DNA of 44,085 nucleotides from Mycobacteriales bacterium. Lineage in GTDB: Bacteria; Actinomycetota; Actinomycetes; Mycobacteriales; QHCD01. Made by a program: the position numbers and the translations under genes. Location: assembly GCA_036497565.1 (NCBI GenBank), contig DASXJE010000230.1, forward strand, positions 1 through 44,085. Reading direction: 5' to 3'. A model generated the notes under the pieces. It saw only the letters and a list, made by a program, of their open reading frames with translations. It ran no database searches and was not told the origin of the DNA. Below, piece by piece: positions 1 through 44,085 of this stretch (position 1 is its first letter; each line of letters opens with the position of its first letter).

Positions 1-476
1 CGGCGCGCCTCACGCACCTTGGGCAGCACCTCGGCCATGAACTCCTGCCCGCCGAAGCCGGGCTCGACGGTCATCACCAGCAGCGTGTCGAACTCCCGGA
101 GCAGCTCCAGGTAGGGGTCCAGCGGGGTCGCCGGCTTGAGCGCGAGGCCGACGAGCGCGCCCGCCGACCGGATCGCCCGCGCCGTCTGCACGGCGTCGGC
201 GGCCGCCTCGACGTGGAAGGTGACGTTGTGCGCGCCGAGTTCGGCGTACGGCGGCGCCCACCGGTCGGGGTCGTCGATCATCAGGTGGCAGTCCAGCGGC
301 AGCGAGGTCGACCGGGCCAGCGCGCCGACCACCGGCGGGCCGATGGTCAGGTTGGGCACGAAATGGTTGTCCATCACGTCGACGTGCAGCCAGTCGGCAT
401 TGCCGACCGAGGCCGCTTCGTCGGCCAGCCGGGCGAAATCGGCCGACAGCAGGCTCGGGGCCACCAGATGCTCCAC
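1..476 (-). CDS. rpe: Ribulose-phosphate 3-epimerase, 3' end outside the window
   Basis: Interconverts ribulose 5-phosphate and xylulose 5-phosphate in the pentose phosphate and Calvin-type pathways; cytosolic TIM barrel. The GTG start at 476 gives [14 protein letters not shown], the typical N-terminus with the conserved Ser8. Metal ligands His31 and Asp33 lie in [12 protein letters not shown], followed by LDCHLMI, FHVEA and [12 protein letters not shown], all family hallmarks. About 158 codons are visible; roughly the last 60 residues lie beyond base 1. It starts 22 bases after the rsmB stop on the same strand, so it is probably the last visible gene of the def-fmt-rsmB-rpe operon, a common actinobacterial order. 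The family call is secure; only the C-terminus is unseen. Confidence 0.95.
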
Positions 477-498
477 GGCGAGCGAGTCTACGGCCGGG

Positions 499-1923
499 TC
501 AGCCGGCCGCCGCCGGACGGGACAGCAGGGCGATGAACATCGCGTCGGTGCCGTGCCGGTGCGGCCACAACTGCACGGCCGGGCCAGGCCCGAGATCCGG
601 TACGCCGGGCAGCAGCGGCCGCACGTCGACCGGCGTGGCCGGCGTCGTGCGGGTGACCTCGGCGACGACGGCGCGGGTCTCGGCGAGATGCGGCGAGCAG
701 GTGATGTAGCCGACGACACCGCCGGGCCGGACCGCGGCGAGCGCCGCGGCCAGCAGGCTGCGCTGCAGCCGGGTGAGGGCCGGCAGGTCCTCCGGCTGGC
801 GCCGCCAGCGGGCCTCGGGCCGGCGGCGCAGTGCGCCCAGACCCGAGCACGGGGCGTCGACGAGCACCCGGTCGAACGACCCGGCGGGCCACGCCGGCGC
901 CGTACCGTCGGCCTGCACGACGGTGACCGGCAGCCCGGCGCAGGCCTGGGCGGTCAGCCGGGCCCGGTGCGCGCGCGGCTCGACGGCGAGCACCCGGGCG
1001 TCGCGGCCGGCCGCGAGCCCGCCGAGCAGCGCCGCCTTCCCACCGGGGCCGGCGCACAGGTCGAGCCAGCGTCGGTCCGGCCCGTCGAGCGGCGCCGCGG
1101 CGAGGGCGAGCGCGGCGAGTTGGCTACCTTCGTCCTGGACCCCGGCCCGGCCGTCGCGTATGGCGGCCAAGGCGCCGGGATCACCGGACCGCAGGTGCAC
1201 GGCGTAGGGCGACCACGGGCCCGGCGTACCGCCCACCTCGGTGGCAAGTGAGTCGCGATCGACCCGGCCGGGACGGGCGGCGAGGTGCACGGCCGGCCGC
1301 TCGTCGTCGGTGCGCAGCGCCGCCTCGGTATCGGCGAGGTCGCCGCCGAGCGCGTCGCGGAACGCCGTGACCACCCAGGCCGGGTGGGCGTAGCGGACCG
1401 CGAGATTGCCGATCGGGTCGTCGCCGGCGCCGGGGGCGATCTCGCCGATCCAGGTGTCGAGGTCGCTTCGGCCGACCCCGCGCAGGACGGCGTTGACGAA
1501 ACCGGCGGCCCGGCGGGGCGCCAGGTCGACCGTCGTACTGACTGCTGCGTGGGCTCGGACCCGGGTGTAGAGCAGCTGGTAGGCGCCGAGCCGCAGCACG
1601 TCGAGCACGTTGGGGTCCACAGTGGACAGAGGCCGGTTGGAACAGCGCTGCAGTACGGCGTCGAGCGTGCCCTGCGCCCGCAGGGTGCCGTAGGTCAGCT
1701 CCGTCGCCAGCGCCGCGTCCCGGCCGGTCAGGCCGCGTTCGCGGAGCATGCTCGGCAGCACGAGGTTGGCGTAGGCACCCCGGTCGGTGACGGCGCGCAG
1801 GGCGTCGTACGCCGTCGCCCGGGTGCGGTCCGGGGTCGCCGCCGGGCCCTGCTCCGGGGTTGCCGCGGGGCCGCGCGCACGGCCCCGGCCCGTCGACGGA
1901 CCGCGGGGTCGATCCGGGCTCAC
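499..1923 (-). CDS. rsmB: 16S rRNA (cytosine-967-C5)-methyltransferase
   Basis: 474-residue SAM-dependent RNA methyltransferase of the RsmB/Sun type, expected to methylate C967 of 16S rRNA. The N-terminal part (about 30-160) is a NusB-like RNA-binding domain. The C-terminal Rossmann domain has the SAM motif [13 protein letters not shown] (288-300), the DAPCSG motif with Cys359, and [11 protein letters not shown] with the catalytic-type Cys409. The first 35 residues are a basic, low-complexity extension. Its ATG overlaps the fmt stop by four bases (ATGA), suggesting translational coupling. Length and motif order fit the family; exact target base is inferred from homology. Confidence 0.95.
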
Positions 1924-2846
1924 TGCAGCCGCTCGCCCGGGGTCGGCCGGACGCCGCGGGCCCAGTCCGCGGCCGGCATGGGCCGTTTCCCCGACGGTTG
2001 GACTTCGCCGAGCCGCACCGACTGGGTCGCCGTACCGACCCGGACCACGCCGTCGCCGACCCTCAGCTCACCCAGCCCGAGGCCGGCGGAGTCGGGCTCC
2101 GGGGTGACCGGTCCGAGCTTGATCCGCTGGCCGCGGAACGTCGTCCAGGCGCCCGGCGCCGGTGTGGCGCCGCGGATCCGCCGGTCGACGGCGACCGCCG
2201 GGGCCGACCAGTCGACCTCGGCGTCCTCGGCCGTCACCTTCGGGGCCAGGGAGACGCCGGACTCGCGCTGCGGGCGGGCCTGCAGCTCACCGGACTCGAT
2301 GCCGTCGAGAGTCGCGACGAGAAGGTCGGCACCGGAGACGGCGAGCCGGTCGAGCAGGTCGCCGGCGGTGTCGTCCGGACGGACCGTCTCGGTGACGACG
2401 CCGTAGATCGGCCCGGTGTCCATCCCCTGCTCGAGCAGGAAGGTGCTCGCGCCGGTGACGTCGTCGCCGGCCATGAGTGAGCGCTGCACCGGGGCGGCGC
2501 CGCGCCAGGCGGGCAGCAGCGAGAAGTGCAGGTTGACCCAGCCGCGCGGCGGTATCTCCAGCGCAGCCGGCGGGACGAGCGCGCCGTAGGCCACCACCGG
2601 GCAGCAGTCGGGGGCAAGCGTGCGGAGCCGGTCGAGGAACTCCGGCTCCGACGGCCGGCGCGGGATCAGCACCTCGATGTCGTGGGCCCGGGCGAAGTCG
2701 GCGACCGGCGAGGACCGCACCCGGCGGCCGCGGCCGGCCGGGGCATCGGGGCGGGTGAGGACGGCGGCCACCTCGTGCCGGGAGTCGAGCAGCGCGCGCA
2801 GCGACGGGATCGCGGGCTCTGGCGTCCCGGCGAAGACCAGCCTCAG
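1920..2846 (-). CDS. fmt: Methionyl-tRNA formyltransferase, apparent CTG start
   Basis: Formylates Met-tRNA(fMet) using 10-formyltetrahydrofolate. The recognisable protein begins with the family signature [11 protein letters not shown]. Active-site residues are Asn105 and His107 in [12 protein letters not shown] and Asp143 in MDTGPI; an OB-fold C-terminal domain follows. At the expected start position the codon is CTG at 2846, overlapping the def stop as CTGA, with a GGGGTGG Shine-Dalgarno-like stretch just upstream. This gives 308 residues, the usual length. The nearest conventional in-frame alternative is a GTG 20 codons upstream inside def, which would add a non-conserved arginine-rich tail. 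The gene identity is certain; the start codon is the open question. Confidence 0.95.
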
Positions 2847-3394
2847 CGTGCCACCCCGAACAGCCGGTGCGGGCTCGTCTTCACCCGCGGCGTCGCGGCG
2901 CCGGCCCACTCGGCCTCGCGGATCGCCTTCATCGCTTCCCGCTTGGTTTCCGCGTCGAGCCGGTCGACGAACAACACGCCGTCGAGGTGATCGGTCTCGT
3001 GCTGCACGCAGCGCGCGAGCACCTCGCTCCCCTCGATCGTCACCGGGTCGCCGTAGGAGTTGAAGCCGGTCGCGACGACATGCTGGTGGCGTTTGCAGTC
3101 GAAGGTCAGGTCGGGGATCGACAGACACCCTTCCGGCCCGTCCTGCTCCTCGTCGCTGGGGAACGAGAGCACCGGGTTGATCAGGTGACCCTGCTCCTCC
3201 TCGTCGACGTGGTAGACGAAGACCCGTAGGCCGACCCCGATCTGCGGAGCGGCAAGGCCGGTGCCCGGGGCGTCGAGCATCGTCTCGGCGAGGTCGCGGA
3301 CCAGCCGGCGCAGCTGCCGGTCGAAGTCGATGACGGGTTCGGCCGGCGTACGCAGCACCGGGTCACCGAACAGACGGATCGGCTTGACGGACAC
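2843..3394 (-). CDS. def: Peptide deformylase
   Basis: 183-residue metalloenzyme removing the formyl group from nascent N-terminal methionine. All three metal-site motifs are present: [10 protein letters not shown] (44-53), EGCLS with Cys90, and HETDH (132-136). The GTG start at 3394 has a good AAGAGGAG Shine-Dalgarno about eight bases upstream. Its stop overlaps the fmt start, so the enzymes that add and remove the formyl group are co-transcribed. It is the first gene after the tandem palindrome block, which probably separates this operon from glpD; no clear promoter was recognised in 3395-3516. Confidence 0.97.
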
Positions 3395-3516
3395 GGACGA
3401 ACTCCTCTTTCGTGGAACGGCTCGACCGCCAGTCTAGGGACCGCCGCGCGCCGCCGCTTCCGCGCGCCGCCCGCCCGGCTGTCGCTCGCCCGCCGCGCAC
3501 CCGCCGCGCCCTGGAC

Positions 3517-3590
3517 AAAACCCACTACTAGTGGGTTGTGGGCGGTTCCACCGGCGTGTCGTGGACCAAAACCCACTACTAGTGGGTTTT
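3517..3590. repeat. Paired palindrome block, copy 1 (CCC/GGG arms)
   Basis: A 74-base block with two palindromes whose left arms start 51 bases apart (3517 and 3568). Each reads AAAACCCACT, a three-base centre ACT, then AGTGGGTT; the second has a full TTTT end and extra GGAC/GTCC flanks that lengthen its stem. The linker contains CGGCGTGTCGTGGACC. It lies downstream of glpD and upstream of def on the minus strand. The A-run/stem/T-run layout looks like a bidirectional terminator, but a mobile palindromic element is equally possible. Confidence 0.8.
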
Positions 3591-3628
3591 GTCCAGCCGG
3601 GTCGGCTGGCTCGGCCGCCCGTGCGATC

Positions 3629-3702
3629 AAAACGCACTCCGAGTGCGTTTTGGGGGCCTCACACGGCGTGTCGCGGACCAGAACGCACTAGGAGTGCGTT
3701 TT
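3629..3702. repeat. Paired palindrome block, copy 2 (CGC/GCG arms)
   Basis: Second copy of the 74-base block, about three quarters identical to copy 1 by eye, with the same 51-base spacing between its two palindromes (3629 and 3680). Arms are A(A/G)AACGCACT and AGTGCGTTTT, so each stem carries a paired C-to-G and G-to-C change relative to copy 1, keeping the symmetry. The linker again has CGGCGTGTCGCGGACC. The second palindrome overlaps the end of glpD: the glpD stop TAG (3688-3690) is formed by the arm and centre. Confidence 0.8.
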
Positions 3703-5418
3703 GTTCGGCCGTCCCGCGCGGGCCGCCAGCGCGGTCGCGTCGTCGGGCGCGGACTCCGACCGGCGGTCGGCGTCGACGGCCGCCACCCAGCCGCCCACCT
3801 CGTCGGTCACCCGGGCGTCGTCCCAGCCGAGTACCTCGCCCATCAGCGCGGCGACGACCGGCGCCGCCGCGACCCCGCGGTCGCGCGTCTCGATCGCGAG
3901 GTGGGTACGCCGGGCGAGGACGTCGTCGAGATGACGGGCCCCCTCGTGGCTGGCGGCGTAGACCACCTCGGCACCGAGGTAGCCGGCACCGACCGGCCGG
4001 GCGAGGTCCGGGCGGTCGGCGACGAGGTCGAGCAGGTCACCGATCCGGGAGCCGTAGCGGTCGAGCAGGTGGTCGACCGTCGCGACCGGGAGCCCCGACT
4101 CCGCGGCCAGGCCGTCCCGCTGGTTGCGCACCGCGGGCCAGCCCGCGGCGCCGAGCAGCGGCAGCCTGGCGGTCGGCGACGCGGGGATGTCGCCGCCGAG
4201 CCGGCGCGCGGCCAGGTCGACCGCGTCGGCGGCCATCACGCGGTACGTCGTGTACTTCCCGCCCGTCACCGTGACCATCCCGGGCGCGGTCTCGACGACC
4301 GTGTGGTCCCGCGAGAGTGCCGCGGTCTCCGACGCATCGGCGGAGCCGGCCGGCGACAGCAGCGGCCGCAGCCCGGCGTAGACGCCCACGATGTCGTCGC
4401 GGGTGAGCGGACGCGTGAGCCACCGGTTGGTCTCCGACAACACGTAGTCGACGTCGCCGCCGGTCGCCGCCGGGTCGTCCCGCGCTCCCGACCACGGCGT
4501 GTCGGTGGTGCCGATGATCCAGTGCCGCCACCACGGGCGCACCACCAGCACGCTGTCCGCGGTGCGGGCGATCAGGCCGGTGTGCGAGGCGATCCGGTCG
4601 GCCGGTACGACGAGGTGCACGCCCTTCGCCGGAGCGACCCGCAGCCCCGCCGGTCCGGCCAGCCCCGCGACCCGGTCCGCCCACACGCCGGCGGCGTTGA
4701 CCACCACCCGGGCCCGCACCTCGAAGTCACCGCCACCACCGTCGCGATCCCGCGCGCGGACGCCGACGACCCGGTCGCCGTCGCGGAGTACGCCGGTCAC
4801 CTCGGTGCGGGTCGCGATCCGCGCGCCGAGGCCCGCGGCGGTGCGGGCGACGGTCATGGTGTGCCGGGCGTCGTCGACCCGCACGTCCCAGTACTGCACC
4901 GCGCCGGTCAGGACGTCCGGCCGCAGGGCGGGCATCTCCCGCAGCGCGGCCGCCCGGCTGAGGTGGCGGTGCCGCGGCACGCCCGGCCCACCGCGCAGCC
5001 GGCCACCGAGCGCGTCGTAGAGCGCCACACCGGCGCCGACGTAGGCCCGCTCCCACCCGCGGTGGAGGAGCGGGTAGAGGAACGGCTGCGGCCGCGCCAG
5101 ATGCGGGCAGAGCGTCTCGACCATCAGGTCGCGTTCGTGCAGCGCGGTGCGGACCAGGGAGATGTCGAGGCGCTGCAGGTAGCGCAGCCCGCCGTGGAAC
5201 GTCTTGCCGGAGCGGGACGACGTGCCGATGGCGAGGTCACCGGCTTCGAGTACGCCGACGGACAGACCGCGCGCCGCGGCGTCGAGGGCGACCCCGGCGC
5301 CGGTCACGCCGCCACCGACGACCAGCACGTCGACCTCGCCCCCGGCCAACGCGGCGAGCGTCGCGGCCCGCTGGTCCGGGCCGAGCCGGTCGCTGCGCAC
5401 GGCGTCCCCTCTCGTCAT
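3688..5418 (-). CDS. glpD: FAD-dependent glycerol-3-phosphate dehydrogenase family (GlpD/EryB type)
   Basis: 576 residues. The N-terminal Rossmann FAD motif is VLVVGGGVTGAG (31-42), followed by the GlpD hallmark GTSSRSGKTFHGGLRYL (65-81); the C-terminal half has the alpha-helical domain seen in aerobic GlpD. The family oxidises glycerol 3-phosphate, or in the EryB branch a tetritol phosphate, passing electrons to quinone. It lies 10 bases after a class II aldolase and an FGGY kinase, so a polyol-phosphate substrate other than glycerol 3-phosphate is plausible; sequence alone does not decide. The last residues NKTHS and the stop are encoded inside the palindrome at 3680-3702. A downstream GTG is an alternative start. 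Confidence 0.88.
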   Translation of the reverse strand: MTRGDAVRSDRLGPDQRAATLAALAGGEVDVLVVGGGVTGAGVALDAAARGLSVGVLEAGDLAIGTSSRSGKTFHGGLRYLQRLDISLVRTALHERDLMVETLCPHLARPQPFLYPLLHRGWERAYVGAGVALYDALGGRLRGGPGVPRHRHLSRAAALREMPALRPDVLTGAVQYWDVRVDDARHTMTVARTAAGLGARIATRTEVTGVLRDGDRVVGVRARDRDGGGGDFEVRARVVVNAAGVWADRVAGLAGPAGLRVAPAKGVHLVVPADRIASHTGLIARTADSVLVVRPWWRHWIIGTTDTPWSGARDDPAATGGDVDYVLSETNRWLTRPLTRDDIVGVYAGLRPLLSPAGSADASETAALSRDHTVVETAPGMVTVTGGKYTTYRVMAADAVDLAARRLGGDIPASPTARLPLLGAAGWPAVRNQRDGLAAESGLPVATVDHLLDRYGSRIGDLLDLVADRPDLARPVGAGYLGAEVVYAASHEGARHLDDVLARRTHLAIETRDRGVAAAPVVAALMGEVLGWDDARVTDEVGGWVAAVDADRRSESAPDDATALAARAGRPNKTHS

Positions 5419-5428
5419 CGGCGCCGCG

Positions 5429-6211
5429 TCACCGCTGCCGGGCGAGGATCTGCTGGCGGTGGTGCTCGTCCTCGCGGCTGTCGATCCGGTCGGCCTGCTC
5501 GTCGGTCAGGTAGCGCGGCGCTCCGACGGCCAGCGCGCCCGCGAGCACCCTGGCCACCTTCACGGTCATCTCGGTGATCTGCCGGACGTCGACGGCGCTC
5601 TGCCCGAGCGCGAGCATGCCGTGGTTGCGCAGGTAGACCACCCGCGGCGGAACGCCGTGGCGCTGCAGGTGCGCGGACAGGCCGTCCCGCACGGCGCGGG
5701 CCAGTGGCAGCCCGGGGTCGGCGTAGGGCACCAGCACCGGGTGCCGGCCGCAGACGACGATCTGGTCGGGGAAGAGCGCGCCCGCGACGAGAGCGTCGGC
5801 CTGATCGCTGCACAGCAGTTCGTTGAGGGCGACCGGATGGGTGTGGCCGACGAACGACGCACCGGCGGTGTCGACCGCGAGCGCATGCAGGATCGCCTCG
5901 ATCGACGGACGGCGGTCGCCGTCGGTCCGGGCCGCCGCGAGCCCGGCCGCGAGCTCGGCGTCGGACAGCGACGACTTCTCCAGCAGCGACAGCGCCCGGG
6001 CCACGTCGATCTCGACGAAGTCCTCGGGGCCGCTCGCGCCGAGGCTCGCGCCGCTGGCCTTCACCCGGATCCGACCGGGCGCGACCACCGCCGAGGTGTT
6101 GCCCTCGCCGAGAATCGCCAGGGCCCGCTCCGGGTCGCCGAGCCAGCGCGAGAGCGCGACCAGGTCGGCCAACGGGTCGGCCACGGGTTCGGCCAGGGGG
6201 TCACCGCTCAT
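5429..6211 (-). CDS. Class II aldolase/adducin family protein
   Basis: 260-residue zinc-dependent aldolase-type protein. GEGNTS (35-40) and KASG (51-54) are typical phosphate/substrate-loop motifs, HTHP (123-126) supplies metal-ligand histidines, and NHG (196-198) matches the later conserved histidine region. The pattern resembles the aldolase part of rhamnulose-1-phosphate aldolase proteins, which cleave keto-sugar phosphates into dihydroxyacetone phosphate and an aldehyde. The ATG overlaps the kinase stop by four bases (ATGA). The substrate is not identifiable here; some family members are epimerases or decarboxylases. Confidence 0.85.
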   Translation of the reverse strand: MSGDPLAEPVADPLADLVALSRWLGDPERALAILGEGNTSAVVAPGRIRVKASGASLGASGPEDFVEIDVARALSLLEKSSLSDAELAAGLAAARTDGDRRPSIEAILHALAVDTAGASFVGHTHPVALNELLCSDQADALVAGALFPDQIVVCGRHPVLVPYADPGLPLARAVRDGLSAHLQRHGVPPRVVYLRNHGMLALGQSAVDVRQITEMTVKVARVLAGALAVGAPRYLTDEQADRIDSREDEHHRQQILARQR

Positions 6212-7650
6212 CGCACACTCTCCTCATCGGTCTCGTCGTCGGCGAGTTCGTCATACGCCGGCAGGCTCGCCTGCAGTTCGCGGAAGAGCACCAGCCGGCG
6301 GGTGTAGGCGCGGTGCCGGCCGGGATCGGGCTGATAGGTCTCGCGGACCGGGTCGGAGAGCGCGCGCAGTTCCTGCGGGTCGGACCAGACACCGACCGCG
6401 AGGCCAGCGAGCAGCCCGGCGCCGACGGCGGCACCGTGTCCGGCGACCGGGACCTGCACCGGCCGGCCGAGGACGTCGGCCTTCACCTGCATCCACGCGC
6501 GGTTCTTCACGCCGCCGCCGCTGGACCGCAGGGTGGGCGTCGCGCCGCCGGCCGAGTCGAGCCGCTCGAGGTTGTCGCGCAGCGCCAGTGCGGTGCCCTC
6601 GTAGACGGCGAGCAGGAGGTCACCGGCGGTGCAGCTCAGGTCGAGGCCGACCACGGCGCCGCGGGCCCGCGGTGTCCAGGTCGGTGTCCGTTCGCCGGCG
6701 AAGGAGGGCACCAGCAGCAGCCGGCCCGGGCGCCCGGCCGGGACGCGCGTGGTCGCGTCGCCGTACGTCGTCCCGGTCAGCCCATGCACCCAGTCGACGA
6801 CCGAGCCCGTCGAGGTCTGCGCGGACAGCACCAGATCGGTGCCCGCGACGGCGTGCCGGGTGTGGATCATCCCCGGCACGTGGCTCCCGCGGGCCGCGGC
6901 GCGCATCGTCACCGTCGAGAAACCAGTCATCTCCACCGGCGGATCGGCGGGGGTGAATACGCCGGCCTCCAGCGCCGCTCCGATCGAGTCGATCCCGCCG
7001 GCGGCGACCGGGGTTCCGGCCGGCAGGCCGGTGGCCTTCGCGGCAGCCGCGGACACCGTGCCGACCACGTCGACACACGGCACCGCCGCGGGCAGCAGCC
7101 CGACCGGCACCGCGGCGGCCAGCGCCGGTGGGAAGCCGCCGTCCCAGCCCTGCAACATCCCGGCGGTGCTCTCGTCGAGGCTGTCCACCCCGCAGAGCTG
7201 ACGGACGACGAAGCCGTTGGCACCGAGCACCGCGGCGGCGCCGTCGAGGTCGGTGCGGTGCCGCGCCCACCACAGGAGCTTCGCGGTCCCGAAGAACGGG
7301 TCGGCGCCGTTGCGGCCCGCGTCGGCGAGCGCGGCGATCTCGGCCGACTCGGCCACCGCACGCCGGTCGATCCAGGTCAGCGCCGGTCCCCGCGGCGCTC
7401 CCGCGGCATCGACCGCGACGAGGGTCGGCGCCTGGCAGGTGACGGCGAGGCCCAGCACGTCGTCGCCGTCCACGACGTCGGGGAGTACGGCGCAGGCCGC
7501 ACCCCACCAGTCACCGGCGTCCTGTTCCGCTGCGGCACCGGCGAACCGGGTTGCATAGCGCTCGGTGCGCTCGCGCAGCAGGCGACCGGCCGGGCTCAGG
7601 GCCACCGCCTTGAGCCCGGTGGTTCCGACGTCGATGCCGACGAGGATCAC
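6208..7650 (-). CDS. FGGY-family carbohydrate kinase
   Basis: 480-residue ATP-dependent sugar or polyol kinase with the actin-like fold. The N-terminal phosphate-1 motif is VGIDVGTTGLKAV (4-16); the second-domain features AAGGIDSIGAALEAG and RSSGGGVKNRAWMQVKADVLGRP are typical of xylulokinase-like members. The GTG start at 7650 is chosen because the family N-terminus begins there; upstream sequence in the same frame lies antisense to priA codons and is not conserved. GGAGG lies about 12 bases and GGAG about 4 bases upstream. It is the first gene of the kinase-aldolase-GlpD operon. Its substrate (xylulose, fuculose, erythritol or other) cannot be assigned. Confidence 0.88.
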   Translation of the reverse strand: MILVGIDVGTTGLKAVALSPAGRLLRERTERYATRFAGAAAEQDAGDWWGAACAVLPDVVDGDDVLGLAVTCQAPTLVAVDAAGAPRGPALTWIDRRAVAESAEIAALADAGRNGADPFFGTAKLLWWARHRTDLDGAAAVLGANGFVVRQLCGVDSLDESTAGMLQGWDGGFPPALAAAVPVGLLPAAVPCVDVVGTVSAAAAKATGLPAGTPVAAGGIDSIGAALEAGVFTPADPPVEMTGFSTVTMRAAARGSHVPGMIHTRHAVAGTDLVLSAQTSTGSVVDWVHGLTGTTYGDATTRVPAGRPGRLLLVPSFAGERTPTWTPRARGAVVGLDLSCTAGDLLLAVYEGTALALRDNLERLDSAGGATPTLRSSGGGVKNRAWMQVKADVLGRPVQVPVAGHGAAVGAGLLAGLAVGVWSDPQELRALSDPVRETYQPDPGRHRAYTRRLVLFRELQASLPAYDELADDETDEESVR

Positions 7651-7675
7651 CGTGCTCCGTTCCTCCCGATGCGTC

Positions 7676-7694
7676 CCGGCCGCCGCTCGGCCGG
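7676..7694. terminator. GC-rich hairpin between priA and the kinase operon
   Basis: CCGGCCG, a five-base loop CCGCT, then CGGCCGG: a perfect seven-pair stem in the 85-base gap between the priA stop and the kinase start. There is no T-run, so this is only a candidate terminator. Confidence 0.3.
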
Positions 7695-7735
7695 CCGGAG
7701 CCCACTGTGCCAGGGCCGGGCGCACGCGGGACCGA

Positions 7736-9745
7736 TCACCCCAGCTCGGCCGGATCGAGCCGCACCCGCACCGGGTCCGGGGCCTTGCGCGCACTGCGCA
7801 CCCCGGCGGCGGCGTGCAGCGCAGCGGCCAGCGCCGCACCGTCCCGGCGCGGCACCCGCACCAGCAACCGCTCCAGCGCAGGCGTCGGCGTCCCCGTCGA
7901 CGCCGGCGCACCCGGCGGATCGACCGGCACCGGGCCGAGCAGCTCGGCGGAGTCGGGCAGTCGCGCGGCCGCGACCAGGTCGGCCACCGCGTCCGGCAGA
8001 CCGGTGAGGCTCGCCATCCGGGTGGCCGGGGGGAAGCCGAGGTCGGCGCGCTCGGCAAGTTCGCGGGCGGCGTAGCCAGCCATGTCCCAGCGCAGCAACG
8101 CCTGGACGACCGGCAGCCCGCCGTCGGCGACCACCACCACCGTGCCGCCGGCCGGCGCCGACCGCACCAGCGCCGCCGCATTGGCCCACCGGCGCAGCGT
8201 CTCCTCGGCGGCGCGCAGGTCTGGCCGGGTGAGCATCGCCCACGCGTCGAGCAGCAGCGCAGCGCCGTAACCGCCCTCGGCGAGCGGCTCGGCGCCCGGC
8301 GTGGCCACGACCAGTGCCGGACCGGCTGAGACGGTGTCGAGGATGCCGTCGCGTCCCGAGGTGCGGACCGGCACATCGGGGAAGGCCCGGCCGAGCTCCT
8401 CCGCGGTACGCCGGGCCCCGACCACCGTGGCCCGCAGCCGGGTGCCGTCGCAGGTCGGGCAGCGCCATCCGCCGGCGAGCCGGCCACACCACCGGCAGCT
8501 GGGCATGGCATGGCCCGAGGTCGTGGCGAGCGGACCCCGGCAGGTGGTGCACCGGGCCGGGGCCCGGCAGTTGTCGCAGGCGAGCGCCGGTGCATAGCCG
8601 CGGCGCGGCACCTGCACCAGCACCGGCGCGCCGGAGCCGAGCGCGGCGCGGGCGGAGCGCAGGGCGACGGTCGGCAGCCGCGCACTGCGCGCCGCCGCGT
8701 CGCGGAGCAGTTCGATGTCGTCGCCGGCCGGCACGACCCGGGGTGCGCTGCGGCGTACCTCCGCCCGGTCGGCCGCGATCTCGTGCGCCCACCCGGAGTC
8801 GACGAGCAACTGGGCCTCTGCGGTGCGGGCGCCGCCGGCGAGGAGAGCGCAGGCGTTGGCGAGGTGCGCGCGGGCGACGAGCACCTCACGGGCGTGCGGG
8901 TAGGGGGCGCGGGGCTCGTCGTGCAGGTCGTCGCCGTCGTCCCAGATCACGACGAGCCCGAGGTCGGCGACGGGGGCGAACGACGCGGCGCGGGTGCCGA
9001 CCACCGCCCGGACGCCGCCGCGGCGCACGGCCAGCCACCGCCGGTAGCGCTCGGCCGGGCCGAGGTCGGCCGACAGCGCGACGTGCCGGGCCGGGCCGAG
9101 GACGACGCCGAACGCCGCGTCGACCCGGTCGAGGTCGCGGTGGTCGGGGACGACGACGACGGCCCCGCGCCCGACCGCGAGTGCGGCGCGCACCGCCTCC
9201 GCGATCCGGGCCGGCCAGTCCTCCCCGGGCAGCGCCGACCAGACCGCGCGGGCCGGGCGCCCTTCGGCGATCGCCCGCAGGAAGGCCGGGCCGGCGCCGT
9301 ACCGGCTCCATCCGGCGGCGTCGGGCGGCTCGGGTGCGGATGCCGGCTCGCCGGGCTTTTCGGCCTCGACCCGGGCGTGCCGGGGCGGCAGGGCGAGCCG
9401 GAGCACGTCGGTCAGCGAGCCGGCGTAGCGGTCGGCCACCGAGCGGGCGAGCCGGGCGATCTCCGGCGAGAGCACGGGCTCGGCGGACACCGACCGGTCG
9501 ACGTAGGACAGCCGGCCGGCGTGCTCGCTGGCCGCGGTGCGGGCGAGGACGACGGCGTCGACCAGCGCTCCGGAGAACCGCACCCGCACCCGTGAGCCGG
9601 GTACGACCGACTCGTCGAGGTCGGCCGGGACCTGGTAGTCGAACAGCCGGTCGAGGTGGGCCAGCGGTACGTCGACGCACAGCCGGGCGATCGGGTCGTG
9701 CTCGGCCGGCTCCCGGGTCCGCGGGCTGGTGCGCCGCGTACTCAC
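7736..9745 (-). CDS. priA: Primosomal protein N' (PriA), actinobacterial form without ATPase motifs
   Basis: 669 residues. PriA helicases restart stalled replication forks. The N-terminal 3'-DNA-binding domain (RLCVDVPLAHLDRLFDYQVP region, 21-40) and the zinc module (Cys390, 393, 399, 402, 417, 420, 429, 432) are intact. The Walker A position around 170-180 reads SALPGEDWPAR with no GKT, and the DEEH box is replaced by WDDGDDLHDE (268-277), so ATP-driven unwinding is not expected. Such forms are known in actinobacteria and are often annotated as probable PriA. Start is GTG at 9745; an in-frame TAG lies four codons upstream, so it cannot be longer. A hairpin occupies the usual Shine-Dalgarno region. 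Confidence 0.92.
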   Translation of the reverse strand: MSTRRTSPRTREPAEHDPIARLCVDVPLAHLDRLFDYQVPADLDESVVPGSRVRVRFSGALVDAVVLARTAASEHAGRLSYVDRSVSAEPVLSPEIARLARSVADRYAGSLTDVLRLALPPRHARVEAEKPGEPASAPEPPDAAGWSRYGAGPAFLRAIAEGRPARAVWSALPGEDWPARIAEAVRAALAVGRGAVVVVPDHRDLDRVDAAFGVVLGPARHVALSADLGPAERYRRWLAVRRGGVRAVVGTRAASFAPVADLGLVVIWDDGDDLHDEPRAPYPHAREVLVARAHLANACALLAGGARTAEAQLLVDSGWAHEIAADRAEVRRSAPRVVPAGDDIELLRDAAARSARLPTVALRSARAALGSGAPVLVQVPRRGYAPALACDNCRAPARCTTCRGPLATTSGHAMPSCRWCGRLAGGWRCPTCDGTRLRATVVGARRTAEELGRAFPDVPVRTSGRDGILDTVSAGPALVVATPGAEPLAEGGYGAALLLDAWAMLTRPDLRAAEETLRRWANAAALVRSAPAGGTVVVVADGGLPVVQALLRWDMAGYAARELAERADLGFPPATRMASLTGLPDAVADLVAAARLPDSAELLGPVPVDPPGAPASTGTPTPALERLLVRVPRRDGAALAAALHAAAGVRSARKAPDPVRVRLDPAELG

Positions 9746-9748
9746 CGG

Positions 9749-9770
9749 CCGGGTCTATCAGACGACCCGG
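9749..9770 (-). promoter_or_regulatory. Stem-loop covering the priA translation start region
   Basis: Seven-pair stem CCGGGTC/GACCCGG with an eight-base loop, ending three bases before the priA GTG and 12 bases after the metK stop. No Shine-Dalgarno is visible outside it. It could be a metK terminator, an RNA-processing site, or a structure limiting priA translation. Confidence 0.4.
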
Positions 9771-9782
9771 ACATCGCGCCGA

Positions 9783-10979
9783 TCAGCCGGTCGCGATCTT
9801 CTTCAGCTGGTCGGCCCGGTCGGTGCGCTCCCAGGTGAACTCGGGCAGCTCCCGCCCGAAGTGCCCGTAGGCGGCGGTCTTGGCGTAGATCGGCCGGAGC
9901 AGGTCGAGGTCGCGGATCAGCGCGGCGGGGCGCAGGTCGAACACCTCGCCGACGGCGTCGGCGATCTTGTCCGCGGCGACCCGCTCGGTGCCGAACGTCT
10001 CCACAAACAGGCCGACCGGCTGCGCCTTGCCGATCGCGTAGGCCACCTGCACCTCGCACCGGGACGCCAGGCCCGCGGCGACGACGTTCTTCGCCACCCA
10101 GCGCATCGCGTAGCAGGCGGACCGGTCCACCTTCGACGGGTCCTTGCCGGAGAAGGCACCGCCGCCGTGGCGGGCCATGCCGCCGTAGGTGTCGACGATG
10201 ATCTTGCGGCCGGTGAGCCCGGCGTCACCCATCGGGCCGCCGATCTCGAACCGGCCGGTCGGGTTGACCAGCAGCCGGTAGCCGGTGGTGTCGAGATCGA
10301 GGTTGGCGATCTCCGGCTCGATCACGTGCTCGACGATGTCCGGAGACAGCAGCGTGTCGAGGTCGATGTCGGCGGCGTGCTGGCTGGAGACGACGACGGT
10401 GTCGAGGCGGACCGGGCGGTGCCCGTCGTACTCGATCGTCACCTGGGTCTTGCCGTCCGGGCGCAGGTAGGGCACGGTGCCGCCCTTGCGGACCGCGGTC
10501 AGCCGCTGCGCGAGCCGGTGCGCCAGTGCGATCGGCAACGGCATCAACTCGGGGGTGTCCTCGCAGGCGTAGCCGAACATCAGCCCCTGATCACCCGCGC
10601 CCTGGCGGTCGAGTGCGTCCTCGACGCTCTCCCCGCGCCGCGCCTCGTAGGCGGCGTCGACGCCCTGAGCGATGTCCGGCGACTGGGAGCCGATCGAGAC
10701 GCTGACCCCGCAGGAGGCGCCGTCGAATCCCTTCTTCGACGAGTCGTAGCCGACCTCGAGGATGCGGTTGCGCACGATCGCCGGGATGTCGGCGTAGGCC
10801 TCGGTCGTCACCTCGCCGGCGACGTGGACCTGGCCGGTCGTGATCAGGGTCTCGACCGCGACCCGGCTCCGGGTGTCCTGCTCGAGCAGGGCATCGAGGA
10901 TCGAGTCCGAGATCGCGTCGGCGATCTTGTCCGGATGGCCTTCGGTGACGGACTCGGAGGTGAACAGACGCCGGGACAC
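9783..10979 (-). CDS. metK: S-adenosylmethionine synthase
   Basis: 398 residues; makes SAM from methionine and ATP. Signature segments are [20 protein letters not shown] at the N-terminus, GACGAG-type loop equivalent around the [15 protein letters not shown] region, and the [17 protein letters not shown] phosphate loop near residue 280. Start is GTG at 10979 with AGGAG about five bases upstream. The gap to coaBC is only 54 bases, too short for a SAM riboswitch, so riboswitch control at this position is excluded unless it lies far upstream in the operon. Length is normal for the family. Confidence 0.97.
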
Positions 10980-11033
10980 GGGACTCCTGGTGAACTGGGC
11001 CGAAGTAGGCCGGGGACAACGTCGCGCGGAAGT

Positions 11034-12266
11034 CTACCGGTCGGGTCGGGAGGCGGACGCCCAGCGCGGCAGGAGCAGGTCCCACACCGCGTCGGCGACC
11101 TCTTCCTTGGGCCGAAGTCCGATCTCTGCCACGACACCGTCGGCGTCCAGCACGGTCACCGCGTTGCCGGTCGCGCCGAACACAGCACCGTCTGAGACGT
11201 CGTTGACGACGATCAGGTCGGCGTTCTTGGCGGCCAACTTCGCCGCGGCGCTGGTCAGGGCGTCGTGGGCCGCCGCCATGGTCTCGGCGGCGAAGACGAC
11301 CAGCAGCCGGCCGGGGCCGGTCTTTCGGCCCACCTCGGCCGCGACGTCCGGTGTCCGCGTCAGCACGAGGGGCGCCGGGTCCGCGTCGCCGGTCTTCTTG
11401 ATCTTCGACGGGGAGTACGACGCGGGTCGGAAGTCGGCCGGGGCGGCGGCCATGACCACCGCGTCGGCGCCCTCGGCGGCGGCGAGTACGGCGGTACGCA
11501 GCTCCTCGGTGCTGGTCACCCGGACGAGGTCGACGCCGGCGGGGTCGGGCAGGCTGACGTTGGCGGCGACGAGCGTCACCGCGGCCCCGCGGGCGGCGGC
11601 GGTCGAGGCGAAGGCGTAGCCCTGCCGGCCGGAGGAGTTGTTGCCGAGGAACCGCACCGGGTCGAGGTGCTCGCGGGTGCCGCCGGCGGTGATGACCACC
11701 CGGCGCCCGGTGAGATCGGGCGGCTGCAAGCCGCGGGCGAGGAGTCGGCGGGCGACCGCGGCGATCGCGTCGGGATCGGGCAGCCGACCACGGCCGGTGT
11801 CCGGGCCGGTCAGCCGGCCCACGGCGGGATCGAGCACCACGGCGCCGCGGGAACGCAGGGTCGCGACGTTAGCCCGGGTCGCCGGGTGCTCCCACATCTC
11901 GGTGTGCATCGCCGGGGCGTAGAGGACCGGACAGCGTGCGGTGAGCAGGGTGGCCGTCAGCAGGTCGTTCGCTCGTCCGGCGGTGGCCCGGGCGAGCAGG
12001 TCGGCGGTCGCCGGAGCGACGACGACCAGGTCGGCCTCCCGGCCGAGCCGCACATGCGGGACGTCATGGACGTCGGACCAGACGTCGGTGGTGACGGGGT
12101 TCCCGGACAGCGCCGCCCAGGTGGCTTCGCCGACGAAGTGCAGGGCGCCCTCGGTCGGGACGACGCGGACGCTCAGGCCGTCCTCGGTGAGCCGTCGGCA
12201 CAGCTCGGCGGCCTTGTAGGCCGCGATGCCGCCGGCCACCCCCAGGACGACCCGCGGCGGCGTCAC
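11034..12266 (-). CDS. coaBC: Bifunctional phosphopantothenoylcysteine decarboxylase/phosphopantothenate-cysteine ligase
   Basis: 410 residues; two consecutive steps of coenzyme A synthesis. The CoaC flavoprotein half (1-180) has GGIAAYK (12-18), the catalytic-type His71 in PHVRL and PAMHTEMW (118-125); many bacteria have Asn in place of this His, but the His form is usual in actinobacteria. The CoaB half has GGTREHLDPVRFLGNNSSG (195-213), AAPADFRP and KIKK. GTG at 12266 is the family start, 10 bases after the rpoZ stop; the longer open frame into rpoZ is out-of-frame shadow sequence. Confidence 0.96.
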   Translation of the reverse strand: MTPPRVVLGVAGGIAAYKAAELCRRLTEDGLSVRVVPTEGALHFVGEATWAALSGNPVTTDVWSDVHDVPHVRLGREADLVVVAPATADLLARATAGRANDLLTATLLTARCPVLYAPAMHTEMWEHPATRANVATLRSRGAVVLDPAVGRLTGPDTGRGRLPDPDAIAAVARRLLARGLQPPDLTGRRVVITAGGTREHLDPVRFLGNNSSGRQGYAFASTAAARGAAVTLVAANVSLPDPAGVDLVRVTSTEELRTAVLAAAEGADAVVMAAAPADFRPASYSPSKIKKTGDADPAPLVLTRTPDVAAEVGRKTGPGRLLVVFAAETMAAAHDALTSAAAKLAAKNADLIVVNDVSDGAVFGATGNAVTVLDADGVVAEIGLRPKEEVADAVWDLLLPRWASASRPDR

Positions 12267-12276
12267 CGGGGCTCGC

Positions 12277-12543
12277 TCAGGCCTCCGCCGCCTGCTCGTA
12301 GGTGAGCAGGCCGGCGTCGATCTCGCGCAGGGCGATGGACAGCGCCTTCTCCTGCGGCGCGGTCTCGACCAGCGGGCCGACGTATTCGAGCAGGCCCTCA
12401 CCGAGCTGGCTGTAGTAGGAGTTGATCTGCCGGGCCCGCTTGGCGGCGTAGATCACCAGGCCGTACTTCGAGCTGGCGTGGGTGAGCAGCTCGTCGATCG
12501 GCGGCTTGGTGATGCCCTCGGGCGTAGCGACGATTCCGGACAA
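12277..12543 (-). CDS. rpoZ: RNA polymerase omega subunit
   Basis: 88 residues. Contains the omega core: [20 protein letters not shown], then [12 protein letters not shown] and the [10 protein letters not shown] segment near the C-terminus. It assists folding and assembly of beta-prime. The start appears to be TTG at 12543, giving [15 protein letters not shown] as in other actinobacteria, with AAGG about ten bases upstream. It lies between gmk and coaBC in the conserved order mihF-gmk-rpoZ-coaBC-metK. Confidence 0.95.
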
Positions 12544-12596
12544 CTCGGACCAGCCTTCTCACGGTTCGGCCGCCACCCGCGCGGGGGCGACCGGAG

Positions 12597-13151
12597 TCAA
12601 CGAACGGGATTCGACACCAATGCTACCAACTCGTCGGCGGCCCGCCCGACATCGCGGTTGACGATCACCACGTCGAACTCCTTCTCGGCCGCGAGCTCCA
12701 CCCGGGCGAGCTCCAGCCGGGCCCGCTGCGCCTCGTCCGGTTCGGTGGCGCGGCCGAGCAGCCGGCGCTCCAACTCCTCCCAGGACGGCGGGGTGAGGAA
12801 GGCCAGTTGGGCGTCCGGTTTGGCCGCCCGGACCTGCCGGGCGCCCTGCAGATCGATCTTCAGCAGGACCGGGGTTCCCGTGGCGAGGCGGCTCTCGACC
12901 GCCTGCCGCGGCGTGCCGTAGAGGTTGCCGGCGTATTCGGCGTGCTCGAGCAGGTCGCCCTCGGCAACCATCTGCGCGAACCGCTCCCGGTCGACGAAGA
13001 AGTACTCGACGCCGTCGGTCTCCCCCGGTCGCGGCCGTCGGGTCGTCGCGGAGACGGAGACCCAGATGTGCGGATGGCGCCGGCGAACCTCGGCGATGAC
13101 CGTGTCCTTGCCGACGGCCGACGGCCCGGAGAGCACGGTGAGGGCCGTCAC
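12597..13151 (-). CDS. gmk: Guanylate kinase
   Basis: 184 residues; phosphorylates GMP to GDP with ATP. P-loop [10 protein letters not shown] (8-17), the [14 protein letters not shown]-binding segment, and [11 protein letters not shown] follow in the normal order. The GTG start at 13151 places the P-loop at the usual distance; the longer frame upstream overlaps mihF and is not conserved. It starts 14 bases after the mihF stop, and is co-transcribed with mihF and rpoZ. Confidence 0.96.
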
Positions 13152-13165
13152 CCGGCCACCCGGGG

Positions 13166-13489
13166 TCAGGCCCGGTCCGACGTGAACTCGCGCTGCAGCG
13201 CGCGGCGCTGGTTGGCGCCGAGCCCGCGCAGGCGCCGGGTCGGCGCGATGTCGAGGCGTTGCATGATCTGCTGGGCCCGGACCTTGCCGACACCGGGCAA
13301 CGATTCCAGCACCTCCGATACGCGCATCTTGCCGACGACCTCGTCGGTCTCGCCGGCTTCGAGCACGCTGTCGAGGGAGGTGCCGTTGCGTTTGAGGCGG
13401 TCCTTGAGCTCGGCGCGGGCCCGGCGTACGGCAGCGGCCTTCTGCAGGGCGGCCGCCCGCTGCTCGGCGGTCAGCGGCGGCAAAGCCAC
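13166..13489 (-). CDS. mihF: Integration host factor, actinobacterial type
   Basis: 107 residues. A small basic DNA-binding protein of the actinobacterial mIHF/sIHF family, unrelated to the HU-like IHF of E. coli. The hallmark is the helix-two-turn-helix segment ending [30 protein letters not shown] and the tail [18 protein letters not shown]. It compacts the nucleoid and affects replication, recombination and secondary metabolism. GTG start at 13489 with GAGGTGACC upstream. First gene of the mihF-gmk-rpoZ-coaBC-metK-priA run. Confidence 0.95.
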
Positions 13490-13536
13490 AGGTCACCTCG
13501 CTTCGGCTCGTCGGTTCCGTTGAAGGCAACCTAGCG

Positions 13537-13542
13537 ATTATC
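13537..13542 (-). promoter_or_regulatory. Candidate -10 element for the mihF operon
   Basis: GATAAT on the minus strand, about 48 bases before the mihF GTG, in the gap between pyrF and mihF. No convincing -35 hexamer is seen at 17-18 bases, so this is tentative. Confidence 0.35.
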
Positions 13543-13581
13543 GTCGCGGACCGGCAACGTGCCGCACCCGTCGCCAACGGA

Positions 13582-13604
13582 CAAACGCACTACACGTGCG
13601 TTTG
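13582..13604. repeat. Palindrome overlapping the pyrF stop codon
   Basis: CAAACGCAC, five-base centre TACAC, GTGCGTTTG: a single, slightly diverged member of the family at 3517-3702. The pyrF stop TAG (13590-13592) sits at the same place in the palindrome as the glpD stop does in its copy. Located exactly at the end of the pyr operon, consistent with a terminator role. Confidence 0.75.
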
Positions 13605-14432
13605 GACGCCGATCCCGGCGGCGTGCAGATCGTCGACCTGAACGCGCGCGGCGGTGAGCAGCGCGATCGGGTCGGGTCCTGCGCCCAGCACGGAACGCGA
13701 TGCGGATGGGAGCACCCCGGGCATCGTCCCGAAGAGTCGCCGCAGGTCGGCGGGCGTTCCGCCCTGCGCGCCGAGGCCGGGCACGAGCACCGGACCGTGC
13801 AGCGCCGACACGTCGACGCCGAGCGTGCCGACGGTCGCACCGATGACCACCCCGACCGGTCCGAGCGGTGCCGCCGCGGCGTTGTCCGCGGCGGCGGCGT
13901 CGACGATCTGCTGCGCGACGGTGGAGTCGCCGGTCACCGCGCGCTGCACCGACGCGCCCTCCGGGTTGGAGGTCAGCGCGAGGACGAAGACACCCCGGTC
14001 ATGCTCGCGGGCGGTCTCGACGAGCGGCGAGAGCGCGCCGTAACCGAGGTAGGGGCTCGCGGTCACGGCATCGGCCGCGAGCGGACCCGACGGATCGAGG
14101 TAGGCGGCGGCGTACGCCGCGACGGTGCTGCCGATGTCGCCGCGTTTGACGTCGAGCAGCACCAGCGCACCGGCCGCGCGGGCGTCGGCGACGACCTGCT
14201 CGAGGACCGCGATCCCCTTCGCACCGAACCGCTCGAAGAAGGCCGACTGCGGCTTCAACACGGCGACGTCCGCGGCCAGGGCGTCGACCACCCCGCGGCT
14301 GAACCGCTCGAGTCCGTCGACGTCGTCGTCGAGTCCCCAGGACCGCAGCAGGCCCGGGTGCGGGTCGATCCCGACACACAGCGGTCCCCGCTCGGCCAGC
14401 GCCGAGAGCAGCCGCGAACCGAACGAGCTCAC
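13590..14432 (-). CDS. pyrF: Orotidine-5'-phosphate decarboxylase, long (type 2) form
   Basis: 280 residues; converts OMP to UMP, the last de novo step. The catalytic Lys/Asp array is in [12 protein letters not shown] (about 93-104); [11 protein letters not shown] near the N-terminus and VIGATVG and PGLGAQGG toward the C-terminus fit the long subfamily common in actinobacteria. The GTG start at 14432 overlaps the pyrD stop as GTGA. The tail QTHV and the stop codon come from the palindrome at 13582-13604. Last gene of the pyr operon. Confidence 0.95.
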
Positions 14433-15436
14433 TCGTTCTCCGGCACCGGCTCGGCGGCGGTGGCGGCCTGCTGCACCGGCTCGACCGGCCGGTGGGCATG
14501 ACCGACGGCGTCGGAGAACTTCGCGAAACCGCGCTCGGCGAGGGCGTTGCGCAGCTCGCTGAGCACCCGCATCGGGGCGTGCGGGTCGTGGAAGACCGCC
14601 GTGCCGACCGACACCGCGGACGCGCCGGCGAGGACGAACTGCAGCGCGTCGAGCCCGGTGAGGATGCCGCCCATCCCGAGGATCGGGACGTCGGGCAGCG
14701 CCTCGTGCACCTGCCAGACGCAGCGCACCGCGACCGGCCTGATCGCCGGGCCGGACAGTCCACCGGTGACCCCGGCGAGCACCGGGCGCATCGTGTCGGT
14801 GTCGATCGCCGCGCCGAGCATGGTGTTGATCAGGGACAGCCCGTCGGCGCCGGACTCCACGCAGGCCCGTGCGATCCCGACGATGTCGGTGACGTCCGGC
14901 GAGAGCTTCGCGAACAGCGGCACGCCGCGGTTGGTCTCGGCCCGGACGGCGCGGATCACGGCGGACGCCGCCCCCGGGTCGCAGGCGAAGACGTGGCCGC
15001 GGTCCTCGACATTGGGGCAGGAGATGTTGACCTCGAGCATCGCCACGCCCTGCTGCCAGCGCAGCCGCCGGGCGAGCTCGGCGTATTCCTCGACGCTGGT
15101 GCCGGCGATGCTCACCACGGCGCGCGCGCCCCGCTCGACGAGCCAGGGCAGGTCGGAGTCGCAGAAGGCCTCGATCCCCGGCCCTTGCAGGCCGATGGAG
15201 TTGAGCATCCCCGAGGCGGTCTCGGCCATCCGCGGCGTGGGCCGGCCGGCCCGCGGCCGGAGCATGACCGACTTGGTGACGATGCCGCCGAGGTCGGCGA
15301 CGTCGAAGAACTGATCGAGTTCGCGCCCGGCGGCGGCGCACCCGGATGCGGTGAACACCGGGTTGGGCATCCGCACCTGGCCGAGGCGGGTCGACATGTC
15401 GACCGCGGGCGCGGCGGCGATCTCGGGCTGCGCCAT
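14429..15436 (-). CDS. pyrD: Dihydroorotate dehydrogenase, class 1B catalytic subunit
   Basis: 335 residues; FMN-dependent oxidation of dihydroorotate to orotate. Cys140 in EVNISCPNV is the catalytic base of class 1 enzymes (class 2 has Ser here), and Lys55 in VTKSVML contacts FMN. The next gene upstream is pyrK, whose presence makes this the NAD-linked 1B heterotetramer. The start ATG and the pyrK stop share one base (TGATG). The C-terminal 30 residues ([18 protein letters not shown] region) are a low-complexity extension beyond the core barrel. Many actinobacteria use the membrane class 2 enzyme instead. Confidence 0.95.
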
Positions 15437-16307
15437 CAGCGTCCCTTCGTCACGGCGACGTCGGAGGAGCCGGCACCGAGCGCGTCGACCGGCACGGTGC
15501 CGATGTCGTCCCAGCGCACCCGGTCCGCGGGGAACACCGGGCCCTCGACGCAGGACCGCACCATCCGGGTGACCTGGTCGTCGCCGATGACCGGCAGCAC
15601 GCAGGTCATGCACACCCCGATTCCGCAGGCCATGGACTCCTCGACGGCCGCCTGGCACGGCACGTCGTAGGACGCGGCGATGTCGCCGCAGGCCTTGAGC
15701 ATCCCCATCGGGCCGCAGGCGTAGATCACGCCGGCGCCGGAGCGCTCGATCACCTCGGGCAGGACGTCGGAGACGATGCCCTGCCGCCCGGAGCTGCCGT
15801 CATCGGTGGTGACCTCGATGCTGGTCGCCGCCCGCTTGGCCTCGAGCTCGCCGAAGAGCCGCTCCGCGGTGGACGCGCCCAGCACGAAGTCGACCCGGCA
15901 TTCCCGTGCCCGCAGGCTCTCGGCCAGCGGGAACAACGAGGCACTGCCGTAGCCGCCGCCGACGAGCACCGCGGTCACCGGCCGGGCCGGCAGCCGGTAC
16001 GGCGCCCCCAGCGGCCCTACGACGTCGACCTGGTCGCCCTGGCGAAGGCCGGCCAGCCACGCCGTGCCGGGGCCGCGGACCGCGACGACGAACTGCACGG
16101 TGCCGCCGTAGACGCCGGCCGGGGTGGCGGAGTAGATCGCGAAGGCCCGGCGCAGCATCATCCCGCTCGAGGCGCCCCCGACGGCGAGGGAGACGAACTG
16201 TCCCGGTCGGGACGCCTCGGCGATGCCCGGCGCGATGAGGGTCATCAGGTGGTAGGCGCCGACCCGCTTGCGGGTGAGCACCTCGCCACGGACCTGTACC
16301 GGCGGCA

Positions 16308-16308
<1 letters not shown>
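15436..16308 (-). CDS. pyrK: Dihydroorotate dehydrogenase electron-transfer subunit
   Basis: 290 residues. Ferredoxin-reductase-like protein with a flavin-binding motif RRAFAIY (53-59, family usually RRPFSI), an NAD-binding segment [15 protein letters not shown] (116-130), and four [2Fe-2S] cysteines (Cys228, 233, 236, 253) in [10 protein letters not shown] and RSC. It passes electrons from PyrD to NAD+. Coupled by single-base TGATG overlaps to carB upstream and pyrD downstream. The C-terminal 25 residues are longer than in firmicute PyrK. Confidence 0.94.
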
Positions 16309-19618
<3,310 letters not shown>

Positions 19619-19619
<1 letters not shown>

Positions 19620-20752
19620 CAGCGGCCTCCGTCCATCAGCGCGGCGAACCGCGCGAAGAGATGCTCGGCGTCGTGCGGGCCGGCCGCCGCCTCCGGGTGG
19701 TACTGCACCGAGAAGGCCGGCACGTCGAGGCAGCGCAGGCCCTCGACGACCTGGTCGTTGAGGCACACATGGCTCACCTCGGCCCGGCCGTAGGGCGTCT
19801 GCGTCGGCCCGTCGAGTGGCGCGTCGACGGCGAAGCCGTGGTTGTGCGCGGTGATCTCGACCCGACCGGTGGACCGCTCGGCGACCGGCTGGTTGATCCC
19901 GCGGTGGCCGTAGCGCAGCTTGTAGGTGCCGAAACCCAGGGCCCGGCCGAGCACCTGGTTGCCGAAACAGATGCCGAACAGCGGGATGCGGCGGTCGAGC
20001 ACCTCGCGGGTGAGCCGCACCGCGCGCTCGGCCGCGGCCGGGTCGCCCGGGCCGTTGGCCAGGAAGACGCCGTCCGGTGCGACGGCGAGCACGTCGTCCA
20101 GGCTCGACCCCGCGGGCAGCACGTGGGTCTCGACGCCGCGCTCGGCGAGCCGGCGCGGGGTCATCGCCTTGATGCCGAGGTCGATCGCCGCCACCCGGAA
20201 CCGGGTTTCACCGACCGCCGGGACGACGTAGGGGCTCGCGGTGGTGACCTCGTCGGTGAGGTCGGCACCGAGCATGCCGGGGCTGGCCTGCACCCGCTCC
20301 AGCAGCGCTTCCGGATCGCTCTCGACGGTGGAGATGCCGATCCGCATCGCGCCGCGTTCGCGCAGGTGCCGGGTGAGCGCGCGGGTGTCGATGCCGGCGA
20401 TGCCGACGATCCGCTGCGCGGTGAGCTCCTCGTCGAGGCCGCGCCGGGATCGCCATGAGGAGGGCCGCCGGGCCGGGTCGCGGACGACGTAGCCGGCCAC
20501 CCAGATCCGGGCCGACTCCGGGTCCTCGTCGTTGACCCCGGTGTTGCCGATGTGCGGGGCGGTCTGGATGACGACCTGCCGGTGGTACGACGGGTCGGTG
20601 AGCGTTTCCTGGTAGCCGGTCATCCCGGTCGCGAACACCGCCTCGCCGAAGGTCTCCCCGGCCGCGCCGTAGCTGTCGCCGCTGAAGGTGCGGCCGTCCT
20701 CGAGCACCAGCAGAGCCGGATCACGCACCCGGCCGCTCACGGGGCCGCTCAC
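19619..20752 (-). CDS. carA: Carbamoyl-phosphate synthase small subunit (glutamine amidotransferase)
   Basis: 377 residues; hydrolyses glutamine and channels ammonia to CarB. Catalytic triad Cys262 (LFGICFGNQ), His352 and Glu354 (SVQYHPEA). GNQ in place of the more common GHQ is usual in actinobacteria. The GTG at 20752 overlaps the pyrC stop as GTGA; a second GTG four codons later (20740) is possible, but the overlap start fits the coupling seen elsewhere in the operon. Confidence 0.96.
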
Positions 20753-22065
20753 CGGGTCGCCTTCCCGTCGAGCACCGTCGCGGTCCCGCGCAGGAACGTC
20801 GCCATCACCCGGCCCGGCAGCGTCATCCCGGCGTACGGCGTGTTGCGGCTGACACTGGCGAGCTCGGTCGGGTCGACCGTCGCCCGCACCTGCGGGTCGA
20901 CGAGCAGCACATTGGCCGCGGTGCCCTCCTCGAGCGGACCACCGTGGCCGTCGAGCCGGGCGATCCGGGCCGGCCGGCCGGACATGCGCTCGGCCACTCC
21001 GCGCCAGTCCAGCGCGCCGGTCTCGATCATGGTCTCGATCACGACGGACAGCGCGGTCTGCAGGCCGAGCATCCCGGGAGATGCCTCGTCCCACTCGCAG
21101 TCCTTGGCCTCCGGGGTGTGCGGCGCGTGGTCGGTCGCCACGGCGTCGATCGTCCCGTCGGCGAGGCCGGCCCGCATCGCCTCGACGTCGGCGGCGGTCC
21201 GCAGCGGCGGGTTGACCTTGAAGGCGGGGTCGTAGCTCGTCGCCAGCTGATCGGTGAGCAGCAGGTGGTGCGGCGTGACCTCGGCGGTGACCCGGGCGCC
21301 CTTGGCCTTGGCCCACCGGATGATCTCGACCGATCCCGCCGTGGAGACGTGGCAGATGTGCAGCCGGGAGCCGACGTGGGCGGCCAGCAGCGCGTCGCGG
21401 GCGATGATCGTCTCCTCGGCCACGGCCGGCCAGCCCTGCAGACCGAGGATGCCGGAGAGCTCGCCCTCGTTCATCTGGGCACCCTCGGTGAGCCGGGGCT
21501 CCTGGGCGTGCTGGGCGATGACCCCGTCGAACGCCTTGACGTATTCCAGCGCCCGGCGCATGAGCACCGCGTCGGAGACGCACTGCCCGTCGTCGGAGAA
21601 GATCCGCACCCGGGCGGCGGAGTCGGCCATCGCGCCGAGCTCGGCGAGCCGGACGCCGGCCAGCCCGATGGTGACCGCGCCCACCGGCAGGACGTCGACG
21701 AGACCGGCCTCCCGGCCGAGCCGCCACACCTGCTCGACGACGCCGGCGGTGTCGGCGACCGGTTCGGTGTTGGCCATGGCGTGTACGGCGGTGTAGCCGC
21801 CCAGCGCGGCGGCGCGGCTGCCCGTCTCGACGGTCTCGGCGTCCTCGCGGCCGGGCTCGCGGAGGTGGGTGTGCAGGTCGACCAGTCCGGGCAGTGCCAC
21901 CAGCCCGTCGGCGTCGATCCGCTGCGCGCCGGGCGCGGACAGTCCCCGGCCGACCGCAGCGATCACGCCGTCGCGCAGCAGCAGGTCGACCGGCTCCTCG
22001 CCGTAGGGCCGCACCCCGCGCAGCAGCCACTCCTGCGTCGTCGTTGTCGGCGTCGGTCCCGTCAT
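20749..22065 (-). CDS. pyrC: Dihydroorotase
   Basis: 438 residues, class I (long) dihydroorotase; cyclises carbamoyl aspartate. Zinc histidines His64 and His66 in [10 protein letters not shown], later HICHVST and PHHLLL histidines, and DHAPH near residue 315. ATG at 22065 overlaps the pyrB stop (ATGA). Amidohydrolase TIM barrel of normal length. Confidence 0.96.
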
Positions 22066-23009
22066 GCCGACTCGACCGTCGTACGCCCGCCGCCGAGCAG
22101 CAGGTAGAGCACCGCCATCCGCACGCTCACTCCGTTCGTCACCTGCTCCACGATGGTCGACCGCGCCGAGTCCGCGACCGCCGGGGTGATCTCCATGCCG
22201 CGGATCATCGGGCCCGGGTGCATGACGATCGCGTGGTCGGGAAGCATCGCCATCCTCCTGGCGTCGAGGCCGTAGCGGCGCGAGTACTCCCGGGCGGTGG
22301 GGAAGAAGGCGTCGTTCATCCGTTCCCGCTGCACCCGCAGCATCATCACGGCGTCGCACTTCGGTAGCACGCTGTCGAGGTCGTACGCCGTCTCACACGG
22401 CCAGGAGTCGACGGCCACCGGCAGCAGGGTCGGCGGGGCGACCAGGGTCACCTCGGCGCCCAGGGTGTGCAGCAACAGCACGTTGGAGCGGGCCACCCGG
22501 CTGTGCAGTACGTCGCCGACGACGGCGACCTGCCGACCGGTGAGGTCGCCGCGCCCGCCGCAGAGCCGACGCCGCATCGTGAACGCGTCGAGGAGGGCCT
22601 GGGTGGGGTGCTCGTGGGTGCCGTCGCCGGCGTTGATGACGTGTCCGCCGATCCAGCCGCTGGTGGCCAGCCGGTGCGGCGCGCCGGAGGCGGCGTGCCG
22701 GACGACCACGGCGTCGGCGCCCATCGCCTCCAGTGTCATCGCGGTGTCCTTGAGGCTCTCGCCCTTGGAGACGCTCGACCCCTTGGCGGAGAAGTTGATG
22801 ACATCGGCGGAGAGTCGCTTCGCCGCAGCCTCGAAGGAGATCCGGGTGCGGGTCGAATCCTCGAAGAAGAGGTTGACGACGGTCCGCCCGCGCAGGGTGG
22901 GGAGCTTCTTCACCGGACGGTCGGCGACCCGCGCCAACTCCTCGGCGGTGTCGAGGACGAGCAGCGCCGCCTCGTGGTCGAGGTCGCCGGCCGAGAGCAG
23001 GTGTTTCAT
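22062..23009 (-). CDS. pyrB: Aspartate carbamoyltransferase catalytic subunit
   Basis: 315 residues. Carbamoyl-phosphate loop FEDSTRTR (49-56), SKGES lysine loop near residue 80, and HPTQALLD ([13 protein letters not shown]). No pyrI regulatory-chain gene is adjacent, as expected outside enterobacteria. ATG at 23009 overlaps the pyrR stop (ATGA). With the following pyrC it forms the second and third steps of the pathway. Confidence 0.97.
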
Positions 23010-23605
23010 CGCAGACCTCCCCGGTCGGGACCGCCGAGGGACACCCCGTCGACACCGTCGACCTCGGCAAGACGAACGTGCACGCTCTCGTCCACCGCGG
23101 TGGGGATGTTCTTGCCGACGTAGTCGGCCCGGATCGGCAGTTCGCGGTGACCGCGGTCGACGAGGACAGCGAGCTGCACCGCACGGGGCCGGCCGAGTTC
23201 GCCGAGCGCGTCGAGCGCGGCCCGCACGGTCCGGCCGGAGAAGAGCACGTCGTCGACGAGGACCACCAGCGTGCCGTCGACCCCGCCGGCCGGCTCGGCG
23301 GTCGGCTCCAGCGGCCGGACGCCGCGCAGCCGGAGGTCGTCGCGGTAGAGGGTGACGTCGAGCGAGCCGACCGGGACCTCGATCCCGGTGAAGGCCCGGA
23401 TGCGGGCCGCGAGCCGGCGGGCGAGCGGTGCGCCGCGGGTCGGGATGCCGACCAGGGCGGTGTCCTGCGCGCCGCTGGTCTTCTCGATGATCTGGTGGGC
23501 GATGCGATCGATCACGCGGCCCACGTCGGCCGCGTCGAGCAGATCGCGGGCCGGTGGGCCGGACGGTCGCTCTCCCGGGTGATCCGGGTGCGAGACAGGT
23601 GTCAT
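23006..23605 (-). CDS. pyrR: PyrR bifunctional pyrimidine regulator/uracil phosphoribosyltransferase
   Basis: 199 residues. PRPP-binding motif [17 protein letters not shown] (114-130) and [10 protein letters not shown]. PyrR binds UMP and a hairpin in pyr mRNA. The ATG at 23605 is chosen because it follows an excellent Shine-Dalgarno (GGAAGGAGGT, 23611-23620); the longer frame starting at 23701 would run through the regulatory hairpin and is not conserved. First gene of the pyr operon. Confidence 0.95.
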
Positions 23606-23608
23606 TGC

Positions 23609-23640
23609 GGACCTCCTTCCCCGCCTCACGGGACGGGTCG
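23609..23640 (-). promoter_or_regulatory. PyrR-binding RNA hairpin next to the pyrR ribosome-binding site
   Basis: The mRNA contains GTCCCGTGAGGC (23634-23623), matching the PyrR-binding consensus ARUCCNGNGAGGYU at most fixed positions. A stem CCCG (23637-23634)/CGGG (23623-23620), a bulged U, CC/GG and a CGUGA loop form the expected shape. The strong Shine-Dalgarno begins within this hairpin's 3' side, so PyrR-UMP binding should block translation initiation, as described for mycobacterial pyrR. No terminator hairpin is visible, arguing against Bacillus-style attenuation. Confidence 0.75.
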
Positions 23641-23708
23641 TTAAAGGATGTCGACCGCTCGAACCGTAGCAGTCCGGGCCGTCATTTACCCAGTTGGCCA
23701 ATCGACCC

Positions 23709-23738
23709 TTGACCGACGGTGGTATTTCCCCGTACGGT
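23709..23738 (+). promoter_or_regulatory. Candidate sigma-A promoter for bldD
   Basis: TTGACC (23709-23714), 18 bases, TACGGT (23733-23738). A possible second -10, TACGAT (23762-23767), lacks a clear -35. An imperfect BldD-box (seven of nine fixed bases of nTnACnCWGnGTnAn) lies at 23737-23751, overlapping the start site, consistent with autorepression. The remaining part of the 212-base pyrR-bldD gap shows no gene. Confidence 0.5.
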
Positions 23739-23817
23739 CACGCTCCGTAGTCATGGGGAGATACGATGATCCAGTGGGCCGTGTGCCCACGGACGTACGC
23801 GACGGGAGCAACCGAGG

Positions 23818-24309
23818 ATGAGCAGTGAATACGCGAGGTCGCTCGGGGCGCGCCTGCGGGCCATCCGCACGCAGCAGGGGTTGTCGCTGCACGGTGTGGA
23901 GAACAAGTCCGAGGGCAGGTGGAAGGCCGTCGTCGTCGGATCCTACGAGCGCGGTGACCGTGCGGTGACCGTGCAGAAGCTGGCCGAGCTGGCGGACTTC
24001 TACGGCGTACCGGTCAGCGAGCTGCTGCCGGAGGCCCGCCAGTCCTCGGCCGCCGGGCCGTCGGAGCGGGTCGTGATCGACCTCGAGCGGCTGGGCCACC
24101 TGCCGGCCGCGCACGTGGGTCCGCTGGCACGCTATGCCGCCGCGATCCAGAGCCAGCGCGGCGACTACAACGGTCGCGTGCTGTCGATCCGCGCCGAGGA
24201 TGTGCGCTCGCTGGCGATCATCTACGACCTGTCCCCCGGCGAGCTCACCGAGCGCCTGATCGCCTGGGGTGTGCTGACCTCCGACGCCCGCGACGCCGTC
24301 GCGGAGTAG
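23818..24309 (+). CDS. bldD: Developmental master regulator BldD (c-di-GMP-responsive)
   Basis: 163 residues. N-terminal XRE helix-turn-helix with SLGARLRAIRTQQGLSLHGV and KAVVVGSYERGDRAV is nearly identical to Streptomyces BldD. The c-di-GMP signature RGD-X8-RXXD is intact: Arg114-Gly115-Asp116 and Arg125, Asp128, at the same numbering as S. coelicolor. In streptomycetes c-di-GMP dimerises BldD and represses sporulation genes. The gene faces nusB (four-base gap) and diverges from the pyr operon, a conserved neighbourhood. Whether this organism sporulates cannot be told from the window. Confidence 0.95.
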   Translation: MSSEYARSLGARLRAIRTQQGLSLHGVENKSEGRWKAVVVGSYERGDRAVTVQKLAELADFYGVPVSELLPEARQSSAAGPSERVVIDLERLGHLPAAHVGPLARYAAAIQSQRGDYNGRVLSIRAEDVRSLAIIYDLSPGELTERLIAWGVLTSDARDAVAE

Positions 24310-24313
24310 CCGG

Positions 24314-24733
24314 TCAGCCGCCGACCGGGCCGGGCTGCGGCTTGGCCCGGGCGATGCGGCCGAGCACGCCGTTGACGAAGCGCGGCGAGTCGTCGGTGGA
24401 CAGCGTCTTGGCGAGCTCCACCGCCTCGTCGATCGCGACGCCGTCGGGCACCTCGTCGCGCCACATCAGCTCATAGACCGCGAGTCGCAGCAGCGTGCGG
24501 TCGACGGCGGGCATCCGGGCCAGGCTCCAGCCTTCGGCGTAGGTCGCGATGGTCTCGTCGATGCGGTCCCGCTCGCGGACCACGCCTTCGACCAGGGTGA
24601 CCGCGTAGTCGGACACGGGCGGGTCGGCCGCGGCCACCCGTTCGGCGGTGGTGGACAGCGGGTCGGTGCCGCGCAGGTCGGACTCGTAGAGCAGGTCCAG
24701 CGCCCGCTTGCGGGCCTTACGACGGGCCGTCAT
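24314..24733 (-). CDS. nusB: Transcription antitermination factor NusB
   Basis: 139 residues, all-helical NusB fold: ARRKARKRALDLLYESDLRG at the N-terminus (RNA and NusE contact), VEGVVRERDRIDETI, and the C-terminal DRTLLRLAVYELMW, IDEAVELAK and FVNGVLGRIA segments. It acts in rRNA antitermination with NusE. ATG abuts the efp stop (TAG then ATG, no gap). Its 3' end converges on bldD with only four bases between stops. Confidence 0.95.
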   Translation of the reverse strand: MTARRKARKRALDLLYESDLRGTDPLSTTAERVAAADPPVSDYAVTLVEGVVRERDRIDETIATYAEGWSLARMPAVDRTLLRLAVYELMWRDEVPDGVAIDEAVELAKTLSTDDSPRFVNGVLGRIARAKPQPGPVGG

Positions 24734-25297
24734 CTAGCTGGACACCCTGCCGAGGTAGCGCCCGTCGCGGGTGTCGACCTTGACCTTCTCGCCGGTCCCG
24801 ACGAAGAGCGGCACCTGGATCGTCGCGCCGGTCTCGAGGGTGGCCGGTTTCGTCCCGCCGGTGGACCGGTCGCCCTGCAGGCCGGGGTCGGTCTGGGAGA
24901 TCGTGAGCTCGACGCTGGTCGGCAGCTCGACGTAGAGCGGGGTCGAGTCGTGCACCGCGATGGTGACCTCGGCGTTGTCCAGCAGGTAGTCGGCGCCGCC
25001 GGCCACGGTGTCGTCGGACACGTGCACCTGGTCGTAGGTCTCGGCGTCCATGAAGACGAAGTCGGCGCCGTCGCGGTAGAGGTAGGTCATCGACCGCTTG
25101 TCGACGGTTGCGACGTCGACGCGGACCCCGGCGTTGAAGGTCTTGTCGACCACCTTGCCGGTCAGGACGTTCTTCAGGGTCGTCCGGACGAACGCCCCGC
25201 CCTTGCCCGGCTTCACGTGCTGGAACGCGACGACGTTCCACAGCGCGCCGTCGAGATCGAGGGTCATGCCGTTCTTCAGTTCGTTCGTGGTGGCCAC
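24734..25297 (-). CDS. efp: Translation elongation factor P
   Basis: 187 residues; relieves stalling at polyproline. N-terminal KOW-like domain followed by two OB folds ending in the [21 protein letters not shown] signature. The tip loop reads KPGKGGAF with Lys32. Actinobacterial EF-P is reported to use an unmodified Lys in a PGKGP loop; here Gly replaces the last Pro. No epmA/epmB or ymfI-type modification gene is nearby. GTG start at 25297. Co-oriented with nusB and the M24 peptidase. Confidence 0.96.
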
Positions 25298-25310
25298 GGG
25301 GATGCGTCTC

Positions 25311-26396
25311 CTACAGGACGAGTAGGTCCTTGGTCGTCATGGTGAGCAACTCGGGTCCGGATGACCGGACGACGAGCGTGTCTTCGATGCGGACACCGCC
25401 CCGGCCCTCGAGATACACCCCGGGCTCCACGGTCACCGGCATCCGATCTTCCAGTTTACCCGTGCCGGTCGGTCCGAGGCCGGGCGCCTCGTGGATCTCC
25501 AGGCCGACACCGTGGCCGAGGCCGTGCCCGAAATGCTCGCCGTGTCCGGCCGCGGCGATGACCTCCCGGGCCGCCCGGTCGATCTCCCGCACGTCGGCCC
25601 CGATCGCCAGGGCCTCCCGCCCGACCCGCTGCGACTCGGCGACCAGGGCGTAGATCTCGCGCTGCCAGTCCGCGGGCTCGCCGAGCACCAGGGTGCGGGT
25701 CATGTCGCTGTGGTAGCCGTCGTACTCGGCGCCGAAGTCGAGCTTGACGAAGTCCCCGGCCTGCAGCGCCCGGTCGCCCGGCCGGTGGTGGGGAATCGCG
25801 GAGTTGGGGCCGCTGGCGACGATGGTCTCGAACGACGGCGCCTGCGCACCGTGGTCGAGCATCCGGCCGTCCAGGTCGCGCCCCACCGCACGCTCGGTGC
25901 GGCCGATGGCGAGGCCCCCGGCGGCCAGCAGGTCGGCCAGCGCCCGGTCGCCGATCACGCAGGCCTCCCGCAGCAGCGCGATCTCGTCCTCGTCCTTGAT
26001 CCTGCGGAGCTTCTCCACGGCGTATTTCAGGCTCACCAGGTCGACGCCGTCGGCGGCCGACGAGAGCGACCCCAGTCCGTCGACGGTCACCACGTGCGAC
26101 TCGTAACCGAGCCGGCGGGCCCCGTCGCGCGCGGCCCGCGCGGCGAGCGCCGTCCCCACGCTCCGGTCGATCAGCCGCTCGACGTCGGGCGCCTGCTGGG
26201 CGGACTGGGTGGTGTAGCGGCCGTCGGTGGCGAGCACCGCGGCGCCGTCGCGGGTCAGCAGCAGCGCGCCGTTGGATCCGGTGAAGCCGGTGAGGTAGCG
26301 GACGTTGATCAGCGAGCTGATCAGGACGGCGTCGAGGCCGTCCTCGGTGGCGGCGGCGTGCAGGCGCTCACGGCGTACCGCGTGGGAAGCAGGCAT
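25311..26396 (-). CDS. pepQ: Xaa-Pro aminopeptidase/dipeptidase, M24 family
   Basis: 361 residues. N-terminal creatinase-type domain ([19 protein letters not shown]), then the pita-bread catalytic domain with five metal ligands: Asp220 (LDFGAEY), Asp231 (DMTRTL), His295 ([14 protein letters not shown]), Glu324 (VEPGVY), Glu338 (RIEDTL). Releases residues N-terminal to proline. ATG at 26396 is the family start; the longer frame runs through a palindrome and into aroQ. It is placed directly upstream of efp, a common arrangement. The choice between aminopeptidase P and prolidase is not settled. Confidence 0.92.
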
Positions 26397-26415
26397 GCAG
26401 CGACCGTATCGCCTC

Positions 26416-26470
26416 GCCCAAAACGCACTCCTAGTGCGTTTTGGGCGACGCGCGGCTAGTGCGTTGTGGG
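26416..26470. repeat. Palindrome plus half-palindrome between aroQ and pepQ
   Basis: GCCCAAAACGCACT, centre CCT, AGTGCGTTTTGGGC (26416-26446): the longest-stemmed copy of the family. A lone right arm, AGTGCGTTGTGGG, follows at 26458-26470 just before the aroQ stop, and resembles the first palindrome of copy 1 at 3530-3542. The site is at the 3' end of the aro operon. Confidence 0.8.
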
Positions 26471-28477
<2,007 letters not shown>

Positions 28478-28478
<1 letters not shown>

Positions 28479-29656
28479 CAGCGCACCGCCAGGCTGTCGA
28501 GGTAGGCCTTCGCGTTGCGCCGGGTCTCGGCCACCGCGTCGCCGCCGAACTTCTCCATCGCTGCGTCGGCGAGCACGAGTGCGACCATCGCCTCGGCGAC
28601 GACACCGGCCGCGGGTACGGCGCACACGTCGCTGCGCTGGTTGATCGCGACGGCCGGCTCGCCGGTCGCGACGTCCACAGTGGACAGTGCGCGGGGGACG
28701 GTGGAGATCGGCTTCATCGCCGCGCGGACGCGCAGCACTTCGCCGGTCGACATCCCGCCTTCGGTGCCACCGGAGCGGCCGGTCCTGCGGCGTACGCCGT
28801 CCGGCCCCTGCTCGATCTCGTCGTGGGCCTGCGAGCCGCGGCGGCGGGCGGTCTCGAAGCCGTCGCCGACCTCGACCCCCTTGATGGCCTGGATACCCAT
28901 GAGTGCACCGGCCAGCCGGGAGTCGAGACGACGGTCCCAGTGCACGTGGCTGCCCAGGCCCGGCGGCAGACCGTGCACGACGACCTCGACGACGCCGCCG
29001 AGGGTGTCGCCCTCCTTCTTGGCAGTGTCGATCTCGGTCACCATCGCCTCGCCGGTGCCGGGGTCGAAGCAGCGCACCGGGCTCGCCTCGACGAGGTCGC
29101 GATCCGCGGGCGTCGGGACGACCCCCGCCGGTGCCGACACAGTGCCGAGGGCGATGACGTGACTTTGCACCTCGACGTCCAGGGCCTGCCGGAGCAGAGC
29201 GCGCACCACTGAGCCCAGCGCGACCCGCGCGGCGGTCTCGCGCGCACTCGCCCGTTCGAGCACCGGCCGGGCGTCGGTGAAGCCGTACTTCTGCATACCG
29301 ACCAGGTCTGCGTGCCCCGGGCGCGGCCGGGTGAGCGGCGCATTGCGGGCGAGGCCCGCGAGTTCCTCTTCGTCGACCGGGTCGGCCGCCATGACCGTTT
29401 CCCACTTGGGCCATTCGGTGTTGGCGATGCGGATGGCGACCGGTGCTCCGATCGTCCGGCCGTGGCGTACACCGCCGGTCAGCTCGACCTCGTCGCGTTC
29501 GAAGGACATCCGGGCGCCACGGCCGTAACCGCCGCGCCGCCGGGCCAATTCGTCGGCGATGTCGGCGGTCGTCACCTCGACGCCGGCCGGCAGTCCCTCC
29601 AGGACCGCGACCAGCGCCTGCCCGTGCGACTCACCCGCAGTGATCCAGCGCAGCAC
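28478..29656 (-). CDS. aroC: Chorismate synthase
   Basis: 392 residues; FMN-dependent formation of chorismate. Family signatures [26 protein letters not shown], the [14 protein letters not shown] segment, and the later [12 protein letters not shown] and [17 protein letters not shown] segments. GTG start at 29656 gives the canonical [12 protein letters not shown]-terminus. First of four overlapping aro genes; a short gap separates it from the prepilin peptidase. Confidence 0.97.
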
Positions 29657-29687
29657 GGCCGCAAGTCTTTCATGCAGGGCGCTGCGC

Positions 29688-30389
29688 TCACCCGGCGACG
29701 CCCGAGACGTAGGCGTCGACGATCGGCCCGCCGGAGACCACGGCGACCAGCGCGCCGAGGAGCAGCGCCGGGCCGAAGGCGAAATCGGTCCGCCAGCCGG
29801 CGAGGCGCCGGATCAGCAGCACGACGGCGACCGCCGCGCCCACGACGAATCCGGCCACGAGGCCCAGCAGCACTGTGTCCCAGCCGATCCACCCGAGGTA
29901 GAGCCCCAGGACGCCGGCCAGTTTGGTGTCGCCGAAGCCGACCCCGCCGAGGAACGCCAGCACGAAGAACGCGGCGAACACCGCCGTCATCGCCAGCAGC
30001 GCACGCAGGTAGCGGGCACCGTCGCCGTCGGTGGCCGCAGCGACGCCGAGCAGGACGAGGCCCACGCCGTACGTCGGGAGCGTCAGCACGTCCGGGAGCC
30101 GGTGGTGGTCCAGGTCGATGACGGCAAGAGCGACACCGGCCACGCCCAGCCAGAGGTAGGCCGGCAGGGCGGGTTGCGGGCCGAGCGCGCCGGCCAGCAG
30201 GCCGAGGACGACGGCGGCCACGGCGGTGATCAGCACCCGGCGCCGACGGCCGGCCGGGTCGGCCCGCCACCAGCCGGTCGACCACACCGGGACGTCGGCC
30301 GGCACCTGCAGCGCCAGCCGGCCGACGAGCGGCCCGGCGAGCAGCCCGAGGGCGGCGCCGGACAGACCGGAGAGGACGTGCATGGACAT
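29688..30389 (-). CDS. Prepilin peptidase (A24), lacking the N-terminal methylase domain
   Basis: 233 residues, mostly membrane helices. The two catalytic aspartates are in [10 protein letters not shown] (92-100) and GFGDTK (151-156). The N-terminal zinc-cysteine methyltransferase region of PilD-type enzymes is absent, as in many actinobacterial TadV/PppA-like peptidases. It would process Tad/Flp or type IV pilins, but no pilin or secretion genes occur here. ATG at 30389 or 30383 is possible. This gene near aroC is common in actinobacteria. Confidence 0.85.
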
Positions 30390-30403
30390 GGCCGACTAGG
30401 TCG

Positions 30404-30697
30404 TCACGCCCGCCACACGGCGTTGTATTCGTCGTGCCAGTCGTAGGCGACCGACAGCGCCGTCAACGTCGGGCACGGCCACGGGAAGGCGGAGTCGCAG
30501 GTCAGGCAGCTGCCGGTGGGCCCGACGGCGCGGTGCAGGTTGACGACGCGTCGCTTGGCTTCGCAGTCGCGCAGCAGGCGGCCCGGGTCGACCGGCCCGG
30601 TTTTGCCCGTGAAGTCGCCGGCCGTCTGCATCGACATCCAGTAGGCCTCTTCGTCCTCGGCGATCCGGGCGAGCAGCCACTCAGCTGGGTCAGCCAT
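30404..30697 (-). CDS. DUF6221-family small protein
   Basis: 97 residues, soluble. Begins MADPAEWLLARIAEDEE, contains CEAKRRVVNLHR and a CLTC pair followed by PWPCPTLTALSVAYDWHDEYNAVW; these match the DUF6221 proteins frequent in actinomycetes. The CxxC plus a further Cys could bind a metal, but function is unknown. ATG at 30697 has GGAG five bases upstream; the ATG 12 bases earlier sits too close to its own ribosome site. Gene count in a genome is often high, suggesting family expansion. Confidence 0.8.
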   Translation of the reverse strand: MADPAEWLLARIAEDEEAYWMSMQTAGDFTGKTGPVDPGRLLRDCEAKRRVVNLHRAVGPTGSCLTCDSAFPWPCPTLTALSVAYDWHDEYNAVWRA

Positions 30698-30800
30698 GAC
30701 ACTCCACATCTCCTGCGATCCGATACCCCCCTCTCTCTCCGGGCATCGGCCGAAAACTACGGCGCGTCACGCGGACGGCTGATCCAACCACGACCCTCGG

Positions 30801-31364
30801 TCAGGTGACGGGGTGGGTCTTGCGCAGCACCTCGAGGAATGCGCGCATCCACGCAGGGTGATCGGGCCATGCGCGACCGGTGACGAGCTGGCCGTCGACG
30901 ACCGCCTCGCCGTCGACGAATTCGCCACCTGCGGCCTGCACATCGAGCTCCAGCGCCGGGTAGGCCGCCGAGCGCCGGCCGGTGAGCTTTCCCGCGGCCG
31001 CCAGCAGCAGCGGGCCGTGGCAGAGGGCCGCCACCGGGGCGTCCTCGTCGAGGAAATGGCGGACGATGCGCCGCGCGTCGGCGTCGTTGCGGATGTACTC
31101 CGGAGCGCGGCCGCCGGGGATCACGGCGGCGACGTAGTCGGCCGGGCGTACGTCGGCGAACGCGAGGTCGGCCGGCCAGGTGTAGCCCGGTTTCTCGGTA
31201 TAGGTGTCGAATCCGTCGACGAAGTCGTGCACGACGAACTGCAGTTTCTTCTTCTCCGGCGCGGCGATGTCGACCTCGTAGCCCTCCTCCAGCAGCCGCT
31301 GGTAGGGATACATCACCTCCAACGACTCAGCCGCGTCACCGGTGAGCAGCAGTACCTTCGGCAT
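30801..31364 (-). CDS. DJ-1/PfpI family protein
   Basis: 187 residues of the class I glutamine-amidotransferase-like DJ-1/PfpI superfamily. The nucleophile elbow is AALCHGPLLL with Cys115; GGRAPEYIR (84-93) and the HPAWM C-terminal region fit the family. Members act as glyoxalases, deglycase-like or chaperone proteins, or proteases; the exact activity is not assignable. It starts 40 bases after the selenium-binding protein gene, so the two are probably co-transcribed. SD-like GGGAGG lies a few bases before the ATG. Confidence 0.88.
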   Translation of the reverse strand: MPKVLLLTGDAAESLEVMYPYQRLLEEGYEVDIAAPEKKKLQFVVHDFVDGFDTYTEKPGYTWPADLAFADVRPADYVAAVIPGGRAPEYIRNDADARRIVRHFLDEDAPVAALCHGPLLLAAAGKLTGRRSAAYPALELDVQAAGGEFVDGEAVVDGQLVTGRAWPDHPAWMRAFLEVLRKTHPVT

Positions 31365-31404
31365 GTCGACCTCCCGCTGTCGTTCGTTCTCTTCTTCCGC
31401 CGCG

Positions 31405-32835
31405 TCAGCGGAAGCAGTAGGAATCTGAGGACGCGTCGCCGCCCTGCAGCCGCGTCTGGTGCACCCGCAGGCCACGGAAGTCGCCGCCGTGCGGGAAGAA
31501 GCGCTCGTCGACCGTCATGCCGCCGCCATCGAGATCGACGTCGAGCTTGACCAGCCACGGATCGATGCCACCCGGGTAGAACTGGTCGTCCCAGGAGCCG
31601 TAGAGCGAATTGGTGAGGTAGACCCGGCGCCCGTCCCGGCTGATCTCGACCATCTGCGGGCCGCCGGTGAGCGGGGTGTGCAGCGCGGTCGGGTGCGGGC
31701 TGCGGCGCACGATGCCGCCCAGATGCACCGAACCGGCGAGGCGCGGGTGCGCGGGATCGCTTACGTCGTACTGCTGCAGCTCGCCCGTCCCCCAGCACGA
31801 GACGTAGAGCCACTTGTCGTCGACGGACAGGTCGATGTCGGTCACCAGCGGCGGCACGGCGCCGAAGCCCTGCAGCAGGGGCGGCAGGTCGGCGGCGTCG
31901 GCCGGCTCGGCCGGGATGGTGATCACCTTTTCTGCGGCCCACCGGTCGCCGTCGCGGTGCCACCGCCAGATCGATGAGGACAGGTCCTCGACGTTGGTGA
32001 CGACGCCGACGAAGCCCCAGGTTTGGGCGGGGTCGTGGGCGGGCCGGAGTTCGAGCACCATCTGGTTGGCGTCGCCCAGGTCGATCTCCTGCTGGTGACG
32101 GCCGTTCGCGAGGTCCCAGAAGTGCAGGGAGTGGCCGTATTTGCGACCGAGGAGCAGTTCGGCGTTGATGCCCTCCTCGATCATCGACGGCGTACCCCAC
32201 TCGCTCGTCACCATCGTGTTCTCGTTGAGGTGCCACCACATGTCGTAGGCGAAGTACTGCGGTCCGCGGTCGGTCTCCCACGTGCCGATGACGTCGAAGC
32301 TGTCGTGGTCGAGCAGCGCGATGCCACCGGGACCGTCGGCGCCGTTGGCGCCGCCGAGGCAGGAAAGGTAGAGGCCGTTGGGCCCGCAATGCAGGGTGTG
32401 CGGGCGGGAGTAGCCGGCCTTGCCGGCCAGCTCGTCGGCGTCAATCACCTTCACCAGCTGGGGATTGGCCGGATTCGGCTGGGTGTCGAACACGTTCAAC
32501 CGCGACGAACGCAGGCCCGGCACGAGTAGGTAGCGCCGCTGCGGACCCTCGTGCCCGCCGTGCCCGGTGTGACACAGCGCGCTGCTGCACGCGTTCCAGC
32601 CGAAGTGGTGCAGCTCGTCGCCGCGCGTGGGCAGCTCGCTGAAACCGACAACCTCGCCGTACGTCGACGACGCCGGGTCGGTGTCGACGACGGTCAGTGC
32701 GTCGGGCTGCGCTCCGGCGCGGTCGAAGCCGACCACATAGGCCAGTCGTTCGGGCGGCGCGCCGATCGCGTCGGTCGGCGTCCGGTAGAACGTCGGATCG
32801 CTCGGCGCGTCGTGGTCGTCGTGAGTGACGGTCAT
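31405..32835 (-). CDS. Selenium-binding protein (SBP56)/methanethiol oxidase family
   Basis: 476 residues, beta-propeller family. Diagnostic segments: DELHHFGWNACSSALC (73-88, with Cys83 and Cys88), YSRPHTLHCGPNGLYLSCLGG, MWWHLNENTMVTSEWGTP, and GGPQMVEISRDGRRVYLTNSLY. Homologues bind copper or selenium; bacterial and human members oxidise methanethiol to formaldehyde, sulfide and hydrogen peroxide. A histidine-rich stretch HTGHGGHEG (89-97) after the second Cys is unusual and could bind metal. No signal peptide, so cytosolic. ATG at 32835; the longer frame upstream overlaps aroE. Confidence 0.92.
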   Translation of the reverse strand: MTVTHDDHDAPSDPTFYRTPTDAIGAPPERLAYVVGFDRAGAQPDALTVVDTDPASSTYGEVVGFSELPTRGDELHHFGWNACSSALCHTGHGGHEGPQRRYLLVPGLRSSRLNVFDTQPNPANPQLVKVIDADELAGKAGYSRPHTLHCGPNGLYLSCLGGANGADGPGGIALLDHDSFDVIGTWETDRGPQYFAYDMWWHLNENTMVTSEWGTPSMIEEGINAELLLGRKYGHSLHFWDLANGRHQQEIDLGDANQMVLELRPAHDPAQTWGFVGVVTNVEDLSSSIWRWHRDGDRWAAEKVITIPAEPADAADLPPLLQGFGAVPPLVTDIDLSVDDKWLYVSCWGTGELQQYDVSDPAHPRLAGSVHLGGIVRRSPHPTALHTPLTGGPQMVEISRDGRRVYLTNSLYGSWDDQFYPGGIDPWLVKLDVDLDGGGMTVDERFFPHGGDFRGLRVHQTRLQGGDASSDSYCFR

Positions 32836-32896
32836 GGCATCTCCGCGGGTCGATGGAGCGGACGTGGGCCGACCAACCGAGCTTGGCACAGCTTGC

Positions 32897-33712
32897 TCAG
32901 CCCTGGCCAGTGGCCTCCACAAGCGCGGCCCGCACCGCGGCAATCGGCGGCACGTGCCCGGTCATGAGCTCGACCTGCCGCACACCCTGGTGCAGGAGCA
33001 TGGAACGGCCGCTGACCACCGACCGACCGGCGGCCGCGGCCGACTCCGCGAGCACCGTCGGCCACGGGTCGTAGATCACGTCGAGCAGCACGCCACCGGT
33101 GCCCCACCGGGTGGTCCGGCCCACCGGGTCGGCGGCGCCCCGGGGCAACGTGGAGATCACCACCGGAGCATCACCCACGACGGCGTCGTCGAAGCCACGC
33201 ACCACCTGCGGATGGACGCCGAGCCGGGCGGCGGTCTCCAGGAGGGCGGCCGCCCGCGCCGGCTCGCGCACCAGGACGGTCGGTTTCGGCTCACCGAGCT
33301 CGCGCAGCGCTGCGAGTGCCGCCTGGGCGGTGCCCCCGGCGCCGAGCAGCACGGCACCTGCCGCCGAGTGCACACCGGCTTCGGCGAGCGCACCGACGAC
33401 ACCCGCGACGTCGGTGTTATCGGCGTACCACCCGTCCTCGCGGCGGACGAGCGTGTTCGCGGCGCCGACCGCGTCGGCCAAGGTGCTCCGCGTCGTCGCC
33501 TCGGTGAGGGCGACCCGCTTCAGCGGCATGGTCACTGACAGACCGGCGCAGTCGCCGTCGAGTCCCGCGAGTAGTGCCGGAAACCGCGACTCCGCACACT
33601 CGATCGCCTGATACGTCCAGTCGGACAGCCCGAGTGCCGCGTAGGCGGCTCGGTGCAGCACCGGGGAGAGGGAGTGCCCGATCGGGGTGCCGACAACCGC
33701 TGCGTAAGGCAT
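32897..33712 (-). CDS. aroE: Shikimate dehydrogenase
   Basis: 271 residues; NADP-dependent reduction of 3-dehydroshikimate. Substrate-binding VVGTPIGHSLSPVLHRAAY, the VTMPLK loop with catalytic Lys, AANTLV and NTDVAGV, then VLLGAGGTAQAAL for NADP. ATG at 33712 gives the family N-terminus six bases after the mltG stop. Physically apart from aroC-K-B-Q because of the inserted DUF6221/DJ-1/SBP block. Confidence 0.96.
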   Translation of the reverse strand: MPYAAVVGTPIGHSLSPVLHRAAYAALGLSDWTYQAIECAESRFPALLAGLDGDCAGLSVTMPLKRVALTEATTRSTLADAVGAANTLVRREDGWYADNTDVAGVVGALAEAGVHSAAGAVLLGAGGTAQAALAALRELGEPKPTVLVREPARAAALLETAARLGVHPQVVRGFDDAVVGDAPVVISTLPRGAADPVGRTTRWGTGGVLLDVIYDPWPTVLAESAAAAGRSVVSGRSMLLHQGVRQVELMTGHVPPIAAVRAALVEATGQG

Positions 33713-33717
33713 GCCGG

Positions 33718-34809
33718 TCAGTAGACCCCTTCTGCCTGTGACTTCCGCTTCTGCCGCTCGAACGCGCGATCGTCGTCGGTGAAGAAGGAGTGCCCGGCCC
33801 GGTCCGCCTTGACGAAATACAGCCACGGCCCGGGCGTCGGGTGCAACGCCGCGTCGACCGCTGCCATCCCGGGGCTGCAGATCGGTGTGGGAGGCAGGCC
33901 CGGGTGGCGATAGGTGTTGTACGGCGAGTCGACCTGGATCTGCTGGTGGGTGACCCGCGCGTCGTTGCGGCCGAGCGCGTAGTTGACGGTCGAGTCGAGC
34001 TGCAGCGGCTTGCCCGCGGCGAGTCGGTTGTCGATCACCCGGGCGATCTTGCCGAAGTCGGAGGTGATGCCCTCCTCCTCGAGCAGGGACGCCACGATGA
34101 CCACCTGGTACGGCGTGAGGCGCAGGCCCGGCGCCGCGAGCGTGTCCGGGTCGAGGTTGCGGTTCGCCGTCGACACCATCATGTGCAGGACGTCGTGCGG
34201 AGTCGCGGTCCTCGGGACGTCGTAGGTCGTCGGGTAGAGAAAGCCCTCCAGGTGTCCCCGGGCGTAGGACGGCAGCCCGAGCGTGCCGGGTGAGTCGGCC
34301 GCGGCGGTGAGTTTCGCGAGCGGGATCTTGGTGCGTTTCGCCAACAGGGCGAGGGTCTGCTTGACGTTGAGACCTTCCGGCACGGTCACCCGGCCGACGA
34401 GCGACGCGCGGTCGAGGATGAGCGCAAGTGCGGCGGAACCGCTCATGTGCTTGCGGAGCCGGTAGGTGCCCGGCTGGATCGCCCGCGACCGGGCGTCCTT
34501 CTCCGCGGCCGCCCGGAACGCCCGGGAACTCTTGACCACACCGGAACTCACCAACGTCGTGCCGATGTCGCTGGCCGTGTCGCCGTCGTCCACCTGGACA
34601 TAGACCAGGGCGCCGGCCTGGCCGCTGTAGTCCGGCGCCGAGCCGACCCGGTGCAGGATCAGCCGCCCGCCGTAGAACGCGCCCAGGGCCAGGACCACGA
34701 TCACCAGCACGGACAGCAGCGGGCCACGGACCCGGCGCCGGCGCCGGCGGGACCTCCGCCGCGGCGGCTCACCGTCGTCGCCGCTGCCGAGGATGGACAG
34801 GTCGCTCAT
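33718..34809 (-). CDS. mltG: Endolytic murein transglycosylase MltG
   Basis: 363 residues. Basic cytoplasmic N-terminus ([13 protein letters not shown]), one membrane helix (about 29-48), a LysM-like segment ([17 protein letters not shown]), and the YceG domain with the catalytic-type Glu in [10 protein letters not shown]. It cuts nascent glycan strands to end peptidoglycan elongation. The conserved end [18 protein letters not shown] is present. Overlaps ruvX (ATGA). Confidence 0.94.
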
Positions 34810-35267
34810 CGGACCTGCCTCGCCCGGTCCAGCCAGCCCTGCAGGATGAGCACCGCCGCGGCCTGGTCGATGCGCGGCTTCTGCTTACGGGTCGAGACGC
34901 CCTGTCGGGACAGGGTCTGGCTGGCCACCACAGTGGTGAGGCGTTCGTCGGCGAGGCGGACCGGCACCGGCTCGATCTTGGCGCGCAGCTTCTCGGCGTA
35001 GTCCTGCGCCGCGAGAGCGGCCGACCCGGACCGGCCGGCGAGAGTGCGCGGCAGCCCCACGACGACCTCGACCGCGGTCCGCTCGGCGACCAACGCGGCC
35101 AGCTCGTCGAGATCCCGTTCTCCGCCGGTGTCACGGGCCAGGGTGACGAGCGGGGTGGCGAGCACACCGGCGGGGTCGCTGACTGCGACCCCCACCCGCA
35201 CCGTGCCCACATCGACGCCGAGCCGGACGCCCGGACCGGCGTCCTGCTCGTGCCCTTGCCCCGTCAC
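34806..35267 (-). CDS. ruvX: Holliday junction resolvase-like protein YqgF
   Basis: 153 residues, RNase H-like fold. [16 protein letters not shown] carries the first acidic residue; [16 protein letters not shown] and [15 protein letters not shown] carry the rest of the active site. Known YqgF proteins act in 16S rRNA maturation, with resolvase activity in some species. The first usable in-frame start near the family N-terminus is GTG at 35267, giving a 14-residue lead. Between alaS and mltG in the usual order. Confidence 0.93.
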
Positions 35268-35301
35268 CGGTGCGCCGGGCCGTCCGGTCCCGCCCTGACC
35301 A

Positions 35302-37983
35302 TCACGCCGACCCGGTGACCCGTTGCCCGACGAAGTGCTCGGCAAGCCGGAGTGCCTCGTCGACACCGGCGGGGTCGCTGCCGCCGCCCTGCGCCATGTC
35401 CTCGCGGCCGCCGCCCCGCCCACCGACGGCGGGGGCGAACGCCCGCACGATGTCGCCGGCCGAGAGCCGCCACGACCGCGCGGTCTCGTTGGTCGCCGCG
35501 ACGAAGGAGACCTTCCCGTCCGTGGCACCGACGATCACGACGACCCCCGGTCGCCCGGAGTCCAGCCGGTTGCGGACGTCGGTCGCCAGCGCCCGCAACT
35601 CGTTGCCGCTCAGGCCGTCGGGCGCCTGCGCACCAACGAAAGCGACGCCGAAGACATCGCGGGCGCCTTCGGCGAACTCGGCCGCGCCGGCCAGCGCCGA
35701 CGCCGCCCGGAGCCTGGCGAGCTCGCGCTCGGCCGACCGGAGCCGCTCCATCAGCGACTGCACCCGCCCGGGTACCTCGTCGACCGGCGCCTTGAACGTC
35801 TCGGCCAGCTGTGACACCAGCACGTGCTCACGAGCGAGGTACCGGAACGCGTCGAGCCCGACCAGGGCTTCGACCCGGCGTACGCCGGCCCCGATCGAGG
35901 ATTCGCTCAACAGCTTCACCACGCCGAGCTGGCCGGACCGCAGCGCGTGCGTGCCGCCGCACAGCTCGCGGGCGTAGTCGCCGACCTCGACGACCCGGAC
36001 CTCGTCGCCGTACTTCTCGCCGAACAACGCGATCGCGCCGATCCGCCGGGCCTCGGCCTGGTCGGTGAGGAACGCCCGCACCTCCAGGTCGTCGGCGAGG
36101 GTCGCGTTGACCTCGGCCTCGACGTCGGCGAGGACCGACGGCGGCACCGCCTGGGGCGTGGTGAAGTCGAACCTCAGCCGGCCGGGCGCGTTGAGCGAAC
36201 CGGCCTGCGCGGCGGACTCCCCCAGCGCTCCGCGCATCGCCCGGTGCACCAGGTGGGTGGCGGTGTGTGCGCGGGAGACCGCCTTGCGGCGGTCGATGTC
36301 GATCGCGGCGTAGGCCGGCGTACCCGGCCGCACCTCACCGCGGCGGACCCGCGCCCGGTGCACGATGACGCCCGGCAGCGGAGTCTGCACGTCGATGACC
36401 TCGAGCTCGCCGCCGTCGACGACGATGGTGCCCGTGTCGGACTGCTGACCGCCGCCCTCGGCGTAGAACGGCGTCGCATCGAGGACCACCGAGACGTCGT
36501 CGCCCTCGCCGGCGGCCGCCAGCGACGCGCCGTCGGCCCGGAGCAGCGCAGTCACCCGCGACTCCCGCGCGGCCTCGGCGTAACCGGTGAACCGGGTCGG
36601 GCCGCTGTCGTCGAGCACCGCGCGGTAGGCCGACAGGTCGGCCTGACCGGACTTGTGCGCCTGGGCGTCGGCCTTGGCCCGCTCGCGCTGCTCGGTCATC
36701 AGCCGACGGAACTCCGGCTCGTCGACCGAAAGGCCCTGCTCCTCGGCCATCTCCAGGGTGATGTCGATCGGGAAGCCGTAGGTGTCGTGCAGGGTGAAGG
36801 CCTCGTCGCCCGAGAGCTGCGCCCGCCCCGCCGCCTTCGTCTGACGCACCGCCGTGTCGAAGATCGTCGTCCCGGAGCGGAGCGTCGACAGGAAGGCCTC
36901 CTCCTCGCCGTAGGCGTAGGTGGAGATGCGGCCGAAGTCGGATTCGACCTCCGGGTAAGACGACTTCATGCAGTCCCGGGAGACCGGCAGCAGCGCGGGC
37001 ATGACCGGCTCTTCGATCCCGAGCAGGCGGACCGAGCGCACCGCGCGCCGGATGATCCGGCGCAGCACATAGCCGCGCGCCTCGTTGGACGGCGTCACGC
37101 CGTCGGCGATGAGCATCAGCGCGGAGCGGACGTGGTCGGCGATGATCCGCAACCGCACGTCGTCCTCGTGCACGGCGCCGTAGCGCTTGCCGGTGAGCGC
37201 CTCCGTCCGCTCGAGGACGGGGTAGATCTCGTCGATCTCGTAGATGCTGTCGACGCCCTGCAACTGCGCGGCGACGCGTTCCAGGCCCATGCCGGTGTCG
37301 ATGTTCCGTTTGGGCAGGTCGCCGAGGATCTCGAATTTCCCGTGCGCGTCGGAGGGACCGCGCACCTGCTGCATGAACACGAGGTTCCACAACTCGACGA
37401 AGCGGTCCTCGTCGACCTCCGGTCCACCGTCCCGGCCGAACTCCGGGCCGCGGTCGTAGAAGATCTCCGAGTCGGGCCCGCAGGGACCGGCGATGCCCAT
37501 GTCCCAGAAGTTGTGCTCCGCCCCGCGACGCTGGATCCGTTCCCGCGGCAGGCCGGTCACCTCGTGCCACAGCGTCGCGGCCTCGTCGTCGTCCTGGAAC
37601 ACGCTTGCCCACAGGCGGTCGGGATCGAAGCCCAGCCCGCCCTCGCTCTGCGGCGAGGTCAGCAGCGTCCACGCGAAGCGGATCGCGTCTTCCTTGAAGT
37701 AGTCGCCGAAGGAGAAGTTGCCGTTCATCTGGAAGAACGTGCCGTGCCGGCTGGTCTTGCCGACCTCTTCGATGTCGGTGGTGCGGACGCATTTCTGACA
37801 GCTCACCGCCCGCGGGAACGGGGGCGACAGCTGACCCACGTAGTAGGGCACGAACGGCACCATGCCGGCGCTGACGAACAGCAGGTTGGGGTCGTCGACG
37901 ACCAACGACGCGCTCGGCACATGTGTGTGGCCGCGGCGTTCGAAGAAATCGAGGTAACGGCGGCGGATCTCGGCTGTCCTCAT
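35302..37983 (-). CDS. alaS: Alanyl-tRNA synthetase
   Basis: 893 residues, full length. Class II catalytic domain ([20 protein letters not shown] through GMGLERV), tRNA-binding region, the editing domain with zinc-ligand motifs HTATH and CGGTH, and the C-terminal oligomerisation domain with VGGRGGG. Charges tRNA(Ala) and edits Ser/Gly. ATG overlaps the DUF6167 stop (ATGA). No T-box leader is present because it is downstream of other genes. Confidence 0.97.
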
Positions 37984-38243
37984 CGTGCCTGGAAATCCTC
38001 CGGCCGCGCGCCGAGGTCGCCGTCGAGCCCGCTGCTCTCCTTCAGCTCGATCTCCCGTGCCGTGCTCGCCGCGCGCGCATCGTCGACGAACTCTCGGACC
38101 GATTCCACCAGACGTCCCGTCGATTCGGACAGCGAACGCGTAATGCCGCTCGGGGTGAACTGCTCCGCCTTACGGCTGAGCTTGCGGACCACCAGTGCCC
38201 CGATCGTGACACCCATCGCGAGCCAGAACAGCCGGCGCATCAC
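37980..38243 (-). CDS. DUF6167-like small membrane-anchored protein
   Basis: 87 residues. A single N-terminal hydrophobic stretch ([16 protein letters not shown]) followed by a basic, then amphipathic helical region. It matches by position and pattern the small DUF6167 protein that lies between a DUF948 gene and alaS in actinomycetes. Function unknown. Overlaps both neighbours by four bases, so expression is coupled. The second ATG (38240) is an alternative start. Confidence 0.8.
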
Positions 38244-38668
38244 GCCGCGCCCTTCTTCGCCGCCCGGCGGCTACGCCGCTCCGCCCGGCGGGCCCCCTTG
38301 ACGTCCTTCTCCATGGACGCCTTCCGGCGATTCCCGGCGGCCTTGCGGATTCCGTAGGAGAACGCCGCGACCTTCACCACGGGACCGCCGACGGTCGAGG
38401 CGAACAGCGACGTGAGCGCGGCAGTGTTGCTCGTCACCGACTCGGCGTTGGCCGTGATGCCGTCCACCCGTTCGAGCTGGTTGTTCACCCGCTCGACCGT
38501 CGTCTGCGCGTTGGTGAGGATCGGGCCGGCGCCGTCATGTGCCTTCCGGATCGCCAGCGTCGCCTCATCCAGGGTTCGCCCGAGCTTCAGCAAGGGGACG
38601 GCGAGCAGCCCGACCAACAGCACAAAGGCGACGGCCGCGATCAACGCGGCGATCTGTCCACCGGACAC
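38240..38668 (-). CDS. DUF948-domain membrane protein
   Basis: 142 residues. N-terminal membrane helix (AALIAAVAFVLLVGLLAVPLL), then a long helical, coiled-coil-like region (LDEATLAIRKAHDGAGPILTNAQTTVERVNNQLERVD), the DUF948 pattern, and a strongly basic tail. GTG start at 38668. Function unknown; probably membrane-anchored and facing the cytoplasm. First in the DUF948-DUF6167-alaS-ruvX-mltG-aroE run. Confidence 0.85.
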   Translation of the reverse strand: MSGGQIAALIAAVAFVLLVGLLAVPLLKLGRTLDEATLAIRKAHDGAGPILTNAQTTVERVNNQLERVDGITANAESVTSNTAALTSLFASTVGGPVVKVAAFSYGIRKAAGNRRKASMEKDVKGARRAERRSRRAAKKGAA

Positions 38669-38748
38669 GCGACTCTCCCAGGCGAGGCGACATTATCTGC
38701 GCGAGACTACCGCCTGGGCCGTCGGCGGGCCGAAGCCGTTCCGGTCGG

Positions 38749-40122
38749 TCAGGCCGGCCCCTCCTCGGCGTCCTGGCCGTTCTCCTCGCCGCGCACGATG
38801 CGCCGCAGGCCTCGTACCCGCGCCTGCAGAGCGCGTTCCGCGCCGTGGGAGGAGGGGGTGTAGTAGTCCCGGCCGACCAGGGCGTCCGGCGGGTACTGCT
38901 GGGTGACCACCCCGGACGGGTCGTCATGGGCGTAGCCGTATCCGGCACCGTGCTCGAGCCGGCCCGCACCGGCGTAGTGCGCGTCCCGCAGTGCGGGCGG
39001 CACCGTGCCGGCCAGTCCCTGCCGTACGTCGGTCAGTGCCTGGTCCACGGCGGCGATGACGGCGTTGGACTTCGGCGCGAGCGCCAGGTGGACGACCGCG
39101 TGGGCGAGCGTGATCCGGCCCTCCGGCATCCCGATCAGGGCGACGATCTGGGCGGCCGCGGCGGCCGTCTGCAGCGCGGTCGGGTCGGCCATGCCGATGT
39201 CCTCGCTGGCGAGGATGACCAGCCGGCGGGCGATGAATCGCGGATCCTCGCCGGCCACGATCATCCGGGCGAGGTAGTGCAGTGCGGCGTCGACGTCCGA
39301 TCCGCGGATCGACTTGATGAAGGCGCTGATGACGTCGTAGTGCTGGTCGCCGTCCCGGTCGTAGCGCACCGCGGCGGTGTCGACCGCCTTCTCCAGGGTG
39401 GCGAGGTCGACATGATCGGCACCGGCCGCGATCGCCGCACCCGTGCCGGCCTCCAGCGCGGTCAGGGCCCGGCGGGCGTCGCCGGCGGCGAGGCGGACGA
39501 GATGGTCGAAGGCGTCATCGTCGAGGGTGACGGCGCCACCCAGGCCGCGTTCGTCGGCCAGCGCCCGGCGGACGAGTTGGCGGATGTCCTCGTCGGTGAG
39601 CGGCTCCAGGGTCAGCAGGAGCGAGCGGGACAGCAGCGGGCTGACGATGGAGAAGAACGGATTCTCGGTGGTGGCCGCGACCAGCGTCACGACCCGGTCC
39701 TCGACGGCGCCGAGCAGCGAGTCCTGCTGGGTCTTGGAGAAGCGGTGCACCTCGTCGATGAACAGGACCGTCTGCCGGCCGGAGAAGCCGAGTTCGCGGC
39801 GCGCCTCCTCGATCACCGCGCGCACGTCCTTCACCCCGGCGTTGAGGGCGGACAGCGGCACGAACCGGCGTTGGGTGGCGCGCGAGACGACATGGGCGAT
39901 CGTCGTCTTGCCGGTGCCGGGCGGTCCCCAGAGGATCAGCGACATCGGGGCGTCGCCCTCCACCAGCCGGCGGAGCGGCGTACCGGGGCCGAGCAGATGT
40001 TGCTGCCCGACCATCTCCTCGAGGGTGCGCGGACGCATCCGGACGGCCAGCGGAGCGTGCTCCGCCGTCGCCTGTTCGGCGGCGTCGTCGAAAAGGCTGT
40101 CGCCTGCCACGGTGAGCGACAT
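38749..40122 (-). CDS. rarA: Replication-associated recombination protein A (AAA+ ATPase)
   Basis: 457 residues of the RarA/MgsA/WRNIP1 family, acting at stalled forks. [16 protein letters not shown], Walker [10 protein letters not shown] (66-74), Walker [10 protein letters not shown] (120-128), sensor 1 AATTENPFF, then the C-terminal tetramerisation domain ending in [20 protein letters not shown] at 40122 is the family start; a much longer frame upstream covers the divergent aldo/keto reductase and is not real. Confidence 0.95.
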
Positions 40123-40203
40123 TACCCGTCGACTGAGCGAGCCCGGGAATACCGGACGGGCGGGCCGGGTAGTGACCGGAAGACATCTGACTGAAGGAGA
40201 CCC

Positions 40204-41064
40204 ATGCAGATCCGGACAATAGGCGACGTCAAGGTGAGTGCGATCGGGCTCGGCGAGATGCCGATGTCGCTCGAGAGCCGCCCCGACGAGGAGCGGTCCA
40301 TCCGCACCATCCATGCCGCACTCGACGCCGGCATCACCCTGATCGACACCGCGGACGCGTACTGCATCTCGCTCGACGAAGCCGGTCACGGCGAGCGGCT
40401 GGTCGCCAAGGCGCTCGCGTCGTACGGCGGGGACACCTCCCAGGTGCTCGTCGCCACCAAGGGCGGCCACTTCCGGCCCGGCGACGGCTCCTGGCAGGTG
40501 GACAGCTCGCCGGACTACCTGCGCAAGGCCTGCGACGCCAGTCTCACCGCGCTCGGCGTGGACGCGATCGGGCTCTACCAGCACCACCGGCCCGACCCCA
40601 AGGTCGACTACGCCGACGCGATCGGGACGATCAAGGAGCTCTACGACGCCGGCAAGATCCGCCACGCCGGTATCTCCAACGCGACGGTGCCGCAGATCGG
40701 CCTGGCACAGGAGATTCTGGGCTCGGCGCTGGTGAGTGTGCAGAACCAGTTCGCGCCCAACTTCCGCTCCTCGGAGCCGGAGCTCGAGTACTGCGCGGCG
40801 CAGGGTCTCGCGTTCCTGCCGTGGAGCCCGCTCGGCGGCATCGGCAACGCGGGTGGCCTCGGCTCGACACACGCCGCCTTCCAGTCCGTCGCCGACGCGC
40901 ACGGGGTGAGCCCGCAGCAGGTGGCGCTGGCCTGGGAGCTGGCCAAGGCGCCGGTCGTCATCCCGATCCCGGGTGCCTCGCGGCCCGAGACGATCCTCGA
41001 CTCGGCGCAGGCCGCCGAGCTCACGCTGTCCCCGGAGGAGCTGGCGCAGCTCGACGCCGCCTGA
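40204..41064 (+). CDS. Aldo/keto reductase
   Basis: 286 residues, NADPH-dependent TIM barrel. Catalytic tetrad: Asp48 and Tyr53 in IDTADAY, Lys86 in ATKGG, His128 in LYQHHRPD. The C-terminal [13 protein letters not shown] binds NADPH. Physiological substrate unknown. ATG at 40204 with GAAGGAG (40193-40199) upstream. Divergent from rarA; a hairpin terminator follows it. Confidence 0.92.
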
Positions 41065-41082
41065 CCCTCCCCGTCTCATCCG

Positions 41083-41114
41083 CTCGGGCGGCGCCGTTCT
41101 CGGCGCCGCCCGAG
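41083..41114. terminator. Strong hairpin between convergent genes
   Basis: Perfect 14-pair stem CTCGGGCGGCGCCG/CGGCGCCGCCCGAG with a TTCT loop, then TCGTTT, between the convergent aldo/keto reductase and GAP-like genes. Probably terminates both. Confidence 0.8.
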
Positions 41115-41139
41115 TCGTTTGTGCTGGTCCTGTCCGTGT

Positions 41140-41790
41140 TCAGAGGGCCACGATGCCCTTGACGGCGAGATAGATCCCGAAGATCAAGCACACCGCCAGG
41201 CTGATGGCGTGGGTGTGATTCCTTGTCTTGGTGACCAGGGGGACCAACACTGCCTGTGCCCGGTCCGGTGCGAACGTGTAGAGGAGCACGGGCACCCACA
41301 CCGTCAGCAGGACGATCAGCATCACGATCACCAGGACCACGACCTTGCCGCCCAGGCCGACCGACCTCGCGGCGGCGACATCCTTCACCGCCGGGATGAA
41401 GAGCGCGAGGCTCGAGAAGTTGGCGACCATCAGGCCGAGGCCGAGGAGTATGCACTTCGCCGGTCCGGCGGCGACCGGGTGGGGTTGTTGATTGTTGGCG
41501 GAAGACGGCTTGAGTGCGATACGTAGCGCCAGAAGCAGCAGGATCGCGCCGAAGGCCAGGTCGACTATTGGTGAGATGCGATGGTGACCGCCGGCGATCG
41601 CGTGCCGGAAGACGATCAGTCCCACGATCGCGATGACGACGAGCGGGAGGGCAGCTCCCACGCCGAAGGCGGCCGCCCGCGTTCTGGGGCGGCCCGGCGA
41701 CGACAGCAGGAGGACGACGCCCACGAACAGGGTTGGGCTGACGGCCGCACCGAGGGCCAGCGGAAGCACCTTGGCCAGCAGCGTGATCAT
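41140..41790 (-). CDS. Six-helix membrane protein, GAP/LysE-like family
   Basis: 216 residues with about six membrane helices. The first helix pair ALGAAVSPTLFVGVVLLLSSPGRPRTRAAAF resembles the GAP (Sap) family, related to LysE-type exporters and, in mycobacteria, lipid transport. A cytoplasmic loop (LKPSSANNQQPHPVAA) divides the halves. ATG at 41790 is the only conventional start near the first helix; no clear Shine-Dalgarno. Its promoter region contains the 42-base inverted repeat shared with the plus-strand operon. Substrate unknown. Confidence 0.7.
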   Translation of the reverse strand: MITLLAKVLPLALGAAVSPTLFVGVVLLLSSPGRPRTRAAAFGVGAALPLVVIAIVGLIVFRHAIAGGHHRISPIVDLAFGAILLLLALRIALKPSSANNQQPHPVAAGPAKCILLGLGLMVANFSSLALFIPAVKDVAAARSVGLGGKVVVLVIVMLIVLLTVWVPVLLYTFAPDRAQAVLVPLVTKTRNHTHAISLAVCLIFGIYLAVKGIVAL

Positions 41791-41855
41791 CTGAGCAGTT
41801 AACAGCGCTATGGCGCCCGAGCCCGTCCGACACAGCCGGTGCCACCCGATCCGCC

Positions 41856-41899
41856 TTGACTTTGTATCGCAAAGCTCGCTAGCTTTGCGATACAAAGTC
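41856..41899. promoter_or_regulatory. Operator-like inverted repeat containing a sigma-A promoter
   Basis: Arms of 19 bases (GACTTTGTATCGCAAAGCT at 41858-41876 and its exact complement at 41881-41899) with a CGCT spacer. Each arm is itself an imperfect dyad, CTTTG-TATCG-CAAAG, centred at 41867 and 41890. TTGACT (41856-41861), 18 bases, TAGCTT (41880-41885) makes a plausible plus-strand promoter lying within it. Likely binding site for the winged-helix regulator at 43143-43457. Confidence 0.7.
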
Positions 41900-41936
41900 G
41901 TGGCCGTGCAGACGGCCTGGCCGGAGGGGGCAAGCG

Positions 41937-42533
41937 ATGGGCGACGCCGGAGTTGTCGCGGGCCGGAGCGGACGGGCCGGGATCTCGACCGCGAGCGCGT
42001 CTGCCCACGACCTGGCGATCACCGGGTTGATCCTGAGTGTCGCCGGCTCGGCGTGGTTCGGGTGGGGGCGGCAGGATCCGCCGTCGGGCTGGTCGATTCC
42101 GTTGCTGATTGGATCCGTGGTCGGCCTCGGCGTCGCGGTCGCCGGCGGCCTGCTCCTCCGGCGGCTGCTCTCGTCCGGCGAATCGGCGATGAACGACCCG
42201 CGGATCCGCCGAAGCTGGCGACTGATCGTCGGCGTCGAGGTGGTCGCGATCCTGCTCGGCAACGTGCTGCTCGGTCTCAGCGGGCGGCCGGCGTACGCCG
42301 CCGCGTGGACGCTGTTCGTGGTCGGCGCGCACTTCCTGCCGATGGCCCGGGTGTTCAGGATGCCCGGCATCGGAGTCGCCGGCGTCGTACTGATGGCCGT
42401 GGCGGTCGGCGCCGCCGTCGTCGCAGTTGCCGGCCTTGCCGCACCCAGCGCGGTTGCCGGCTTGGGCGGTGGGCTCGTCTGCGTCGTCTCGGGCGCGATG
42501 TACCTGCGTCGGGCGTATCGACACGATGCCTGA
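41937..42533 (+). CDS. Membrane protein, unknown function (first of a regulated trio)
   Basis: 198 residues with about six hydrophobic segments (for example LAITGLILSVAGSAWFGWG, WSIPLLIGSVVGLGVAVAGG, LIVGVEVVAILLGNVLLGL and three later ones). A short polar loop SSGESAMNDPRIRRSW lies between helices 2 and 3. Strong GGAGGGGG (41922-41929) upstream of ATG at 41937. I do not recognise a family. It shares the operator-promoter at 41856-41899 and overlaps the next gene by eight bases. Confidence 0.75.
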   Translation: MGDAGVVAGRSGRAGISTASASAHDLAITGLILSVAGSAWFGWGRQDPPSGWSIPLLIGSVVGLGVAVAGGLLLRRLLSSGESAMNDPRIRRSWRLIVGVEVVAILLGNVLLGLSGRPAYAAAWTLFVVGAHFLPMARVFRMPGIGVAGVVLMAVAVGAAVVAVAGLAAPSAVAGLGGGLVCVVSGAMYLRRAYRHDA

Positions 42534-43146
42534 CGACGAGGTGCTCGACCCGCAGGCGGCTGCCGCGTTGATGCAGCAGACCCGACAGCACACCAGCGAT
42601 GCGTTGCGGATCAAGCTGCCGTGGGTCTACGCCGCGTGGGGCGTCGCCTGGCTCGTCGGCCTCGGGGCGATGTGGCTGTCGGTGCAGAGCCGACACCTCT
42701 ATCACGGCCCGTCGACCACATCCGCCGTATTGCTGGGGATCCTCATCGTCGCGGCGATCGCCGTCACGATGGTCGTCGTGATCCGGGCGACGAGGGGCGT
42801 CCAGGGAACGTCGGAGATGCAGGGCCGCCTCTACGGGCTGTCCTGGCCGATCGGATTCGCGGCGCTGTTCGCGATCGAGGGTTCGCTCGCGTCGCACGGC
42901 GCGAGCGACGCGGTCATGGGCCTGATCGGCGCGGCCGGACCGCTGCTGATCACCGCCGTGATCTATCTGGTCGCCTCGGCGATCTGGTTGGACCGGTCGA
43001 TGTTCGCGTTGGGCGCCTGGCTGGCTGTCGTGACGGGCGTCGCTGTCCAGACCGGTCCGGTCACGGTGCTGCTGATCGAAGCCCTGGCCGGTGGCGGTGG
43101 ATTCCTGGTGGCGGCCGCGGTGCTGTCCCGCCGATACACCCCATGA
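42526..43146 (+). CDS. Membrane protein, unknown function (second of the trio)
   Basis: 206 residues. Cytoplasmic N-terminus (DEVLDPQAAAALMQQTRQHTSDALR) then about six membrane helices. It resembles uncharacterised actinobacterial integral membrane proteins found beside small winged-helix regulators; no enzyme motif seen. ATG at 42526 overlaps the preceding stop by eight bases, and its own stop overlaps the regulator start (ATGA), so the three are translated as a coupled set. The longer frame upstream is a shadow. Confidence 0.75.
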   Translation: MPDDEVLDPQAAAALMQQTRQHTSDALRIKLPWVYAAWGVAWLVGLGAMWLSVQSRHLYHGPSTTSAVLLGILIVAAIAVTMVVVIRATRGVQGTSEMQGRLYGLSWPIGFAALFAIEGSLASHGASDAVMGLIGAAGPLLITAVIYLVASAIWLDRSMFALGAWLAVVTGVAVQTGPVTVLLIEALAGGGGFLVAAAVLSRRYTP

Positions 43147-43457
43147 CGACCCCGGAGGCCGACCTCGATCCGGTCATCCATGTGCCGGCCCGGCTGCGCA
43201 TCGTCGTCACGCTGGCGGCGCTGCCGCCGGGTGACAGCCTGTCCTTCTCGCGCCTGCAGCAGTTGCTCGACCTCACCGCCGGCAACCTCATCACCCACTT
43301 GCGCAAGCTCGAGGACGCCGGCTACGTCGCCAACGTGAAGTCCCGGCAAGACGGTGCGGCGCGGACGTCGGTCCACCTGACCACTGCCGGGCGTGCTGCT
43401 TTGGAGCGCTACACGACGACGCTGCGGCGACTGCTCGATCCGCCTCCTCCCCGCTGA
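43143..43457 (+). CDS. Winged-helix (HTH_34/MarR-like) transcriptional regulator
   Basis: 104 residues, essentially one winged-helix domain: HVPARLRIVVTLAALPPGD, recognition region LSFSRLQQLLDLTAGNLITHLRKLEDAGYV, wing VKSRQDGAARTSVHLT, and dimer helix AGRAALERYTTTLRRLL. This is the PF13601-type pattern. Such proteins often repress their own operon; the dyad repeat at 41858-41899 is the obvious target. No ligand pocket cysteines or metal site are visible. Confidence 0.85.
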   Translation: MTTPEADLDPVIHVPARLRIVVTLAALPPGDSLSFSRLQQLLDLTAGNLITHLRKLEDAGYVANVKSRQDGAARTSVHLTTAGRAALERYTTTLRRLLDPPPPR

Positions 43458-43514
43458 CGGAGTAACCGCCGCGGCCGGCCTGTGGACAACGCTTTTCTGG
43501 TCGGCGGGTGGGTC

Positions 43515-43535
43515 CATAATCGAACACATGTTCGA
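43515..43535 (+). promoter_or_regulatory. SOS box and -10 element at the DUF222 gene start
   Basis: TCGAACACATGTTCGA (43520-43535) is a perfect match to the actinobacterial LexA box TCGAAC-N4-GTTCGA. CATAAT (43515-43520) is a good -10 that would start transcription about seven bases on, at the ATG (43528) that lies inside the box. This predicts a leaderless, LexA-repressed transcript. Confidence 0.75.
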
Positions 43536-44085
43536 TGATGGTGATGGTGTCGAAGGTGGCCTGACCGCGGCGGCGGTGATCGCGGCGTGGGGGCCGGGGG
43601 TGCCGCCGGGTCCGGAAGCGATGGCCTGGCTGGCGTCGATCGACGCGGCGGTGTTGCCGGCCGGGTTGCGGCTGGACCTGCTGGTGGCGTGGGAGGCGCA
43701 GGCGGCGTGGGTCGCCGCCGAGCAGCACCGGGTGCTGGGCGGCCTGGACGCCCCGGACGGCCCCCCGGGCCCCGGTGATGAGGACTGGGTGCGCGAGGAG
43801 GTGGCGGCGGCGTTGCACCTGTCCGCCCTCACCGCCGACCGCCGGCTGCAGGTCGCCCGCGGCCTGCGGGACCGGCTCCCGGGCACCCGGGCGGCGCTCA
43901 CGGCCGGGCGGGTCGACGTGCGCAAGGCCACCGCCATCGCCGAAGCCACCGAACCCCTCGACGCCGAGCACGCGGCACGGGTGGAGGCTGCGGTGCTCCC
44001 TGCGGCTCCGTCCCAGACGGTGGCGGAGCTGAAACGGGCCGTGCGCCGGGCCGTGCTGGCCGCGGACCCCGCCGACGCCGAAACC
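43528..44085 (+). CDS. DUF222 (13E12-type) protein, probably with an HNH nuclease domain beyond the window
   Basis: 186 codons visible, running off the window. The alpha-helical DUF222 pattern is clear: LDLLVAWEAQAAWVAAEQHR, EEVAAALHLSALTADRRLQVARGL and LTAGRVDVRKATAIAEAT. Full proteins of this family usually end in an HNH endonuclease domain, which would lie beyond base 44085. Multi-copy in actinobacteria (13E12 repeat family). The start ATG is within an SOS box. Confidence 0.88.
   Translation, partial: MFDDGDGVEGGLTAAAVIAAWGPGVPPGPEAMAWLASIDAAVLPAGLRLDLLVAWEAQAAWVAAEQHRVLGGLDAPDGPPGPGDEDWVREEVAAALHLSALTADRRLQVARGLRDRLPGTRAALTAGRVDVRKATAIAEATEPLDAEHAARVEAAVLPAAPSQTVAELKRAVRRAVLAADPADAET

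Follow-up and report, generated by a model that had tools for sequence, protein, structure and literature searches.

In many bacteria, few short repeats are as common as REP and REPIN elements, and RAYT transposases are credited with spreading them. In Pseudomonas fluorescens SBW25, REPINs are REP doublets that form hairpins (PMC3116915). REPs sit mostly 3' of genes (PMC3733652), and the text on the GTAG and CGTC REP superfamilies does not mention Actinobacteria (Di Nocera et al. 2013, PMC3733652).

The locus lies in the window, the whole 44,085-nucleotide stretch that was analysed, whose high G+C and gene orders metK-priA-def-fmt and aroQ-pepQ-efp point to an actinobacterial host. The block at 3517-3702 contains the four palindromes that the first-pass annotation had described (3517-3539, 3568-3590, 3629-3651 and 3680-3702), with the claimed start-to-start distance of 51 bp inside both units and the claimed common linker core, CGGCGTGTCG(T/C)GGACC, at 3552-3567 and 3664-3679. 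All 10 arm pairs match in palindromes 2 and 3, and a single pair is mismatched in each of palindromes 1 and 4 (TTGT; AGAAC). The 74-base repeat drawn by that annotation is a two-palindrome unit as claimed, but it really extends 5 bp further at both ends (TGGAC...GTCCA in unit 1). A dispersed non-coding element is present here in two neighbouring copies, one per subtype. The fourth palindrome contains the glpD stop codon (ORF 3688-5418, minus strand); the block's position at the edge of a kinase-aldolase-glpD operon, which had been noted, is incidental, as the genes flanking units elsewhere are unrelated. The features in the window are as follows.

3512..3595, plus strand: C-type unit, consisting of TGGAC, palindrome 3517-3539, linker 3540-3567, palindrome 3568-3590 and GTCCA
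3552..3567, plus strand: conserved linker core of unit 1, CGGCGTGTCGTGGACC
3624..3707, plus strand: G-type unit, consisting of CGATC, palindrome 3629-3651, linker 3652-3679, palindrome 3680-3702 and GTTCG
3664..3679, plus strand: conserved linker core of unit 2, CGGCGTGTCGCGGACC
13582..13604, no strand assigned: possible decayed palindrome CAAACGCACTACACGTGCGTTTG, at a gene 3' end
26420..26470, no strand assigned: G-type unit remnant between aroQ (26471-26902) and pepQ (25311-26396), a complete palindrome (26420-26442) followed by a half arm abutting the aroQ stop

The outer ends of the G-type unit at 3624..3707 are more degenerate than the G-type family consensus, TGACC/GGTC. The window also holds a separate intergenic 24-bp inverted repeat at 41853-41904 (GCCTTGACTTTGTATCGCAAAGCT / AGCTTTGCGATACAAAGTCGTGGC), probably an unrelated operator or terminator.

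The genome-wide palindrome search proposed by the first-pass annotation revealed a high-copy family. Specifically, the palindrome AAAACSCACTNNNAGTGSGTTTT occurs 103 times with at most one mismatch in the 4.8-Mb genome (316 contigs), whereas a reversed control pattern occurs 0 times, so the palindrome is not a product of chance; the linker pattern has 51 matches. From the fetched loci, 51 units were assembled at about 42 sites, the second palindrome lying 51 bp after the first, a pitch that was a required condition of the assembly. Counted without this condition, there are 109 palindromes, only about seven of which lie outside 51-bp units; two of these are strongly diverged, and the others stand alone or belong to half units. 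Loci were assigned to about 102 of the 103 palindromes that match with no more than one mismatch, and the inventory, which is based on pattern searches and fetched loci in a draft genome of 97.8% completeness, is therefore nearly complete. The block thus belongs to a genome-wide repeat family of short, high-copy palindromes in which doublets predominate. At one locus (L022:1587-1609), a solo C-type palindrome with both outer ends (TGGAC...GTCCA) adjoins a G-type unit, and has the form expected from deleting the 51 bp between a unit's two palindromes.

All units share one layout of about 84 bp, in which two palindromes are joined by a 28-bp linker with the core GGCGTGTCGYGGACC and bounded by 5-bp inverted outer ends. 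The consensus is TGGAC-AAAACCCACTASTAGTGGGTTTT-GGAC.......TACGGCGTGTCGTGGACC-AAAACCCACTASTAGTGGGTTTT-GTCCA for the C-type (30 units) and TGACC-AAAACGCACTNNNAGTGCGTTTT-GGGG......TACGGCGTGTCGCGGACC-AAAACGCACTNNNAGTGCGTTTT-GGTC for the G-type (21 units). The subtypes differ in their stems, CCC/GGG in C and CGC/GCG in G, and every unit is pure, with no intermediates: all 102 palindromes of the 51 units carry C..G or G..C at the variable stem position, and W variants there are absent within one mismatch. The compensatory arm change noticed earlier is accordingly real, but it represents one fixed difference between two subfamilies, about one event, and because the difference is fixed and the units are pure, it alone cannot prove maintained pairing. 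Stronger evidence for the maintained symmetry that had been read from it comes from near-invariant palindromes beside a freely varying half of the linker. The palindromes are conserved almost to the maximum and the linker core strongly, the linker's first half is poorly conserved, and sequence information drops to background level right beyond the 5-bp ends. The left and right outer ends are complementary, their outermost pair being found as T-A, T-G and C-G. Position 22 of palindrome 1 and position 2 of palindrome 2, both in the inner arms, show uncompensated variation, whereas the outer arms show none.

The unit as a whole is an inverted repeat of a palindrome, with 28-bp arms and 92% of cells paired, and is predicted to fold either into two hairpins of 10-11 bp or into a single long hairpin. 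The predicted energy of the long hairpin is -53 kcal/mol as RNA and -32 kcal/mol as DNA (z about -7), and that of a single palindrome stem is -14.7 kcal/mol. The central bases of a unit's two palindromes do not covary and are unpaired in the long hairpin in 32 of 50 units; they give no sign of selection for this fold, and a model with the long hairpin only was rejected, the two-hairpin form being at least equally supported.

All 42 sites are intergenic according to a codon-usage gene caller, and comprise 12 convergent, 22 tandem and 8 divergent sites. Spacer length predicts 3.6 convergent sites, fewer than the 12 found (p=0.0001), and at 17 of the 22 tandem sites the upstream stop is closer to the unit than is the downstream start (p=0.008, an approximate value because start codons are predicted). 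In total, 34 of the 42 sites border the 3' end of a gene. By inspection, the linker has no evident preferred orientation with respect to the direction of the genes. The flanking genes are diverse, including purE, aconitase, citrate synthase, era/recO, glmS/acpS-like, purC/purS and others. One unit (at L038) seemingly sits between a start region and its gene, and tRNA genes near divergent sites are limited to one, tRNA-Gln.

Near-identical linkers (at most one mismatch) recur at unrelated sites, with six pairs among C-type and five among G-type units versus 0.6 and 0.4 in column shuffles. The comparison of empty and occupied sites that had been suggested found two junctions unoccupied in relatives. 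The aroQ-pepQ stop-to-start distance is 74 nt here, with the unit remnant, versus -7 to 10 nt in five relatives, a same-family genome included; the 94-nt era-recO gap here holds a unit, versus 6-9 nt in two relatives, measured from the era stop to the first aligned recO residue. The comparison genomes at both junctions are distant, and the differences, each close to the size of a unit or remnant, thus represent extra length at the unit rather than a clean recent event. Judged from these sequence comparisons, near-identical linkers at unrelated sites together with the two unoccupied junctions indicate insertion and copying. The purC-purS junction (L015) was dropped as a third unoccupied site, gene order and spacing being too variable in relatives. 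No target-site duplication was found, no offset or length standing out among about 1,570 combinations. Each of the nine two-unit clusters pairs a C unit with a G unit (label shuffling, p=0.0015), for which loss of same-type neighbours by recombination, or like excluding like, are possible causes.

We propose, with a probability of roughly 0.7, that the family is a REPIN-like non-autonomous element of two palindromes at 51-bp pitch, whose inserted copies would depend on a mobiliser in trans and probably act, as a side effect, as two-way 3'-end RNA hairpins. The two-palindrome pair would be the unit of copying, which would probably proceed via single-stranded DNA folded into the long hairpin, with mobilisation by some enzyme acting in trans. 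A unit inserted 3' of a gene could then form RNA hairpins on either strand, by which transcripts may be ended or protected, and this may be why units are tolerated there. The search for a RAYT-like transposase advised by the first-pass annotation was run and returned 0 matches to Y1_Tnp/RAYT (PF01797) in the 97.8% complete genome; as a control, the same search was positive in 5 of 14 genomes, E. coli included. TnpB was likewise not detected in the genome, and none of the palindromes placed in this draft assembly bounds a longer autonomous element. A bolder version, which we advance tentatively and which may well prove wrong, is that an actinobacterial REPIN-like population spreads without an IS200/RAYT-type Y1 transposase via an unrecognised enzyme, with mutually exclusive subtypes whose neighbours are always C and G, as if like excludes like nearby.

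The units could instead belong to the host and serve, in tandem pairs, as bidirectional terminators or as stabilisers of mRNA 3' ends, alike through selection for one efficient design rather than through mobility. The 34 sites at gene 3' ends, the strong enrichment of convergent sites and the apparent lack of orientation bias relative to genes are in line with this explanation, as are the stable stems flanked by AAAA...TTTT, predicted at -14.7 kcal/mol for each palindrome, and the outer arms, which would provide a U-tract for each direction and, unlike the inner arms, hardly vary. Additionally, other AAAA/TTTT hairpins are nearly absent in about 200 kb of the genome. Such an origin nevertheless appears unlikely to us, because termination requires neither the 51-bp pitch nor the conserved linker, eight of the 42 sites lie between divergent genes and the unit at L038 seemingly between a start region and its gene, and clonal linkers, the C/G purity of each unit and the unoccupied junctions point to copying. 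A terminator scan of the region found none; the predicted stem of the unit is stable, and its T-run is only TTTTG, inside the stem.

Copying by a conventional MITE, whose terminal inverted repeats of about 28 bp would be cut by the DDE transposase of a lost or unsampled insertion sequence, would fit the discrete ends, the terminal inverted repeats and the insertion at junctions that are otherwise short. We regard it as improbable, given that target-site duplications are lacking, that each repeat is itself a perfect palindrome, which is unusual in MITE ends, and that no placed palindrome delimits a longer autonomous element. The perfect dyads with a fixed pitch, near-invariant sequence and two subtypes also recall binding sites of a nucleoid-organising or regulatory protein, namely two operators about five helical turns apart that were spread by selection and exist in two operator subtypes. 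This seems very unlikely, since most sites lie 3' of genes and not at promoters, the functions of the flanking genes are unrelated, and both the clonal linker subfamilies and the absence from a same-family genome would be left unexplained.

The first-pass annotation had held that a conserved element family is unlikely if the block contains the only copies in the genome and relatives lack them; copies are in fact many here, and the absence from relatives is borne out. Pattern searches gave no match among 100 relatives, and a covariance model, under stricter filters and with the best candidates per genome scored, found none among 299 genomes of the order. The linker pattern has no other carrier among about 85,000 species (genome_contigs). 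A class-wide search of 395 genomes with two mismatches allowed found two related palindromes, 90 bp apart, in one other genome only. Lone palindrome matches in 22 viral and 31 genome contigs, mostly AT-rich, were set aside as most likely ordinary terminators, because none has a partner 51 bp away and none has the linker. Plasmids and phages gave marginal chance matches only, and Rfam just far-below-threshold chance matches (mir-642, P37).

In a same-family genome (G001), the family is absent from a 311-kb sample, and the palindromes of that genome differ. Those at L131:238-550 and L132:19038-19710 share the core CTTCACTCGCGAGTGAAG and have complementary outer arms, GGATC/GATCC versus GAATC/GATTC; they apparently lie inside repeated coding-like sequence. 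In another genome of the order (G014, L229:3555-3671), a single intergenic 117-bp near-perfect inverted repeat carries a similar palindrome (AAAACCCCACTNNNAGTGGGGTTTT) at both ends and another palindrome in the middle, and may represent a comparable element from a different family of the order.

The open-licence papers that were searched describe no such family in Actinobacteria. A rigid, lineage-specific actinobacterial family with no detectable RAYT makes it possible to test whether enzymes of other kinds can drive such elements, and the strict one-C-one-G cluster rule adds a further measurable property. Taken together, the elements constitute a solid new repeat family, not a new kind of system. 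The likeness to REP/BIME elements drawn by the first-pass annotation holds for organisation (high copy number, extragenic position, rigid inverted pairs, mostly 3' of genes); no RAYT was found. We do not file the family as REP or REPIN, because two features that define that class, a GTAG/CGTC tag and a RAYT, were tested and neither was found; identity with GTAG or CGTC REPs is ruled out on the same grounds. As in bidirectional intrinsic terminators of high-GC actinobacteria, seen by Term-seq in Streptomyces clavuligerus (PMC8269248), stem-loops that are predicted to be stable and usable on both strands lie 3' of genes; unlike those, the units have only four T per palindrome, inside the stem, form a fixed two-hairpin unit with a conserved linker, and are not confined to gene 3' ends. 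The GTAG/CGTC REP superfamilies (PMC3733652) share palindromes of 20-40 bp, dimers 20-100 bp apart with conserved spacers, and a location mostly between convergent or co-directional genes, and the CGTC group likewise has no dedicated transposase, but the ends here are TGGAC/TGACC, with neither the GTAG nor the CGTC tag. Compared with the REPINs of SBW25 (PMC3116915), which consist of RAYT-linked REPs, the present family has no detected RAYT/Y1_Tnp, palindromes that stay perfect up to the tip, a much lower copy number and an actinobacterial host. What the two have in common are short extragenic palindromes paired in inverted arrangement at a fixed distance (51 bp in this family versus 71 or 110 bp there), conserved ends around a less conserved spacer, a predicted long hairpin, singlets as remnants, a few clusters and several sequence groups per genome.
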